Assembly: GCF_024758505.1 (NCBI RefSeq)
Contig: NZ_CP077970.1
Location: forward strand, 2,666,001 to 2,730,000
Reading direction: 5' to 3'
DNA from: Bradyrhizobium arachidis
GTDB lineage: Bacteria > Pseudomonadota > Alphaproteobacteria > Rhizobiales > Xanthobacteraceae
DNA length: 64,000 bases
The notes beneath the pieces are model-generated. The model made no database searches. It was not told the origin of the DNA and saw nothing but the letters and a program-made list of their open reading frames with translations. The translations under genes and the position numbers were made by a program. Shown piece by piece: positions 1 through 64,000 of the stretch (positions within the stretch are counted from its first letter, which is position 1; each line of letters starts with the position of its first letter).

Positions 1-81
1 CGGATCGACGACGTCGAGAACCCGGAATGGCGGCCGACTTTCGTCCTGCGTGGCCTGAAGCGGCTGCCGGCGAGCTGGTAA
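1..81 (+). CDS. 3' end of a gene, possibly a cytochrome P450
   Basis: Only the last 26 codons and the TAA stop lie in the window; the start is upstream. The tail contains NPEWRPTFVLRGLKRLP, which resembles the C-terminal beta-strand region of bacterial cytochrome P450s, where a PTFVLRGLKxLP-like ending is common. The haem-binding Cys loop would be outside the window, so the family call rests on this short tail and is tentative. The frame is open from base 1, and codon use matches the neighbouring genes. Confidence 0.45.
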   Translation, partial: RIDDVENPEWRPTFVLRGLKRLPASW

Positions 82-249
82 GTGCGTCCTCCGCGTTAAC
101 CCCCGCGCGCAACAGCCGCTGTGACTTCGCCACACTTGCTCCTATATAAGGGGCTGTTCCGGCGCGGCTTGGGCTTGATATCGGCTTGAGTCGAGTTCGA
201 GTAAGTCCTGGGGTTCGGCCCGGGAGCCGGTTTGGCCGAGGGGAGACCC

Positions 250-3200
250 GTGCAGACGACGCTGCTCGGACTGGCGATTGCCTTCATCGTTGCGCTGCTC
301 GCCGCGTTGATCGGGCCCTACTTCATTGACTGGAACCAGTTTCGGCCTCAGTTCGAGGCTGAGGCGACCAGGATCATTGGTGTCCCGGTCCGCGTCGCGG
401 GCGAGCTGGACGCGCGCCTGCTGCCGGCGCCGACCCTGCGCCTGCGCTCTGTGACGTTGGGCGGCAATAACGACCTCGGCAAGCTGCGCGCCGACAAGCT
501 CGACGTCGAGTTCAGCCTGGGCTCGCTGATGCGCGGCGAATGGCGGGCCACGGACCTCACCGTCAACGGCATGGCGGCCGATATCGGGCTCGACGCCAAA
601 GGGCGCGTCGACCTGCCGTCCACCGCCAGCGGCAGCTTCAACCTCGCCTCGCTCGCCATCGAACGGCTCAACCTGACCGGCCGGATCGCGTTCCATGACG
701 CCGCCAGCCGCGCGACGCTGGAGCTGAACGACATCGCCTTTGCCGGCGACGTGCGCTCGCTCGCCGGTGCGGTGCGCGGCGACGGCAATTTCACCGTCTC
801 CGGCACGCGCTATCCGTTTCGCGTCTCGTCGGGCCCAAGCGCGGACGGCACCGCCACCCGTCTTCACATAAATATCGATCCCGGCGAGCGCGCCATTTTG
901 GCCGATCTCGAAGGCGTGCTCGCCTTCGAGGGCCGGCAGCCAAGGTTCGACGGCGCGATCACGCTGGCCGTGCCGCCGCCGAAAGCCAAGGAAGCGGGGC
1001 CGACGCCCTGGAAGCTCATCGCCAAGGTGAAGGCGGATCCCGCCGGCGCCCGGTTCGACCAGATCGACGCAAATTTTGGCGCCGAGGATACCGCGCTGAG
1101 GCTCGCAGGTGTCGGCGATCTCAAATTCGGCACAGCGCCGCTTCTGCGTGCCGCGCTCACGGCCCGGCAGCTCGATGCCGACAAGCTGGCGGGGCAGGGC
1201 AATGGCGCGGAGCCGACCCGCATCCTGCCGGCGTTGCGCGCAGGACTCGCGGCCATTCCGCAGGCGCCGATCCCGGCGCAGATCGAGTTCACCTCCGAGC
1301 AGATCATGCTGGGCGGTCGTCCCCTCCAGAACATCGCCGCTGAGCTGCGCACCGACGGCAAATCCTGGACCTTTCAGCGGCTCGACCTGCGCGCCCCCGG
1401 CATGACGCAGGTCGCGCTCAATGGCGCAGCACCGGGATCCGATCGCTTCAGCGGCCGGCTCAGCATCGAGTCCTCCGATCCCGATACGTTGGTCGCCTGG
1501 CTGCAGGGCCGCAGCGAGATCAACCGGCGCAGCACCAAGCCGGTGCGGCTGACCGGCGACGTGACGATCGCGGCCAATCACCTCTCGATCGAGAAGCTGA
1601 ACGCCGAGATCGAGGGCGGAGCGGTCGCGGGCCGGATCGATTTCGTGCAGACAGCGGCCAACAAGGGCTCGCGGATCGAGGCGGAGCTGAAGGCCGACCG
1701 GCTCGATCTCGACGCGGCCTCGAGTTTCCTGCGTGCGCTGGCCGGTCCGCAAGGCGAATGGCCCGACGAGGCAAAGCTGTCGCTCGAAATCGGCCGCGCG
1801 GTCTCGACCGGCCAGGAGCTGCGCTCGTTCCTCGCGCGTGTCGAATACAGCCCGACCGGCTTCATCCTCGACCAGTTGAAATTCGGTCAGGCCAACGGCG
1901 TCAGACTGGATGGCGGCGGCAATTTCGACCGCGCCAATCTGCAGGGACGGATGGCGTTCAACGCGGCAGCTAGCTCGCTCGGGCAGATGGCGGCCCTGGT
2001 CGCGCCGTTTGCGCCGGCCCTGTCGTCGCGGCTTGCCGCCGTCGACACCGGCGGCGGCCCGGCCAGCGCAAACTTCACGCTCGATCTCTCCGGCAACAAG
2101 GCTGCTACCACTACCCGGCTTGCGCAGGCGCAGTTCGACATCCAGACACCGCTGTTGCGCGGACAGCTCCATGCCACTGCGACGCCTGCGGCATCGGCGC
2201 TCGGCGAACTCAATCTCGATGCGCTTGTTGGCAGCGAATTCAACGTGCAGGCAAAGCTCTCGTCGGAACGCTCCGGTGCGTTGCTGGCGCTGTTCGGCCT
2301 CGACCGCGCGGTTGCCGGCGGCGAGGGGCTGGCGCAATTCGAGGGCAAGGCAAGCGGCGCATGGCGCAAGCCGTTTCAGGTGAATGCAAAAATATCCGGC
2401 GGCGGATTGGATGCGGACGCGCAGGGCAGCGTCGACCTGTCGGCCGCGGAGCCGAAGGCCAATGTGAATTTGCGCGTTCGCAACGCCAATTTGGCGCCGC
2501 TGTTCGGCATCTCCACAAACGAGAAAACGGCGCAGACCGTCAACCTGTCGTCACGCGTGACTTTGTCGGGCAACAAGCTGACGTTCGACGATCTCGACAG
2601 CACGGCCTCCGGTTCGCGCCTGCGCGGCCATCTCGCGATGACGCTGGACGCCGAGAAGAGCGTCGATGGCGAAGTCGGGCTCGACTCCCTCGACGTCACG
2701 CCGGCGCTTGGCGTCGCGCTCGGCGCGGCCGGGCGCGATGTGGGCGAGGCGCTTGGCGCGGGCCTTCGCAGCGGCTGGCGCGGCCAGGTTGCATTCCAGG
2801 CGCTGCGTGGCGTGCTGCCCGGCAATATCGAGATGCGGCCCTTCAGCGGCACGCTCCGGAGCGACGGCCAGTCGCTGGCGCTTGATGGCCTGAAGGGCGG
2901 CCTTGGCGGCGGTACGATGACGGGAAGTTTTGACGCCAGGGATAATGCGAAGGACGGCGCCAACGGCGTGTCGCTCAACGCGCGCATCGAGCTTGCCGGC
3001 GTCGATGCGGCTTCGCTGCGCTATCGCGATCTCGCGCTCCCCAAGGGACGTCTCTCCGTGCAGATGGCGCTGTCGAGCCAGGGCCGCAGCGTGACCGCGC
3101 TGACCGGCGCGCTCGCGGGCAACGGCACCGTCACGCTCGAGTCCGCGGAGATCGCCGGGCTCGATCCGCGCGCCTTCGAGATCGCGATCCGCGCCAGCGA

Positions 3201-3891
3201 CGGCGGGCAGGTCGCCGACGAGGCACGGCTGCGCCAGCTCGTCGAGCCCGCGCTTCTTGCGGGGCCCTTGAAGATCGGCTCGGCGCAAATTCCCTTCACC
3301 ATCCGCGACGGTCGTCTGCGGGTCGGCGCCACCACGCTGGAGGCGAAGAATGCCCGCGCCATCGTCTCCGGCGGCTACGACATTCCCGCCGACCAGGCCG
3401 ACATCCGCGCCAGCCTGACCCCGATCATGATCAATCTCGCCGGCAGCCCGCCGGAGATCCAGTTGTTCGCCGCCGGCCCGCCCGACAGGCTCAACCGCAC
3501 GGTCGATCTCACGCCGCTGTCGTCGTGGCTTGCGGTGCGCACGATCGATCGCGAGACGCGGCGGCTGGATGCGATCGAGCGCGGCGAGCCGCCGCCGGCG
3601 ACCGCCGCACTGCCGACGTTGGTGTCCCCCGATCCGGCCCCTGACCAGCCCGCAACCGACGTGCCGTTGCCGGGCCGCGATCCGCGCCGTGCACCGCCGC
3701 CGAAGGCCAAAGCGTCGCCGACGCCGCGCCCGCCGCAGGCCGCGCCCGCTGCACCCAGCCCGCCGGTCGCGAGCCAGCAGATCGCCCCGCTGCCGCCGCC
3801 GATCGAGGTCAGGCCCGCGCCTGGTCCCCCGCCGGCAAAGCCAAAGCCGCCGCCGCGGCCGCCGATGGTGATCACGCCGTCGAATCCGTAA
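250..3891 (+). CDS. AsmA-family large envelope protein
   Basis: A protein of about 1213 residues. It opens with a single N-terminal membrane anchor (TLLGLAIAFIVALLAALIGP) followed by YFIDWNQFRPQFEAEA, the typical AsmA start. The long remainder alternates short beta-strand-like segments, as in AsmA/TamB-like proteins, which lie in the periplasm and are linked to outer-membrane assembly or lipid transport. I chose the GTG at 250 because GGGGAG lies 5-10 bases upstream; an in-frame TTG at 232 is the alternative. The last 100 or so residues are a Pro/Ala/Lys-rich low-complexity tail, probably disordered. The family is clear; the specific role is not known. Confidence 0.85.
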   Translation: MQTTLLGLAIAFIVALLAALIGPYFIDWNQFRPQFEAEATRIIGVPVRVAGELDARLLPAPTLRLRSVTLGGNNDLGKLRADKLDVEFSLGSLMRGEWRATDLTVNGMAADIGLDAKGRVDLPSTASGSFNLASLAIERLNLTGRIAFHDAASRATLELNDIAFAGDVRSLAGAVRGDGNFTVSGTRYPFRVSSGPSADGTATRLHINIDPGERAILADLEGVLAFEGRQPRFDGAITLAVPPPKAKEAGPTPWKLIAKVKADPAGARFDQIDANFGAEDTALRLAGVGDLKFGTAPLLRAALTARQLDADKLAGQGNGAEPTRILPALRAGLAAIPQAPIPAQIEFTSEQIMLGGRPLQNIAAELRTDGKSWTFQRLDLRAPGMTQVALNGAAPGSDRFSGRLSIESSDPDTLVAWLQGRSEINRRSTKPVRLTGDVTIAANHLSIEKLNAEIEGGAVAGRIDFVQTAANKGSRIEAELKADRLDLDAASSFLRALAGPQGEWPDEAKLSLEIGRAVSTGQELRSFLARVEYSPTGFILDQLKFGQANGVRLDGGGNFDRANLQGRMAFNAAASSLGQMAALVAPFAPALSSRLAAVDTGGGPASANFTLDLSGNKAATTTRLAQAQFDIQTPLLRGQLHATATPAASALGELNLDALVGSEFNVQAKLSSERSGALLALFGLDRAVAGGEGLAQFEGKASGAWRKPFQVNAKISGGGLDADAQGSVDLSAAEPKANVNLRVRNANLAPLFGISTNEKTAQTVNLSSRVTLSGNKLTFDDLDSTASGSRLRGHLAMTLDAEKSVDGEVGLDSLDVTPALGVALGAAGRDVGEALGAGLRSGWRGQVAFQALRGVLPGNIEMRPFSGTLRSDGQSLALDGLKGGLGGGTMTGSFDARDNAKDGANGVSLNARIELAGVDAASLRYRDLALPKGRLSVQMALSSQGRSVTALTGALAGNGTVTLESAEIAGLDPRAFEIAIRASDGGQVADEARLRQLVEPALLAGPLKIGSAQIPFTIRDGRLRVGATTLEAKNARAIVSGGYDIPADQADIRASLTPIMINLAGSPPEIQLFAAGPPDRLNRTVDLTPLSSWLAVRTIDRETRRLDAIERGEPPPATAALPTLVSPDPAPDQPATDVPLPGRDPRRAPPPKAKASPTPRPPQAAPAAPSPPVASQQIAPLPPPIEVRPAPGPPPAKPKPPPRPPMVITPSNP

Positions 3892-3911
3892 CAGTACGGA
3901 TACCTACACAT

Positions 3912-4034
3912 CGTCATGGCCGGGCATAGCCGTCCGAAGGACGGCGTCACTTCCGCTCGCCTATGTCCCGGCCATCCACGTCCTTCGCCGCGGCATTAAG
4001 ATCGTGGATGCCCGGGACAAGCCCGGGCATGACG
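3912..4034. repeat. Long palindromic REP-like element
   Basis: The outer arms CGTCATGGCCGGGC (3912-3925) and GCCCGGGCATGACG (4021-4034) are reverse complements with one mismatch. Inside, TGTCCCGGCCATCCACG pairs with CGTGGATGCCCGGGACA. The element fills most of the gap after the AsmA gene. Similar cruciform-type intergenic elements are common in Bradyrhizobium; two related ones occur at 32211 and 63393. It may also serve as a transcription end. Confidence 0.7.
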
Positions 4035-4186
4035 GTGCTTGTCGCGACAGTGAACACGATCGCTCGCATTTTAACGAAAATTGGCGAGCAAAACTGAGTT
4101 CCCGATTTTACCGAATTCTCGCGTTTGACGACTAGCGTTGACCCCAGAGGAATTTCGGCGTCTGCCGTAAACTGGGGTTATTCGTC

Positions 4187-5308
4187 ATGGACGGAGCGAA
4201 ATCGCTTCTGCAGGATCTGGACGACGCGATCGCGCGCGGCACCGATGAGAGCCGTGCGCGCGCGTTGTGGCACGCGACCGATCTGTTGATCACCGGCCGC
4301 TACAGCGACGACGAGATCTCTACGTTCGGCGAGGTGATCGGCAAGCTCGCCGACGAGATCGAGGTCGCCGCGCGTGCGCAGCTCTCGGAGCTGATGGCGG
4401 CCTGCGACCACGCACCGCTCAGCGTGATCCACCAACTCGCCTTTGACGACGAGATCGAGGTCGCAGGCCCCGTGCTGCGCGACTCCACCCGGCTCGACGA
4501 GCAGACGCTGGTCGAGAACGCCAGGACCAAGGGCCAGTCGCATCTGCTCGCGATCTCGCAGCGCAAGTCGATCGGCGAAGCCGTGACCGACATGCTGGTC
4601 AAGCGCGGCAACGACGAGGTCGTGACCTCCGTGGTCAAGAACGAGGGCGCGCGCTTCTCGGGCTCTGGCCTCTTGCACATGGTGCGGCGCGCCGAAGGCG
4701 ATTCGATCCTCGCCGAGCAGCTCGGCCTGCGCAAGGACGTGCCCCGCCACGTCTTCCAGCAGCTCATCGCCAAAGCGTCGGAGGACGTCCGCCGCCGGCT
4801 CGAAAGCGAGCGCCCGGAGATGGTGACGCAGATCTCCAGCTCGGTGACCGACGTCACCGGCGATTTGCAGTCCAAATTCGGCCCGTCGTCGCGCAGCTAT
4901 TTCGTCGCCAAGCGTGTGGTGACGACGCAGCACCGGCAGGGCAACCTCAACCAGGATTCGATCTCCAACTATGCGCGTCAGCACCGTTTCGACGAGGTGC
5001 AGATCGGCCTGTCGCTGCTGTCAGCGCTGCCGGTCGATGTGATCGAGCGCGCGCTGATGGACCGCAACCGCGAGATGCTCCTGGTGCTGTGCAAGGCGCT
5101 CGGCTTCTCCTGGGACACGACGATGTCGCTGTTGTTCCTCGGCGCCAAGGATCACCTCATCACCGCGCGTGAGCTGAAGGACAATGAGCGCGACTTCGGC
5201 CGCCTCAAGATCGAGACGTCGCGCAGCATCTTGAAGTTCTACCAGTCGCGCAAGAACAGCGCGGCTGATCCCGCAGCGGGCCGTCAGCCCGAAATGCAGA
5301 TGCACTGA
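4187..5308 (+). CDS. DUF2336 domain protein
   Basis: A soluble, helix-rich protein of 373 residues with no signal peptide or membrane segment. Its start (MDGAKSLLQDLDDAIARG) and the repeated pattern of acidic/basic helices match the DUF2336 family, restricted largely to alphaproteobacteria and of unknown biochemical role. The ATG follows the upstream gene by almost 300 bases, so it has its own promoter; I could not assign one with a convincing -35/-10 pair. The 81-residue gene that follows starts 20 bases after its stop and is probably cotranscribed. Confidence 0.8.
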   Translation: MDGAKSLLQDLDDAIARGTDESRARALWHATDLLITGRYSDDEISTFGEVIGKLADEIEVAARAQLSELMAACDHAPLSVIHQLAFDDEIEVAGPVLRDSTRLDEQTLVENARTKGQSHLLAISQRKSIGEAVTDMLVKRGNDEVVTSVVKNEGARFSGSGLLHMVRRAEGDSILAEQLGLRKDVPRHVFQQLIAKASEDVRRRLESERPEMVTQISSSVTDVTGDLQSKFGPSSRSYFVAKRVVTTQHRQGNLNQDSISNYARQHRFDEVQIGLSLLSALPVDVIERALMDRNREMLLVLCKALGFSWDTTMSLLFLGAKDHLITARELKDNERDFGRLKIETSRSILKFYQSRKNSAADPAAGRQPEMQMH

Positions 5309-5328
5309 GCAAGAAGTGTAGGGGAGTC

Positions 5329-5574
5329 ATGATGATGTTGCCACAATTCGGCACTGCAGTTCGCAAGAACCTCAACAAGGGCGTCAGCACTGACACGAGT
5401 GGCGGTGTGCCGGACAAGGCCTCGGTGGACGCCGCCTGGCTCGTGCTCGAAGCCGCCAACGACCTCGGCGACCAGCCCGCGATCGCCGCCTGCCGCCGCG
5501 TGATCGACGCCGAGCTCAACGGCACCGTGGCCGGCCGCGCCGACCTCGACCTCGTGCTGGATTATTTCCGCTGA
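5329..5574 (+). CDS. Small conserved-looking hypothetical protein
   Basis: A protein of 81 residues starting at three consecutive ATG codons (5329, 5332, 5335), with AGGGGAG just upstream as ribosome binding site. It has a helix-rich middle (ASVDAAWLVLEAANDLGDQPAIAACRRVIDAEL) and no membrane segment. It lies 20 bases after the DUF2336 gene, so the two probably form one operon. I do not recognise the family. Confidence 0.65.
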   Translation: MMMLPQFGTAVRKNLNKGVSTDTSGGVPDKASVDAAWLVLEAANDLGDQPAIAACRRVIDAELNGTVAGRADLDLVLDYFR

Positions 5575-5619
5575 GCCTGCAAGCGCGTCAGGCTCACGAT
5601 ACTATCGCCTGAGAAGCTT

Positions 5620-6075
5620 GTGTCTGAAATGCTCGGATTCGGAGGCAGTGTTGGTCAGTCCAATCCGAGTCAGGCAGCTCGCCTGCTCTGGTTTCTTGCA
5701 TTTTTCCTGTCGCCCATGGCGGGCGTAGCTTACGTATCGACCTACGAGCACGGGAGCGGCGGCAAAGAGGCTCTAATCCATCTCGCGTTGATCCTCGTCG
5801 TCTCGCTCATTGTCAGCGTCGTATCCATAGTCACTGCCCCACTCCAACCGATTGATGAAGATGGCATCAAGAAGATTGCGCGCGGCAACTTGTTCTTTGC
5901 CATTGTTGACACGATCATCTTTGCGGTGCTCCTGCACGATCCGTCTTCGGCGACGCTAGGTTGCCACTTTGATCCAGCGTGTCGCGCCTATCCTCTCGGA
6001 TGGTTGGCTTTGGCAGGAATGCACTATGGCTACGCCATTGACGCGTACATCATCAAGCTGCGATCAGCATATTGA
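5620..6075 (+). CDS. Small membrane protein of unknown function
   Basis: A protein of 151 residues with about four hydrophobic stretches: roughly residues 21-40 (LLWFLAFFLSPMAGVAYV), 52-72 (LIHLALILVVSLIVSVVSIV), 90-106 (LFFAIVDTIIFAVLL) and 125-145. The GTG at 5620 is used here; ATG at 5629 is equally possible. G+C and codon use are less extreme than in neighbours (many TTG, GCA and CGT codons), which could mean a recent arrival. No family recognised. Confidence 0.55.
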   Translation: MSEMLGFGGSVGQSNPSQAARLLWFLAFFLSPMAGVAYVSTYEHGSGGKEALIHLALILVVSLIVSVVSIVTAPLQPIDEDGIKKIARGNLFFAIVDTIIFAVLLHDPSSATLGCHFDPACRAYPLGWLALAGMHYGYAIDAYIIKLRSAY

Positions 6076-6119
6076 TGATGGGCTTTGCAAGCGCGCGCTA
6101 ACAGGCGACTTCGAGCGCG

Positions 6120-7112
6120 TCATTCGATCACCTCATCTGCGCGCGCGATCAGATTGACGGGCAGATCAAGGCCCATGGCCTTCGCAGTTTTCAAATTGAA
6201 GATCAGAAGGAATTTGCTCGGCTGGTAGAACGGAATGTCACCAGCCTTCGCGCCGTTGAAAATCTGATGCACGTCATCAGCCATGCGCACGGCGAGTTCG
6301 CCGAGGTCGGGTGCCAGCGCCATCAGCCCGCCTTCCTCGACATAGTCGCGAAAGGGGTAGATGACGGGAATTCGATGCTTCGCTGCAAGTGCGGTCAGAG
6401 TCGCGCGTGCCGCAAGGAAGCTGCCTCCTTCGTCGGGGATGACGCCGTCGAGCTTCTGCTCGGAAATGTCGGCGAAGGTACGGGCAAGCTCCGTTTCGTC
6501 GACGACCGGCATTGCGATGCGCGTGATGGAGACACCCAAACGCGCACTCGCGTCAGCCAGCGTCACGCCGCTGCTCGGCGCCCAGTTGCCGGACAGCAGG
6601 TGGCCGATCCGCGTGGCCGATGGAAGAGCCTCCTTGATGATCTGAAGCCGCTTGGCATAGATCTCGACCCCCGCATTGATGCTGACCCCGGTCAGGTTGG
6701 CGCCGGGGCGCGCGAGGTTGGTGACGAGACCTCCAGCAAGGGGATCGCCGACCACCGCAACGATAGGAATCGAGGTCGTCGCAGCCATGAAGCCCTTCAC
6801 GAGATCGTTGAGATTGGTCACGATCACCTGAGGTTTGCGGGCAACGACCTCGGCAACGAGCGGCCCGAAGCGATCGGAGCGGCCTTCGGCGGAAAAGCGC
6901 TCGACGATCAGGTTCGTGCCCTCGACATCGCCGAGCCCACGCAGCGCTTCGTAGAAGCGGCGTACCCAGAACGGTCCTCTGCTCTCCGTCAATCGATCAG
7001 CCGGAATGCCGGAATGCACGAAGGCGAGCCGGCGCGTGCTCTGTTGCGCGAGCCCGACACCAGGCCAGACTGACGCCGCACAGATCCCGGCAAGGACGTC
7101 CCGCCGCTTCAT
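6120..7112 (-). CDS. ABC transporter substrate-binding protein (ABC_sub_bind / TrpX-like)
   Basis: A protein of 330 residues. The start MKRRDVLAGICAASVWPGVGLAQ looks like an export signal, twin-arginine-like in its KRRDVL sequence. The body has the features of the PF04392 family of periplasmic binding proteins: RRLAFVHSG near the start, VVARKPQVIVTN, IPIVAVVGDPLAGGLVTNLARPGANLTGVS and KRLQIIKEALP. These proteins are abundant in Bradyrhizobium and often stand alone, as here, with no permease or ATPase next to them. The ligand is unknown. Confidence 0.85.
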   Translation of the reverse strand: MKRRDVLAGICAASVWPGVGLAQQSTRRLAFVHSGIPADRLTESRGPFWVRRFYEALRGLGDVEGTNLIVERFSAEGRSDRFGPLVAEVVARKPQVIVTNLNDLVKGFMAATTSIPIVAVVGDPLAGGLVTNLARPGANLTGVSINAGVEIYAKRLQIIKEALPSATRIGHLLSGNWAPSSGVTLADASARLGVSITRIAMPVVDETELARTFADISEQKLDGVIPDEGGSFLAARATLTALAAKHRIPVIYPFRDYVEEGGLMALAPDLGELAVRMADDVHQIFNGAKAGDIPFYQPSKFLLIFNLKTAKAMGLDLPVNLIARADEVIE

Positions 7113-7199
7113 GATTGCCCGCCATATCCGTTTTCCGGCGCGATCTGATCACAACAAGCGCAACTGGGCCAGTGCGGCCAAATGCTCTGATATGTGCGA

Positions 7200-7724
7200 T
7201 TAAGCCCTGGCGGGAGGCGACGACTGATCCCGCAGGGCACGATAAATCACCATCTCTCCGCCACGGCGCATCGCGCTCCGTTCGAGCGTGAAGCCTGACT
7301 TTTCGAGGACGCGGCGGGATGCGCTGTTGTCGGGGTAGACGAGGCCGACCAGGGATGGCAGCGCGAGCCTGGTCAATCCGATGCCTGTCAGCACATCAGC
7401 GATCTCGCTCGCCAGCCCCTGGCCCCAAAGTGTGCGCTTGAAGGCATAGGCAATCTCGACTTCATCCAAATCGTCGACGGCGATATGCCGGATGCCGGCA
7501 CGCCCGGCAAAATCCCCGTCCTTCGTTCTCAGTGCCCACAGCCCAAAGCCATATCGATCCCAGTGGCCCATGTTGACCGCCAGATAGACCTTCGTCACCT
7601 CGGCCGAACGCACGCCGCCGAGATAGCGCGATACCTCGGCGTCGAGGTGCAGCGCGACGAGGTCCGCGAGGTGATCTTCGTGAAGTCGCTCGGCGGTCAG
7701 TCTGCTGGTGGTGAAGTGATCCAT
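7200..7724 (-). CDS. GNAT family N-acetyltransferase (RimJ/RimL-like)
   Basis: About 174 residues from the start MDHFTTSRLTAERL. The body has the acetyltransferase_3 pattern: TSRLTAERLHEDHLADLV, then GLWALRTKDGDFAGRAGIRHI, LDEVEIAYAFKRTLWGQGLASEIADVL (acetyl-CoA-binding region) and a C-terminal NSASRRVLEKSGFTLE. The frame stays open upstream to 7895, but the added residues do not resemble the family and would overlap the divergent MFS gene region, so I chose the ATG at 7724. The substrate cannot be told from sequence. Confidence 0.8.
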   Translation of the reverse strand: MDHFTTSRLTAERLHEDHLADLVALHLDAEVSRYLGGVRSAEVTKVYLAVNMGHWDRYGFGLWALRTKDGDFAGRAGIRHIAVDDLDEVEIAYAFKRTLWGQGLASEIADVLTGIGLTRLALPSLVGLVYPDNSASRRVLEKSGFTLERSAMRRGGEMVIYRALRDQSSPPARA

Positions 7725-7912
7725 ATTGCGGCGGTAGTCCGGTGAGCGGAGGTGTGACAGCGCCGCGAACTTGCGCACGATGCCGGGAATAGGGCTGTGT
7801 ATCCCATGGACGCGTTCCGGGCGCCATGCCATTAATTCCCGATTGGGTTGCAAAGCGGGCTTTCGACCGGCCCGGTAGATTTTCGCAAATTTCATTTCTT
7901 GAAGGACAGGCG

Positions 7913-9190
7913 ATGCTTGCTGAGTACGTTGCAGCGCGCGCAGCGGCCCGGAATATCCACTACGGCTGGATCATGGCCGGCCTGGTGTTTCTGTATTCCC
8001 TTTTCGCCAGTTCTGCGCTCGGTGTGCCGAGCGTGCTGATGCGTGAGATTGCGGCTGACGTGAACGTCAGCATGGGTGAGCTGTCCGCATCGCAAGGTCT
8101 TCGCTTCGCCCTCTTCGGGCTAGCTGCGCCGTTCGCGGGCGGTCTGATGCTGCGCTATAGTCCGCGGAAGATGCTGACGATCGCGGGCAGCCTGGCCTTG
8201 GCGGGCCTGCTGCTCACCGCGCTCATGACCAGCCGCATCGAGATGTGGTTCGGCCTGGGACTGCTGCTCGGCATCGCGCCGGGGCTGACGGCGCTGCAAC
8301 TGGCGGCGGTCGTCTCCGTGCGCTGGTTCACGACCCATCGCGGGCTGGTGGTCGGCCTCCTCAACGGCTCGATCGCAACCGGCACGTTGATCTTCATGCC
8401 GCTGGGCGCATGGATCGCCGAGCACTGGGGCTGGCGCGTCGCGCTGATTCCGTCGGGCCTTGGCCTTTTGATCATGCTCATTCTGTATCGCCTGCTAGGG
8501 AAGGATCGTCCCCAGGATCTGGGACTGGCGCCGTTCGGCGAGACGGTCGTTGCTCCGGTGACGCCCGCGCCGACGCAGAACTTTGCGGCGATCAGCTTCA
8601 GCGGGTTGAGAACGGCCTCGACCCGTCTTGTGTTCTGGGTGCTGGCGTTGACGTTCTTCGTCTGCGGCATTTCCAGCTACGGGCTGACATCGACGCACTT
8701 CGTGCCGTTCTGCGGCGATCTCGGCTTTCCGCTGGTGACGTCGGCAAGCCTGCTCGCCATGATCGGCATCTTCGACCTGGTCGGAACGATCGGCTCGGGA
8801 TGGCTGTCCGACCGGTTCGACAACCGCCTCTTGCTCGCGATCTACTACGGCTTCCGCGGACTGTCCCTCATCTGGCTGGTGGAATCGAATGCCAGCCTGT
8901 GGGCGATGAGCGCCTTTGCCATCCTGTATGGACTGGACTTCATCGCGACCGTTCCTCCGACGGTGAAGCTGACGGTCGGCACCTTTGGTCGTGACATGGG
9001 CCCGGTCGTGTTCGGCTGGATCTTTGCCGCGCATCAGCTCGGCGTCGGCATGATGGCTTTCGGCGCGGGCGTCAGCCGCGACGCGTTGGGGACCTACGGC
9101 CCGGCATTTTTGCTCGCGGGCGTCATGTGCCTCGTCGCGGCGGCGGCGTTTGGATTGGTCAAACGGCCGGCGGCGACGGTGCCTGCGTAG
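7913..9190 (+). CDS. MFS transporter
   Basis: About 425 residues with twelve predicted membrane segments and the major facilitator layout: ARNIHYGWIMAGLVFLYSLF at the start, a central break around SGLRTASTRLVFWVLAL, and GSGWLSDRFDNR as the loop motif of the second half. It resembles monocarboxylate or oxalate/formate-type MFS carriers, but the substrate is not known. The ATG at 7913 is preceded by GAAGGACAGG; the frame extends upstream to 7826 without family similarity. It is divergent from the GNAT gene. Confidence 0.85.
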   Translation: MLAEYVAARAAARNIHYGWIMAGLVFLYSLFASSALGVPSVLMREIAADVNVSMGELSASQGLRFALFGLAAPFAGGLMLRYSPRKMLTIAGSLALAGLLLTALMTSRIEMWFGLGLLLGIAPGLTALQLAAVVSVRWFTTHRGLVVGLLNGSIATGTLIFMPLGAWIAEHWGWRVALIPSGLGLLIMLILYRLLGKDRPQDLGLAPFGETVVAPVTPAPTQNFAAISFSGLRTASTRLVFWVLALTFFVCGISSYGLTSTHFVPFCGDLGFPLVTSASLLAMIGIFDLVGTIGSGWLSDRFDNRLLLAIYYGFRGLSLIWLVESNASLWAMSAFAILYGLDFIATVPPTVKLTVGTFGRDMGPVVFGWIFAAHQLGVGMMAFGAGVSRDALGTYGPAFLLAGVMCLVAAAAFGLVKRPAATVPA

Positions 9191-9441
9191 CTCGGCCAGT
9201 AGCCGGAGTGTCCGGGCAGTCCCTATCCGGGGTGGTCCGCCGAAATCCGCCCCGATCCGACGCGGGACCGGGGGATGTGACCATGCGGACAGGGATATCC
9301 CTGGTTTGATTTTCCGGACGCGCCGGCAACGTGCGGGCCCGTCCACGCCAATCACATCGAACAGCGGATTTCGGCAGGAGGCTTGCCTATTGCTTCGGCG
9401 CCCCAGGCGAGATCGAACGCGTACGACAAGCCGTCTATCCG

Positions 9442-10587
9442 TCACTCATCCTGAATCATCCATCTCGGAGCGATTGTCGTGACGCCATCGAATACGTCTT
9501 TCAGGTGCTGTACCAGGGCCGCGCAGCGTTGCGGATCGGGGTCATCATCCGTGTAGCTGGTTTCCTCAGTTCCGCCTATCACCACGCAGTCCGCGCGCGG
9601 AAACACGTAACCGCTCCCACTAAACAGGTATTGAAGTCGGGGCTGCGCCGGCAACCATACCAGTTGTCCTTTGATCGGCGTCAGATCAGGGTCGGGCCAG
9701 ATAGCGTCTGAGCCCGCGCCGGCACAGTTGATAATGATGTCCGGCGCAAGTGCGCGAACTTGATCTTCATCGAAGAATTCCTGGTAGACGAACTGCACGC
9801 CATTCTTCTGCAGTTCCTGCTGGAGCTTGGTCAGAAATATCGGAGGTTCCACCAGCAGGGTCGCATATTTCCACCCTGATCGATTCATCGGTGAAAACGG
9901 CAGCCGGTACAGTTGAGTCCGCGGAACGAGATCGGGCGGGACTTCCGCGAACGATGGCAGCTCAATGAGAGAATAGTTGTCTCGAGGGGAGACGCCATAG
10001 GCGCTACCGCGCAACCCGTGCTCCTTGTGTGAGCGGCGCAGGATACGGACAAACTTGTCTTTTTCGCTGGCCTGAAATGCAACTTTCGAAGCAGCGAACT
10101 GGCCGCCGGCGATGCTCGAGGTCGTGTGCGGGATCAAATGCTTGGAATACACCGTCACTTGCATTCTCAGCTTTTCGGTCAACCATGTCGCCGCCGTCAG
10201 ACCCATGACTCCGGCCCCCAGGACCGCAACCGGCTTTCCTGCCGGGTTTGGATACTGCGCCATCAAGATGTCTGCGACCTCCTGTGCACACCCCCAGCTC
10301 ATCGTGATGCCGGCGCCGCCATGCCCGTAATTATGAATCACGAGCTTGCCGCCGCTCAGCACTTGCTTCTCCAACCGGTACGTTTTCTTGCGGTATGGCC
10401 GCAGTGCCGCCTTAAGCGGAGTGAGCCCGGGGACGTAAGTGAAGTCAGGATTCGGCTCGTAGGCCGCGAACGCATCCGCGGGCGGGGAACTCCCCGAGGA
10501 TTGGCTCCAAGCCGCGCCGCCCGATAGCGCCGGTGTTGCGAGTCCTCCCCCGATCACACGTAAAAAGCCCCGACGTGCAAGCTTCAT
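9442..10587 (-). CDS. Exported FAD-dependent D-amino-acid-oxidase-like enzyme, apparently circularly permuted
   Basis: About 381 residues from the ATG at 10587, which has AAAGGGA upstream on the coding strand. The start ARRGFLRVIGGGLATPA is a Tat-type signal, fitting export of a folded flavoprotein. The order of motifs is unusual: RPYRKKTYRLE (63-73) and HNYGHGGAG (85-93), which end normal D-amino-acid oxidases, come before the FAD motif VLGAGVMGL (122-130). The last third has NCAGAGSDAIWPD, GQLVWLP, YVFPR and VVIGGTEE, which lie mid-to-late in normal enzymes, and the chain stops where the RPxR strand would begin. All main motifs are present, so it is probably active. It is last in an operon with an M23 peptidase, a C26-type hydrolase and a regulator. 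Confidence 0.8.
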   Translation of the reverse strand: MKLARRGFLRVIGGGLATPALSGGAAWSQSSGSSPPADAFAAYEPNPDFTYVPGLTPLKAALRPYRKKTYRLEKQVLSGGKLVIHNYGHGGAGITMSWGCAQEVADILMAQYPNPAGKPVAVLGAGVMGLTAATWLTEKLRMQVTVYSKHLIPHTTSSIAGGQFAASKVAFQASEKDKFVRILRRSHKEHGLRGSAYGVSPRDNYSLIELPSFAEVPPDLVPRTQLYRLPFSPMNRSGWKYATLLVEPPIFLTKLQQELQKNGVQFVYQEFFDEDQVRALAPDIIINCAGAGSDAIWPDPDLTPIKGQLVWLPAQPRLQYLFSGSGYVFPRADCVVIGGTEETSYTDDDPDPQRCAALVQHLKDVFDGVTTIAPRWMIQDE

Positions 10588-10731
10588 CGCACATTCCCTT
10601 TGCCATAAGGGAGCGCCGCGCCCCAAAGCCAACCACGCTGAGGGCGGATTGCTCCGACAGTCGTTGAACGGACTCACAATCTTGGGCAGCAGAAAATCAA
10701 AATCGAACGCACTCCTCGCACCATCTTGATC

Positions 10732-12381
10732 TCAGGGTACTTCCGTTCCTTGCATGCCAATCAGCGCTTCATACGTCCGAATAAGTGTCCAGTACGGGGA
10801 GGAAGTGCAGCCAAAGCCCCCGCATGTTTCGGTCTGAGATCGGATTTCGAAGTGCAGATGTGCCGTCGTGCCGTTCGGGTCGGTGTGCATCCAATTCCCG
10901 ACCTCACCTATCTTTTGCCCTCGATCGCGGTGGACCAACTGGCCTTGCTTCAGGCCGGCGCCCCTGAGCGCATCGGGGCTCATGTGCAGGTACACAAAAT
11001 AGACGCCGGTATCGTCTTCTGCGATGAACTTCACGTTGTTATTGGGTTTCCAGAGTGCGCTACCCTTGGTCACGGCGACGACGTTGAACAGGTTGATCCT
11101 GCAACGGGTGCCGTCATATCGACACTCACGGGGGCGGATGTCCTGGCCTTCGTGAGCCTTTTTCATGGCCGGACAGTCCTTGGGCTCCCGCGAATTGTCA
11201 TTTCGCTCCTCGCAATAATTATCGCGCCACGGATAGGCGTAGTTCTCCGCGGTGTCTTCGCGAGGCTCGAGTATCTTGCCTGGATTTTCCTGGCATTTGT
11301 AGCGACCGTGATCCAGAGGGATCTTGTGACCATAGCAATCGCCGCCATGCATGAAGGTTTGTGAATTTGCGTAGGCCGGATTCTCCGCTATCGGGAAACG
11401 CAAATTGCCCCCACCCCACAGGATTTTCTGCGTCACGCCTCCGAGGCCATCCTGGCTTGTCCCCGGCAGGAGATTGCCCGGCGCATAGTACGTGAAACTG
11501 GGGCTTTTCTTGACGGGACGCGGCGATACGCTTCCTGTCGCATGAGGAATGGCGAGTGGCAGGCCACCAATGAGGCGGAGATCGCGAAGCACCGTCCGGA
11601 GAATTCCCTCGACGTCCGCACAGGGGAAATCCGCAACGAACGGCGGATCGTTGGCACAGGATATGTTTGCGAAGTAGAAAACGCCGTATTTGACGAAAGT
11701 GTACGTCAGACCATCGTCGCTGACGTTGCGTCGAAGCCGCGGATACATGTCCTGCAGTGTCTTGTCCTCGACAACATCGCCCCGCCGCGCATCTCCGCCG
11801 CTCTTGTCCTCATCGTTGACGTCATACAGCAGGCCGGTCCCGCCGAGATGAATCTGCACGAGATTTGCGTTCACCTTGTAGCCGCGGGGGAGCAGAGACG
11901 GTTTGACGGTGAGTATGGCGTCATAGCCGGTCGTCTTGCCGAGGAACTGCATTCTGCTGATTGCAGGGCTGAGAAAGTCACTCGTGGTTTTCGGCTTGAG
12001 GCCACGCAGGCGTACAATCGCGGATACATATCGAGAGCTGTCGATCGGTGCCAGCACCGGAATCGGGACCTTCGCAATGCGCGGATTGACGCCAGCCGTC
12101 ATCGCATTGAGCAACACCAGCGGCCGCAACGCCTCCTTGTCTGGAAAGACAAGGCCCTCAAGTTGCCGATCGACGTCGGGTAACAGCTTCGCTGCAAGGC
12201 TCTTCGGCAGTGCCCCGAGCTCAGGTGCAACCGCCAGAACGCCGCGAGCCACCTCCGGCCAATCGATGTTCACAACCCTTGCGGTCGGGACCGTTTCGTC
12301 TTGAGCCATGACAGGGACGTGATGGCCGAAGACCGCGAGTCCCAGCCCTATCGCCACCATCCGGGAATACCAGCTTCGCAC
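10732..12381 (-). CDS. Secreted M23-family metallopeptidase
   Basis: A protein of 549 residues with a signal peptide (MVAIGLGLAVFGHHVPVMAQ). The first 330 or so residues are of unknown type. The C-terminal part has the LytM/M23 zinc motifs: HEGQDI (His and Asp ligands), YLHMSPDAL, and HLHFEI, with KIGEVGNWMH between. M23 enzymes cut peptidoglycan cross-links or Gly-rich peptides in the envelope. A Cys-rich insert (CYGHK, YKCQEN, NYCEER, DCPAMKK, RECRYDGTRCRIN) lies just before and in the domain, suggesting disulfides and a periplasmic or extracellular site. It lies 23 bases after the C26 gene, so the two are cotranscribed. Confidence 0.8.
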   Translation of the reverse strand: MRSWYSRMVAIGLGLAVFGHHVPVMAQDETVPTARVVNIDWPEVARGVLAVAPELGALPKSLAAKLLPDVDRQLEGLVFPDKEALRPLVLLNAMTAGVNPRIAKVPIPVLAPIDSSRYVSAIVRLRGLKPKTTSDFLSPAISRMQFLGKTTGYDAILTVKPSLLPRGYKVNANLVQIHLGGTGLLYDVNDEDKSGGDARRGDVVEDKTLQDMYPRLRRNVSDDGLTYTFVKYGVFYFANISCANDPPFVADFPCADVEGILRTVLRDLRLIGGLPLAIPHATGSVSPRPVKKSPSFTYYAPGNLLPGTSQDGLGGVTQKILWGGGNLRFPIAENPAYANSQTFMHGGDCYGHKIPLDHGRYKCQENPGKILEPREDTAENYAYPWRDNYCEERNDNSREPKDCPAMKKAHEGQDIRPRECRYDGTRCRINLFNVVAVTKGSALWKPNNNVKFIAEDDTGVYFVYLHMSPDALRGAGLKQGQLVHRDRGQKIGEVGNWMHTDPNGTTAHLHFEIRSQTETCGGFGCTSSPYWTLIRTYEALIGMQGTEVP

Positions 12382-12404
12382 GGCGTTCCTCCGTTAACTG
12401 TCAG

Positions 12405-13112
12405 TCAGCCGCTTTTGCTCGGTACACAGGCCTTCACGAAGCCTCGAAACACCCGGTTGCCAGGGTGATCGGCCGCGGCAAACTGTTCTTGATGCCACTG
12501 AACGCCGAGCGCAAAGGGGTGCGCCGGAATCTCGATCGCCTCAATGACCCCATCATCGGAATGAGCGCTGGCGATCACTGAGGAGGACAACTCTCCAACG
12601 GCCTCCCAGTGGAACGTATTGACGAGCATTGCGGGGACTTCCACCAAAGCCGCCAACTTCGTACCGGGGGTGAGCGTCACACTGTGCAGCGAACCCTTCT
12701 TGTCATGTTCGATGATCGAGGTGCCCGAAGCCTGGACGTCAGACCACAACCGACAGCCATGAAGACCAGCGAGCAACTGCATGCCTGCGCATATCCCGAG
12801 AATGGGCTTTTCACGGCGCAGAAATTCGCTGGTGACTTCGCTTTCAATGGCCAATCTCTCCGAAGGCGGAGCCCTCGATGGCTTGCCGTGGAGATACCAG
12901 TCGTCGGGGTAGGAAAACCGTCCCCCAACGCAGAGCAGGCCATCAAAGTCCTCAGCGACCGGCCCCACGATTTCAGGGAGGTAGGGGATGCCGAAGGGCA
13001 GGCCGCCGGCATCCCGGATCGCCGCAAAATAGCTCTTCGAGGCCTCGTAGCGGCTTCCATCGCCGCTGGTATTCTCGTCGAGGATCACCGCGATGCGTGG
13101 CGTGCGCGCCAT
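12405..13112 (-). CDS. Class I glutamine amidotransferase-like / gamma-glutamyl hydrolase (C26, PuuD-like)
   Basis: A protein of 235 residues without a signal peptide. It has the class I amidotransferase nucleophile elbow PILGICAGMQLLAG (catalytic Cys) and the C-terminal GVQWHQEQF (catalytic His and Glu). The start RIAVILDENTSGDGSRYEASKSYFAAIRDAGGLPFGIPYL fits the peptidase C26 family, which includes PuuD (gamma-Glu-GABA hydrolase). Known members cleave gamma-glutamyl bonds in the cytoplasm; the substrate here is unknown. It lies 9 bases after the regulator gene and 23 before the M23 gene, so the four genes look like one transcript. Confidence 0.8.
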   Translation of the reverse strand: MARTPRIAVILDENTSGDGSRYEASKSYFAAIRDAGGLPFGIPYLPEIVGPVAEDFDGLLCVGGRFSYPDDWYLHGKPSRAPPSERLAIESEVTSEFLRREKPILGICAGMQLLAGLHGCRLWSDVQASGTSIIEHDKKGSLHSVTLTPGTKLAALVEVPAMLVNTFHWEAVGELSSSVIASAHSDDGVIEAIEIPAHPFALGVQWHQEQFAAADHPGNRVFRGFVKACVPSKSG

Positions 13113-13121
13113 GAGGATTTC

Positions 13122-13940
13122 CTAAGCGACTGTAGCTCCGGCCTGTAGCTTGGCCCACATCAAGGGGGTCATGATCGTTGCATGTTCTTCAACGCGGGCC
13201 ATTTCGGCGGAGAGAGTTGCATGCTCCTCCGATCCTTCGAGAATAGTCCTGCAAAGATTCCTTGGATGCGCAACCTTGACCTCGACCGGTCCATCGACGA
13301 AGACGCAGGAGACGGTTGGCTGCCAGTAGCCCTTTGGATTTCCAAACGTCAGAACCGCGCCACGCATCTTGACCTTGGATTTGCCGAGTCGTTCCGGCTG
13401 CACGAGTGTCAGCCTCACCTGGCCCTCAAAATGCGCAGGCATACTGAGAACATTGCGCTCCTGGTTCATATGGACATATCCGGAATAATGGATCTCGTCT
13501 CGCGCGCCTGAGTCAGAGACGTAGTAGTGCAGTTCATTGAATGCCAGGCAGTCGTGGCTCTCGCTCGGCCGGATGTCAAGGACGCTACAGGTGATGTTAC
13601 GGGCGGTCAGAAAGGAGCGCCGGTAGAGAAAAAATCGACCGCACAGATGGTCGTAGTCGCTCACATGATATCCCCCGAATGGCGACGATTGACTCGGAAG
13701 AGCAATAGAAAGTCCGTAGTCTCGCGGATTCAACCCTGCGTTGGCAAGGATATTCAGCAGGGTATGCCGCTTAAGTGAAAGCGTATCACTGTCCGGCTGG
13801 ACGCATTTCTTGAAGGTGTTGAGCGAAATCTTGAGGATCTGATCCGCGTATTCGGCATCATTGAGTGAAAACGTAGCCCGATGGGCCCGCAAACCCGCGC
13901 TGAAGCGGACGAGATGGCGTCCGGAAAGACTGGTCGTCAT
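13122..13940 (-). CDS. Probable HTH (XRE-like) regulator with a large C-terminal domain
   Basis: About 272 residues from the ATG at 13940, with GGAG upstream; the frame is open further to 13991. Residues around 20-45 (LNDAEYADQILKISLNTFKKCVQP) have the spacing of an XRE-type helix-turn-helix, followed by LSLKRHTLLNILANAGLNPRDYG. The remaining 190 or so residues look like a beta-rich sensory or binding domain without a recognised family. As the first gene of the operon, next to a tandem 10-bp repeat at 13992-14011, it probably controls the operon. The DNA is relatively AT-rich: 13441-13500 has 26 G/C of 60. Confidence 0.5.
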   Translation of the reverse strand: MTTSLSGRHLVRFSAGLRAHRATFSLNDAEYADQILKISLNTFKKCVQPDSDTLSLKRHTLLNILANAGLNPRDYGLSIALPSQSSPFGGYHVSDYDHLCGRFFLYRRSFLTARNITCSVLDIRPSESHDCLAFNELHYYVSDSGARDEIHYSGYVHMNQERNVLSMPAHFEGQVRLTLVQPERLGKSKVKMRGAVLTFGNPKGYWQPTVSCVFVDGPVEVKVAHPRNLCRTILEGSEEHATLSAEMARVEEHATIMTPLMWAKLQAGATVA

Positions 13941-13991
13941 GGGACTGCTCCAGCACCTGTCGAGCGCGGGGATTGTGACACAAGCTAACAC

Positions 13992-14011
13992 AACTTGATA
14001 GAACTTGATAG
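13992..14011. repeat. Tandem 10-bp repeat, possible operator
   Basis: AACTTGATAG occurs twice in direct succession (13992-14001 and 14002-14011), in the divergent gap between the HTH regulator and the cyclase gene. The position fits a binding site for the regulator, but that is inference. Confidence 0.45.
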
Positions 14012-14154
14012 CGCAATGACAATACTTGGTCAGCGAGTTGCTGATGGCGATTGCAAGATGCTGTTTCTACTCGAGGGCTGTCCGCTCAATCTGCGGGTAC
14101 AGGCTGATCATCTGACCAGCTGAATTTTGAAACCGGACCCAGAGAGGTTACGCC

Positions 14155-14835
14155 ATGGGCGCCGCAAATTTGAATGGTATTCCTTTGATCAAAGACGTTT
14201 GGGAGCCTGCTTGCCGGACTTCCCTTCCGCGGGAAGTCGTGCGGGTCGAGCGCGCGGCAATCCTTTTCGCCGACATAATCGGGTTCACCTGCATGACAGA
14301 AGAATGGTCACCCGCAGAGCACATGAGCTTTCTGCGCAACTACCAACAGCACATGGCGACACGCGTCATTCAGCATGAGGGCAAGGTTGTACAGTACCAG
14401 GGCGACGCTATCGTGGCTATGTTCGGTGACTCCCATGATATGCGCTACGCGGCCGGTCAGGCCCTCTCCTGTGCCTTCGGAATGTTGGACACGATTGCGG
14501 CTTGGAGTGCTGACCGCAGCGCTCGCGGAGAATTGCCTCTGAGCATCGGCATCGGCGTACATTTGGGCTCGGTTGGCATGGGCCAAATTGGCGTGGAAGG
14601 ACATCTGGAACAAACAATCGCCGGAGACACCGTAAACGTGGCGCGCAAGCTCGAAACGCTCACTCGGAGGCTTGGCGCATCCCTCATTGTGAGTGACGAG
14701 CTATTTGCCGCAATCCCGCAAGACGCCCATCGGTTAGCAGTTGATAAACTGAAGCCACATGGCTGCTGCCGAATTGCCGGCCGAGCAAATCCAATTTCGA
14801 TTTGGCTGTCACCGCGAGAACCGCTCACGGCCTGA
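14155..14835 (+). CDS. Stand-alone class III nucleotidyl cyclase domain with altered active site
   Basis: A protein of 226 residues made up almost entirely of one class III adenylate/guanylate cyclase domain. Both metal Asp residues are visible: FADIIGFT (D40) and GDAIVAMFG (D84). The usual adenine-selecting Lys four residues before the second Asp is Gln here (Q80 in VVQYQGD). In GDTVNVARKLE the Asn is kept (N161), but the transition-state Arg position is Lys (K165) with Arg just before it. T154 sits at the other substrate-selecting position. There is no sensory or membrane part. It may make a cyclic nucleotide weakly, prefer another substrate, or be a non-catalytic partner. Confidence 0.8.
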   Translation: MGAANLNGIPLIKDVWEPACRTSLPREVVRVERAAILFADIIGFTCMTEEWSPAEHMSFLRNYQQHMATRVIQHEGKVVQYQGDAIVAMFGDSHDMRYAAGQALSCAFGMLDTIAAWSADRSARGELPLSIGIGVHLGSVGMGQIGVEGHLEQTIAGDTVNVARKLETLTRRLGASLIVSDELFAAIPQDAHRLAVDKLKPHGCCRIAGRANPISIWLSPREPLTA

Positions 14836-14876
14836 CGCGGTCGTTCATCGGAGAGGGGCTGATGCATTTGCCAGGA

Positions 14877-15506
14877 TCAGCTCTTGGCGCTCGGGCGCGC
14901 TGAAACGTCCTTGTACCATCTTTGCAGATGGCCGAGATGTTCGGGCGGTGTGAGCTTCGCCCGGGCCGCAAGGTCGACGGCGATCAGGCCGCTGATGTCG
15001 GCAATCGTAAAGTGTGGTCCGCAGACAAACTCATTGTCGGCGAGCCGTGCATCGAGCCACGCAAAGAAATGCTGAAGCCGAAGGCGTCCGCGCTCCGCGA
15101 GCGCGGGAATCTGGTCCAGGTCCACAGGACCGGGCAGGGCTCTGCCCGTCAGTCCGGGCGCGCCATTTCGAAACGCCTCCTGGGCTGCGTAGATTCCGTC
15201 CCACTCGATCCGCCGCAGCCAGGATTCGATGACGGCTCTTTCCTCCGCGCTCCTGCCCATCAGCGGAGGATCGGGATGGAGCTCCTCGAGGTAGCGGCAG
15301 ATCGCAATGACGTCGGTAATCGCCGCGCCGCTGTCGAGCTCCAGGACCGGGACCGTGCAACCGGGATTGAGCGCGCGGAACGCCGGCGTGAACTGCTCGC
15401 CGTTGCGCAAATTGACCTGCACGGTCGGTAAGGTCAGCCCTTTCTCGGCAAGAAAGATACGCACGCGGCGCGGACTCGGCGCCGTTGTGCAGTCGTAGAA
15501 CTTCAT
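14877..15506 (-). CDS. Glutathione S-transferase family protein
   Basis: A protein of 209 residues with a thioredoxin-like N-terminal domain (MKFYDCTTAPSPRRVRIFLAEKGL, NPGCTVPVLELDSGAAITDVIAICRYLEE, where VPVLE and the ITDVIAI region bind glutathione) and an all-helical C-terminal domain (FTIADISGLIAVDLAARAKL). The active residue near the start is probably Ser or Thr in TTAPSPRR. The substrate is not known. It is transcribed alone on the minus strand; the gap of 349 bases that follows upstream probably holds its promoter. Confidence 0.85.
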   Translation of the reverse strand: MKFYDCTTAPSPRRVRIFLAEKGLTLPTVQVNLRNGEQFTPAFRALNPGCTVPVLELDSGAAITDVIAICRYLEELHPDPPLMGRSAEERAVIESWLRRIEWDGIYAAQEAFRNGAPGLTGRALPGPVDLDQIPALAERGRLRLQHFFAWLDARLADNEFVCGPHFTIADISGLIAVDLAARAKLTPPEHLGHLQRWYKDVSARPSAKS

Positions 15507-15855
15507 GACGTTCTCCCTGGCTTTTTCGGTTGCGGGATCGTTGTCGCGGCAGGAGGCCCCGTCGCGGCGGTCGTCAGTCTGTAGGGTGAGGAGAAATCGG
15601 GCCGGTTACGAGATCGTCGGCTCCAAGGCGGAGGGCACCAGCCGCTCGTGCTGAAGCTTTATCCAGCCTCTCGCATCAACAGATGCAAATCACGCCATCC
15701 GAGCTAGGCGTGGGCGGCTTGCGAATTCTCCGATGATGCCATCTTGCCACCGATTTGCCCGACGTGTCAACTGATTTTCCGAAATTGACCCCATGGCGCC
15801 GGCCGCCCCGCCGGCTACTGTGCATGGGGTTGTTTCGATGCTTTTGTTGGAGCGG
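15507..15855. other. Intergenic stretch between GST and feoB
   Basis: No supportable gene. It should contain the GST promoter on the minus strand, but I see no clear -35/-10 pair. The right end holds the hairpin described at 15789-15839. Confidence 0.5.
15789..15839 (-). terminator. Hairpin after feoB
   Basis: CCCCATG (15789-15795) pairs with CATGGGG (15833-15839), and GCCGGC (798-803) with GCCGGC (810-815) inside. It lies 17 bases after the feoB stop on the minus strand. There is no strong T-run after it, so termination is plausible but unproven. Confidence 0.45.
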
Positions 15856-17727
15856 CTAGCCCGCGCCGAGCGCGACGGCGATATTGTAGGTCGCAAGGCT
15901 CGCCAGATAGGCCAGCGCCAGCATGTAGACGAAGGTCGTCGCCATCCAGGCCCAGCTTCCGGTCTCGCGCTTGATGACCGCCAGCGTGGAGGCGCATTGC
16001 GGGGCGAAGATGTACCAGGCGAGCAGCGACAGCGCGGTCGCCAGCGACCACTTTGTTGCCAGCACCTGGCCGATCTGCTCCGCCGCTTCCTTGCCGCCCT
16101 CGATCGCATAGACCGTGCCGAGCGCCGCGACCGCGACCTCGCGCGCCGCCATGCCCGGGATCAGGGCCACCGCGATCTGCCAGTTGAAGCCGACGGGCGC
16201 GAGCAGCGGCTCCAGCCACTTGCCGATCACCGCGGCGAGGCTGAAGTCGATGGCGGGCTCGGTGGCGCCTGCGGGCGGCTGCGGGAACGAGGCCAAGAAC
16301 CAGATCAGCACCATCATCGAGAAGATCGTGGTGCCGGCGCGCTGCAGGAACATCTTTGCGCGGGTGAAGATGCCGATCGCGATCGATTTCAGGCGCGGCA
16401 TCTTGTAGTCGGGCAGTTCGAGCATGAACGGCGCCGGCGCGTAGTCGCGCAGCATGAAGAACTTGATCGCGAAGGACACGAGAAGCGCGCTGACGATGCC
16501 GGCGGCGTAGAGGCCGAACATCACCAGGCCCTGCAGATTGATGAAGCCCCAGACGTCGGTGTCCGGAATGAAGGCCGAGATGATCAGCGTGTAGACGGGG
16601 ATGCGCGCCGAGCAGGTCATCAGCGGCGCGATCAGGATCGTGGTCAGGCGGTCGCGCTTGTCGTCGATCACGCGCGTCGCCATGATGCCGGGAATGGCGC
16701 AGGCAAAACTCGACAACAGCGGAATGAAGGCGCGGCCGTGCAGGCCGGCGCCGCCCATGATGCGGTCCATCAGGAACGCGGCGCGCGCCATGTAGCCAAA
16801 ATCTTCCAGGAGCAGGATGAACAGGAAGATGATGATGATCTGCGGCAGGAACACGATGACGCTGCCGACGCCTGAGATCACGCCGTTCTGGAGGAAGCTC
16901 TGCAACAGGCCGGCGGGTAGCGTAGCGTGCACGAGCTGCCCGAGCCCGTCGAACCCGCCGGAGAGCAGCTCCATCAGCGGTTTTGCCCAGGCGAACACCG
17001 CCTGGAACATCACGAACAGGATCAGCGCCAGCACCAGCAGGCCGCCGACGGGGTGCAGCACCACGGCATCGATCCGCGCGGTCCAGGTGTCGGGACGGCT
17101 CGGCAGGCTGACGCTCGCGGCGATGATCCGGTCGGCTTCGCGTTGCGTGGCGCGCAGCTCGGACACGGTCAGCGCCCGCCACGTGTTCGCCTGGGCCTGC
17201 GGCTGAACCTGCGCGGAAATCTCGTCCGTGTGCTTCAACAGCTCGGCGGTGCCGCCCTTGCGCACCGCGATCGAGGTGACCACGGGCACGCCGAGCTCTT
17301 GCGCCAGCCGCTCGACGTCGACGGTGATGCCACGGCGCGTGGCGATGTCGAACATGTTGAGCACCAGCACCAGCGGCCGCCCGGTGCGCTTGAGCTCGAG
17401 CAGCAGGCGGATGGTGAGGCGCAGATTGGTGGAATCGGCGACGCACAGCACGAGATCGGGCTTGATCTCGCCGGATGCCTTGCCGAGCACGAAGTCGCGG
17501 GTGATCTCCTCGTCGGGACTGCGGCCGCGCAGCGAATAGGTGCCGGGCAGGTCGACCACGGAGACCTGACGTCCCAAGGGCGTGACGAAGAAGCCTTCCT
17601 TGCGCTCGACGGTGACGCCGGGATAGTTCGCGACCTTCTGCCGGCTGCCGGTCAGCGCGTTGAACAGCGAGGTCTTGCCGCTGTTGGGCGTGCCCACGAG
17701 GGCCAGATGCAGCAAGGGTGCTTCCAT
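15856..17727 (-). CDS. feoB: Ferrous iron transport protein B
   Basis: A protein of 623 residues. The N-terminal G domain has GTPNSGKT (12-19), VDLPGTYSL (58-66) and LNMFD (123-127). The membrane part has the FeoB gate-like repeats (SGVGSVIVFLPQIIIIFLFILLLEDFGYMARAAFLMD, and FACAIPGIMATR). It imports Fe2+ across the inner membrane under low oxygen or low iron. At 623 residues it is shorter than the 770 or so of E. coli FeoB, as in many alphaproteobacteria. It follows feoA by 18 bases and ends before a hairpin. Confidence 0.95.
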   Translation of the reverse strand: MEAPLLHLALVGTPNSGKTSLFNALTGSRQKVANYPGVTVERKEGFFVTPLGRQVSVVDLPGTYSLRGRSPDEEITRDFVLGKASGEIKPDLVLCVADSTNLRLTIRLLLELKRTGRPLVLVLNMFDIATRRGITVDVERLAQELGVPVVTSIAVRKGGTAELLKHTDEISAQVQPQAQANTWRALTVSELRATQREADRIIAASVSLPSRPDTWTARIDAVVLHPVGGLLVLALILFVMFQAVFAWAKPLMELLSGGFDGLGQLVHATLPAGLLQSFLQNGVISGVGSVIVFLPQIIIIFLFILLLEDFGYMARAAFLMDRIMGGAGLHGRAFIPLLSSFACAIPGIMATRVIDDKRDRLTTILIAPLMTCSARIPVYTLIISAFIPDTDVWGFINLQGLVMFGLYAAGIVSALLVSFAIKFFMLRDYAPAPFMLELPDYKMPRLKSIAIGIFTRAKMFLQRAGTTIFSMMVLIWFLASFPQPPAGATEPAIDFSLAAVIGKWLEPLLAPVGFNWQIAVALIPGMAAREVAVAALGTVYAIEGGKEAAEQIGQVLATKWSLATALSLLAWYIFAPQCASTLAVIKRETGSWAWMATTFVYMLALAYLASLATYNIAVALGAG

Positions 17728-17745
17728 GGGGCAGATCCGGTGGCG

Positions 17746-18048
17746 TCAGGCGACGAAGATGGCCATGGCCTCGCGCCGGCGAACGGCGACGGTGATGTTG
17801 TCGACGCGCACCGCAATCGGGTCGCGGCCGACGATGCCCTCGTGCAGAATCTCGACCTTGGCGCCCTCGACGAAGCCGAGCTCGATCAGGCGGCTTTCGA
17901 GTTCGATGTCGGATAGGGCGGAGCCGGCCTGGCCGGCGGACAGATGCTGGATGGTGCCCGAAAAGCCGCGCCGGGCGAGGCCCAGCGGGAGGGAAGCGGG
18001 CGCCTGCGAGCGCGGGTCATTATCTTCGGTCATGACCTGTATTTTCAA
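17746..18048 (-). CDS. feoA: Ferrous iron transport protein A
   Basis: A protein of 100 residues with the SH3-like FeoA fold: LPLGLARRGFSGTIQHLS, LESRLIELGFVEGAKVEILHEG, then GRDPIAVRVDNITVAVRRREA. It assists FeoB at the cytoplasmic side of the membrane. Its upstream gap (18049-18150) contains, on the coding strand, TTTATAATCACTCTAA, which could hold a -10 element and loosely resembles an iron-response dyad. Confidence 0.93.
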   Translation of the reverse strand: MKIQVMTEDNDPRSQAPASLPLGLARRGFSGTIQHLSAGQAGSALSDIELESRLIELGFVEGAKVEILHEGIVGRDPIAVRVDNITVAVRRREAMAIFVA

Positions 18049-18150
18049 CCGCAGGCAGGCAGGTCAAGCGCGCGCGCCCTATCGAGGCTGCACCTTAGAG
18101 TGATTATAAAGTGCGCGCAGGGTTTTGCGCACAGGTCAGGCTTTTGCGCC

Positions 18151-18405
18151 CTATTCGGCGGCCGCTTTCGCCTCGGCCTGGCCCGATCCGGCGCGGTGCT
18201 TGAAGTAGTCGAGCACGAACAGCCGGATCGCGGACGACAGGTTACCCTGCTGGCGATTGTTATCGATCTCGCCGACGAGCTCCGACAGCGTCATGTTGCG
18301 CAGGCCCGAGATCTCCTTCATCCCGTTCCAGAACGCCTCTTCCAGGCTGACGCTTGTCTTGTGGCCGGCGACGACGATCGATCGCTTGACGACGGGTGAC
18401 TTCAT
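18151..18405 (-). CDS. Ribbon-helix-helix domain protein
   Basis: A protein of 84 residues starting MKSPVVKRSIVVAGHKTSVSLEEAFWNGMKEIS, the pattern of the RHH_4-type family found in alphaproteobacteria: a short beta-strand (KTSVSLE) and two helices. These small proteins are likely DNA-binding regulators; the target is unknown. Its ATG overlaps the stop of the DUF4169 gene in an ATGA (18402-18405), which implies translational coupling. I chose this start over the longer open frame to 18606 for that reason. Confidence 0.8.
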   Translation of the reverse strand: MKSPVVKRSIVVAGHKTSVSLEEAFWNGMKEISGLRNMTLSELVGEIDNNRQQGNLSSAIRLFVLDYFKHRAGSGQAEAKAAAE

Positions 18406-18590
18406 GGCAGTTCCTCGCGATCGATCCGATGCTGGTCCAGGCGCTCCTTCGCCTGCTCCTGGCGCTTCTCCTCCGACATGCGCTCGGCCTTGGTGCGGCC
18501 GAACTTCGCTCGGTTGGTGTCCGCCTGCTTCGCCGAGGCTTCGCGTTCCGCGCGCTTCCGGAAGCGGTTCAGATTGATGACGTTCCCCAT
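18402..18590 (-). CDS. DUF4169 small basic protein
   Basis: A protein of 62 residues, highly charged: MGNVINLNRFRKRAERE, then KAERMSEEKRQEQAKERLDQHRID. It matches the DUF4169 family of alphaproteobacteria, function unknown. The start VINLNRFRKR resembles the last residues of the nearby SspB (VVRLDRFRKK), which in SspB-alpha proteins act as the ClpX-docking tail. It overlaps the RHH gene by 4 bases and lies in the same strand and cluster as fumC, sspB and ssrA. Confidence 0.75.
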   Translation of the reverse strand: MGNVINLNRFRKRAEREASAKQADTNRAKFGRTKAERMSEEKRQEQAKERLDQHRIDREELP

Positions 18591-18824
18591 GCCGCGTCTC
18601 CATCACCCGATCCTCGCCGGGCGGGATGAAACCCTCAGAAACAAGGCGCAGAATTGCACCGCAATAGACTTGATCGCCATTCGATCGTCCTCGTCAATCG
18701 GCCTCTGGTACCATCAAACATGAATTTGCCCCCCTGGAGGGGTGAACATTGGCTAGCACCTGCCGGGCTGCAAACATTGACGGTAATCAAAGCCCGTCAT
18801 TTAAGCCCCATATTTCATGAGGCT

Positions 18825-18852
18825 TAGGCCTCCGTATGATTACGGAGGCCTA
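18825..18852 (-). terminator. Perfect hairpin after fumC
   Basis: TAGGCCTCCGTA (18825-18836) and TACGGAGGCCTA (18841-18852) pair perfectly around a 4-base loop, starting 7 bases after the fumC stop on the minus strand. There is no clear T-run, so it may be a 3'-end stabiliser or a terminator. Confidence 0.6.
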
Positions 18853-18859
18853 TCGGAAT

Positions 18860-20290
18860 TCAGCCCGGACCGGTCATTTTCTCAGGCCTGACCAGGCGGT
18901 CGAACTCGTCCGGGGAGACGAAACCGAGCTGGACCGCCTCCTGTTTCAGCGTCGTCCCGTTGGCATGCGCCGTCTTGGCCACCTTGGCGGCGTTGTCGTA
19001 GCCGATCTTGGGGGCCAGCGCGGTCACCAACATCAGCGAGCGCTCCATCAGCTCCCGGATCCGCTTCTCGTCGGCGCGGATACCGTCGACGCAATGCTCT
19101 GTGAAGGAGCGCGCGGCATCGGCCAGGAGCCGGATCGAATGCAGCATGTTGTAGGCGAGCACCGGCTTGAAGACATTGAGCTCGAAATGGCCCTGGCTGC
19201 CGGCCACCGTGATCGCGGTGTGGTTGCCGAAAACCTGGCAGCACACCATGGTCATCGCCTCGCACTGGGTCGGATTGACCTTGCCGGGCATGATCGAGGA
19301 GCCCGGCTCGTTCTCCGGCAGGATCAATTCGCCGAGCCCGGAGCGCGGGCCGGATCCCAAGAGGCGGATGTCGTTGGCGATCTTGAACAGGCCGGTCGCG
19401 ACCGAATTGACGGCGCCATGCGCCAGCACATAGGCGTCGTTCGAGGCCAGCGCCTCGAATTTGTTGGCGGCGCTGGTGAAGGGCAGCTTGGTGATGCCGG
19501 CGACATGCTTGGCGAACAGTTTTGCGAAGCGCGGCTTGGAATTGAGGCCGGTGCCGACCGCCGTGCCGCCTTGCGCCAGCGGATAGAGATCCTTCACCGC
19601 CACCTTCAGCCGCGCGATGCCGCTCTCGACCTGCGCGGCATAGCCGGAGAATTCCTGTCCGAGCGTCAGCGGGGTTGCGTCCTGGGTGTGGGTGCGACCG
19701 ATCTTGACGATCTTGGCGAATGCCTTCTCCTTCTTGCGCAGCGCGCGGTGCAGCTCGCTTAAGGCAGGGACGAGATCGGCGATGATACGGTCCGCGGCGG
19801 CGATATGCATCGCGGTCGGGAAGGAGTCGTTCGAGGACTGGCTCATATTGACGTGATCGTTGGGATGCACCGGCTTCTTGGCGCCGAGCTCGCCGCCCAA
19901 CAATTCATTGGCGCGGTTGGCGATCACCTCGTTCAGATTCATGTTGGACTGCGTGCCCGAACCGGTCTGCCAGACCACCAGCGGAAAATGCGCATCCCAG
20001 TCGCCGGCCACCACCTCCCGCGCGGCGCGGATGATGGCGTTGGCTCGCCGTTGATCAAGGAGCCCGAGTTCGCGATTGGTCATGGCCGCGGCGAGCTTGA
20101 CGATGCCGAGCGCATGCACGAGCGAGATCGGCATGCGGTCTTCACCGATCCGGAAATTCTGGCGGGAGCGTTCGGTCTGCGCGCCCCAATAGCGATCGGC
20201 GGGGACCTCGATCGGACCAAAGCTGTCGGTCTCGATGCGGGTGGCGGGGCTTCGCGCAGCGCTGGTCGTCTTGTCCATGAGCATATCCAT
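18860..20290 (-). CDS. fumC: Class II fumarate hydratase
   Basis: A protein of 476 residues. It has the fumarase/aspartase signature [13 protein letters not shown], with [12 protein letters not shown] and [19 protein letters not shown] upstream. It hydrates fumarate to L-malate in the TCA cycle in the cytoplasm and needs no iron, unlike class I. The first ATG is at 20290, but ATG codons at 20284 and 20278 are alternatives, since GGCAGG lies directly before the first. It sits between sspB and the DUF4169 gene on one strand. Confidence 0.95.
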
Positions 20291-20373
20291 CCTGCCGCGC
20301 GGGCGCGCGACCTCTTATGCTCATTTATATAGGCAGTTCGGCCGGGCTTAGCGCTGCAAGGCCCGGATCTGGA

Positions 20374-20895
20374 TCATTTCTTGCGGAAACGATCGAGGCG
20401 AACGACCTCGGCGCCGCCGCTCTGGCTCGGCGCAGCCGGCTCTTCCTCGGCCTCCGCCTTCTCGGCGGCCGGAGCAGGCACCGACACGGCCGACGCTGCG
20501 GGCGCTGCCGGCAGCGTCGCCGGCGCAACCTCGGCGACATCAGACGTGTCGAACTGGAGGCCGAACTTCACGGAAGGATCGAGGAAACTCTTGATGGCGC
20601 TGAACGGCACCACCAGGCGCTCCGGGATGCCGCCGAAAGACAGGCCGACCTCGAAACGATCCTCGAGAATCGTTAGGTCCCAGAACTGGTGCTGAAGGAT
20701 GATCGTCATCTCTTCCGGATATTGCGCCAGCAGCCGCGGCGAGAGCTTTACGCCCTCGGCCTTCGATACGAAGGTGATGAAGAAATGATGTTCGCCCGGC
20801 AATCCGTGCGCTGCAGCATCGCTCAGCACCTTTCGCAGCACGCCGCGCAACGCGTCCCGTGCCAGCACGTCGTATCGGATATGATCGGTCGCCAT
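20374..20895 (-). CDS. sspB: SspB, ClpXP adaptor for ssrA-tagged proteins (alpha type)
   Basis: A protein of 173 residues. The first 115 or so residues form the SspB fold (HIRYDVLARDALRGVLRKVLSD, HHFFITFVSKAEGVKLSPRLLAQYPEEMTIILQHQFWDL, FGGIPERLVVPFSAIKSF). An Ala/Pro/Glu-rich linker follows, and the protein ends in VVRLDRFRKK, a ClpX-docking tail as in other alphaproteobacteria. SspB tethers ssrA-tagged chains to ClpXP. The gene directly downstream of ssrA on the same strand is thus its functional partner. Confidence 0.92.
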   Translation of the reverse strand: MATDHIRYDVLARDALRGVLRKVLSDAAAHGLPGEHHFFITFVSKAEGVKLSPRLLAQYPEEMTIILQHQFWDLTILEDRFEVGLSFGGIPERLVVPFSAIKSFLDPSVKFGLQFDTSDVAEVAPATLPAAPAASAVSVPAPAAEKAEAEEEPAAPSQSGGAEVVRLDRFRKK

Positions 20896-21014
20896 TGTGG
20901 ATCCTGACTATCGGTCCTGTCGCAATCTGCCGGTCCGAACCGCCGCTCGCGGCCCGACTCGCCAAGCGTCCATGCTACCGCGCCTACGGGAGTAGCTGGA
21001 GTCCCCGCTGGGGA

Positions 21015-21360
21015 GAAAAAAGGAAGTGGAGGCTTCTGTTGCCAGGTGCCTCCGAACCCCGCCTAACGGAGCTTAACCCGTTAGGGCTTTAAGATGGTCT
21101 TTCAAACTGCGTTACGCAGCCTGAGCAACCGGAGCATAGTTGTCGTTTGCAACTATTGCAGTAGCCCGATAACGGCGGAACCATACCGAGAAAAAGTACG
21201 CCCTTTACGCCCTCGTCGATCCTATTTCGCCCCCGCCAAAGCCCGCCTTTCGGCGGCAAAAAACCCAATCTGGTGGGCTTTGGTGGAGGCGCCGGGTACC
21301 GCCCCCGGGTCCGAATGGTTTATTGCGACGACCGTTTATTTCCATAGCCGGCGAACCGGC
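21015..21360 (-). ncRNA. ssrA: tmRNA, circularly permuted two-piece type
   Basis: On the minus strand the acceptor piece comes first (about 21360-21281), ending in CGCCTCCACCA with an encoded CCA; a T-arm (CCGGG, loop, CCCGG) lies just before it. A spacer (21280-21235) follows, then the coding piece starting GGGGGCGAAATAGGATCGAC at 21234. GGGGGCG pairs with CGCCTCC to form the acceptor stem. The tag frame is at 21112-21150. A hairpin (GGAGGC/GCCTCC) and a T-run at 21016-21021 end the gene. The order is that of alphaproteobacteria, where the precursor is cut into two RNAs. It rescues stalled ribosomes. End points are approximate. Confidence 0.93.
21112..21150 (-). other. ssrA: tmRNA tag reading frame
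   Basis: Twelve codons plus TAA encode ANDNYAPVAQAA. The final VAQAA is a hydrophobic degradation end recognised by ClpX; the N-terminal part (ANDNY) is the section bound by SspB in known systems. The resume codon is GCA. Confidence 0.95.
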
Positions 21361-21366
21361 ACCTCC

Positions 21367-21372
21367 AATATA
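21367..21372 (-). promoter_or_regulatory. -10 element of ssrA
   Basis: TATATT on the minus strand lies about 7 bases before the likely RNA start GGAGGTGCC. No good -35 was seen at 16-18 bases. Confidence 0.45.
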
Positions 21373-21483
21373 GGGGGCAAAGGATTAGAAAAACAGGGGT
21401 TTCCCACCGGCCGGGACCGGTTCCTTTGGATAGGTCCCGCGAGAGCCTTGGCGTGGCCGCGGCACGGGCCGTAAGCTTCGGAT

Positions 21484-22109
21484 ATGTCCTCGGATTCACC
21501 GCAGGCCGCGCAAGAGCCGGATGCATCAGGCGATGCCGGCCCGCCGCCCAGCCTGCTGGCGCTGTTCACAGCCTTTGCAAACTGTTCACAGCCTTTGCAA
21601 AAATGTCGCTGGCGGGGTTCGGCGGGGTCTTGGTGTTTGCCCGGCACGCCATCGTGGACCAGCACCGCTGGATGACAGCGGAGGAGTTCAACGAGACATT
21701 TGCGCTCTGCCATTTCCTGCCCGGTCCCAACATCGTCAATCTGTCGATGGTGTTCGGCTCGCGATTGCGAGGAATCGCCGGCGGGGTCGCGGCCTTCGCG
21801 GGCCTGCTGGGGCCGCCGACGCTGATCATGACGGCCCTTGCCATGCTCTATGCCCATTTCGGCGAACTCGAGCCATTGCGCCGCGGACTGGCCGGGGTGT
21901 CCTGCGCCGCCGTCGGGCTCCTGATCGCGGTCGTGGTCCGCATGATGATGCCCCTTCTCAAGTCGCGCGATGCCATCGCGCTGGTCCTGATGCTCGGTGT
22001 TTTGGCGGCCATCGGCGTGATGCGCTGGCCGCTCCAGACGGTGCTGCTGGTCGCAATCCCCCTCAGCATCGCCGTGACCTTCGCGCTGCGGCGGAAAGTA
22101 GCAGCATGA
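21484..22109 (+). pseudogene. chrA first half (chromate transporter), frameshifted by a 20-bp tandem duplication
   Basis: The frame from the ATG at 21484 starts as a normal short ChrA protein (PPPSLLALFTAFA) but is broken. CTGTTCACAGCCTTTGCAAA is present twice in a row (21562-21581 and 21582-21601). Twenty bases shift the frame, and the rest of the protein (KMSLAGFGGVLVFARHAIVDQHRWM..FCHFLPGPNIVNLSMV-like section) lies in another frame, ending at 22109. With one copy removed the product would be about 201 residues, normal for the first of two short CHR proteins. ChrA pairs export chromate. The other half, downstream, is intact and overlaps by ATGA. The gene is probably inactive now but could revert by slippage. 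Confidence 0.8.
21562..21601 (+). repeat. Exact 20-bp tandem duplication in chrA
   Basis: CTGTTCACAGCCTTTGCAAA occurs twice without a spacer. The first copy is in frame with the upstream start, the second with the downstream body, so removal of either restores the gene. Confidence 0.95.
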
Positions 22110-22639
22110 CGCCGCACGGAAACCCGATCTGGGCCCTGATCTCGACCTTCGGCCTGATGTCCCTGTTCGCGGTCGGCGGCGCCGCCGCGGCCGTGCCCGA
22201 GATGCACCGCATCGCGGTGGAAGTCCATCACTGGATGAGCGAGAAGCAGTTCGCCGATGCCTACGCCATCTCGCAATTGTCACCCGGGCCCAACGTCCTG
22301 ATCGTCACCCTGATCGGCTATTCGGTCGCGGACATTCCCGGTGCATTGGCCGCAACGCTCGCGATGTGCCTGCCGACGGCCCTGCTGGCTTATTCCGTGA
22401 GCAGGCTGCTGAACCGCTCGACCCGGTCGCGTTGGCCCGCGATCATCCAGGCCGCGCTGGTTCCTCTGTCGATCGGGCTGATGGCGGCGAGCGCCCTGAT
22501 CCTGGCGCAGGCAACCGACAAGAACCTTGTCGCATTGTTGCTGACGGGCGTGGTCGCGGTGGCTGCCTTTGCAACGCGCATGAACCCGCTCTGGCTGTTG
22601 CTTGCCGGGGGCATTTTGGGTTTTGCTGGCGTTGTCTGA
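22106..22639 (+). CDS. Chromate transporter, second half-size subunit
   Basis: A protein of 177 residues with about six membrane segments and the CHR motifs FGLMSLFAVGGAAAAVPEM and ISQLSPGPNVLIVTLIGY. Short CHR proteins work as pairs with opposite membrane topology, so it needs the first-half protein, whose gene is frameshifted upstream. Its ATG overlaps the stop of that gene (ATGA at 22106-22109), so its translation normally depends on coupling; the upstream frameshift may therefore also lower its expression. Confidence 0.85.
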   Translation: MTPHGNPIWALISTFGLMSLFAVGGAAAAVPEMHRIAVEVHHWMSEKQFADAYAISQLSPGPNVLIVTLIGYSVADIPGALAATLAMCLPTALLAYSVSRLLNRSTRSRWPAIIQAALVPLSIGLMAASALILAQATDKNLVALLLTGVVAVAAFATRMNPLWLLLAGGILGFAGVV

Positions 22640-22730
22640 CGAAACTCGCTAGGCAAGTATCCGGGTGGGGTTCCAGATCCAACCGTGACAACAACAAGGC
22701 TCGTGACGACGGGTCGCGGAGGAGACATGC

Positions 22731-23495
22731 ATGGCCGACACAATGGGCCATTCAGCGACAGCTACGCGTAACAATGCGCGGGTGGCGCTCGGCATCTTCG
22801 TGCTGGCGCTGGCACCGCAAATCTTCGAAATCATCTGGTCGCTCGGGACCATCGTCGGCTGGGGCAGCGGCCGCGGACCCGCGGCCGCGCTGATCGGCCA
22901 CACGAGCGCACTGCTCGCAGGAGCACCCGGCGCCGTGTTCGGCTCGTTCGGCGGCGAGGCCAAGAAGCTGTCCTCGGACGTGCTCCTGGCGCTGATCTAC
23001 TCCTATCCGCTGTTTGCGGTGGCGATCCTCACGATCTTCATGACGATCAGGTCGCCGCAGGACTATATCGGCGGCGTCGTGCTGATGGCGGTGGCGCTGT
23101 TTGCGCTGTGGGCGTCGAGCGACCTGCAGGGCATGCGTGGATTTTCGTTCGGAGCCGGCACGGCACCGCGCATGTTCGGCGGGCTGCTGGTCGCGTTGTC
23201 GGCCGGCATCGCGCTCACCGGACTTTTGCAGGACGGGCCGGCGCTCGCGCATTACTCCTGGCGGGGCCCGCTGTTCGTGATGGCGGCGATCCTGTTCTTT
23301 GCGCTGGCGATCCGCCCACTGGGTCTCGTCGTCTCGGCGTTCGCAAGCTTCCTGATCGCAGCGACCGGCTCGCATGAGACGCGCTGGATCGAGGCCATCA
23401 TCGTCGGTGCTTGCCTGACGATCGGCTGCGCAATCCTGTTCCCCTACATATTGGGGCTGCCGATGCCGATGTTCCCGCGTTTCCTGGTGCAGTGA
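22731..23495 (+). CDS. tctB: Tripartite tricarboxylate transporter, small membrane subunit TctB
   Basis: A protein of 254 residues with several hydrophobic stretches (VALGIFVLALAPQIFEIIW, LIYSYPLFAVAILTIFMTI, GGVVLMAVALFALWASSDLQG) and the end ILFPYILGLPMPMFPRF, typical of TctB/DUF1468. GGAGGAG lies upstream. It works with the large subunit TctA (8 bases downstream) and a periplasmic TctC protein. The C-terminal GLPMPMFP is a family hallmark. The substrate is probably a carboxylate. Confidence 0.85.
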   Translation: MADTMGHSATATRNNARVALGIFVLALAPQIFEIIWSLGTIVGWGSGRGPAAALIGHTSALLAGAPGAVFGSFGGEAKKLSSDVLLALIYSYPLFAVAILTIFMTIRSPQDYIGGVVLMAVALFALWASSDLQGMRGFSFGAGTAPRMFGGLLVALSAGIALTGLLQDGPALAHYSWRGPLFVMAAILFFALAIRPLGLVVSAFASFLIAATGSHETRWIEAIIVGACLTIGCAILFPYILGLPMPMFPRFLVQ

Positions 23496-23502
23496 GGGCA
23501 TA

Positions 23503-25017
23503 ATGGATCTCTTTGCCAACCTCGCTCACGGCTTCGTCGTCGCTCTCACGCCGATCAACCTGCTGATGTGCCTGATCGGCGCCCTCGTCGGCACGCTGGT
23601 CGGCGTGCTGCCCGGTATCGGCACCATCGCAACGGTGGCGATGCTGTTGCCGATCACGTTCGGCCTGCCGCCGGTCGGCGCGCTGATCATGCTCGCCGGC
23701 ATTTATTACGGCGCCCAGTATGGCGGCTCGACGACCTCGATCCTGGTCAACATCCCGGGCGAAGCGACCTCGGTCGTCACCGCGCTCGACGGTCACCAGA
23801 TGGCCAAGCAGGGCCGTGCCGGCCCGGCGCTGGCGATCGCAGCGATCGGCTCGTTCTTCGCCGGCTGCGTCGCGACCGTGTTGATCGCGGTCCTCGGCGC
23901 GCCCCTCACAAAACTCGCGCTGGCGTTCGGCCCGGCCGAGTATTTCTCGCTGATGGTGCTGGGCCTGATCTTTGCCGTCGTGCTGGCGAAGGGCTCCGTG
24001 CTCAAGGCGATCGCGATGATCGTGCTGGGACTGCTGCTCTCCATGGTCGGCTCCGACATCGAGACCGGCGCGTCCCGCATGGCCTTCAACATCCCCGAGC
24101 TCGCCGACGGCCTTGGCTTTGCTACCGTCGCGATGGGCGTGTTCGGCTTTGCCGAGATCATCCGCAACCTGGATCACGGCGCGGAACTGAACCGTGACCT
24201 GGTGCAACAGAAGATCACCGGCCTGATGCCGACCAAGAAGGATCTCATCGACTCCGCGCCCGCGATCGGACGCGGCACGGTGCTCGGCTCGATCCTCGGC
24301 ATCCTGCCGGGCGGCGGCGCGGTGATCGCCTCCTTCGCCGCCTATACGCTGGAGAAGAAGATAGCGAAGAACCCGTCGCGGTTCGGCCGCGGCGCGATCG
24401 AGGGCGTGGCGGCGCCGGAGAGCGCCAACAACGCCGCGGCGCAGACCTCCTTCATCCCGCTGCTCACGCTCGGTATCCCGCCGAACGCTGTGATGGCGCT
24501 GATGGTGGGTGCGATGACGATTCACGGTATCGTGCCGGGCCCACAGGTGATGCAGAAGCAGCCGGATCTCGTCTGGGGTATGATCGCCTCGATGTGGATC
24601 GGCAATCTGATGCTGATCATCATCAACCTGCCGCTGGTCGGCATCTGGGTGCGGCTGTTGCGCGTGCCTTACCGGCTGATGTTCCCGTCGATCGTGATCT
24701 TCTGTGCGATCGGCATTTACTCCGTCAACAACGCGCCCGTCGACGTCATCCTTGCCGGCGTGTTCGGTTTGGTCGGCTACTGGCTGATCAAGCACGATTT
24801 CGAGCCGGCGCCGCTGCTGCTCGGCATGGTGCTCGGGCCGCTGATGGAGGAGAACCTGCGGCGCGCGCTTCTGATCTCGCGCGGCGACTGGAGCGTGTTC
24901 GTGACGCGGCCGTTATCGGCGGTGCTGCTCGCGATCGCGGCGGGGCTTCTGGTGCTCGCGGTGCTGCCCGCCCTGCGCGCCAAGCGCGACGAGGTGTTCA
25001 CCGAATCGGAGAACTGA
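23503..25017 (+). CDS. tctA: Tripartite tricarboxylate transporter, large membrane subunit TctA
   Basis: A protein of 504 residues with about twelve membrane segments. Family motifs are clear: GTLVGVLPGIGTIATVAMLLPITFGLPP at the start, YYGAQYGGSTTSILVNIPGEATSVVT, and in the second half GILPGGGAVIASFAAYTLEKK and APESANNAAAQTSFIPLLTLGIPPNAVMALM. TctA forms the transport path. It follows tctB by 7 bases, so they share a transcript, which appears to end partly at the hairpin at 25085. Confidence 0.93.
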   Translation: MDLFANLAHGFVVALTPINLLMCLIGALVGTLVGVLPGIGTIATVAMLLPITFGLPPVGALIMLAGIYYGAQYGGSTTSILVNIPGEATSVVTALDGHQMAKQGRAGPALAIAAIGSFFAGCVATVLIAVLGAPLTKLALAFGPAEYFSLMVLGLIFAVVLAKGSVLKAIAMIVLGLLLSMVGSDIETGASRMAFNIPELADGLGFATVAMGVFGFAEIIRNLDHGAELNRDLVQQKITGLMPTKKDLIDSAPAIGRGTVLGSILGILPGGGAVIASFAAYTLEKKIAKNPSRFGRGAIEGVAAPESANNAAAQTSFIPLLTLGIPPNAVMALMVGAMTIHGIVPGPQVMQKQPDLVWGMIASMWIGNLMLIIINLPLVGIWVRLLRVPYRLMFPSIVIFCAIGIYSVNNAPVDVILAGVFGLVGYWLIKHDFEPAPLLLGMVLGPLMEENLRRALLISRGDWSVFVTRPLSAVLLAIAAGLLVLAVLPALRAKRDEVFTESEN

Positions 25018-25084
25018 TCCGGCGCGCCTGCGTCGGCGGGCCGCAGGCGGAAGGCATCGACTTTCCTCGCAGTCTGGTGAAATG

Positions 25085-25115
25085 AAAATGCCGGCCATCA
25101 TGGCCGGCATTTTTC
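25085..25115 (+). terminator. Intrinsic terminator between tctA and tctC
   Basis: AAAATGCCGGCCA (25085-25097) pairs perfectly with TGGCCGGCATTTT (25101-25113) around a TCA loop, and a T-run continues. It lies 25 bases before the tctC start. Confidence 0.85.
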
Positions 25116-25139
25116 TTTGACGTTTCGAAGGGGATTGAG

Positions 25140-26120
25140 ATGAACACCATTCGCACGCTTGCGGGCGCATGCGTCGCTGCGGTGGCTTCGCTGTGCGCCA
25201 TTGTCGCACCGGCTGAAGCGCAAAACTATCCGACGCGCAACATTACCATGATCGTGCCGTTCGCCGCCGGCGGTCCGACCGACGTCATCTCCCGCATCGT
25301 CACTGCGCATATGGCGCAGACGCTCGGACAGAGCATCATCATCGAGAACGTGGTCGGCGCCGGCGGCACCACCGCCACCACGCGGGCGGCACGCGCAACC
25401 AATGACGGCTATACGCTGATCACCGGGCATATGGGCACGCATGCCGCGTCCGTTCCGCTCTATCCCAAGCTCGCCTACCATCCCGAAAAGGACTTCGAGC
25501 CGGTCGCGCTGCTCGCGGGCACGCCGATCCTGATCCTGGCGCGCAAGGATTTTCCGCCGAAGGATCTGAAGGAGTTCGTGGCCTACGTGAAGGCCAATGC
25601 CGAGAAGGTGAATGCCGCGCACGCCGGCATCGGTTCGGTGTCGCACGTCTCGTGCGAACTCTTGCATTCGATCCTCGACGTCAAGCCGGTCGGCGTGCCC
25701 TTCAACGGCACCGGCCCCGCGATGAACGCGCTGGTCGGCGGCCAGGTCGATTACATGTGCGACCAGATCGTCAACGCCGTGCCGCAGATCAATGCCGGCA
25801 CCATCAAGGCCTATGCGATCGCGACGCCCGCGCGCAATCCGTCGCTGCCCAACGTGCCGACCACGGCGGAAGCGGGGCTGCCGGCATTCCAGGCCCAGGC
25901 CTGGAACGCGGTCTTTGCGCCGAAGGGAACCTCGCCGGCGATCCTGGCGACGCTCAACGCGGCCGCCGTCAAGGCGCTCGACGACGAGAACGTCAAGAAG
26001 CGCCTGCTCGAACTCGGCAGTGTGATCCCGGCAGCCGCAGACCGCACGCCGGAGGCGCTTGCCGCCCTCGTCAAAGCCGAAGTCGCGAAGTGGAGCGCAG
26101 TGCTCAAGCCGGCAAGTTAG
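25140..26120 (+). CDS. tctC: Tripartite tricarboxylate transporter substrate-binding protein TctC
   Basis: A protein of 326 residues with a signal peptide ending near VAPAEAQ, then NYPTRNITMIVPFAAGGPTDVISRIV, the classic TctC/Bug start, VENVVGAGGTTATTRAARATNDGYTL and FNGTGPAMNALVGGQVDYMCDQ. It binds a carboxylate in the periplasm. GGGGA lies before the ATG. The strong hairpin between tctA and tctC suggests that its level is set apart from that of the membrane subunits. A second terminator follows at 26145. Confidence 0.92.
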   Translation: MNTIRTLAGACVAAVASLCAIVAPAEAQNYPTRNITMIVPFAAGGPTDVISRIVTAHMAQTLGQSIIIENVVGAGGTTATTRAARATNDGYTLITGHMGTHAASVPLYPKLAYHPEKDFEPVALLAGTPILILARKDFPPKDLKEFVAYVKANAEKVNAAHAGIGSVSHVSCELLHSILDVKPVGVPFNGTGPAMNALVGGQVDYMCDQIVNAVPQINAGTIKAYAIATPARNPSLPNVPTTAEAGLPAFQAQAWNAVFAPKGTSPAILATLNAAAVKALDDENVKKRLLELGSVIPAAADRTPEALAALVKAEVAKWSAVLKPAS

Positions 26121-26144
26121 CGAGCCCGATCAAGCCGATAGAGA

Positions 26145-26177
26145 GGGGCGGAACGGTGGTTCCGCCCCTTGTCCTTT
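26145..26177 (+). terminator. Intrinsic terminator after tctC
   Basis: GGGGCGGAAC (26145-26154) and GTTCCGCCCC (26159-26168) form a perfect 10-bp stem with a GGTG loop, followed by TTGTCCTTT. Confidence 0.85.
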
Positions 26178-26294
26178 AGGTGCGGAGCGCTCACTTTTTC
26201 CGGGTATAATCTGTGGGATCGGCGAATCGCCGCTGTCGAAGGGCAGGGTCGGCCGTTAAGTTCGCCGTCCCCGGAAAGGCCATAGCGCGACCCC

Positions 26295-27089
26295 ATGCAC
26301 CAGTATCAGGACCTGCTTGAGCGGATTCTCTCAGACGGCGCCGAGAAGACCGACCGGACCGGCACCGGCACGCTGTCGGTGTTCGGCCATCAGATGCGCT
26401 TCAACCTGTCGGCCGGTTTCCCGATGCTGACCACCAAGCGGTTGCCGCTGAAGGCGATCGTGCATGAGCTGTTGTGGTTCCTGAAGGGTGACACCAACGT
26501 CAAGTACCTCAAGGATAACGGCGTCAGCATCTGGGACGAATGGGCCGATGCCAACGGGGACCTTGGCCCCGTCTACGGACATCAATGGCGCTCCTGGCCC
26601 GCGCCCGACGGCCGCAGCATCGACCAGATCGCCAACGTCGTCGAGATGATCAAGCGCAACCCGGACTCGCGCCGGCTGATCGTGACCGCCTGGAATCCGG
26701 CCGACGTCGAGAAGATGGCGCTGCCGCCCTGCCACTGCCTGTTCCAGTTCTATGTCGCCAACGGCAAGCTGTCGTGCCAGCTCTATCAGCGCTCGGCCGA
26801 CGTGTTCCTCGGCGTGCCCTTCAACATCGCTTCCTACGCGCTGCTGACCATGATGGTGGCGCAGGTGACGGGGCTGAAGCCGGGCGAGTTCGTGCATTCC
26901 TTTGGCGATACGCATCTCTACTCCAATCATCTGGAACAGGCGCGGCTGCAGCTCACGCGCTCGCCGCGCGCATTGCCGGTGATGCGGATCAACCCTGACG
27001 TGAAGGACATCTTCTCCTTCCGCTACGAGGATTTTGAGCTCGTCGGCTACGATCCGCATCCGCACATCAAGGCGGAAGTCGCGGTCTAG
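26295..27089 (+). CDS. thyA: Thymidylate synthase
   Basis: A protein of 264 residues, the same length as the E. coli enzyme. The catalytic Cys is C146 in [66 protein letters not shown] and [14 protein letters not shown] are all present. It makes dTMP from dUMP with methylene-tetrahydrofolate and yields dihydrofolate, which the DHFR encoded two genes downstream recycles. The next gene starts 5 bases after its stop. Confidence 0.97.
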
Positions 27090-27094
27090 ACCCG

Positions 27095-27580
27095 ATGTCG
27101 CTGGTCATCCGCCGTGCGCGCCCCGGTGAAGCGGGGCTGGTTCTTGCCTTCGTCCGCGAGCTTGCCGAGTACGAGAAGCTGCGGCACGAGCTTGAGGCGA
27201 CCGAAGCGGACATCGCGGAGGCGCTGTTCAGCGATAACCCGCTGCTGTTCTGCGACATCGCCGAGTGGAACGCGGAGCCGGTCGGCTTCGCAGTGTGGTT
27301 CCTGAATTTCTCCACCTTCAGCGGGCGCCACGGCATCTATCTCGAAGACCTCTTCGTGCGTCCCTCGCATCGCGGCAAGGGCATCGGCAAAGCGCTGCTC
27401 GTGCATCTCGCGAGAGAATGCGTGGCGAATGGCTGGTCGCGTCTGCAATGGTCGGTGCTCGACTGGAATACGCCGTCGATCGAATTCTACAAATCGCTCG
27501 GTGCTGTCATGATGGATGACTGGACGCTGTGCCGCGTCACCGGCGATGCCCTGACCAATCTTGCAGGGAAGGCTGAGTGA
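27095..27580 (+). CDS. GNAT acetyltransferase, SSAT-like (diamine/thialysine type)
   Basis: A protein of 161 residues. It closely follows the pattern of spermidine/thialysine acetyltransferases: IRRARPGEAGLVLAFVRELAEYEKL, VGFAVWFLNFSTFSGRHGIYLEDLFVRPSHRGKGIGKALL (acetyl-CoA loop RGKGIGKA) and QWSVLDWNTPSIEFYKSLGA. The substrate is probably a small amine, but this is inferred. It is embedded between thyA (5 bases) and folA (stop and start overlap as TGATG), so it is expressed with the thymidylate pair. Confidence 0.88.
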   Translation: MSLVIRRARPGEAGLVLAFVRELAEYEKLRHELEATEADIAEALFSDNPLLFCDIAEWNAEPVGFAVWFLNFSTFSGRHGIYLEDLFVRPSHRGKGIGKALLVHLARECVANGWSRLQWSVLDWNTPSIEFYKSLGAVMMDDWTLCRVTGDALTNLAGKAE

Positions 27581-28089
27581 TGGAGATCGTGTTCGTCGTT
27601 GCGATAGCGGAGAACGGCGTCATCGGCGCCGGCAACGCGATTCCGTGGCGGCTGAAATCCGACATGGTACGCTTGAAGGCGCTGACCATCGGCAAGCCGG
27701 TGGTGATGGGCCGCAAGACGTTCGAGTCGCTGCCCCGGCCGTTGCCCGGGCGCACCAACATCGTCATCACCCGCGATGCGGCCTATCGCGCCAGCGGTGC
27801 CGTGGTGACGACGTCGTCGGCGGACGCGCTCGCGATCGCGCGCGGCGATGCCCTGCGGCGTTCCGTCGCCGAAATTGCCGTACTCGGCGGCGCCGAAATC
27901 TACAGGCAGTTGCTCGACAGTGCCGACCGCCTCGAGATCACGGAAGTGCACGCGCGCCCCGACGGCGACACGATCTTCGAGATCGACAAGGCGCAATGGG
28001 ACGAGATGGCGCGCGAGCGTCATTCTGCGGGGCCGGACGACAGCGCCGACTTCTCCTATGTGACATATCGTCGGCGGCGCCCGGATTAA
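27580..28089 (+). CDS. folA: Dihydrofolate reductase
   Basis: A protein of 169 residues. Motifs: IVFVVAIAENGVIGAGNAIPWRLKSDM (substrate and NADPH site, with the catalytic Asp of the usual enzymes in the KSDM helix), VVMGRKTFESLPRPLPGRTNIVITR, and IAVLGGAEIYRQLL. It reduces dihydrofolate made by ThyA. I chose ATG 27580, whose A is also the last base of the upstream stop; a GTG at 27577 is an alternative. It is the last gene of the thyA operon. Confidence 0.95.
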   Translation: MEIVFVVAIAENGVIGAGNAIPWRLKSDMVRLKALTIGKPVVMGRKTFESLPRPLPGRTNIVITRDAAYRASGAVVTTSSADALAIARGDALRRSVAEIAVLGGAEIYRQLLDSADRLEITEVHARPDGDTIFEIDKAQWDEMARERHSAGPDDSADFSYVTYRRRRPD

Positions 28090-28240
28090 CCGCTTTCGCC
28101 AATGTTTACATTGACTTTTCCCCGGGCCGGCATAGCTCGGAAGACGACCAAGCTTGCGTTGTAAGGGTCCCTTGGGTCCCCTATAAAGCGTCCGGACAAA
28201 GCGGGCGGGGGCAATTCCACCCTGCCGAGGAGACTGTCGA

Positions 28241-29377
28241 ATGCCGTGGAAGAATCAGGGCGGTGGCCCGTGGGGCTCGGGCTCGAAGGGGCCATGGGGC
28301 TCAGGCCCGCAACCGGTCGGGCCGAGGCCGCCGGATCTCGAAGACCTTCTGCGGCGCGGCCAGGACCGTCTCCAGCAGCTCCTGCCCGGCGGCTATTTCT
28401 CCGGCGTTGGCATCACGCTGATCCTATTGATCGGTATCGCGATCTGGCTGCTCTCCGGCTTCTTCCGCGTGCAGTCCGAAGAGCTTGGCGTCGTGCTGCG
28501 ATTCGGCAAGCATGTGCGCACGGTGCAGCCCGGCCTGAACTATCATCTGCCCTATCCGATCGAGACCGTGCTGCTGCCCAAGGCGCTGCGCGTCTCCACC
28601 ATTTCCATCGGCATGACGCTGATCGACGATCCGGCCCGCCGCGGCCGCACCATGCGCGACGTGCCTGAAGAGAGCCTGATGCTGACCGGCGACGAGAACA
28701 TCGTCGACGTCGACTTCACCGTGCTGTGGCGCATCAAGCCCGACGGCGTCGGCGACTTCCTGTTTAACATCCAGAGCCCCGAAGGCACCGTGAAGGCGGT
28801 CGCCGAAAGCGCGATGCGCGAGGTGATCGGCCGTTCGCAGATCCAGCCGATCCTGACCGGTGCGCGCAACGTCACCGAGCAGGGCGTGCAGGAGCTGATG
28901 CAGAAGACGCTCGACAGCTACGGCTCGGGCGTCCAGATCACCCAGGTGCAGATGCAGAAGGTCGACCCGCCGGCGCAGGTCATCGACGCGTTCCGCGACG
29001 TGCAAGCCGCGCGCGCCGACTTCGAGCGGGCACAGAATGAGGCCCAGACCTACGCCAACCGTGTCGTCCCCGAAGCCCGTGGCCGTGGGGCGCAAATTTC
29101 GCAGGTCGCCGAAGGCTACAAGGAGCAGGCGATTGCCGAGGCCAAAGGCCAGAGCGCACGTTTCCTGAAGGTCTACGACGAATACAAGAAGGCGCCCGAC
29201 GTGACGCGTGAACGGATCTACCTGGAGACGATGGAGCGCGTGCTCGGCGGCTCCGAAAAGCTCGTCATCGACGGTGCGGCAGGGCAGGGCGTCGTGCCCT
29301 ATCTGCCGCTCAACGAATTGACGCCGCGGCGGCCGCCGGCGCCGCAGGGCCAGCAGCAGAGCGGAGGCAACCGATGA
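28241..29377 (+). CDS. hflK: FtsH protease modulator HflK
   Basis: A protein of 378 residues with a Gly/Pro/Trp-rich N-terminal tail (GGGPWGSGSKGPWGSG), one membrane segment (GITLILLIGIAIWLLSGFF), and an SPFH/band-7 domain starting VQSEELGVVLRFGKHVRTVQPGLNYHLPYPIE. HflK and HflC form a large periplasm-facing cage around the FtsH protease. The stop overlaps the hflC start as ATGA. Confidence 0.95.
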   Translation: MPWKNQGGGPWGSGSKGPWGSGPQPVGPRPPDLEDLLRRGQDRLQQLLPGGYFSGVGITLILLIGIAIWLLSGFFRVQSEELGVVLRFGKHVRTVQPGLNYHLPYPIETVLLPKALRVSTISIGMTLIDDPARRGRTMRDVPEESLMLTGDENIVDVDFTVLWRIKPDGVGDFLFNIQSPEGTVKAVAESAMREVIGRSQIQPILTGARNVTEQGVQELMQKTLDSYGSGVQITQVQMQKVDPPAQVIDAFRDVQAARADFERAQNEAQTYANRVVPEARGRGAQISQVAEGYKEQAIAEAKGQSARFLKVYDEYKKAPDVTRERIYLETMERVLGGSEKLVIDGAAGQGVVPYLPLNELTPRRPPAPQGQQQSGGNR

Positions 29378-30276
29378 GGTCTCCGGTCACAGGTTTCGTC
29401 TCGCTGCTCGTTCTGCTGCTCGTCCTGATCGTGGCCTACAGCTCGGTCTTCACGGTGCAGCAGACCGAACAGGCCCTCGTGGTTCGCCTCGGTGAGCCCG
29501 TCAAGGTCGTCACTGAGCCCGGGCTGAACTTCAAGGCACCGTTCATCGACAGCGTCATCAGCATCGACAAGCGGATCCTCGATCTCGAGAACCCGTCGCA
29601 GGAAGTCATCGCCTCCGACCAGAAGCGGCTCGTGGTCGATGCGTTCGCGCGTTACCGCATCAAGAACGCGCTGCGCTTCTATCAGAGCGTCGGCTCGATT
29701 CAGGCTGCGAACCTCCAGCTCACGACGCTGCTCAACGCAGCGTTGCGCCGCGTGCTCGGCGAGGTCACCTTCATTGCGGTGGTTCGCGACGAACGTGAGC
29801 GGCTGATGGCGCGCATTCGCGAGCAGCTCGACCGCGAAGCTGACGGCTACGGCATCCAGGTCGTCGATGTCCGGATCCGCCGCGCCGACCTGCCGGACCA
29901 GAACAGCCAGGCGGTCTACGACCGCATGAAGACCGAACGTCAGCGCGAAGCGGCCGAGTTCCGCGCGCAGGGTGCCCAGAAGGCCCAGGAAATCCGCTCC
30001 AAGGCCGATCGTGAGGCGACCGTCATCGTCGCCGAGGCCAACTCCGCGGCCGAACAGATCCGCGGTGCGGGCGATGCCGAGCGCAACCGGCTGTTTGCCG
30101 AGGCCTACGGCAAGGACCCAGATTTCTTCGCCTTCTACCGTTCGATGGCGGCCTATGAGAACGGGTTGCGCTCCAGCGACACCCGCTACCTGCTGCGGCC
30201 GGATTCGAATTTCTTCCGGTACTTCAGTCACCCGTCCGGCAAGACGGGCGCGGAGACACCGGCTCCGAAGCCTTGA
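29374..30276 (+). CDS. hflC: FtsH protease modulator HflC
   Basis: A protein of 300 residues with an N-terminal membrane segment (GFVSLLVLLLVLIVAYSSVF) and SPFH domain (VQQTEQALVVRLGEPVKVV, EPGLNFKAPFID). The coiled-coil end has EFRAQGAQKAQEIRSKADRE and FFAFYRSMAAYENGL, typical of HflC. It works with HflK, to which it is coupled by a 4-base overlap. Confidence 0.95.
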   Translation: MRSPVTGFVSLLVLLLVLIVAYSSVFTVQQTEQALVVRLGEPVKVVTEPGLNFKAPFIDSVISIDKRILDLENPSQEVIASDQKRLVVDAFARYRIKNALRFYQSVGSIQAANLQLTTLLNAALRRVLGEVTFIAVVRDERERLMARIREQLDREADGYGIQVVDVRIRRADLPDQNSQAVYDRMKTERQREAAEFRAQGAQKAQEIRSKADREATVIVAEANSAAEQIRGAGDAERNRLFAEAYGKDPDFFAFYRSMAAYENGLRSSDTRYLLRPDSNFFRYFSHPSGKTGAETPAPKP

Positions 30277-30282
30277 GATCAA

Positions 30283-30303
30283 GGGCGGCTTCGCAAGCCG
30301 CCC
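30283..30303 (+). other. Hairpin between hflC and the DUF2065 gene
   Basis: GGGCGGCTT (30283-30291) and AAGCCGCCC (30295-30303) form a perfect 9-bp stem with a 3-base loop, without T-run. It may trim or stabilise hflC mRNA rather than stop transcription. Confidence 0.5.
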
Positions 30304-30343
30304 ACAAGACAACGATAACAGCACGAGGGGAGGTTCCCGTCCG

Positions 30344-30550
30344 ATGAGGTCCATAGCGTTTGCCGACTTCCTCATCGGCTTGGGCATCCTGTTTGTGCTG
30401 GAAGGCATAATGTTCGCGGCGAGTCCGAACTGGATGCGCAAGGCGATGAAGAGCGCGCTTGCAACCCCCGATCACATCCTGAGGGGCGTCGGCATCGCCT
30501 CGGCGGTGGTCGGCCTGATCCTGATCTGGGTAATGCGCCGCCATAGCTGA
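30344..30550 (+). CDS. DUF2065 small membrane protein
   Basis: A protein of 68 residues with two membrane segments: FADFLIGLGILFVLEGIMFAA and VGIASAVVGLILIWVM, separated by SPNWMRKAMKSALATPDHILR. This is the DUF2065 family, often encoded next to hflKC, possibly a minor part of the FtsH-HflKC complex; the role is not established. GAGGGGAGG lies upstream. It was chosen over the longer frame because of this ribosome site and the family start. Confidence 0.8.
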   Translation: MRSIAFADFLIGLGILFVLEGIMFAASPNWMRKAMKSALATPDHILRGVGIASAVVGLILIWVMRRHS

Positions 30551-30700
30551 GAAATCCGCTCCAAACGCCAAAGTGAAGCGCGTAGGCCGGTCTTTCGCCG
30601 TATTATCGGGGTTTTGAGGCCCGTTAAGGTCCGTGCTTGCGCCGCCCTTCGGTCGAGCGCAGTGTGGTGCCAACCCCCGACTCTCTGGAGATCATCTGAT

Positions 30701-32200
30701 ATGACCGCTGCCACCATTGCCACGACCCGCTTGCGCCTTGGTCTGGCTGCGATCGCGCTCGGCGCTTTCAGCGTCATCGCTTCGCCCGCCGCCGCGCGTG
30801 GGCCGGAGGGCATCGCCGACGTCGCCGAGAAGGTGATCGACGCGGTCGTCAACATCTCGACTTCGCAGACCGTGGAGGCCAAGGGCGGCGGCAGCAACAC
30901 CATGCCGCAACTGCCGCCCGGCTCGCCCTTCGAGGAGTTCTTCGACGACTTCTTCAAGAACCGCCGCGGCCCCGGCGCCGGCAAGGGCGGCGAGCGCGGC
31001 GACAACACGCCGCCGCGCAAGACCAACTCGCTCGGCTCCGGCTTCATCATCGACACGTCGGGCGTCGTCGTCACAAATAATCACGTCATCGCGGATGCCG
31101 ACGAGATCAACGTCATCCTCAACGACGGCACCAAGATCAAGGCGGAGCTGGTCGGCGTCGACAAGAAGACCGATCTTGCGGTCTTGAAGTTCAAGCCGAC
31201 GAAGCCGCTGGTGGCGGTCAAGTTCGGCGACTCCGACAAGCTGCGGCTCGGCGACTGGGTGGTGGCGATCGGCAACCCCTTCAGTCTCGGCGGCACCGTG
31301 ACCGCCGGCATCGTCTCGGCCAAGAATCGCGATATTTCCTCGGGTCCGTACGACAGCTACATCCAGACCGACGCCGCCATCAATCGCGGCAATTCCGGCG
31401 GTCCGCTGTTCAATCTCGAAGGCGACGTCATCGGCGTCAACACGCTGATCATCTCGCCCTCCGGCGGCTCGATCGGCATCGGCTTTGCCGTGCCGTCGAA
31501 GACGGTCGTAGGCGTGGTCGACCAGCTTCGGCAGTTCGGCGAATTGCGCCGCGGCTGGCTCGGCGTGCGCATCCAGAGCGTCACCGACGAGATCGCCGAA
31601 AGCCTGAGCATCAAGCCCGCGCGCGGCGCGCTGGTTGCCGGCGTCGACGACAAGGGTCCGGCGAAGCCCGCCGGCATCGAGCCCGGCGACGTCGTGGTCA
31701 AGTTCGACGGCAAGGATATCAAGGATCCCAAGGATCTCTCGCGCGTCGTCGCCGACACCGCGGTCGGCAAGGAAGTCGACGTCGTGATCATCCGCAAGGG
31801 CCAGGAGGAGACCAAGAAGGTCACGCTCGGCCGCCTTCAGGATCCCGAGAAGGTGCAGGCGGCTGTCAAGACCGACGAGCCCGCGCCGGAGAAGCCGGTG
31901 ACGCAGAAGGCGCTCGGCCTGGATCTGGCAACACTGAGCAAGGATCTGCGCACGCGCTACAAGATCAAGGACAGCGTCAAGGGTGTGGTCGTCACGAGCG
32001 TCGATGCCAATTCGGACGCTGCCGAGAAGCGGCTCTCGGCCGGCGACGTCATCGTCGAGGTCGCGCAGGAAGCGGTCTCGAGCGGTGCCGACGTCCAGAA
32101 GCGTATCGAGACGTTGAAGAAGGACGGCAAGAAGTCGGTGCTGCTGCTCGTCTCCAACGGCGAGGGCGAGCTGCGGTTCGTGGCGCTGAGCGTGCAGTAA
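30701..32200 (+). CDS. degP: DegP/HtrA-family periplasmic serine protease
   Basis: A protein of 499 residues with a signal peptide (LRLGLAAIALGAFSVIASPAAA). The trypsin-like domain has His128 (TNNHVI), Asp158 (KTDLAVLKF) and Ser232 (NRGNSGGPLFN). Two PDZ domains follow, around LRRGWLGVRIQSV and ALGLDLATLSKDLRTRYKI. A Gly/Arg-rich loop lies at 86-105. It degrades or refolds misfolded envelope proteins, and in this gene order sits after hflKC, both being protein-quality genes. I chose the ATG at 30701, preceded by TGGAGATC, giving a proper signal peptide. Confidence 0.93.
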   Translation: MTAATIATTRLRLGLAAIALGAFSVIASPAAARGPEGIADVAEKVIDAVVNISTSQTVEAKGGGSNTMPQLPPGSPFEEFFDDFFKNRRGPGAGKGGERGDNTPPRKTNSLGSGFIIDTSGVVVTNNHVIADADEINVILNDGTKIKAELVGVDKKTDLAVLKFKPTKPLVAVKFGDSDKLRLGDWVVAIGNPFSLGGTVTAGIVSAKNRDISSGPYDSYIQTDAAINRGNSGGPLFNLEGDVIGVNTLIISPSGGSIGIGFAVPSKTVVGVVDQLRQFGELRRGWLGVRIQSVTDEIAESLSIKPARGALVAGVDDKGPAKPAGIEPGDVVVKFDGKDIKDPKDLSRVVADTAVGKEVDVVIIRKGQEETKKVTLGRLQDPEKVQAAVKTDEPAPEKPVTQKALGLDLATLSKDLRTRYKIKDSVKGVVVTSVDANSDAAEKRLSAGDVIVEVAQEAVSSGADVQKRIETLKKDGKKSVLLLVSNGEGELRFVALSVQ

Positions 32201-32210
32201 GAGAGGTGCA

Positions 32211-32290
32211 GTCATTCCGGGGCGATGCGTAGCATCGAACCCGGAATCTCGAGATTCCGGGTCAGGTCCTTCGGACCATCCCGGAATGAC
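32211..32290. repeat. REP-like palindrome between convergent degP and serB
   Basis: GTCATTCCGGG (32211-32221) and CCCGGAATGAC (32280-32290) are exact reverse complements. Inside, ACCCGGAATCTC and GAGATTCCGGGT form a second perfect palindrome, and a short GGTCCTTCGGACC hairpin follows. It may act as a two-way terminator. Confidence 0.85.
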
Positions 32291-32301
32291 GACTGGAGAG
32301 A

Positions 32302-33207
32302 CTACCCCTCCACGAACTCCTTGCGCGAATACCCCTGCGCATACAGTAGCGCGCTGAGATCGCCGTGATCGATCCGCGCTGCCGCTGCCGCCGCCACGGC
32401 CGGCTTGGCGTGATAGGCCACACCCAGGCCTGCGGCCTGGATCATCGCGAGATCATTGGCGCCGTCGCCGACGACGACCGTATCGATGTCGTCGAGATCG
32501 AACGACTCCATCAGGTCGACCAGCGTGGCGAGCTTCGCCGCGCGGCCCAGGATCGGCTCCTTCACCTCGCCGGTGAACTTGCCGTCGCGCACGATCAGCT
32601 CGTTGGCGCGGTTCTCTTGGAAGCCGATCTTGGCTGCCACCGCGCTCGTGAACAGCGTAAAACCGCCGGAGACGAGGCAGGTATAGGCGCCGTTGGCGCG
32701 CATGGTAGCGACCAGTGCGCGGCCGCCCGGCGTCAGCGTGATGCGCTTTGCGAGCACCTCGTCGACCACGCTCACCGGCAAGTCCTTCAAGAGCGCGACA
32801 CGCTCGCGCAGCGCCGGCTCGAACTCGATCTCGCCGCGCATCGCGCGTTCCGTGATGGCGGCGACATGCGCCTTGAGGCCGGCAAAATCGGCGAGCTCGT
32901 CGATGCATTCCTGGCCGATCATGGTGGAGTCCATGTCGGCGAGAAAAAGCTTCTTGCGCCGGACGCCGGCAGGCTGCACGACGATGTCGATCGGCAGATC
33001 GCCGCGCATCTCGCGCAGCCGCTCCTCGATGGCGTGACGGTCGCGTTCGAGGTTATTCTCGGCGCCGAAGGGGATGTCGACCGCGACGCCGTCGAACAGC
33101 CAGTGCGCGGGCGCAGCCTGGGGCAGCACGGCGCGGGCGCCGTCCACGATGGTGGAGTCGAGCGCGGGACTATTCGGGTTGCAGATCAGCGTGGCGACGA
33201 GGGACAT
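32302..33207 (-). CDS. serB: Phosphoserine phosphatase
   Basis: A protein of 301 residues. The HAD nucleophile motif is [18 protein letters not shown] (Asp91 and Asp93), then [10 protein letters not shown] and [26 protein letters not shown]. The first 80 residues are the ACT-like N-terminal part common in this family. It makes L-serine from phosphoserine as the last step of serine synthesis. It is divergent from miaA, with 11 bases between the chosen starts. Confidence 0.95.
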
Positions 33208-33218
33208 TTGAGGTTCGC

Positions 33219-34166
33219 GTGAGAGAAGGGAACGGGCAGTTGCGCAAGGCCGTGCTTATCGCAGGCCCGACCGCCAGCGGCAAGTCGGCGCTGGCGCTCG
33301 AACTCGCGCAAACCATCGGCGGCGTCGTCATCAATACCGATTCCATGCAGGTTTATCGCGATCTGCGCATCATCACCGCGCGCCCGACGCGGGAGGAGGA
33401 GGCGCGGGTGCCGCATCGCCTTTACGGCTATGTCGAGGCCAGCGTGAATTTCTCGGCAGGCGCCTGGCTCACGGATGCCGCTGCGGCGCTGGCCGAGGCG
33501 CAAGCGCAGGGCCGCGTGCCGATCTTCATCGGCGGCACCGGTCTCTATTTCAAGGCGCTCACCGCGGGTCTCTCGACGGTGCCGCCGATCTCCGCCGAGG
33601 TGCGCGAGAGCGTGCGCGCGCGGCTGGAGCGCGAGGGCGTCGAGGCGCTGCATGCGGAACTCGCGACCCGCGACCCACGCGCCGCCGAACGGCTGAACGT
33701 TCGCGATCGCACCCGCATTGCGCGCGCGCTTGAAGTGGTCGAGGCCACCGGCCGCTCGCTGCTCGATTGGCACCGCGAGAGCCAGCCGCCGCTGCTGCCG
33801 AAGGACAGTTTTCGCGCGCTGTTCCTCGCGCCCGAGCGCGACGAGCTCTATGCCCGCATCGACGCGCGCTTCGACGCGATGTTGGGCGCCGGTGCATTCA
33901 AGGAGGTCGAGCGGCTGGCGGCGCGCCATCTCGACCCGCTGCTGCCGGCGATGAAGGCGCACGGCGTACCCGCCCTGATCCGGCACCTCGCCGGCGAGAT
34001 CAGCCTGGAGGAGGCGGCCACAATCGGCCGCGCCGACACCCGCCATTACGCCAAGCGCCAGTTCACCTGGTTTCGGCACCAATTGCCCGAATTCGAGTGG
34101 GTGAAGCCGGCGGAGGCGCGGGGCTGGCTTGCGGCCATCACAAGTGCGGGGCAGGAGCCCGGCTGA
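33219..34166 (+). CDS. miaA: tRNA dimethylallyltransferase
   Basis: A protein of about 308-315 residues. The P-loop [20 protein letters not shown] is at the start, then [61 protein letters not shown] and [19 protein letters not shown]. It adds dimethylallyl to A37 of tRNAs reading UNN codons. The start is uncertain: GTG at 33219 (used) or TTG at 33240, nearer the P-loop. Its promoter must overlap that of serB. Confidence 0.94.
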
Positions 34167-34259
34167 CGCGGTTTTGTGCCGGCGCAGCAAATTTCCTCTC
34201 GCCGAACGGCTGGAACGCCGCTACATTGCCCAAATCCGCGCGGGAGCGGCCGCTTTGCC

Positions 34260-34287
34260 TTGACATCCAGGCTTTGGCCGTTATGTT
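34260..34287 (+). promoter_or_regulatory. Promoter of the ilv leader
   Basis: TTGACA (34260-34265) and TATGTT (34282-34287) are separated by 16 bases. Transcription from here would start about 25 bases before the leader peptide ATG. Confidence 0.65.
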
Positions 34288-34319
34288 TCGCGCAACCTTT
34301 GGGAAGCCGGGCACCTGCC

Positions 34320-34385
34320 ATGCGTAATATTATTACCAAACTCCTTATCGTCGTCGTACCCAGGCGCACCGCCGGGGATGGCTAG
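34320..34385 (+). CDS. ilv leader peptide
   Basis: A 21-codon frame starting MRN and continuing IITKLLIVVV, so eight of residues 4-13 are Ile, Leu or Val. It ends at TAG 34383, in front of nested hairpins and a terminator, ahead of the acetolactate synthase gene. This is the layout of a classical attenuation leader: low charged tRNA for branched-chain amino acids stalls the ribosome and changes RNA folding. The call rests on composition, position and structure. Confidence 0.88.
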   Translation: MRNIITKLLIVVVPRRTAGDG

Positions 34386-34440
34386 CGGCCATCCAAATCC
34401 GAGCGGTGTGCATGGGGCCTCTTGGGGCCCTTTTTTATTT
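34364..34440 (+). promoter_or_regulatory. ilv attenuator: nested hairpin and terminator
   Basis: GCGCACCGC (34364-34372) can pair with GCGGTGTGC (34403-34411, one G-U), enclosing GGATGGC (34376-34382) with GCCATCC (34388-34394). Next comes GGGGCC, a short loop and GGCCC followed by TTTTTTATTT (34431-34440), a terminator. The leader stop codon lies in the inner loop, so a ribosome there would disturb the first structure. Confidence 0.75.
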
Positions 34441-34493
34441 CCCGAACCACAGTCGAAAGAAGCCGCTGACAACAGCGCATCCGGAGCAAGACA

Positions 34494-36269
34494 ATGACCG
34501 AGAAGAGCCACGATCCGAACCAGATGACCGGCGCCGCAATGATCGTCCGCGCCCTCATCGATCATGGCGTGACCGACATCTTCGGCTATCCCGGCGGCGC
34601 GGTGCTTCCGATCTACGACGAGATCTTCCAGCAGAGCGAAGTCCAGCACATCCTGGTCCGCCACGAGCAGGGCGCGGGCCATGCCGCCGAAGGCTACGCG
34701 CGCTCGACCGGCAAACCGGGCGTCGTGCTGGTCACCTCCGGTCCCGGCGCCACCAACATGGTGACGCCGCTGACGGACGCGCTGATGGATTCGATCCCGC
34801 TGGTCTGCATCACCGGCCAGGTGCCGACGCATCTGATCGGCAATGACGCGTTCCAGGAATGCGACACGGTCGGCATCACGCGTCCCTGCACCAAGCACAA
34901 CTGGCTGGTGCGCGATGTCAACGATCTCGCGAAGGTGCTGCACGAGGCCTTCTATGTCGCGACCTCCGGCCGTCCGGGTCCGGTGCTGGTCGACGTGCCG
35001 AAGGACGTGCAGTTCGCGACCGGCACCTACCATCCGCCCCGCAAATCCGACGTGCACGTCTCCTACGCGCCGCGCGTCAAGGGCGATGCGACGCAGATCC
35101 GCAAAGCCGTGGCGCTGCTCGCCAATGCCAAGCGGCCGGTGATCTATTCCGGCGGCGGCGTCATCAACTCCGGCCCCGAGGCGTCAAAACTGCTGCGCGA
35201 ACTGGTCGAGGTCACGGGCTTCCCGATCACCTCCACGCTGATGGGGCTGGGCGCCTATCCGGCATCGGGCAAGAATTGGCTCGGCATGCTCGGCATGCAC
35301 GGCACCTACGAAGCCAACATGACCATGCATGATTGCGACGTCATGCTGTGCGTCGGCGCGCGCTTCGACGACCGCATCACCGGCCGCGTCGATGCGTTCT
35401 CGCCGGGCTCGAAGAAGATCCACATCGACATCGATCCGTCCTCGATCAACAAGAACATCCGTGTCGATATCCCGATCATCGGCGATTGCGGCAACATCCT
35501 CGGCGACATCCTCCAGGTGTTCAAGGCGGAAGCCAAGAAGCCCGACATCAAGCCGTGGTGGCAGCAGATCGCGCAATGGCGCGCGCGCAATTCGTTGTTC
35601 TACAAGAAGAACAACGACATCATCCTGCCGCAGCAGGCGATCCAGCGCCTGTTCGAGCTGACGCGCGGCAAGGACACCTACATCACGACTGAGGTTGGCC
35701 AGCACCAGATGTGGGCGGCGCAGTTCTTCGGCTTCGAGGAGCCGCACCGCTGGATGACGTCGGGCGGGCTCGGCACCATGGGCTATGGCTTGCCGGCCGC
35801 GGTCGGCGTGCAGGTCGCCCATCCCGACAGCCTGGTCATCGATATCGCGGGCGATGCCTCGGTGCAGATGACGATCCAGGAGATGTCGACGGCGGTCCAG
35901 TATGAGCTGCCGATCAAGATCTTCATCCTGAACAACCAGTACATGGGAATGGTGCGGCAGTGGCAGCAACTGCTCCACGGCAACCGCCTGTCGCATTCCT
36001 ACTCCGAGGCGCTGCCGGATTTCGTCAAGCTCGCGGAAGCCTATGGCTGCGTCGGCATCCGGGCGATGAAGCCGGCCGATCTCGACGGCGCCATCAAGGA
36101 GATGATCGCAGTCAAGCGTCCGGTGATCTTCGACTGCCGTGTCGCGGCGCTGGAAAACTGCTTCCCGATGATTCCCTCCGGCAAGGCACACAACGAGATG
36201 CTGTTGCCCGAGCAGGCCAACGACGAAGCAACCGCCACCGCGTTCGCCGGCGGCAAGGCGCTGGTGTGA
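34494..36269 (+). CDS. ilvB: Acetolactate synthase, large catalytic subunit
   Basis: A protein of 591 residues, a ThDP enzyme. GYPGGAVLPIYDEIF starts the first domain, with the catalytic Glu in ILVRHEQGAGHAAEGYAR. GDASVQMTIQEMSTAVQYELPIKIFILNNQYMG is the ThDP/Mg motif. It condenses pyruvate, or pyruvate with 2-oxobutyrate, at the start of Val/Leu/Ile synthesis. It is preceded by the leader and attenuator and followed, after 4 bases, by a threonine-dehydratase-like gene and then the small subunit. The small subunit carries feedback control by valine in known enzymes. Confidence 0.96.
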   Translation: MTEKSHDPNQMTGAAMIVRALIDHGVTDIFGYPGGAVLPIYDEIFQQSEVQHILVRHEQGAGHAAEGYARSTGKPGVVLVTSGPGATNMVTPLTDALMDSIPLVCITGQVPTHLIGNDAFQECDTVGITRPCTKHNWLVRDVNDLAKVLHEAFYVATSGRPGPVLVDVPKDVQFATGTYHPPRKSDVHVSYAPRVKGDATQIRKAVALLANAKRPVIYSGGGVINSGPEASKLLRELVEVTGFPITSTLMGLGAYPASGKNWLGMLGMHGTYEANMTMHDCDVMLCVGARFDDRITGRVDAFSPGSKKIHIDIDPSSINKNIRVDIPIIGDCGNILGDILQVFKAEAKKPDIKPWWQQIAQWRARNSLFYKKNNDIILPQQAIQRLFELTRGKDTYITTEVGQHQMWAAQFFGFEEPHRWMTSGGLGTMGYGLPAAVGVQVAHPDSLVIDIAGDASVQMTIQEMSTAVQYELPIKIFILNNQYMGMVRQWQQLLHGNRLSHSYSEALPDFVKLAEAYGCVGIRAMKPADLDGAIKEMIAVKRPVIFDCRVAALENCFPMIPSGKAHNEMLLPEQANDEATATAFAGGKALV

Positions 36270-36273
36270 TGCG

Positions 36274-37257
36274 ATGTTCGACCTGAGGGAGCTCGAACGC
36301 GCGCATGAGATCGTGGGGCAGGCGGTGCCGGCGACGCCGGCGCATGCCTGGCCGCTGCTTGGCCAGCGTTTGGGCACGCGCGTCGTGGTCAAGCACGAGA
36401 ACCATACGCCGATCGGCGCCTTCAAGGTGCGCGGCGGGCTGGTCTATCTCGAGCGGCTGAAGCGGGAGAGCCCGAACACGCCGGGTATCATCTCGGCGAC
36501 GCGCGGCAATCACGGCCAGAGCCTCGCGTTTGCGGCTGCCAGGCACGGCCTGCCCGCGGTCATCTATGTGCCGCGCGGCAACTCCGTCGAGAAAAACCGC
36601 GCCATGAAGGCCTTTGGCGCCGAGCTCGTCGAGCACGGCGAGGATTTTCAGGCCGCGCGCGAGGAGGCCGAGCGCCGCGCGCAGTTCGCAGGCTTGCACA
36701 TGGTGCCGTCGTTCCACCGCGACCTCGTGCTGGGGGTTTCGACCTACGCGCTGGAATTGTTCAGGGCGGCGCCCGATCTCGATGTTCTCTACGTGCCGAT
36801 CGGGCAGGGCTCCGGCATCTGCGGCTGCATCATGGCGCGCGACCTGCTGGGCCTGAAGACCGAGATCGTCGGCGTGCAGTCGACGGAGGCGCCATCCTAT
36901 GCGCTGTCGTTTGCGGCAGGCCGCATTGTGACCACTGAGACCAGCAACACGCTCGCCGACGGCATGGCCACCCGCATCCCGGATCCGGATGCTTTCAGCG
37001 TCATCCGCAAGGGCGCGTCGCGCATCGTGCAGGTCAGTGACGACGAGGTCGCTGTCGCGATCCGCGCCTACTGGACCGACACACATAATCTCGCCGAAGG
37101 CGCCGGTGCTGCCGCGCTCGCCGCGGCGCTTCAGGACAAGAGCAAGCTGCAAGGCAAGCGCGTCGGCCTCGTGCTGTCCGGCGGCAACATCGATTTCGAT
37201 CTGTTCCGCCAATGGGTCGGGACGGACGCGCCGGTCGCCCAGCGGGCGATGGCGTGA
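36274..37257 (+). CDS. Threonine/serine dehydratase-like PLP enzyme
   Basis: A protein of 327 residues of PLP fold type II. The PLP Lys is in HTPIGAFKVRGGLVYL; ATRGNHGQSLAFAA is the Asn/substrate loop, and GQGSGICG the phosphate-binding loop. It has no C-terminal regulatory ACT domain, so it is the catabolic-length form. Lying between ilvB and ilvH, it could make 2-oxobutyrate from threonine for isoleucine synthesis, but a related activity (serine racemase, hydroxyaspartate dehydratase) is possible from sequence alone. Confidence 0.88.
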   Translation: MFDLRELERAHEIVGQAVPATPAHAWPLLGQRLGTRVVVKHENHTPIGAFKVRGGLVYLERLKRESPNTPGIISATRGNHGQSLAFAAARHGLPAVIYVPRGNSVEKNRAMKAFGAELVEHGEDFQAAREEAERRAQFAGLHMVPSFHRDLVLGVSTYALELFRAAPDLDVLYVPIGQGSGICGCIMARDLLGLKTEIVGVQSTEAPSYALSFAAGRIVTTETSNTLADGMATRIPDPDAFSVIRKGASRIVQVSDDEVAVAIRAYWTDTHNLAEGAGAAALAAALQDKSKLQGKRVGLVLSGGNIDFDLFRQWVGTDAPVAQRAMA

Positions 37258-37280
37258 CGAAGAGAATAGAGGGGACGACA

Positions 37281-37823
37281 ATGAACCAGCCCGCATCCGC
37301 CTACTTCCTCGAGGATCGTCACGATCCCAACGAGACGCACACGCTTTCGGTTCTCGTGCAGAACGAGCCGGGCGTGCTCGCGCGTGTCATCGGCCTGTTC
37401 TCGGGGCGCGGTTACAACATCGAGAGTCTCACGGTCTCGGAAACCGAGAGCCAAAAGCATCTCTCGCGCATCACCATCGTCACCACGGGCACACCGATGG
37501 TGATCGAGCAGATCAAGCACCAGCTCGACCGCATGATCCCGGTCTACCGCGTCGTCGACATGACGCTGACGCGGCGCGCGATCGAGCGCGAGCTCGCGAT
37601 GGTGAAGGTGCGCGGGCAGGGCGAGCATCGCGTCGAGGCCCTGCGCCTGGCGGATGCGTTCCGGGCTCGCGTCATCGACGCGACAACCGAGAGCTTTGTG
37701 TTCGAGATCACAGGCAGCACGGACAAGATCAATCAGTTTATCGACCTGATGCGCCCGCTCGGCCTCGTCGAGGTGTCGCGCACCGGTGTTGCCGCGATCG
37801 GCCGCGGGCCTGAAGGGATGTGA
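37281..37823 (+). CDS. ilvH: Acetolactate synthase, small regulatory subunit
   Basis: A protein of 180 residues from the ATG at 37281, with AGAGGGG upstream. The ACT domain is clear: HTLSVLVQNEPGVLARVIGLFSGRGYNIESLTV. The C-terminal domain has ELAMVKVRG and FRARVIDATTESFVFEITG. It activates the large subunit and binds valine. It is separated from ilvB by the dehydratase-like gene. Confidence 0.96.
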   Translation: MNQPASAYFLEDRHDPNETHTLSVLVQNEPGVLARVIGLFSGRGYNIESLTVSETESQKHLSRITIVTTGTPMVIEQIKHQLDRMIPVYRVVDMTLTRRAIERELAMVKVRGQGEHRVEALRLADAFRARVIDATTESFVFEITGSTDKINQFIDLMRPLGLVEVSRTGVAAIGRGPEGM

Positions 37824-37826
37824 ACC

Positions 37827-38522
37827 ATGTTGGCGCGCGACTGGTACTATAACGAGCGGAACCGGATCGGGCTGGAGCCCGCGGTCGCCTCGATCTACGA
37901 CAATTTTGATGATGCCGACCTGCGTGCGCGCGCCGCGCTGAAAATGCTCGGCGTGCAACGCGGATGGCGGATCGCCGATATCGGCTGCGGTAACGGTGTG
38001 CTCGCGACCGAGGCTGCGCTGATGGGCGCGGAAGTCGACGCCATCGACATCTCACCGGCCATGCTGGCGCTCGCCGAAATCTATTCGCGCGACCGCAAGG
38101 CGGCGGTCCGCACCCAGTCGGCCGGCCTATTGAGTTTCTCCTATCAGCCCGAGTCCTATGATTTGATCGTCAGCGAGTTCACGCTGCACCACCTGCCCGA
38201 CTTCTGGAAGGCGGTGGCGATGTCGCGGATCTATCGGGCGCTGAAGCCGGGTGCGAGCTTCTATCTGCGTGACATCGTGTTCGTCTCGATGCCCGACGCC
38301 TGCGAGCGCGACGTCGACCAATGGGCGGACTTCCAGATCAAGAACCACGATTTTTCGCGCGACAACGTCGTCGCGCATATGCGCGACGAATATTCCACCT
38401 TCGGCTGGGTGATGGAGCGGATGTTGACCGACGTCGGCTTCACGCTGGTCTCGGCCGACTATCACGCCCCGATGCACGGCACCTATCTCCTGCGCAAGCC
38501 CAAGGCCGGCGAACAAAGCTAA
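37827..38522 (+). CDS. Class I SAM-dependent methyltransferase
   Basis: A protein of 231 residues with the SAM motif IADIGCGNGVLATEAALMGAEVDAIDIS, DLIVSEFTLHHLPDFWKAV and a GASFYLRDIVF strand. It starts 3 bases after ilvH, so it is read from the same transcript, but nothing ties it to branched-chain amino acids. The substrate is unknown. Its start and end are typical of UbiE-like small-molecule methyltransferases. Confidence 0.85.
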   Translation: MLARDWYYNERNRIGLEPAVASIYDNFDDADLRARAALKMLGVQRGWRIADIGCGNGVLATEAALMGAEVDAIDISPAMLALAEIYSRDRKAAVRTQSAGLLSFSYQPESYDLIVSEFTLHHLPDFWKAVAMSRIYRALKPGASFYLRDIVFVSMPDACERDVDQWADFQIKNHDFSRDNVVAHMRDEYSTFGWVMERMLTDVGFTLVSADYHAPMHGTYLLRKPKAGEQS

Positions 38523-38557
38523 CAACACGAATCGAACGACAGAGCCGAACAAGAACA

Positions 38558-39433
38558 ATGAAGCCGGCCGACATTCTCATCGCCGTTCTGGTGGCGATCG
38601 TCTGGGGACTTGCCTTCGTGGCGAGCCGGATCGCGCTTGACGAGTTTTCGCCGGAATTGATGACCGCGCTGCGCTTTACCATCGCCGCGGTGCCCTGCCT
38701 GTTCATCCGCAAGCCGAAGATCGCCTGGTCGCTGCTGGCAGCGATCAGCTTCACGCTGTTCCTCGGCCAGTTCCTGAGCCAGGCCTATGGCATCGCCCAT
38801 GGCGTGCCGGTGGGTTTGACCTCCGTCATTGTGCAGAGCCAGGCGCTGTTCACCATCGGCTTTGCGGTGATCGCGTTCGGCGAGCGGCCGACGCCGATGC
38901 AGACGCTCGGCATCGCCATTGCCGCGATGGGCCTTTTGATGATCTGCGGCACCGTCGGCTATGACTTCAGCGTCGCCGCCTTCACCGTGCTGATGATCTC
39001 GCCGATCAGCTTTGCCATCGGCAATCTGTTGCTGCGCGGCGCCCGCGGCGTTCCGATGTTCGACCTGTTCGCCTGGCTGTGCCTGGTCTCGGCGGTGCCG
39101 CTGTTCGTGCTGGCGGTGATCGCCAATGGCCCTGCGCCGACCTGTAGCGCGCTGACGCACATGTCGCTGACTGGTCTGCTCTGCATGCTCGCGCTCGGCG
39201 GCATTTCGACCAGCATCGCCTATTGGCTGTGGGGCCGGCTGTTGCGGGACTACCCGGCGGCGCAAGTGGTGCCGTTCGCGCTGCTGGTGCCGTTCGTGGG
39301 CTCTGCCGCCTCCAGCATCGTGTTCGGCGAAAAATTTGGGCCGCTACGGTTGGCTGGCATGCTGACCGTGATCGCCGGCATCGCGGTCATGCTGCTGGCC
39401 AAGCGCCCGCAAGCCCTGCCCAAGACCGCGTGA
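38558..39433 (+). CDS. EamA-family (DMT) transporter
   Basis: A protein of 291 residues with ten predicted membrane segments and two EamA repeats: ADILIAVLVAIVWGLAFVASRIALDEFSPELMTALRF at the start, and a second unit from AAFTVLMISPISFAIGNLLL to AGIAVMLLAK. GVPVGLTSVIVQSQALFTI is the conserved mid-repeat loop. Such proteins export amino acids or other metabolites; being beside a LysE-type exporter in an ilv region, export of amino acids is plausible. Confidence 0.9.
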   Translation: MKPADILIAVLVAIVWGLAFVASRIALDEFSPELMTALRFTIAAVPCLFIRKPKIAWSLLAAISFTLFLGQFLSQAYGIAHGVPVGLTSVIVQSQALFTIGFAVIAFGERPTPMQTLGIAIAAMGLLMICGTVGYDFSVAAFTVLMISPISFAIGNLLLRGARGVPMFDLFAWLCLVSAVPLFVLAVIANGPAPTCSALTHMSLTGLLCMLALGGISTSIAYWLWGRLLRDYPAAQVVPFALLVPFVGSAASSIVFGEKFGPLRLAGMLTVIAGIAVMLLAKRPQALPKTA

Positions 39434-39440
39434 GGCCAGC

Positions 39441-41196
<1,756 letters not shown>

Positions 41197-41276
41197 GTGG
41201 CGAGCGCGCGACGCGCAAGCGTCGCGTGCGTGTGCACTGCCACACACCAAATCTTAAGCCCTCACGGCTAGTGTTT

Positions 41277-41312
41277 GGGCGAGATCGCGAGCGGCGATCT
41301 CGCCCTTTCTCT
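41277..41312 (+). terminator. Intrinsic terminator after ilvC
   Basis: GGGCGAGATCGC (41277-41288) and GCGATCTCGCCC (41294-41305) form a perfect 12-bp stem, followed by TTTCTCTT. Confidence 0.9.
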
Positions 41313-41690
41313 TCGGCCCAAGCTTTGCTGCTTCATTCAAATTCTTCGCGGGCTGCAAGCGCACTTCAAGACGAAGAACTGACGCTTAAAGCATATTCTT
41401 CATCTCGCGCAATTTCCGAGCTTTTCCCCGCCCTCCCAATCGCCAAAAGCCCAGCGACTTCAAAGTCAAGGATTCGGCTTTTCATCTGCGGTCTCATCGA
41501 CCTCTCGTGCGAAAAAATCTTCTTCACGCGCTGCTTCAATCTAAGAGCTGATAGCTGCAGCGAATTGTTGGAGAGCATTCCGAGCGAATGTGTCGCCTCC
41601 ACTGCACAGCTCGCGGCCGCTTAATAAGCAAGCAGCATTGCGCTCGTTGCCGTTGCCGCTACATGATCCCGGGAACCAGGGGGAAACAAC
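41313..41690. other. AT-richer intergenic stretch
   Basis: No supportable gene. It is noticeably less GC-rich than its surroundings (41341-41400 has 28 G/C of 60). A 78-codon frame exists on the minus strand (41366-41602) but has no ribosome site and no recognisable family. A small RNA or regulatory region for the SDR gene is possible. Confidence 0.4.
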
Positions 41691-42539
41691 ATGCGATCTG
41701 TCGTCGTCACCGGCGCGTCCACCGGCATCGGTTGGGCCACCGCAAAGGTTTTGCTCGGGCGCGGCTATCGCGTGTTCGGCAGCGTCCGCAAGCAGGCGGA
41801 TGCCGACCGGCTCAAAACCGAATTCGGCGCCAACTTCACACCCCTGATGTTCGACGTCACCGATGAGGCCGCGGTGCTCGCCGCCGCCCGGCAGGTGCGC
41901 GAGGCGCTGGCCGGCGAGACGCTGGCCGGGCTCGTCAACAATGCCGGTATCGCGGTGGCAGGTCCCGTGCTCGAGCTGCCGGCCGACGAATTCCGCCGCC
42001 AGATGGACATCAACGTCATCGGTCCGGTCATCGCGACGCAGGCGTTTGGTCCGCTGCTCGGCTCCGATACCTCGCTGAAGGGGCGGAAGGGCCGGATCGT
42101 GATGATCAGCTCGGTTGCAGGCAAGAACGGCAACCCGCTGTCGGCGCCATACAGCGCCTCCAAGCACGCCGTCGAGGGATTGTCGGAGAGCTTGCGCCGC
42201 GAATTGATGCTGTTCGGCATCGACGTGATCATCGTCGCGCCCGGCGCGGTGAAGACTCCAATCTGGAGCAAGGCCGAGCAGATCGATCTGTCGGTCTACA
42301 AGAACTCGCCCTATTTCCCGGCGCTCAACAAGATCATGGCCTTCATGATGAAGTTGGGCGAGACCGGCCTGCCGGCCGAACGGATCGGCGAGGTCGTGGT
42401 CGAGGCATTGACCGCGGCCAAGCCTCGGGTGCGCTACCAGGTGACACCGGACCCGGTGCGGCACATGATGCAGGCGACGCTGCCCAAGCGCGCCGTCGAC
42501 CGCATCATCGCCAAGCGCCTCGGCCTGCTGCCGGGGTAA
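41691..42539 (+). CDS. Short-chain dehydrogenase/reductase
   Basis: A protein of 282 residues. VVVTGASTGIGWATAKVLLGRGYRV is the NAD(P) motif, LVNNAGIA the NNAG motif, with Ser in MISSVAGKNG and the YSASK active site in APYSASKHAVEGLSESLR. It is a classical SDR oxidoreductase; the substrate is unknown. GGGGGAAAC lies before the ATG. It is followed closely on the opposite strand by the membrane protein gene. Confidence 0.92.
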   Translation: MRSVVVTGASTGIGWATAKVLLGRGYRVFGSVRKQADADRLKTEFGANFTPLMFDVTDEAAVLAAARQVREALAGETLAGLVNNAGIAVAGPVLELPADEFRRQMDINVIGPVIATQAFGPLLGSDTSLKGRKGRIVMISSVAGKNGNPLSAPYSASKHAVEGLSESLRRELMLFGIDVIIVAPGAVKTPIWSKAEQIDLSVYKNSPYFPALNKIMAFMMKLGETGLPAERIGEVVVEALTAAKPRVRYQVTPDPVRHMMQATLPKRAVDRIIAKRLGLLPG

Positions 42540-42547
42540 CGGGCGCT

Positions 42548-43162
42548 TTAACCCGCCGCGACCGGCCGTCCACGCGGGGCCATCGCGATCATCCGGAGCG
42601 CAAACACTGTGAGCAGCGGGATCAGGAACAGCGCGTAAAGTGGCATGTCCAGGACGCGCTTGCCGAACGACACGGTGAACTGGAATAGCAGATAGTAACC
42701 GCCGGTGAGGTGCAGCGTCTGCCAGGCGCGCGGGCCGAGCATTTGGGCGGTGCGGTCGAACGAGGTCGCGGCCATCGCGATGATGAAGGCGTAGCCAAGG
42801 CCGCCAAAGATGTAGGAGGCCGCCGAGGTCGCAGCCGCAAAGCCGGCCGGATCAATGTTGGCGAACGCGACGATCGCGACGGCGTGGATGGCGTGGGAGG
42901 CGGCGAACGCGAGGCCGAGATAGCGCCGGTTGCGGCGCTGCCAGTGCGTCCAGGCGGTGGGCCACAGCCGGGCCAAAGCGGCGGCGCTGAAGGCGAGGCA
43001 GAACAGCGCGAGCGAGCTTCGCGCCGTGAAGCGAATAACCATGCGCACGCCCTCGACCTCGAACTGCCGCATCGTTGCAATCCAGAAGGTCAGGACCAAC
43101 AGAGTCAGGATGAGAGCGGCGAGCAGCCGCCAGCCTTCGAACCAGCTTTGACGTTCCGACAT
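42548..43162 (-). CDS. Ferric-reductase-like transmembrane protein
   Basis: About 204 residues with six predicted membrane segments (LLAALILTLLVLTFWIATM, RSSLALFCLAFSAAALARLWP, YLGLAFAASHAIHAVAIVAF, AASYIFGGLGYAFIIAMAATS, LHLTGGYYLLFQFTVSFG, LYALFLIPLLTVFALRMIAM). His pairs (SHAIHAV, LHLTGGYY) could bind haem as in ferric-reductase-like proteins. I used the ATG at 43162, 9 bases after GGGAG. Its promoter is covered by two operators shared with the divergent TetR gene. Confidence 0.75.
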   Translation of the reverse strand: MSERQSWFEGWRLLAALILTLLVLTFWIATMRQFEVEGVRMVIRFTARSSLALFCLAFSAAALARLWPTAWTHWQRRNRRYLGLAFAASHAIHAVAIVAFANIDPAGFAAATSAASYIFGGLGYAFIIAMAATSFDRTAQMLGPRAWQTLHLTGGYYLLFQFTVSFGKRVLDMPLYALFLIPLLTVFALRMIAMAPRGRPVAAG

Positions 43163-43177
43163 GACGATCATCTCCCA

Positions 43178-43198
43178 ATGTAATCATCGATTACATTT
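43178..43198. promoter_or_regulatory. Operator 1 for the TetR regulator
   Basis: Perfect dyad: AATGTAATC, 3 bases, GATTACATT. It lies 15 bases from the start codon of the membrane protein gene. Confidence 0.75.
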
Positions 43199-43219
43199 CG
43201 ACGAGGCGCGGTCGTCAAC

Positions 43220-43240
43220 AGTGTAATCAGCGCTTACATT
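43220..43240. promoter_or_regulatory. Operator 2 for the TetR regulator
   Basis: Near-copy of operator 1: AGTGTAATC, 3 bases, GCTTACATT. Its centre is 42 bases (four helical turns) from that of operator 1, and it lies 29 bases before the tetR start. Confidence 0.7.
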
Positions 43241-43269
43241 CACGTTCGCTTGATGCTAAGAGCGCCTTT

Positions 43270-43923
43270 ATGCCCACGCGCGAGACCCCCAAGCGCCGTG
43301 CCCCCCGCCGCACCTCCGAGGCGCGGCCCTATCATCATGGCGATCTGCGCCGCGTCCTGATCGACGCCGCCCTGCAATTGGCGGCCGAGGGCAGCGAGGT
43401 TTCCGTTCGCGAGGCCGCGCGCCGCGCCGCGGTCTCGCCTGGCGCGCCGTTCCGACACTTCCCCACCCGCGATGCGCTGATGACCGCGGCGGCGGAAGAG
43501 GCGCAGCGTCGCTTCCGCGCCGAGATCGAGGCGGCACTGGCCGAGGCCAAGACGGCCGATCCTTTGGCGCGCTTCCGCGCCTTCGGGCTGGCCTACCTGC
43601 GCTGGGCGATGCGCAACCCCGCCCATTTCGAGATCATCTCGACGGGCCGCTATTTCGCCCATGAGAGTTCGGCCGCGCTCACCCGCGACAATGCCGAGGT
43701 GATCGCCATGACCGAAGCCATGCTGGCCGAAGCGGCCGGGCAAGGCCTGTTGCGGTCGTCCGACCCGAGGGCGGTGCTGATCGCGGGCCGTTCGCTGGTT
43801 TACGGCTTTGCCCGCATGAACCTCGACGGCCATTTCCCTCGTTGGGGTGTCGCTGAGGCCGAGATCGAGCGGATGGCGGAGGCGGTGATCGATCTGTTCA
43901 TCGCGGGGATCGCCAAGCGCTAG
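43270..43923 (+). CDS. TetR-family regulator
   Basis: A protein of 217 residues. After a basic start (TPKRRAPRRTSEARPYHHGDLRRVLIDAALQLAAEGSE) comes the helix-turn-helix VSVREAARRAAVSPGAPFRHFPTRDALMTAAAEEA. The C-terminal part is the WHG-type TetR ligand domain (FRAFGLAYLRWAMRNPAHFEIIS). It is divergent from the ferric-reductase-like gene, and the two operators between them make autoregulation and control of that gene likely. Confidence 0.92.
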   Translation: MPTRETPKRRAPRRTSEARPYHHGDLRRVLIDAALQLAAEGSEVSVREAARRAAVSPGAPFRHFPTRDALMTAAAEEAQRRFRAEIEAALAEAKTADPLARFRAFGLAYLRWAMRNPAHFEIISTGRYFAHESSAALTRDNAEVIAMTEAMLAEAAGQGLLRSSDPRAVLIAGRSLVYGFARMNLDGHFPRWGVAEAEIERMAEAVIDLFIAGIAKR

Positions 43924-44100
43924 GCGACATTCGCGCGCCGCTAAGATTAAGCGAAGGTCGGACGGCCGATCGCATTGCATGGGTGCGACCGTTCCATTAC
44001 ATTTTTATGACACGGTGCAGGTTCCGGCTGCGCCGGACTCCCCTGGTCCTTTGGCCAGAGGGTTTGGCATCACCGCGCCGGGCATGTTTGCGTGCAGTCG

Positions 44101-45813
44101 ATGGCGTCCGCGCCCAATCCAGGTCCCTCTGCCGCCACCGCCGCGCTGGCAAGCGTCGCCGCGATCGGGATCTGGCGCCTGCTCGCCGTTGCGGCGCCGC
44201 AGCTAGCGGCGCTGGCGCTGATGGTGCAGACCGAGAACGATTTCGGCTCGCGCCTCGGCTTCATCCTGTCCTGGGGCATGCTCAATTTCTTCTGGCTCGC
44301 ACTGCTGCGCCGTCCCGCGCTGTCGGGCGCGCTGTCGCTGACCATGGTCGTGGTGCTGGTGCTGCTCTCGCGGCTCAAGCACGACGTCGTGCAGATGACG
44401 GTGAACTTCATCGATCTGATGATGATCGACCGCGACACCGTCGCCTTCCTGTTCACGATCTTCCCGAACCTGCGCTGGTCGGTGATCATGGCCGCCCTGG
44501 TCATCTTGCCGCTGATGTATTCGCTGTGGTGGCTCGATCCGTTCCGCGTCCGCCGGCTGCCGGCGCTCGCCTGCAAGCTCGCCTGCCTCGCGGCCCTGGT
44601 CGGCTATTCCATCAGCCACCCGGACGAAGCCTGGCGCGGCTATTACGACGACGGCTATCTGTCAAAGTTCTTCCGCTCCGGCGTGACGGCGGTCTCCGAC
44701 TTCATGCGCTACGGCTTCATGGAGTCGGCCGCCGCGAATGGCGAGCGGCTGAATATGCCGCTGGTCGATTCCTGCCACGCTGCCGGACGACGGCCGAACA
44801 TCATCATGGTCCATGATGAATCGAGTTTTGACATCCGCGCCGCTGACGGCATCAAGGTGCCGCCAGGCTATGGCGACCATTTCAAATCCTATGACGGCAG
44901 GCAGCGCACGTTCCTGGCCGAAAGCAATGGCGGGCCGAGCTGGTTCACCGAGTACAACGTGCTCGCCGGTCTCTCGTCGCGCTCGTTCGGCCGCTTCGCC
45001 TATTTCGTGACCCGCATCGCATCGGGCCGCGTCGAACGCGGATTGCCGCTGGCGCTGCGGCGCTGCGGCTACGACACCATGTCGCTCTATCCCGCCTACG
45101 GCGCCTTCATGAGCGCGCGGAGCTTTCAGGTCACCGCCGGCATCGAGCGCTTCTACGACGCCAAGGATCTCGGCGCCAAGGACGTCGAGCCGGACTCCTT
45201 CTTCTACGACAAGGCGCTCCAGTTGATGGGCGAGCGGACGCCGAACAAGCCGCTGTTCAGCTTCATCTATCTCGGCGCCAATCATTTCCCTTGGGAGACG
45301 CGCTTCCGCCCCGAGCTGACGCCGAACTGGCGCGCGCCGGGCAACGTGGCGTCGATCGACGAATATCTGCGCCGGCAGGCGATGAGCGCCGAGCAGTACA
45401 AGGCCTTCATCGCGGGCCTGAAGAAGAAGTTTCCGGGCGAGCCGTTTTTGATCGTCCGCTATGGCGATCACCAGCCGGAATTCGCGCCGCACATTCTCGA
45501 GCCGGGGCTCGATGAGGGCGCCCTCGGCAAGAAGCTCGACGCCTACGATCCGCGTCTCTACGCGACCTACTACGCGATCGACGCCATCAATTTCGAGCCG
45601 GTCAAGAGCGAGGCGGTGATGGACACGATCGATGCTGCGTATCTGCCGCTGGTGATCCAGGAAGCCGCCGGTGTCCCGCTCGATCCGTCCTTCGCCGTGC
45701 AGAAGGACATCATGCTGCGCTGCAAGGGCCTATTCTATAGCTGCAAGGATGGCGCCGAGGCGCGCCGTCTCAATCGTCTGTTGATCGACGCCGGCTTCGT
45801 GAAGAACCTCTAG
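44101..45813 (+). CDS. Membrane sulfatase-fold transferase, copy 1
   Basis: About 570 residues. Five or so N-terminal membrane segments (to about residue 170) anchor a periplasmic alkaline-phosphatase-superfamily domain. The metal/nucleophile region is NIIMVHDESSFDI, and the C-terminal metal site is VRYGDHQPEFA. GGPSWFTEYNVLAGLSSRSFG and FIYLGANHFPWETRFRPELTPNW fit LTA synthase/OpgB/EptA-like enzymes, which move phosphoglycerol or phosphoethanolamine onto glycans or lipids. Candidate target: periplasmic cyclic glucan. ATG 44101 is used; GTG 44092 is possible. A close paralogue follows. Confidence 0.8.
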   Translation: MASAPNPGPSAATAALASVAAIGIWRLLAVAAPQLAALALMVQTENDFGSRLGFILSWGMLNFFWLALLRRPALSGALSLTMVVVLVLLSRLKHDVVQMTVNFIDLMMIDRDTVAFLFTIFPNLRWSVIMAALVILPLMYSLWWLDPFRVRRLPALACKLACLAALVGYSISHPDEAWRGYYDDGYLSKFFRSGVTAVSDFMRYGFMESAAANGERLNMPLVDSCHAAGRRPNIIMVHDESSFDIRAADGIKVPPGYGDHFKSYDGRQRTFLAESNGGPSWFTEYNVLAGLSSRSFGRFAYFVTRIASGRVERGLPLALRRCGYDTMSLYPAYGAFMSARSFQVTAGIERFYDAKDLGAKDVEPDSFFYDKALQLMGERTPNKPLFSFIYLGANHFPWETRFRPELTPNWRAPGNVASIDEYLRRQAMSAEQYKAFIAGLKKKFPGEPFLIVRYGDHQPEFAPHILEPGLDEGALGKKLDAYDPRLYATYYAIDAINFEPVKSEAVMDTIDAAYLPLVIQEAAGVPLDPSFAVQKDIMLRCKGLFYSCKDGAEARRLNRLLIDAGFVKNL

Positions 45814-45854
45814 CCGCAAGGGAGGCTCAAATTTCAGCCTCCGTTAAACCTGGA

Positions 45855-47582
45855 ATGATCTGCATCCGCGTTGCGGCACGGCGCGGCGCCTGGTTTTACG
45901 CGGGTGTCGGCGTGCTCGCCATGCTACATCTTGCGGCGTTGGTCGTCCTGCTCGCTACCGAATACGGGCCTTTTGCGATCACGCTGTCGCTGTTGACGTG
46001 GATTTTTCTGAATTGCCTTTTCCTGCTTGTGCTGCCGCGGCCAGGCTTTTCCGCGGCGCTCGCGTTGATCTTGCTGGTGCTCTTGATCACGCTGTCGCGA
46101 TTCAAGTCTGGCATATTGGAATTGACGCTGACGTTCCTCGATTTCCTGATCATCGATCGCGATACGTTTTCGTTCCTGCTCTCGGTGTTTCCGCGGTTGC
46201 GGACTCAGTTGATCGTGGCGGCGATCGTTGCACTTCCTCTGTTGTGGGCGATCTGGCGGGCAGATCCGTTGCGCGCAGGACGCCGCCTCGTGCTGGCGAT
46301 CCTTGCTGCAACAACCGTGTCCATATCGGCCATGTCGGTCGCGGTGCCCGAGCGACCGTGGGAGCCATTCCAGGGCGTCAATCATATTTCCGGTCTCGCG
46401 CGCTCTGGCGTGGTGGCGGTGTCGCAACTGGCTTCGACAGGATGGATCGAGGCCGATCCACCTGCGAGCGGCTTGCTTCCCCTGGCCCCGGGAGCTTACG
46501 CCACGGACCAACCGGCGCGGCCGCTCGACGAAGAATGCGACACCGCCGCGAAGTTGCCGCATATCATTCTGCTGCTCGACGAGTCGAGCTTCGACATCTC
46601 CGCCGTGCCCGGGGTCAAGGTCCCGCCGGGGTACTCCGATTACTTCAAGTCCCTTGACGGCACGCAGCGCACCATGATGGCGGAGCCGACCGGCGGCCCC
46701 ACTTGGTACACTGAGTTCAATGTGCTGAGCGGCCTGTCGGCGCGATCGTTCGGCGACTTGAAGTTTTACGTCACCAGAATCGCCGCGGGCCACGTCACGC
46801 GCGGACTGCCGCGGTCGCTGCAACGCTGCGGATACAACACCTTCTCGCTCTATCCGAGCTACGGCGATTTCCTATCTGCGCGCTCGTTCCAGAAGGGTGT
46901 CGGCGTCGGCCAGTTCATCGACATGGCGGCTATGGGTGTCCATCAGGACATGCAGCCTGACAAGTTCTACTTCGACCAGGCCTTGAAGGTGCTTGCGGAC
47001 CAGCAACTCTCGCAGTCGCCGATCTTCATGTTCGTGTATCTCACGGCCAATCATTTTCCCTGGTGGAACGTCTACCGGCCCGATTTGACGCCAGACTGGG
47101 CTCCGCTGGGAAATGCGGCGGAGACCGACGAATACGTCCGTCGTCAGACCGTGACAGCGAAGGAGTACCGCGATTTCACCGCGCGGTTGGCGGACGACTA
47201 TCCAGATCAATCATTTCTGATCTTGCGTTTCGGCGATCATCAACCTGCCATCTCGCAGCAATTGCTTGAGCCCGGCATCGACCGGAAATTGCTGGCGCAA
47301 CGCATGATGACCAGAGATCCGCGTTACTTCTCCACGTACTATGCGTTGGATGGAATCAACTTCCGACCGGCCGATCTATCGTCGGCGCTCGAAACACTCG
47401 ATGCCGCCTATATCCCGATCGTAATCCAGGATGCCGCAGGGGTCCCGCTCGACCCGTCCTTCAAGGAGCAGAAGAAGATCATGCTCCGTTGCAAGGGCAT
47501 CTTCTACGACTGCAAGGACGGCACCGAGGCGCGCCGCTTCAACCGCCTGATGATCAATGCCGGGATGATCCGCGGGCTGTAG
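45855..47582 (+). CDS. Membrane sulfatase-fold transferase, copy 2
   Basis: A protein of 575 residues with the same plan as copy 1: N-terminal membrane segments (FYAGVGVLAMLHLAALVVLLA, LILLVLLITLS, LIVAAIVALPLLWAIW), then HIILLLDESSFDISAVPGVKVPPGY, GGPTWYTEFNVLSGLSARSFG, FVYLTANHFPWWNVYRPDLTPDW, FGDHQPAIS and the end GIFYDCKDGTEARRFNRLMINAGMI. Clear full-length similarity with copy 1 but many differences, so the duplication is old. It starts 41 bases after copy 1. Confidence 0.82.
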   Translation: MICIRVAARRGAWFYAGVGVLAMLHLAALVVLLATEYGPFAITLSLLTWIFLNCLFLLVLPRPGFSAALALILLVLLITLSRFKSGILELTLTFLDFLIIDRDTFSFLLSVFPRLRTQLIVAAIVALPLLWAIWRADPLRAGRRLVLAILAATTVSISAMSVAVPERPWEPFQGVNHISGLARSGVVAVSQLASTGWIEADPPASGLLPLAPGAYATDQPARPLDEECDTAAKLPHIILLLDESSFDISAVPGVKVPPGYSDYFKSLDGTQRTMMAEPTGGPTWYTEFNVLSGLSARSFGDLKFYVTRIAAGHVTRGLPRSLQRCGYNTFSLYPSYGDFLSARSFQKGVGVGQFIDMAAMGVHQDMQPDKFYFDQALKVLADQQLSQSPIFMFVYLTANHFPWWNVYRPDLTPDWAPLGNAAETDEYVRRQTVTAKEYRDFTARLADDYPDQSFLILRFGDHQPAISQQLLEPGIDRKLLAQRMMTRDPRYFSTYYALDGINFRPADLSSALETLDAAYIPIVIQDAAGVPLDPSFKEQKKIMLRCKGIFYDCKDGTEARRFNRLMINAGMIRGL

Positions 47583-47600
47583 CGCAGCCCGTCAGCCGTG

Positions 47601-49160
47601 CTACCGCTTTCCCACCTTCTCCCACAGCCACTTCGCCACCGCATCCGGCGACGAGTTTGCATCGTTGCCGCTCGCGCGCAGGTTGGCCTCGCGCATGGTG
47701 GCGATGTCGATCTTCCCGAGCAGCGGCTTGAGCGCGGCTTGCAGGCGCTCATCGCCGGCGCGTTTCGGAGCGAGCAACAGGATCGCGTCATAGGGCGGGA
47801 TCGCATTCCTGGGATCATCGAGTGCCACGAGGTCGTATTTTGCGATCAGACCGTCGCTGGTGTAGCCGGCGATGACGTCGACCTCACCCGAGGCGACTGC
47901 CGCATACATGAAGTCCGGCTGCATCTGGCGTTGTCCGCGGAATGCGAGCCCATAGGCCCCGCGGAGCGCCGCCCATTCCGGTCGCGAGAAGAATTCGTAG
48001 TCGCCGGCAATCGACATCGTCGATGTGTGCGTCGCGAGATCGGCGATCGTGCGGATACCGAGCGCCTCGGCACGCTTCCTCGGCATCACCAGCGCATAGG
48101 CGTTCTCAAAACCGAGCTCGCCGAGCAGGGTGATATTCTCCTTGGCCAGTGCTGTCTTCAGCTCGGTCAGCAATTCCGCGCGCGGCTTGATGTCGGTGCG
48201 GTGCAGCTGGTTGGCCCACAGCGTGCCGGAATAATCGACATAGAGGTCGATGTCCCCGGCCTTCAGCGCCCCGAAGATCACGCTCGAGCCGAGACCGGAC
48301 CTGGTCGTTGCGGAGAGCCCGGCCACCTGCATCCGGTCCCGGATCAGCGACGACAGCACATATTGTTCGGCAAAGGTTTTTGCGCCGACGATATAATTCG
48401 ACGACGACCGCGCCAGCGACGGCACCAGCGTTGCAGCGACCAGCGCCGCGATGCCGAGGCCGCCGATCGCGGTGCGTGCGCGGCTGCGGCGACGCAAGCC
48501 AGTCTCGATCAGGCCGAGCAGTTGATCGACCAGCAGTGCCAGCACGGCGGACGCGAGGCAGCCGAACAGCACGAACACCCAGTTTTGGGTCTGGAGCCCC
48601 GCAAAGATGTAATTGCCGAGGCTGGTCTGCCCGATCGGCGTCGACAGCGTCGCAGTGCCGATTACCCACACCGCGGCGGTGCGGATGCCTGCCATCATCA
48701 CCGGCAGCGCCAGCGGCAGCTCGACCATGACCAGCGACTGCCGTTCGGTCATACCGACGCCCTGTGCGGCCTCGATCAAGGCAGGGTCGATGCCGTTCAA
48801 TCCGGTGATGCCGTTGCGCAGCACCGGCAGCATGGAATAGAGCGCCAGCGCCAGCATCGCGGGCAGGAAACCGAAGGCCGAGAACGAGACGCCGAGCCAG
48901 GACAGCGTCACGGATGCCGCCAGCAGCAAGAGCGGATAGAACAGCGCAAGCAGGGCCAGTCCCGGCACCGTCTGCACGATGCTGGCGAGCGCCAGCAGCA
49001 CGCTGCGCGCCAAGGGGCGGTTGCGGCAGAGGATCGCGAGCGGCAGGCTGACGACCAATCCGAGCGCGAGCGCGGCAAGGCTCACCCGCACATGATTGCC
49101 GAGATAGTCGGGCAGGTGGGACAGCGCCTCACCCCAGCGCGGATCGGACAACAGGCTCAT
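47601..49160 (-). CDS. Fused ABC permease and substrate-binding protein (OpuBC / EgtU-like)
   Basis: A protein of 519 residues. Residues 1 to about 220 are a permease (HVRVSLAALALGLVVSLPLAIL, EAAQGVGMTERQSLVMVELPLALPVMMAGIRTAAVWVIGTATLSTPIG). The rest, after a hydrophobic segment near 235-250, is an OpuAC-type binding domain (IVGAKTFAEQYVLSSLI, GDIDLYVDYSGTLW, TIADLATHTSTMSIAGDYEFFSRPEW, DVIAGYTSDGLIAKYDLVALDDP). Ligands of the family are betaine, choline, carnitine or ergothioneine. The start overlaps the ATPase stop by ATGA. Confidence 0.88.
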   Translation of the reverse strand: MSLLSDPRWGEALSHLPDYLGNHVRVSLAALALGLVVSLPLAILCRNRPLARSVLLALASIVQTVPGLALLALFYPLLLLAASVTLSWLGVSFSAFGFLPAMLALALYSMLPVLRNGITGLNGIDPALIEAAQGVGMTERQSLVMVELPLALPVMMAGIRTAAVWVIGTATLSTPIGQTSLGNYIFAGLQTQNWVFVLFGCLASAVLALLVDQLLGLIETGLRRRSRARTAIGGLGIAALVAATLVPSLARSSSNYIVGAKTFAEQYVLSSLIRDRMQVAGLSATTRSGLGSSVIFGALKAGDIDLYVDYSGTLWANQLHRTDIKPRAELLTELKTALAKENITLLGELGFENAYALVMPRKRAEALGIRTIADLATHTSTMSIAGDYEFFSRPEWAALRGAYGLAFRGQRQMQPDFMYAAVASGEVDVIAGYTSDGLIAKYDLVALDDPRNAIPPYDAILLLAPKRAGDERLQAALKPLLGKIDIATMREANLRASGNDANSSPDAVAKWLWEKVGKR

Positions 49161-49939
49161 GCTGCGCCACCCAGAGGCAGGCGCTCGTTCAAGCGCTCGA
49201 CTTGACGCCGCGGCGTGCGCAACAGCTCTAGTACATAGGCGTCGCTGCTCTTGGCGAGCTCCGCCGGCGTGCCCTGCGCAAGCAATTTGCCGGCGCGCAT
49301 CACCGCGATGCGGTCGGCGAGCAGGATCGCTTCCGTCATGTCGTGTGTGATCATGATTGTGGTGAGCCCGAGCTTGCGATGCAGCTCGCGATAGTCGTCT
49401 CCCAGCGCGTCCCGGGTGAGGGGATCGAGCGCACCAAAGGGCTCGTCCATCAGCACGATGCGCGGACGTGCCGCAAGCGCCCGCGCCACGCCAACGCGCT
49501 GGCGCTGTCCGCCGGAGAGCGCCGCTGGCAGACGGTCGCGATGCTCGCCGCGGTCGAGCCTGACGAGGTCGAGCAGCTCGTCGACGCGCGCAGCGATCTC
49601 GTCCGCGGGCGTTCCCAACAGCTTTGGCGTGATGCCGACATTGTCGCCGACGCTCAGATGCGGGAACAACCCGCCGCTCTGGAAGACGTAGCCGATGCGG
49701 CGTCGCAGCGCGACCGGGTCGACTTGGCTGACGTCTTCCCCTTCGACTGTGATCGTGCCGCTGTTAGCCTCGATCAGCCGGTTGGTGAGCCGCAGCAGGG
49801 TGGTCTTGCCCGAGCCGGAGCCGCCGACAACAGCCAAAAATTCGCTCTCGGCAATGTCGAGCGAGACGTCGTCCACCGCCGTGACGCGGCCGAACGTCTT
49901 GGCGACCTGGGCATAGCCGATCATGGGTTTGGAAGGCAT
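49157..49939 (-). CDS. ABC transporter ATP-binding protein for the OpuBC-like permease
   Basis: About 260 residues. Walker A GGSGSGKTT, Q-loop FQSGGLFPHLSV, signature ALSGGQRQRVGVARALA, Walker B RIVLMDEPFGALDP and H-loop ITHDMTEAILLADR. No CBS domains, unlike OpuAA. I chose the ATG at 49939; the frame is open to 50092 without similarity. Its stop overlaps the fused permease gene (ATGA), so the two make a complete importer. Confidence 0.9.
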   Translation of the reverse strand: MPSKPMIGYAQVAKTFGRVTAVDDVSLDIAESEFLAVVGGSGSGKTTLLRLTNRLIEANSGTITVEGEDVSQVDPVALRRRIGYVFQSGGLFPHLSVGDNVGITPKLLGTPADEIAARVDELLDLVRLDRGEHRDRLPAALSGGQRQRVGVARALAARPRIVLMDEPFGALDPLTRDALGDDYRELHRKLGLTTIMITHDMTEAILLADRIAVMRAGKLLAQGTPAELAKSSDAYVLELLRTPRRQVERLNERLPLGGAA

Positions 49940-50078
49940 CGGGCGGTCTCGCTCTTCTCTTACCCTCCCTCCAGGGGAGTAAGCGCACGGCGTCATGCAT
50001 GCGTACCACGCTTGGCCGCTCGATTGAACTTGCCGCCGCAAGACGCTAAGGCATCCGACGAAAGCGGGGAGGACAGGC

Positions 50079-50897
50079 ATGACAACGTCCACGGCCGTGG
50101 CGCTGGAGGATACGACGGTTGCGTTCCGGCTGGGCGACGAGCGCGTCTACACGGCGGTCGAGAAGGCCCGGCTGACGGTCGCGCCGGGCGAGTTCGTCGC
50201 CATCGTCGGTCCGACCGGCTGCGGAAAATCCACGCTGCTCAATGTCGCCGCAGGGCTGCTGAAACCCGCTGCCGGGAGCGTCACCCTGTTCGATCGGCCG
50301 CTGACTGGGCTTAATAAGGACGCCGGCTACCTGTTCCAGGCAGACGCGCTGTTCCCGTGGAAGACCGCGATCGACAACGTCGCGATCGGGCTCGAGATCA
50401 AGGGCACGCCGCGCACGGAAGCCTTGGCCCGTGCCCAGAAATGGCTGACATCGGTCGGGCTCGGCGCCTTCGCGGGCCGCTATCCGCATATGCTATCGGG
50501 TGGCCAGCGCAAGCGCGTGGCGCTGGCGCAGGTCCTGATCCGCGATCCCAAGATACTCCTGATGGACGAGCCGTTCGGTCCCCTCGATGCCCAGACCCGC
50601 CAGGTGATGGGCAATCTGCTGCTCGACCTCTGGAACGCCGATCGCAAGGCCGTGCTGTTCGTGACCCATGATCTGGAGGAGGCGATCGCGCTCGCCGATC
50701 GCGTCGTCATCATGTCGGCGGGGCCGTCCTCGCGCATCATCGGCGATTGGCGCGTGACGCTGCCGCGGCCCCGCGACATCTTTGAGGTGCGGCTGGACAA
50801 GGAGTTCCACGCGCTCCACCGCGAAATCTGGAGCGTGCTCAAGGACGAGGTGATGAAGGGTTACGCCCAGTCCACCCATGCGGCGGAGGCGGTCTGA
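50079..50897 (+). CDS. ABC transporter ATP-binding protein (nitrate/sulfonate/taurine type)
   Basis: A protein of 272 residues. Walker A GPTGCGKST, FQADALFPWKTAIDNVAIGLEIKG, signature MLSGGQRKRVALAQVLI, Walker B ILLMDEPFGPLDAQTR and H-loop VTHDLEEAIALADRVVIMS: the SsuB/TauB/NrtD pattern. It shares its last base with the permease start (TGATG). It is divergent from the OpuBC-like system. Confidence 0.92.
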   Translation: MTTSTAVALEDTTVAFRLGDERVYTAVEKARLTVAPGEFVAIVGPTGCGKSTLLNVAAGLLKPAAGSVTLFDRPLTGLNKDAGYLFQADALFPWKTAIDNVAIGLEIKGTPRTEALARAQKWLTSVGLGAFAGRYPHMLSGGQRKRVALAQVLIRDPKILLMDEPFGPLDAQTRQVMGNLLLDLWNADRKAVLFVTHDLEEAIALADRVVIMSAGPSSRIIGDWRVTLPRPRDIFEVRLDKEFHALHREIWSVLKDEVMKGYAQSTHAAEAV

Positions 50898-51685
50898 TGT
50901 CGCGCCTTACGCTGTTGTCGTTGCAAGTGCTGGTCGCGGTGGTCGCGATCGTGCTGTGGCAGGTGCTCTCGACCGTCCCGGTGTTCGGAAAAATCCTGCT
51001 GCCGCCGTTCTTCTTCTCCAATCCGGTCGACGTGTTCAGCCAGATCGTCAAATGGTTCTCGACCGGAGTGATCTGGAAGCATCTGGGGATCACGCTCGTG
51101 GAGTCTGTCCTCGCCTTCGTGATCGGCTCGGTCGGCGGCGCGCTGGTCGGCTTCTGGTTCGCGCGCCAGCCGCGCGTCGCCGCGGTGTTCGACCCCTATG
51201 TGAAAATGATCAACGCCTTGCCGCGCGTCGTGCTGGCGCCGATCTTCGCGCTGTGGCTCGGCCTCGGAATCTGGTCGAAGGTGGCGCTCGGCGTGACGTT
51301 GGTGTTCTTCATCGTGTTCTTCAATGTCTACCAGGGCGTCAAGGAAGTCAGCCGCACCGTGCTCGACAACGGCCGCATGCTCGGCATGAGCGAGGCGCAG
51401 TTGACGCGACATGTTTACTTTCCGTCGGCACTGTCCTGGATGTTCTCCTCGCTGCACACCTCCGTCGGTTTTGCCGTGGTCGGCGCCGTCGTCGGCGAAT
51501 ATCTCGGCTCCGCCGCCGGTCTCGGTTATCTGATCCAGCAGGCCGAGGGCATCTTCGACGTCGCCGGCGTGTTCGCCGGCATGTTCGTGCTGTCGGCCTT
51601 CGTCATCCTGATCGACTTTGGCGTGACCTTGGTCGAGCGCCGGCTGCTGGTGTGGCGGCCCACGGCGACGGATGGGCGAGGGTAG
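50897..51685 (+). CDS. ABC transporter permease (nitrate/sulfonate/taurine type)
   Basis: A protein of 262 residues with six membrane segments and the permease motif EVSRTVLDNGRMLGMSEAQLTRHVYFPSALSWMFSSLHTSVGFAVVGAVVGEYLGS (EAA loop followed by the VGEYLGS end). TLLSLQVLVAVVAIVLWQVLSTV starts it. It pairs with the upstream ATPase; the binding protein is probably that at 52324, beyond a gene on the other strand. Confidence 0.92.
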   Translation: MSRLTLLSLQVLVAVVAIVLWQVLSTVPVFGKILLPPFFFSNPVDVFSQIVKWFSTGVIWKHLGITLVESVLAFVIGSVGGALVGFWFARQPRVAAVFDPYVKMINALPRVVLAPIFALWLGLGIWSKVALGVTLVFFIVFFNVYQGVKEVSRTVLDNGRMLGMSEAQLTRHVYFPSALSWMFSSLHTSVGFAVVGAVVGEYLGSAAGLGYLIQQAEGIFDVAGVFAGMFVLSAFVILIDFGVTLVERRLLVWRPTATDGRG

Positions 51686-51733
51686 AACCGCCGGACCCGC
51701 GCCCTGGCGCGAGCCCGGAGGCTGACTGGGGCT

Positions 51734-52183
51734 TTAATCCAGCAGCTTGGTATCGTCAGGCGCCTGCGGTGGCGTCTTGATGGCGATGGCCTTGACCTGG
51801 CCGCTGATCGGCTTGGTGCCGCCATGCGGCGTTCCCTTCGGGATGATGACGAGGTCGCCAGGCTTCACCGTCACCTCCTTGTCGCCGAGCCAGATCGTGC
51901 CGGTGCCGTCGAGGATGTACTGGATCTCGTTGGTGTTGGGATGCAGGTGCTTCGGCACATTGCCGACCTGGATCGACACAGTGGCGCCGTCGGCGCTCGC
52001 GAACATCTTGGAACGGTAGCCGACATTGTTGGCGGGCCCGAGCGCCTCGCCTTCCATCTCGCCGGTATGGATGATCTGTGCGGTGATGTTTTCCGCGGCC
52101 CACGCCGGTTGCAGCAGATAGGTGACGCCGCATCCGGCGGCAAAGGCAGCGGCAATCGACAGCGCGGCTGCAAGGCGGTTCAT
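51734..52183 (-). CDS. Exported cupin-domain protein
   Basis: A protein of 149 residues with a signal peptide or anchor (LAAALSIAAAFAAGCGVTYLLQPAWA). The cupin motifs are HLHPNTNEIQYILDGTGTIWLG and GDLVIIPKGTPHGG, with His/Glu ligands for a metal. Its lack of other domains leaves the reaction open. It is inserted on the minus strand between the permease and its likely binding protein gene. Confidence 0.85.
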   Translation of the reverse strand: MNRLAAALSIAAAFAAGCGVTYLLQPAWAAENITAQIIHTGEMEGEALGPANNVGYRSKMFASADGATVSIQVGNVPKHLHPNTNEIQYILDGTGTIWLGDKEVTVKPGDLVIIPKGTPHGGTKPISGQVKAIAIKTPPQAPDDTKLLD

Positions 52184-52323
52184 GGGCAGTTCTCCCGGTC
52201 CCTAGGATTGTTGTTGTGACTTCATGCTATTGCGTCGAAAGACGGATGAACAGGGTCTTGCGCCGAGCTTCTCAAGCCCGGTCGGCTCCTCTATGGTGCC
52301 GCCAGCCGAACGGAGGAAAACCA

Positions 52324-53352
52324 ATGAAGAACACGATTGCCAGGCTCGCGGGCGCGCTGCTCGCGCTCACCCTCTCAAGCGGTCTCGCCGCAGCGCAAAG
52401 CAAGGTTACCATCGCCGTCGGCGGCGGCGCCTGCCTGTGCTACCTGCCCACGGTGCTGGCCAAGCAGCTCGGCGAATATGAGAAGGCCGGCGTCAATGTC
52501 GAGCTCGTCGACCTCAAGGGCGGCTCGGATGCGCTGAAAGCCGTGCTCGGCGGCAGCGCCGACGTGGTCTCCGGCTATTTCGACCATTGCGTCAACCTCG
52601 CCGCCAAGAAGCAGGAACTCCAGGCCTTCGTGGTCTACGACCGCTATCCCGGCCTCGTGCTCGTCGTGTCGCCCTCGCACACCAATGAGATCAAGTCGAT
52701 CAAGGATCTCGCCGGCAAGAAGGTCGGCGTCAGCGCGCCCGGTTCGTCGACCGACTTCTTCCTCAAGTTTCTCCTGAAGAAGAACGGCCTCGATCCCGCC
52801 GGCACTGCCGTGATCGGCGTCGGCCTCGGCGCCACCGCCGTGGCCGCGATGGAGCAGGGCCAGATCGATGCCGCCGTGATGCTCGATCCCTCCGTCACCG
52901 TGCTCCAGGGCAGCCACAAGGATCTGCGCATCCTCAGCGACACCCGCACGCAGAAGGACACGCTCGATACATTTGGCGGCGAATATCCGGGCGGCGCGCT
53001 CTACTCGACCACGGCCTGGGTCAACGGTCACGAGAAGGAGACGCAGGCACTGACCAACGCGATCGTGGGCACGCTGGCCTGGATCCACTCGCACACGCCG
53101 GAAGAGATCATGGCCAAGATGCCGGACGAGATGGTCGGCAAGAACAAGGACCTCTATCTCGCCGCGCTGAAGAACACGATCCCGATGTTCTCTACGACCG
53201 GCAAGATGGATCCGAAGGGCGCGGACGCCGTGCTCGCGGTGTTCAGCGTCGGCTCGCCCGAAGTTGCCGCCGCCAAGATCGATGTCAGCAAGACCTTCAC
53301 CAACAAGTTCGTCGACCAGGCCAAGAAAACCACGGGAATGAATGCCAAATAA
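52324..53352 (+). CDS. ABC substrate-binding protein (NMT1/SsuA-like)
   Basis: A protein of 342 residues with a signal peptide ending near GLAAAQS. KVTIAVGGGACLCYLPTVLAKQLGEYEKAGVNVELVDLKGGSDALKAVLGGSADVVSGYF is the NMT1/nitrate-sulfonate-taurine start, and LAGKKVGVSAPGSSTDFFLKFLLKKNGLDP is typical. CGGAGGAAAACC lies upstream. It probably serves the ATPase and permease at 50079-51685. The ligand could be a sulfonate, a pyrimidine precursor or an aromatic acid. Confidence 0.88.
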   Translation: MKNTIARLAGALLALTLSSGLAAAQSKVTIAVGGGACLCYLPTVLAKQLGEYEKAGVNVELVDLKGGSDALKAVLGGSADVVSGYFDHCVNLAAKKQELQAFVVYDRYPGLVLVVSPSHTNEIKSIKDLAGKKVGVSAPGSSTDFFLKFLLKKNGLDPAGTAVIGVGLGATAVAAMEQGQIDAAVMLDPSVTVLQGSHKDLRILSDTRTQKDTLDTFGGEYPGGALYSTTAWVNGHEKETQALTNAIVGTLAWIHSHTPEEIMAKMPDEMVGKNKDLYLAALKNTIPMFSTTGKMDPKGADAVLAVFSVGSPEVAAAKIDVSKTFTNKFVDQAKKTTGMNAK

Positions 53353-53394
53353 TGCGTCAAGCAAAAGGCATAAAGGCGTGATACCCAAGGCGCC

Positions 53395-54099
53395 ATGATA
53401 TCCCCGACGATTCATCGTATCGCGACGCTTGACCTCGCCGTGAAGACCATGACGTGGCCGTTCGCTGAAGAGCGGCGCGCCGATATCGCGGCGCATTTTG
53501 CCGAGAAGCAGCGCGAGCGGCCGCAGCTATGGAACGGTCGCATCCTGCTCGGGCGCGATCCCGTGTTCGACCGCGATCACTTCGCGGCGACTTACTTCGA
53601 GACCGATTTCGCAAGCTTCCTCGCCTGGCGCGACTGGGGCTTTCCGGACAAGGCCGTGTTCAACGGCTTTGGCATGGGCGCCCTGCGCGCCTCCGACGGT
53701 GCGTTCGTGATGGGCGTAATGGGTCATCACACCGCCAATGCCGGCCGCATCTATTTCCCGTCGGGCACGCCCGACCCCGACGATGTCAGGGATGATCGGC
53801 TCGACATGTCCGGCAGCGTCGTGCGGGAGGTCGAGGAGGAGACCGGTCTCATCGCGGCCGACTACCGCGCGGAAGCGGACTGGCATTGCGTGGTGACGGC
53901 GGCCGCGATCGCACTGATCCGTATCATCGACCTAGACATGCCTGCCGAAGCCATCCGCACGCAGATCGAAGCCAATCTGGCGGCGCAGACCGAGCCCGAG
54001 CTATCCGGCGTCCACCTAGTGCGGGGGACCAGCGATCTCACGCCGTCGATGCCGCGTTTCGTCACGAGCTTCATCGAGCAGCAGTTCGCCTCGCGCTGA
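53395..54099 (+). CDS. Nudix-like hydrolase with partial Nudix box
   Basis: A protein of 234 residues. The second half of a Nudix box, REVEEETGL, is clear, but the first half (normally GxxxxxE) is not: the region reads GTPDPDDVRDDRLDMSGSVV. Trp/Phe-rich segments precede it (TMTWPFAEERRADIAAHFAEK, FNGFGMGALRASDGAFVMGVM). The family is likely a divergent Nudix group; substrate unknown. Confidence 0.7.
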   Translation: MISPTIHRIATLDLAVKTMTWPFAEERRADIAAHFAEKQRERPQLWNGRILLGRDPVFDRDHFAATYFETDFASFLAWRDWGFPDKAVFNGFGMGALRASDGAFVMGVMGHHTANAGRIYFPSGTPDPDDVRDDRLDMSGSVVREVEEETGLIAADYRAEADWHCVVTAAAIALIRIIDLDMPAEAIRTQIEANLAAQTEPELSGVHLVRGTSDLTPSMPRFVTSFIEQQFASR

Positions 54100-54151
54100 G
54101 AGCGCCGCGCCCGGCGAGACGTTGATTGTCCGCGCCCGATTCCGACGCAGC

Positions 54152-54979
54152 TCAGCCTCTCCTCACGTCCTGGCGGCCGCTTTTGGCCTTCTTCTGCTTG
54201 ATGCTCGGCTTCCTCGCCGGGCTGCTCCTGGTGGTCTCCGTCGCCGGTCGCTTGCCGGCAATCGTCCGACGGTTCGACAATTTGGATCTGGTGTAGTTGA
54301 GCACTCGCTCCATCGCGATCCGGGCTTTCTCCGCATCGCCGCTCTCGATCGCACGCGCGGCGGCCGCATGATTGGGCAGGTTTTCCTTGAACCAGCCGAC
54401 GCTCCCGACGGCGACATGGAAGACCATGCTCAGGATGGTGTCGATCGCACCGCGAAAGCCTTGCAGCACCGGGTTGTGCGTTGCATCGAGGATCGCGAGG
54501 TGAAAGGCCTTGTCCGCGGCAACTGCGCTTGTCTGATCCGGCGCCGTATGCATTGCCGCCAGCGCCGCATTAATGCGCCGGCGATCGTCTTTGGTCGAGC
54601 GCACCGCCGCCAGTGCCGCAGCGGCGGGCTCGATGATCGAACGTACCTCCTGGATGGCCAGGAGCAGGTCGCGGTCAGGCTCGCTCTCCCCGACCAGCCA
54701 ACTGAGAACGTCGCGGTCCAGCAGGCTCCATTCGCAGCGCGGTAGCACGTGCGTGCCATGGCGGGGACGCACGCTTACCAAGCCCTTCCCGGCAAGGATC
54801 TTGATCGCTTCGCGCACCACGCCGCGCCCGACGCCAAAGCGGGCCTCGAGGTCAGGCTCGGGCGGTAGAGCGGCCCCTTCGGGAATGAGGTCGCGCGCAA
54901 TTTCCCGGCCGAGCGTGCTCAACACGGTGCGGATTCGACCAGGCTTGATCGGTTTGTCGGTAGTCCTCGGCCTGGCCAC
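54152..54979 (-). CDS. GntR-family regulator, FCD (FadR) type
   Basis: A protein of 275 residues. The winged helix is ALPPEPDLEARFGVGRGVVREAIKILAGKGLVSVRPRHGTHV. The FCD ligand domain has LLLAIQEVRSIIEPAAAALAA and ADKAFHLAILDATHNPVL, with metal-binding His/Asp residues. A basic tail ends it. It is divergent from the Liv operon, and a perfect 33-bp palindrome between them is its likely operator, so it probably controls the operon in response to the transported compound or a product. Confidence 0.9.
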   Translation of the reverse strand: MARPRTTDKPIKPGRIRTVLSTLGREIARDLIPEGAALPPEPDLEARFGVGRGVVREAIKILAGKGLVSVRPRHGTHVLPRCEWSLLDRDVLSWLVGESEPDRDLLLAIQEVRSIIEPAAAALAAVRSTKDDRRRINAALAAMHTAPDQTSAVAADKAFHLAILDATHNPVLQGFRGAIDTILSMVFHVAVGSVGWFKENLPNHAAAARAIESGDAEKARIAMERVLNYTRSKLSNRRTIAGKRPATETTRSSPARKPSIKQKKAKSGRQDVRRG

Positions 54980-55046
54980 CTTTGCCTCCTCGTGACGTGG
55001 TATCGCCCAACCGGTTGAGATTGCCTAGCAGACCCGAGGTGTGCTA

Positions 55047-55079
55047 GCAATCATCCGATGTTAAACATCGGATGATTGC
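55047..55079. promoter_or_regulatory. 33-bp perfect palindrome, likely FCD regulator operator
   Basis: GCAATCATCCGATGT (55047-55061) and ACATCGGATGATTGC (55065-55079) are exact reverse complements around TAA. It lies 67 bases from the regulator start, within the divergent gap. Confidence 0.7.
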
Positions 55080-55167
55080 GCGAATCCGCGTATGTCAGCC
55101 GAAAGATCAGGGAGGGACTTACGGCCAGCGGCAACGTGCCGCGGCAGAGGCGCTCGGCTTATTCGGC

Positions 55168-55196
55168 TTGACATCGTGCGGCTCTGCATCGTGTGA
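55168..55196 (+). promoter_or_regulatory. Candidate promoter of the Liv operon
   Basis: TTGACA (55168-55173) with GTGTGA (55191-55196) after 17 bases; the -10 is weak. An AT-rich run follows before the start codon at 55251. Confidence 0.4.
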
Positions 55197-55250
55197 TGCG
55201 AAGCAATCAAACTACAAAACTATAAAATAACATCGTCCAGGGAGGTTCTT

Positions 55251-56561
55251 ATGCGTGCGCGCAAGGCTGCCCGCTTGTTACGTGGGCTGATGGTCGCGAT
55301 TGCGGCGACGGGTTTGGCGGTCTCCGCCGAGGCCCAGGAGAAGAAGCTTAAGATCGGTGTCATCTATGACCTGACCGGCCCACTCGCCGGCGGCGGTTCG
55401 GAGCTGCAATACACCGGCGCCAAGATCATGCTGGACCAGTATGGCAAGACCGGAGTCGAGGGCTACAAGATCGAGGCGATCTATGCCGACGCCCAGAGCA
55501 AGCCGGACGTCGCCATCAACGAGGCGGTCCGCCTGATCGAGCAGGAAAAGGTCGACATGCTGCTCGGCTTTTTCTCTTCTGCGCAATGCGTACCGGTCGC
55601 AGCCCGGGCGGAGCAGGCGAAGAAGTTCATGTGGATCACCACCTGCATTTCCTCAGCCGTGCTCGCGGACAAGAATTACAAGTACATATTCCGTCCGCAG
55701 GCAAGCGGCGATCAGTTCGGCATGATGACGATGGACTTCATCGCGCAGAACGCGAAGGAGAAGTTCGGCAAGGAGCCGAAGGACCTGCGGGTCGCGATCA
55801 TCCACGAAGACGGTGCCTACGGTGTCGACGTCTCCAAGGGCAACGAGGCCGGTGCCAAGAAGGCCGGCTTCAACGTTGTCCTGAAGGAAGGCTATTCCGC
55901 GACCGCGCCGGACCTTTCCGCGTTGGTGACCAAGCTGAAGCGCGCCAAGCCCGACGTGGTGTTTCACACCGGCTACAATCCCGACATCACGCTGTTGCTG
56001 CGCCAGGCGCGCGAGCAGGGGTTGAAGTTCGGCGCCCTCGTCGGCCATGGCGCCGGCTATGGCGTCTACGAGAAGCTGAAGGAAGGGCTGGGCAGCGACG
56101 TCAACTATGTCTTCAACACCGACCCGATCTCGATCTGGCTTGCCAACCAGAAGTCCATGGATGCCAAGCTGCCGCCGGTCATCAAGATGGTCGGCGAGGA
56201 GTTTGACAAGGTGAAGCCGGGGGTGGCCATACGCTCGGCTCATGTCGGAATGGCGGCCTCGAACACCTACGTCTTCATGACGGAAGTGCTGCCGCGCGCG
56301 ATCAAGAAGTACGGCGGCGTCGATCCCGATGCGCTGCGCAAGGCGGCCCTCGAGGTCGACCTGCCCGAGGGCGGAACGATGCTCGGCTTTGGCGTAAAAT
56401 TCTACGGCGAGGGTACGCCAATGGCCGGCCAGAACGAACGCTCGTTCCCCGTCGTGATCCAGTACATCGACGACAAATCCTATGTGGTGTGGCCGAAGAG
56501 CCAGGCGCAGCGCGAGGCGGTGCTGCCCTTGCCGAAGGGTACCACCTATGCGAACCAGTAG
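55251..56561 (+). CDS. Branched-chain amino-acid-type ABC substrate-binding protein
   Basis: A protein of 436 residues with a signal peptide ending near AVSAEAQ. The body is Peripla_BP_6: LKIGVIYDLTGPLAGGGSELQYTGAKIMLDQYG, KVDMLLGFFSSAQCVPVAARAEQ and YSATAPDLSALVTKLKRAKPDVVFHTGY. Liv-type proteins in rhizobia bind amino acids, urea, amides or aromatic acids; the ligand is not clear. GGGAGG lies upstream. First gene of a seven-gene operon. Confidence 0.9.
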   Translation: MRARKAARLLRGLMVAIAATGLAVSAEAQEKKLKIGVIYDLTGPLAGGGSELQYTGAKIMLDQYGKTGVEGYKIEAIYADAQSKPDVAINEAVRLIEQEKVDMLLGFFSSAQCVPVAARAEQAKKFMWITTCISSAVLADKNYKYIFRPQASGDQFGMMTMDFIAQNAKEKFGKEPKDLRVAIIHEDGAYGVDVSKGNEAGAKKAGFNVVLKEGYSATAPDLSALVTKLKRAKPDVVFHTGYNPDITLLLRQAREQGLKFGALVGHGAGYGVYEKLKEGLGSDVNYVFNTDPISIWLANQKSMDAKLPPVIKMVGEEFDKVKPGVAIRSAHVGMAASNTYVFMTEVLPRAIKKYGGVDPDALRKAALEVDLPEGGTMLGFGVKFYGEGTPMAGQNERSFPVVIQYIDDKSYVVWPKSQAQREAVLPLPKGTTYANQ

Positions 56562-56576
56562 CGCGGAGAAGGAGCG

Positions 56577-57344
56577 GTGCTGGAGGTCAGCGGACTAGTG
56601 AAGCGTTTTGGCGGCTTCACGGCCGTCAACAACGTGTCGTTCAGGGTCGATCAGGGCGAGATTCTCGGCCTGATCGGTCCGAACGGTTCGGGCAAGAGCA
56701 CGATTTTTAACATGCTCTCCGGCACGCTCGCGCCGACGGCGGGATCAATCATGTTCGCCGGCTCCGAGATCGGCGGGCTTGCGCCGCATCGGATCATCAA
56801 CGGCGGCATCGGGCGCACCTTCCAGATCCCGCGGCCGTTCCGTCGCCTGACCATCTTCGAGAACGTGGCGCTGGCCGGCTTCTACGGCCAGGGCCGGCAA
56901 AGCCGCGCCAGGGCCGAGGAGGCGGCCGAGCGTGCGCTCGCGATGGTCGGTCTGCCGACCGATCGCCATGCCAGCGTCGACGGCCTCGGCGCGGCCGGCC
57001 TGAAGAAGCTGGAGCTGGCCAAGGCGCTCGCGACGGGGCCAAAGCTTCTGCTCGCCGACGAGAGCCTCGGAGGCCTCGACGAGGCCGAGATGGACCAGGC
57101 CGCCGACATGCTGCGGCGGATCCGTGACGATCTCGGCATCACCATCATTTGGGTCGAGCACATCATGGGCGTGCTGATGCGCGTGGTTGATCGCGTGATG
57201 GTGCTGGATCACGGCGAGAAGATCTCGGAAGGACTGCCAAGTGCGGTCGCGAGCGATCCGCGGGTAATCGAGGTCTATCTCGGCACCGATGCCGAGACCA
57301 CGCAAGCCGCGGCCGCCGAAGCGCGCCGCCGCGCCGGAGGCTAG
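56577..57344 (+). CDS. Liv-type ABC transporter ATP-binding protein (LivG-like)
   Basis: A protein of 255 residues starting at GTG with GGAGAAGGAG upstream. Walker A GPNGSGKST, GIGRTFQIPRPFRRLTIFENVALAGFYG, DGLGAAGLKKLELAKALATGPKLLLADESLGGLDEAEMD (the signature reads LGAAGLKKLELAKAL, slightly unusual) and the H-loop VEHIMGVLMRVVDRVMVLDHG. It ends 4 bases before the LivF-like gene. Confidence 0.92.
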   Translation: MLEVSGLVKRFGGFTAVNNVSFRVDQGEILGLIGPNGSGKSTIFNMLSGTLAPTAGSIMFAGSEIGGLAPHRIINGGIGRTFQIPRPFRRLTIFENVALAGFYGQGRQSRARAEEAAERALAMVGLPTDRHASVDGLGAAGLKKLELAKALATGPKLLLADESLGGLDEAEMDQAADMLRRIRDDLGITIIWVEHIMGVLMRVVDRVMVLDHGEKISEGLPSAVASDPRVIEVYLGTDAETTQAAAAEARRRAGG

Positions 57345-57348
57345 GACC

Positions 57349-58053
57349 ATGCTGGAGCTTCGATCCGTCGACGCCGGCTATGGCAGCTTTCAGGCGCTGT
57401 TCGACGTCAATCTCGACGTGAAGGCGGGCGAGGCCGTCGGCGTCATCGGCCCGAACGGCGCCGGCAAGACCACCCTGATGCGGGTGATCTCCGGCCTGAT
57501 CCGCCCGACGCGCGGGTCGATCACGATGGAGGGCGTGAACGTCGTGACGACGCCCGCGCACCGCATCGTCGGCATGGGGATCGCCCATGTTCCGGAAAAT
57601 CGCCGGCTGTTCCCGCGGCTGTCGGTCGACGACAATCTCAAGATGGGCGCCTTCATGCCGAAGGCGCGCGCTAAATACGCCGAACGGCTCGAGATCGTGT
57701 TCGACCTGTTTCCGCGCTTGAAGGAGCGCCGCCAGCAGATGGCCGGCACCATGTCCGGCGGCGAGCAGCAGATGTGCGCGATCGGCCGCGCGATGATGTC
57801 GGACCCGAAGCTCTTGTTGCTTGACGAGCCCTCGGCGGGACTTGCCCCCGTCGTGGTGCAGCAGGTGTTCGAGCTCGTGAAGCGGATCCGGTCGAGCGGC
57901 CTGACTGTGCTGATCGTCGAGCAGAACGTGCAGCAGGTGCTGCGTGTGGTGGACCGCGCCTATCTGATCGAGGCAGGCAGCATTCGAGCCTCCGGCACTT
58001 CGAGCGAGATGCTGGCGAGCGACACGGTCAAGGAAGCGTATCTCGGGGTGTGA
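57349..58053 (+). CDS. Liv-type ABC transporter ATP-binding protein (LivF-like)
   Basis: A protein of 234 residues from the ATG at 57349. LELRSVDAGYGSFQALFDVNL, Walker A GPNGAGKTT, AHVPENRRLFPRLSVDDNLKMGAF, signature TMSGGEQQMCAIGRAMM, Walker B LLLLDEPSAGLAPVV and IVEQNVQQVLRVVDRAYLIEAG. It works with the LivG-like subunit; the two make up the ATPase. Confidence 0.93.
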   Translation: MLELRSVDAGYGSFQALFDVNLDVKAGEAVGVIGPNGAGKTTLMRVISGLIRPTRGSITMEGVNVVTTPAHRIVGMGIAHVPENRRLFPRLSVDDNLKMGAFMPKARAKYAERLEIVFDLFPRLKERRQQMAGTMSGGEQQMCAIGRAMMSDPKLLLLDEPSAGLAPVVVQQVFELVKRIRSSGLTVLIVEQNVQQVLRVVDRAYLIEAGSIRASGTSSEMLASDTVKEAYLGV

Positions 58054-58080
58054 GGGCGGGCAGGAAACGGGGCACGTGAC

Positions 58081-58962
58081 ATGCAGGGATTTCTCGAGAT
58101 CTTCGACATCTACCTCCTGGAGGCCGTGATCAACGGCATCCTGCTCGGCGGCGTGCTTGCGCTGCTCGCGCTCGGGCTGAACCTGATCTTCGGCGTCATC
58201 GACGTGACGTGGATCTGCTACGCCGAGCTGGTGATGATCGGCATGTATGCCATGTATTTCATGGTCCAGTACTTCGGCATCAGCTATTTCATCGCCGCGC
58301 CGCTCACCGTGCTGCTGGTCGCAGCCCTCGGTGCGTTGCTGCATTTCCTCGTGATCGCGCCGCTCCTGACCGCGCCGCCGATCAACCAGCTGCTCGCGAC
58401 CGGCGGCGTGCTGTTCGTGCTCCAGAGCTTTGCCACCGTCGCCTTCGGCATCGACTTCCGCAATCTCGGCATCCGCCTGCCGGTGCTCGCCTTCGGCGAC
58501 ATGAATTTTTCCTACGCGCGATTGCTTTCGTTCCTGGCGGCGCTGGTCGGCATGGTCGTGGTTTATCTGTTCATGACCCGCACCTTCACCGGCACGGCGA
58601 TCCGCGCCATCTCGCAGGATCGGCAGATCATGGCCTTGATGGGCGTTGACACCAAGAGGATCTACATCATCACCTCGGCGCTCGGCGGCGCGCTCGCGGG
58701 GCTCGCGGCCTGCCTGCTCGTGCTGCAATATGACGTGCATCCCTTCGTCGGCCTGTCGTTCGGGCCGATCACCTTCCTGATTTGTGTACTCGGGGGCCTC
58801 GGCAATTTCATCGGCGGCTTCATCGCCGCCTTCGTCTTCGCCGAGATCATCTCGCTCGGCGGCCTGTTCTCCGACCTCGAATGGGGCTACGTGCTCGCGT
58901 TCGGCTTCTTCATCCTGATGATGTTCATCCGGCCCGCGGGCCTGCTCGCGAGGCGCTCATGA
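58081..58962 (+). CDS. Liv-type ABC transporter permease (LivH-like)
   Basis: A protein of 293 residues with about eight membrane segments. LEAVINGILLGGVLALLALGLNLIFGVIDVTWICYAELVMIGMY is the LivH start, and TFTGTAIRAISQDRQIMALMGVDTKRIYIITSALGGALAGLAA the coupling loop. It overlaps the LivM-like gene as ATGA. Confidence 0.93.
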   Translation: MQGFLEIFDIYLLEAVINGILLGGVLALLALGLNLIFGVIDVTWICYAELVMIGMYAMYFMVQYFGISYFIAAPLTVLLVAALGALLHFLVIAPLLTAPPINQLLATGGVLFVLQSFATVAFGIDFRNLGIRLPVLAFGDMNFSYARLLSFLAALVGMVVVYLFMTRTFTGTAIRAISQDRQIMALMGVDTKRIYIITSALGGALAGLAACLLVLQYDVHPFVGLSFGPITFLICVLGGLGNFIGGFIAAFVFAEIISLGGLFSDLEWGYVLAFGFFILMMFIRPAGLLARRS

Positions 58963-59942
58963 AGGGCCGGGGACAGTATGCGGCCTGGATCGTCGGGCTT
59001 GCAGCGCTCATCGCGCTGCCCTTCGTCTATCGTGATCCCTATCATTTGCACATCCTGGTGCTGATCCTGATCTGGTCGTTCGCCTATACGTCCTGGTCGA
59101 TGATGGGGCGGTTCGGGCTCGTCTCGCTTGGCCATGGCGGCTTCATGGGGATCGGCGCCTATGTCACGGCGCTGCTGTGGAATCATGCCGGCCTGTCGCC
59201 GTGGATCGGCATTCCCATCAGCATGGTCGCCGCCGGCGCGCTGGCGCTGATCGTCGGCTATCCCTGCTTTCGCTTCCGGATCACCGGGCACTATTTCGTG
59301 CTGGTGACGCTGGCGCTGTCAGGGATCGTACTGCAGGTCATCACCGCGACGCGCGACTGGACCGGAGGCTCGCTCGGCTACACGCCGAATCGCGCCGCGT
59401 CCAACAAATGGCTGGCGCTGCAATTCGACGACAAGACGACCTGGTACCTGATCGCGCTCGGAGTCTGGCTCGTTGGCCTCGTGGTCTGGCATTGGGTCGA
59501 CCGCAGCATGAGCCGCTACGCGCTGGAGGCGATCTCGGAAGATGAAGACGCCGCCGCCGCCGCCGGCGTCGACGTCACCGCGGAGAAGCTGAAGATCACG
59601 CTGATCAGCGCGCTGATGACGGCGCTGGCCGGCGCGATCTACTGCCAGTACCAGATGTTCATCACGCCCGACACCGTGAGCGGCATCTCGGTGTCGCTGC
59701 AAATGGTGTTTGCGGCGATCGTCGGCGGCCTCTACGTCTCGCTCGGGCCGACGATCGGCGCCATTATCACGATCCTCCTTGCCGAAACCTTGCGCATCGG
59801 CTTCGGAACCAAGGCGGTCGGCTGGGACAATCTCGTCTACGGCTTGTTGCTGGTTCTCTTCATCATATTCCTTCCCAAGGGTATCCTTGGTAGCGTCCTC
59901 GACCGCTTGAAGCCGCAGCGCAAGGTATCCCCGAGCTCATGA
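58959..59942 (+). CDS. Liv-type ABC transporter permease (LivM-like)
   Basis: A protein of 327 residues. WSMMGRFGLVSLGHGGFMGIGAYVTALL is the LivM motif, and SMSRYALEAISEDEDAAAAAGVDVTAEKLKITLISALMTALAGAIY the coupling loop. It begins at the ATGA overlap with LivH and ends in an ATGA overlap with ppk2 (59939-59942). The longer frame upstream is not family-like. Confidence 0.93.
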   Translation: MKGRGQYAAWIVGLAALIALPFVYRDPYHLHILVLILIWSFAYTSWSMMGRFGLVSLGHGGFMGIGAYVTALLWNHAGLSPWIGIPISMVAAGALALIVGYPCFRFRITGHYFVLVTLALSGIVLQVITATRDWTGGSLGYTPNRAASNKWLALQFDDKTTWYLIALGVWLVGLVVWHWVDRSMSRYALEAISEDEDAAAAAGVDVTAEKLKITLISALMTALAGAIYCQYQMFITPDTVSGISVSLQMVFAAIVGGLYVSLGPTIGAIITILLAETLRIGFGTKAVGWDNLVYGLLLVLFIIFLPKGILGSVLDRLKPQRKVSPSS

Positions 59943-60865
59943 ACAAGAAGTCGTCCCAATCGCTCGCCTCCGAACTCGATCAGTTCATCACGCCGTTCCG
60001 CCATGATGGCTCCGGCAAATTTCACCTGAAGGATTACAAGACCAACGAAAAGGGCGGGCTGGACAAGGAGAAGGCGCAGGAGATCCTCGAGGCCAACAAG
60101 AAGCGCCTCGTCGACTTCCAGGAAAAGCTCTACGCGCAGGATCGCTGGTCGCTGCTCCTGATCTTCCAGGGCATGGACGCCTCGGGCAAGGACAGCGCGA
60201 TCAAGGCGATCTTCGAGGGCATCAATCCGCAGGGCTGCGACGTTCATGCGTTCAAGCAGCCGACCAGCACCGAGCTCGATCACGATTTCCTGTGGCGCTG
60301 CATGATCGCGCTGCCGCCGCGCGGGCATATCGGTATCTTCAATCGTTCGCATTATGAAGAGTGCCTGGTCACGCGCGTGCATCCGGAAATTCTCGACAAG
60401 GAGAAGCTGCCGCCAAGACTCGTCACCAAGAACATCTGGCGTGAGCGGTTCGAGGACATTTCCGCCGTCGAGCGCTATCTCTCGCGCAACGGCACCGTGA
60501 TCCTGAAATTCTTCCTCAATGTCTCCAAGGAGGAGCAGCGTCAGCGGTTCCTGGACCGCCTCCAGGAGCCTTCCAAGAACTGGAAGTTCTCGATGGGCGA
60601 CATTAGCGAGCGTGCGTTGTGGCCACGCTATCAGGCGGTGTACCAGGACATCGTTCGCCACACCGCAACGCCGTTCGCCCCCTGGTATGTCGTGCCGGCC
60701 GATCACAAATGGTTCGCGCGCGTGGTGATCGGCTCGGTGATCGTCGCCGCCCTCGATCAGCTCGACCTGCGCTTCCCCCGGGTCGACAAGGAATCGCTGG
60801 GCGAGTTCGCCAAAGTGCGCAAGGCGCTGGAGCAGGAAGGGAAGGGAGGCAAGAAGCGGGAGTAG
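59939..60865 (+). CDS. ppk2: Polyphosphate kinase 2 (class III-like)
   Basis: A protein of 308 residues. Walker A-like LLIFQGMDASGKDSAIKAIF (74-93), then VHAFKQPTSTELDHDFLWRC, RGHIGIFNRSHYEECLVTRVHPE (lid/Walker B region) and FLNVSKEEQRQRFLDRLQEPSKNWKFSMGD. PPK2 transfers phosphate between polyphosphate and nucleotides; class III members can use both AMP and ADP. Its start overlaps the livM stop (ATGA), and its stop overlaps the patatin start, so it is coupled to a transporter, which is unusual. Confidence 0.9.
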   Translation: MNKKSSQSLASELDQFITPFRHDGSGKFHLKDYKTNEKGGLDKEKAQEILEANKKRLVDFQEKLYAQDRWSLLLIFQGMDASGKDSAIKAIFEGINPQGCDVHAFKQPTSTELDHDFLWRCMIALPPRGHIGIFNRSHYEECLVTRVHPEILDKEKLPPRLVTKNIWRERFEDISAVERYLSRNGTVILKFFLNVSKEEQRQRFLDRLQEPSKNWKFSMGDISERALWPRYQAVYQDIVRHTATPFAPWYVVPADHKWFARVVIGSVIVAALDQLDLRFPRVDKESLGEFAKVRKALEQEGKGGKKRE

Positions 60866-61902
60866 TGAACGACGCCGGCACCAGGAATCTCAAGAGCGTG
60901 AATTTCGCGCTGCAGGGTGGCGGCGCGCATGGCGCTTTCGTCTGGGGCGTGCTCGACCAGGTGCTGGAGGACGGCAGGCTGTCCATCGAGGCCATCAGCG
61001 CGACAAGCGCAGGGGCGATGAATGCGGTCGCAATGGCGTCCGGCATGGCGGAGGGCGGTGCGGAAGCCGCGCGGCAGAACCTGCACGAGTTCTGGCACGA
61101 GGTCTCGCGCATGGACATGGTCTACGACCTGTTCTCGCCGCTTAACCAGTGGATCCAGGCGCTCAAGCTGCCGCCGGAATATCATCCGTTCCACGCCTTC
61201 ATCCACACCCTGACCCACACGGTCCCGCCGACTCTGCTCAATCCCTTCCACTTCAATCCGCTGCGGTCGCTGCTGCAGAGGGTCGTCGATTTCGACCGGC
61301 TCAATTCCTCGCCGGAAGCCCCGCAGCTCTTCCTCAACGCCACCAACGTTCGTACCGGCAAGATCAAGGTGTTCCAGACGCCGCTCCTCAGCGCCGAGGC
61401 AGTGCTCGCCTCGGCATGCCTGCCGCCCTATTTCCAGGCTGTCGAGATCGACGGCGAGCATTATTGGGACGGCGGCTATCTCGGCAATCCCGCGATCTAT
61501 CCGCTGATTTATCGGAAGGGCAGCCATGACGTCATCATCGTGCAGGTGACCGCGATCAAGCGCAACGAATTGCCGGCGAGCGCCGCGGACGTCCTGCATC
61601 GCATCAACGAGATCAGCTTCAATTCGTCACTGATGCGGGAAATGCGCGCGATCGCCTTTGCGACACGGCTGATCGATAGCGGCGAGCTCGACAGGGACAA
61701 GCACAGCCGCATGTTCATGCACTGGATCGGCAACGACCAGCTGATGTCGCAGCTCGGCACCGCGACGCAGTTCCACCCGGAGTGGAGCCTGTTGTGCCGC
61801 CTGCGCGACGAGGGGCGGGAGGCGACGCGAAGTTGGCTCGCGAGTAATTTTGATCAAATCGGCAACCGGTCTACCGTCGATCTGACCGACATGTTCCTGT
61901 GA
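60865..61902 (+). CDS. Patatin-like phospholipase
   Basis: A protein of 345 residues starting at GTG (TAGTG overlap with ppk2; GGGAGG upstream). The oxyanion loop is LQGGGAHGAFVWGVL, and the nucleophile Ser48 sits in SATSAGAMNAVAMASG, where the usual G of GxSxG is Ala. The catalytic Asp202 is in YWDGGYLGNPA. The rest of the protein (TPLLSAEAVLASACLPPYFQAVEIDG) fits bacterial patatins. It probably cleaves acyl esters; substrate and site are unknown. No signal peptide. Last gene of the operon. Confidence 0.9.
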   Translation: MNDAGTRNLKSVNFALQGGGAHGAFVWGVLDQVLEDGRLSIEAISATSAGAMNAVAMASGMAEGGAEAARQNLHEFWHEVSRMDMVYDLFSPLNQWIQALKLPPEYHPFHAFIHTLTHTVPPTLLNPFHFNPLRSLLQRVVDFDRLNSSPEAPQLFLNATNVRTGKIKVFQTPLLSAEAVLASACLPPYFQAVEIDGEHYWDGGYLGNPAIYPLIYRKGSHDVIIVQVTAIKRNELPASAADVLHRINEISFNSSLMREMRAIAFATRLIDSGELDRDKHSRMFMHWIGNDQLMSQLGTATQFHPEWSLLCRLRDEGREATRSWLASNFDQIGNRSTVDLTDMFL

Positions 61903-61926
61903 TTGAGGGAGCGGCGGAAGCCTCGA

Positions 61927-61958
61927 CCTCGCGCACCTTCTGCCGGAGGTGCGCGAGG
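61927..61958. terminator. Bidirectional hairpin between convergent genes
   Basis: CCTCGCGCACCT (61927-61938) and AGGTGCGCGAGG (61947-61958) form a perfect 12-bp stem between the patatin and the metallo-hydrolase gene. There is no T-run on either side. Confidence 0.65.
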
Positions 61959-61968
61959 CGACTGCGGT

Positions 61969-62856
61969 TCAGTAGCCGCGGCCCCACCAATAGCAGAAGC
62001 GCTCGACGTTGGCGGCAAGGCCCGTCTCGTAATTGCTCCACTTCTCGTATTTCGGCAGCTTCACCTCCTTCATGGCGGTGTCGATGCATTTGCCGGCGTC
62101 GGCCGCCTTTTTCACTTCCGCCGAGAGGTCTTCGAGATAGGCGATGTCGTCCTGGACGTCTTTCTTCGTTCCGAAGCGGCCGCCGGCCTGGGGGTGGCCG
62201 GGGATCATGCGCTCCCAGTCGAGCGCGGCGAGCTTCTTCAGGGAATCGATATATTCGAGCGGCGAGACGTTGTCCGGAATGTTGCGGAACTGGATCGACT
62301 CGAGCGGCGCGAAATCGACGACGAAGACCAGCTTCTCCTTCGGCAGCCGCATCACCAGCGTATTGTCGGAATGATTGCGGCCGACAAAGATCAATTCGAG
62401 CGTGGTGCCGCCGAGCGAGATGGTCTTCTTGCCGTCGACGACCTCATCGGGCATGACCACGTCCGCCAGCAGTGCATTCTGTTTCTTCAGCTCCAGGAGG
62501 CGCTCCTTGGCGCGCTTATGCGCGATGAAGGTGGCGCCGAGGTCCTTGAACGGCTTGCCGCCGGCAATGTGGTCGTAGTGATGGTGGCTGTAGATGACGT
62601 ATTTGATCGGCTTGTCGGTCACCGCCTTGATAGCATCGACATAAGGTTTTGCCGGGCGCAAATACGAGATCGGATCGGTGGCGATCACGCCCTGCGGCGT
62701 CACGATGAACATCGACTGGTGGCCGCCGTAACGGAAGATATAGACGTTCTCGGTGCCGTCGACCTTCTTGGTCGATGTCTGCGGCGGGTTCTGCGCAGCG
62801 GCGGAGCCCACTCCGACAATGAACGCAAGAGCGGCCAGGCAATGGATTGTCTTCAT
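61969..62856 (-). CDS. Exported metallo-beta-lactamase-fold hydrolase
   Basis: A protein of 295 residues with a signal peptide ending near VGSAAAQ. The zinc motif is YVIYSHHHYDHIAGG (HxHxDH), then VGRNHSDNTLVMRLP and MIPGHPQAGGRFG supplying further His ligands. It is not a typical beta-lactamase; it resembles general MBL-fold hydrolases such as the SoxH/quinoprotein-relay group. It has its own promoter in the long gap upstream. Confidence 0.88.
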   Translation of the reverse strand: MKTIHCLAALAFIVGVGSAAAQNPPQTSTKKVDGTENVYIFRYGGHQSMFIVTPQGVIATDPISYLRPAKPYVDAIKAVTDKPIKYVIYSHHHYDHIAGGKPFKDLGATFIAHKRAKERLLELKKQNALLADVVMPDEVVDGKKTISLGGTTLELIFVGRNHSDNTLVMRLPKEKLVFVVDFAPLESIQFRNIPDNVSPLEYIDSLKKLAALDWERMIPGHPQAGGRFGTKKDVQDDIAYLEDLSAEVKKAADAGKCIDTAMKEVKLPKYEKWSNYETGLAANVERFCYWWGRGY

Positions 62857-63668
62857 CTGTGATTTTTCCGGTCAATGATATGATGCGGGAAGGAAGTAGC
62901 CTCACTACCACTAACGTCGCTGCCGCGTGCTTATTCCACGCCAACTCCATTGGCATCGAGGGTTGCGACGATGCGAGGCGCGCCAGAGATCCAGAGGTGG
63001 CGGTGCAAGGTACTGATTTAGCATCTGGAACTCTGTCTTCAAATCTGGTGACTGTGCCGTCGTTCCAGCTTGACAGTTTTATGGCGCGGGAGGAGCATGC
63101 CGGTGGTCGCCATTGGCGACACGCAACGTCCAACCTCATGAGCAAGGGGAGGTCTATGACACCACCTCCGCAAATCCAGCCGCGTTAAGTGCGACGGAGC
63201 TCGTTCGGACTATCGCATAGCGGCAGAAACCGCGAACGGCACGCCGGGTCAAGGTTAAGCGGGCTGCATCAGTGAGGCAAAGCCCCTTACCTTCCCGGCG
63301 CTGTATTTTGAGATTCACGCTCGCTCCCACCGGCGATCGCAAGGCTTGCCGGGTGAGGTTTCTGAACCATTGATTTCTCCTCCTCCTCGCCCTCATTCCG
63401 GGACACGCGCAGACGCGAGCGGGTCCCGGGATGATGGGTCGCGCTTGTGCGCGAGTCGAAATGAGACACCCGATATCGAACGTGTTCGCGACATTTCGCA
63501 CAACCTGCGCGCGGTTCCTGCGATGCAACAAATGCCAAGAGAATGTCGTCGCGGTGGCAAACTTCCGACACACGATGAAGGCGAATAGCGGCAATCCGAC
63601 ATGACTCGTGCGCTCAGCGGTGCCGGTTCCGGTCCCGCAGGCGCTCGTATTTTTTTCAGGGACTCATC
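62857..63668. other. Gene-poor stretch
   Basis: No gene can be supported. Short frames exist on both strands (for example 62847-63188 plus and up to 63145 minus) but lack ribosome sites and known motifs; a decayed gene is possible. A REP-like palindrome lies at 63393-63434. Promoters of the two flanking genes must lie at the ends. Confidence 0.45.
63393..63434. repeat. REP-like palindrome
   Basis: TCATTCCGGGAC (63393-63404) and GTCCCGGGATGA (63423-63434) are reverse complements apart from one mismatch, with an ACGCG-rich centre. Related to the element at 32211. Confidence 0.7.
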
Positions 63669-64000
63669 GTGTCGCATAAGCTTTCGCCCGCAATTCTGCT
63701 CGCCTGTCTCTTCCTTGCAATCTCTGCTCTCAGCGGTGTCCACGCAGAGCCGCCTGCACCTGCGCCGAATGGCTCGGCAACATTATCGCCCGAGCAGGCG
63801 AAACAGGCTCTGGATACGCTGCAGGACGACCAGAAGCGTGCGCAGATGATCGACACGCTTCGTGCAATCGCGAGCGCCTCAGGCCAGCCGCAGCCCGCCG
63901 AGCAGAAATCCCCGATTCCCCTGTCGGCCGACGGCCTTGGTGCGCAGCTCCTCCTCAGCGTCTCCGAGGAGATCGGCGACATCTCGCGGCAGGTTGCCGA
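63669..64000 (+). CDS. N terminus of a mechanosensitive channel (MscS family), cut by the window end
   Basis: Frame open from GTG 63669 to the window end (110 codons), with AGGGA 8 bases before the start. A signal peptide (LSPAILLACLFLAISALSGVHA) is followed by LSPEQAKQALDTLQDDQKRAQMIDTLRAIA and IPLSADGLGAQLLLSVSEEIGDISRQVA, a start I associate with large MscS-type (YbiO-like) channels of rhizobia. The channel domain itself is outside the window, so the call is moderate. Confidence 0.6.
   Translation, partial: MSHKLSPAILLACLFLAISALSGVHAEPPAPAPNGSATLSPEQAKQALDTLQDDQKRAQMIDTLRAIASASGQPQPAEQKSPIPLSADGLGAQLLLSVSEEIGDISRQVA

Follow-up and report, generated by a model that had tools for sequence, protein, structure and literature searches.

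A putative natural circular permutant of D-amino-acid oxidase with a predicted twin-arginine signal in Bradyrhizobium arachidis, and its bacterial relatives

Results

The locus and its coding content

The window analysed is a 64,000-nucleotide stretch of Bradyrhizobium arachidis assembly GCF_024758505.1 (contig NZ_CP077970.1, positions 2,666,001–2,730,000). It contains a gene for a D-amino-acid oxidase (DAO)-like flavoprotein, hereafter P0001, together with three upstream genes on the same strand (Table 1). The first-pass annotation had placed the gene at the correct coordinates, and its strand is minus, with an ATG at 10587 and a stop codon at 9442–9444. An alternative, longer GTG start is present; the ATG was preferred because AAGGGA lies 7 bases upstream of it and because the signal MKLARRGFLRVIGGGLATPALSGGAAWSQ starts there. 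Pfam assigned PF01266 (DAO) at 8.2e-33, with the best stretch covering residues 120–376 plus one further stretch. The host genome, a single contig of 9.43 Mb, yielded a single match to P0001. The nearest named proteins (96% and 87%) are both from Bradyrhizobium, and plasmid records that annotate its closest relatives call them 'FAD-dependent oxidoreductase'.

Table 1. Features of the permuted DAO-like gene and its cassette, in window coordinates.
Feature	Position	Strand	Basis
Permuted D-amino-acid-oxidase-like flavoprotein P0001, 381 residues	9442..10587	minus	ORF, Pfam, pig DAO match
FAD-binding Rossmann start through substrate domain, residues 118–366, normal DAO order	9490..10236	minus	
YVFPR, residues 327–331; Tyr327 = pig Tyr228	9595..9609	minus	
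GAGVMG dinucleotide-binding motif, residues 124–129	10201..10218	minus	
Transposed block, residues 45–111, corresponding to C-terminal strands and helix of DAO (pig ~271–336)	10255..10455	minus	
HNYGHGG, residues 85–91 = pig 307–313	10315..10335	minus	
RPYR, residues 63–66; Arg63 = pig Arg283	10390..10401	minus	
Predicted twin-arginine signal peptide, MKLARRGFLR plus hydrophobic stretch, ~residues 1–29, no lipobox Cys	10501..10587	minus	
M23-like peptidase with N-terminal signal-like stretch; next gene upstream of DAO	10732..12381	minus	Signal-like stretch: our own reading
Peptidase C26/class-I glutamine-amidotransferase-like protein	12405..13112	minus	
Conserved protein, 289 residues; possible N-terminal helix-turn-helix	13122..13991	minus	Helix-turn-helix: our own reading

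Order of the sequence blocks

It had been claimed from the sequence that the C-terminal block of DAO (RPYR...HNYGHGGAGITMSWGC) precedes the FAD motif in this protein, with everything else in normal order (including IGGTEE at residues 337–342), as in a circular permutant. The observation was confirmed, the motifs lying at the residues given, and the permutation reading is supported by two-block matches in swapped order to both pig DAO and human D-aspartate oxidase (DASPO). In a phmmer search against PDB chains, residues 120–343 of P0001 aligned with pig DAO chain residues 3–244 (i-E 1.2e-13) and residues 62–107 with 282–329 (i-E 2.9e-07), each block being significant independently. A 35-row profile of the permuted family, A2, likewise matched human DASPO in two swapped blocks (whole-sequence E 3.7e-55), with profile positions 64–321 on chain residues 8–269 and positions 8–64 on residues 277–336. 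As these blocks join at A2 position 64, the ancestral chain would have been cut between residues ~269 and ~277 in human DASPO numbering.

Homologues with the same order, which the first-pass annotation had proposed to seek, were abundant. Among the query and the best 120 of 1461 matches, HNYGH[GA]G stood ahead of the FAD motif in 117 of the 121 proteins and behind it in none. The pattern left four undecided: inspection by eye showed P0005 and P0068 to be permuted, and P0030 and P0033 are N-terminally short. Duplication intermediates, with two HNYGHGG copies per protein, were absent from these 121 listed proteins. A genome collection was also scanned, seeded with the patterns HNYGH and GITxSWGC and hence biased towards relatives that carry them; 582 of 590 stretches encoded a relative. 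In the 80 best loci, of which 79 were readable, the FAD motif followed HNYGHGG by 20–60 residues in 76, and the other three showed the same arrangement by eye. With HNYGHGG near the N terminus rather than the C terminus, P0001 is placed in a permuted branch and not among canonical DAO/DASPO members.

The opposite arrangement was recovered in actinomycetes, using a sample of 197 genomes centred on G529 because that genome carries a permuted gene. A2 matched 38 of them, twice without a break (G529 and G669). In the other 36, the second block was listed in 18, immediately downstream of the main one in every case, and the main block alone passed the E cut in the remaining 18. In G654, for example, 2603866–2604618 on the minus strand (profile 68–322) is followed by 2603680–2603859 (profile 4–64). 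The two blocks thus adjoin in the opposite order in 18 genomes, which serves as a converse control for the permutation. Pig DAO as query matched 35 of the same 197 genomes, 34 of them unbroken from residue 1–3 to at least residue 327 and G688 from residue 142.

Predicted fold, cofactor site and pocket

Structure prediction, a check suggested at the outset, was performed with AlphaFold2 on the single chain and gave a model of P0001 with pLDDT 88.9 and pTM 0.86; block averages were at least 85 across residues 41–370, and pLDDT was low at residues 1–35. The predicted model has the DAO fold, with DAO and DASPO as the closest matches. GAGVMG provides the GxGxxG start of an FAD-binding Rossmann fold, and the equivalents of pig Gly7, Gly9 and Gly12 are present in 45 of 46 permuted alignment rows, the other having a gap. 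Pig Arg283, the carboxylate-binding arginine (Arg63 of P0001), is Arg in all 46 permuted and all 29 canonical bacterial rows; the equivalent of pig Tyr228 is Tyr in 44 of the 46 permuted rows, in which the HNYGHGG positions are conserved as well.

Other pocket positions are remodelled. The pig Leu51 position is Gln in 34/46 permuted rows and Leu in 20/29 canonical bacterial rows; that of Tyr55 is mostly Ser, Thr, Ala or Val in the former and Tyr in 23/29 of the latter. Gln53 is also affected, and the lid residue Tyr224 of pig DAO has no counterpart here. Given the changes at Leu51 and Tyr55, the enzyme may act on something other than ordinary D-amino acids.

Pig DAO (EC 1.4.3.3; 1kif/1an9) and human DASPO (6rkf) are the best matches of the permuted family by sequence and by fold, and share with P0001 the fold, the FAD motif, the Arg283/Tyr228 equivalents and the HNYGHGG block. 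The permuted form differs from them in its rotated block order, the Leu51/Gln53/Tyr55 positions, the missing Tyr224 lid and the predicted export. Canonical actinomycete DAOs (e.g. L159) have HNYGHGGAG[VI]TLSWGC and GLRP.R closely in common with the permuted form, but they have the normal order, lie on the opposite side of a branch with 99.9 support, and in many cases are encoded by ORFs of ~305–350 residues that leave little room ahead of the FAD strand. Glycine oxidase ThiO, MnmC and sarcosine oxidase, also of PF01266, are not known to carry the HNYGHGG block and matched more weakly than DAO by both sequence and fold.

Distribution and phylogeny

By record titles and ranks, the permuted form occurs in about ten phyla, namely Pseudomonadota, Actinomycetota, Planctomycetota, Myxococcota, Acidobacteriota, Gemmatimonadota, Verrucomicrobiota, Bacteroidota, Zixiibacteriota and one Dadabacteria bin; many records are metagenome bins, so single phylum placements may be wrong. 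When permuted sequences were rotated back, permuted and canonical rows parted on one branch of a 76-row tree (SH-aLRT 100). The same split was obtained from the unmoved block alone (75 rows, SH-aLRT 99) and from 84 rows including an extra HNYGHGGSGW subgroup (SH-aLRT 99.9). Besides pig DAO and one alphaproteobacterial row, the canonical side consisted entirely of actinomycete sequences (28 rows). This split fits a single permutation, and on these alignments the origin is apparently single. The rest of the PF01266 superfamily starts with the FAD strand, which makes the canonical order the likeliest ancestral state.

The extra subgroup (L209–L215, L217, L097 and L100), which is likewise permuted, mostly has HNYGHGGSGW in place of HNYGHGGxGIT, with a Tat-like signal in nine of ten and a lipobox in seven. 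Contig 24 of G530 (Phycisphaerales) carries two permuted DAO-like genes ~6 kb apart (18548–25781).

Across 329 Pseudomonadota genomes, A2 found the permuted form in 17, always unbroken; the absence of canonical genes there is insecure, as scoring was limited to at most six candidates in each genome. Canonical matches were also sought in the 15 genomes that carry selected permuted loci, and none listed at E <= 1e-5 was unbroken. Pig DAO as query returned, from 240 Alphaproteobacteria genomes, a single canonical gene (in G525) plus a portion of the P0001 gene itself, and is insensitive in this class, since the permuted gene of G300, a genome within the sample, went unreported. Of 52 matching plasmid records, 37 are from Burkholderia, the listed rows matching residues 57–106 only; in the one Burkholderia glumae plasmid gene examined, the block lies near the C terminus, as in the canonical order. 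That gene (L226:568–1734), a DAO-type 'FAD-dependent oxidoreductase', sits beside an aminotransferase, a quinone oxidoreductase-like gene and bioB. A general absence of canonical DAO from Pseudomonadota is not borne out, as G525 and the B. glumae plasmid gene are canonical. In the samples taken, the permuted form is the commoner DAO in Alphaproteobacteria and the canonical form prevails in actinomycetes.

Export signals

The twin-arginine signal previously noted in P0001 is present, with an RRxFL motif followed by a hydrophobic stretch. For the family, a crude rule was applied that required the motif [RK]Rx[hydrophobic] together with a hydrophobic run and a start codon within 45 residues; some of the upstream frames it counts may be untranslated. 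It called Tat-like signals in 71 of the 79 readable loci. When the upstream residues of these loci were shuffled 200 times, the calls averaged 17.6 and never exceeded 25. A Tat-like signal plus a lipobox was found in 56 of the 79 (shuffle mean 2.7, maximum 7), or in 47 under a stricter lipobox rule. Among the 121 listed proteins, RRx[FLIVM][LIVMF] occurred within the first 40 residues in only 21, i.e. P0001 and the 20 homologues P0002–P0020 and P0022. The Tat rule called a signal in just one of the 13 Bradyrhizobium loci L105–L117 (44–50% identical), L110, and there the call sits far upstream of the likely start. Export states, assigned by hand and confirmed for L105 and L109 (P0023, L064 and L215 were left out), changed four times on the tree among 51 permuted rows (9 inside, 42 outside). 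Judged by these signals, the family appears to have exported and cytoplasmic branches, with P0001 in the former, and export would not be general.

Gene neighbourhood

The Pfam M23 match of the adjacent peptidase-like gene is slightly below cut-off (26.8 versus 28.7 bits). The 289-residue protein matched nothing in Pfam or NCBIfam and nothing convincingly in the PDB; its assignment as an AraC regulator was not supported, and no family was assigned. The permuted DAO occurs in 21 of 265 Bradyrhizobium species genomes, and its Tat form, at 80% identity or more, in six. An M23-like neighbour at a level of at least 81% occurs in exactly these six, the other 27 Bradyrhizobium genomes with an M23 match having only paralogues at 31–37%. 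The order unknown protein–C26–M23–DAO is kept in all six, and in L004, whose DAO is 42% identical, all four genes are kept in another arrangement. Co-inheritance of adjacent cassette genes does not by itself prove a joint function, and, with no signal evident on the C26 protein, the cassette would span two compartments. The DAO-like gene lies in one frame in five of the six genomes; in the sixth, G082 (L121, 7203–8349), a frame change near residue 290 breaks it in two, with the surrounding cassette kept. An adenylate/guanylate cyclase catalytic domain protein (window 14155–14835), divergent from the cassette, adjoins it in all six.

A thiamine diphosphate (TPP) enzyme was sought in 99 stretches (L002–L081, L095–L100 and L118–L130) and lies within 500 bp of the DAO gene in six (L003, L008, L025, L037, L127 and L128). 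Those scanned (L003, L008 and L037) are nearest to indolepyruvate/phenylpyruvate decarboxylase, far below the cut-offs. In L009 and L042 such an enzyme lies ~3 kb away, and L118 and L119 show a partial match. These neighbours fit an oxidase that makes 2-keto acids, without naming its substrate. The TPP enzyme at L008:438–2147 has a Tat-like start; a decarboxylase acting outside the cytoplasm would be unusual.

Thirteen loci are sphingomonad-type by title; in 12 of them (L015, L018, L029, L030, L033, L040, L059, L063, L065, L070, L071 and L074) the DAO gene is flanked by hslV and hslU, all in the same orientation. For an exported flavoenzyme this conserved location is an odd one. The signal-less Bradyrhizobium copies L096 and L127–L130 are near a berberine-type FAD-linked oxidase gene, for which the L127 protein alone was scanned.

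Discussion

We consider it probable that P0001 is a natural circular permutant of the DAO/DASPO family, a folded FAD oxidase that is exported by the Tat system and oxidises D-amino acids outside the cytoplasm. The new termini would fall after the final helix of the substrate half and before the RPxR strand, so that the old C-terminal helix would lead straight into the first FAD-binding strand, with the moved block presumably in its usual place in space. The chain would adopt the ordinary DAO fold and bind FAD in the cytoplasm, and the folded protein would then be exported. P0001 itself would stay soluble in the periplasm, while many relatives look membrane-anchored as lipoproteins. There it would oxidise a D-amino acid or a close analogue with an alpha-carboxylate and pass the electrons to oxygen, presumably with formation of peroxide. 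In Bradyrhizobium, it may act with the two peptidase-like proteins of the cassette, which hint at D-residues freed from peptides or wall material.

The same permuted fold might instead belong to a dehydrogenase, or to an oxidase of other substrates (N-substituted, peptidic or hydroxy acids), with electrons entering the respiratory chain rather than reaching oxygen. The pocket remodelled at pig Leu51, Gln53 and Tyr55 and the peptidase neighbours would suit such an enzyme, as would the lipoprotein-like anchoring in 56 of 79 loci, which could serve a membrane electron acceptor. We regard it as less likely, because the carboxylate-binding Arg/Tyr pair and the HNYGHGG block are kept, and the nearest enzymes of solved structure are DAO and DASPO, with glycine oxidase a much weaker match.

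A domain-swapped dimer, in which the N-terminal block packs on a second chain, accords with the short linker between block and FAD strand (residues 112–118), and sequence cannot separate intra- from intermolecular packing; it appears very improbable in view of the single-chain AlphaFold2 model, which is confident throughout the block and beyond. Chance, an assembly error, a frameshift or a gene fusion as the source of the motif order found no support apart from the frame change in G082, and the order shared by homologues, both the listed proteins and loci of about ten phyla, refutes such an origin to the point of leaving it virtually no weight.

A broader scenario may also be considered. With one ancient permutation, the N terminus of DAO would have been released from the FAD strand and could have acquired a Tat (often lipoprotein) signal. 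This would have founded an extracytoplasmic branch that came to prevail in Alphaproteobacteria, spread to several other phyla, and would clear or recycle D-amino acids set free at the cell wall. We hold this scenario to be doubtful, the more so given the canonical order in a betaproteobacterium and the absence of signals from most listed proteins.

In the open-access (PMC) literature, as judged by titles and the starts of abstracts, no description of a permuted DAO was found. What seems unremarked so far is a large permuted DAO branch of apparently single origin, with many members predicted to be exported. Such a natural permutant shows which chain ends the DAO fold tolerates and is a ready scaffold for N-terminal fusions. 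It also points to a widespread family of oxidases that are often, by prediction, extracytoplasmic.
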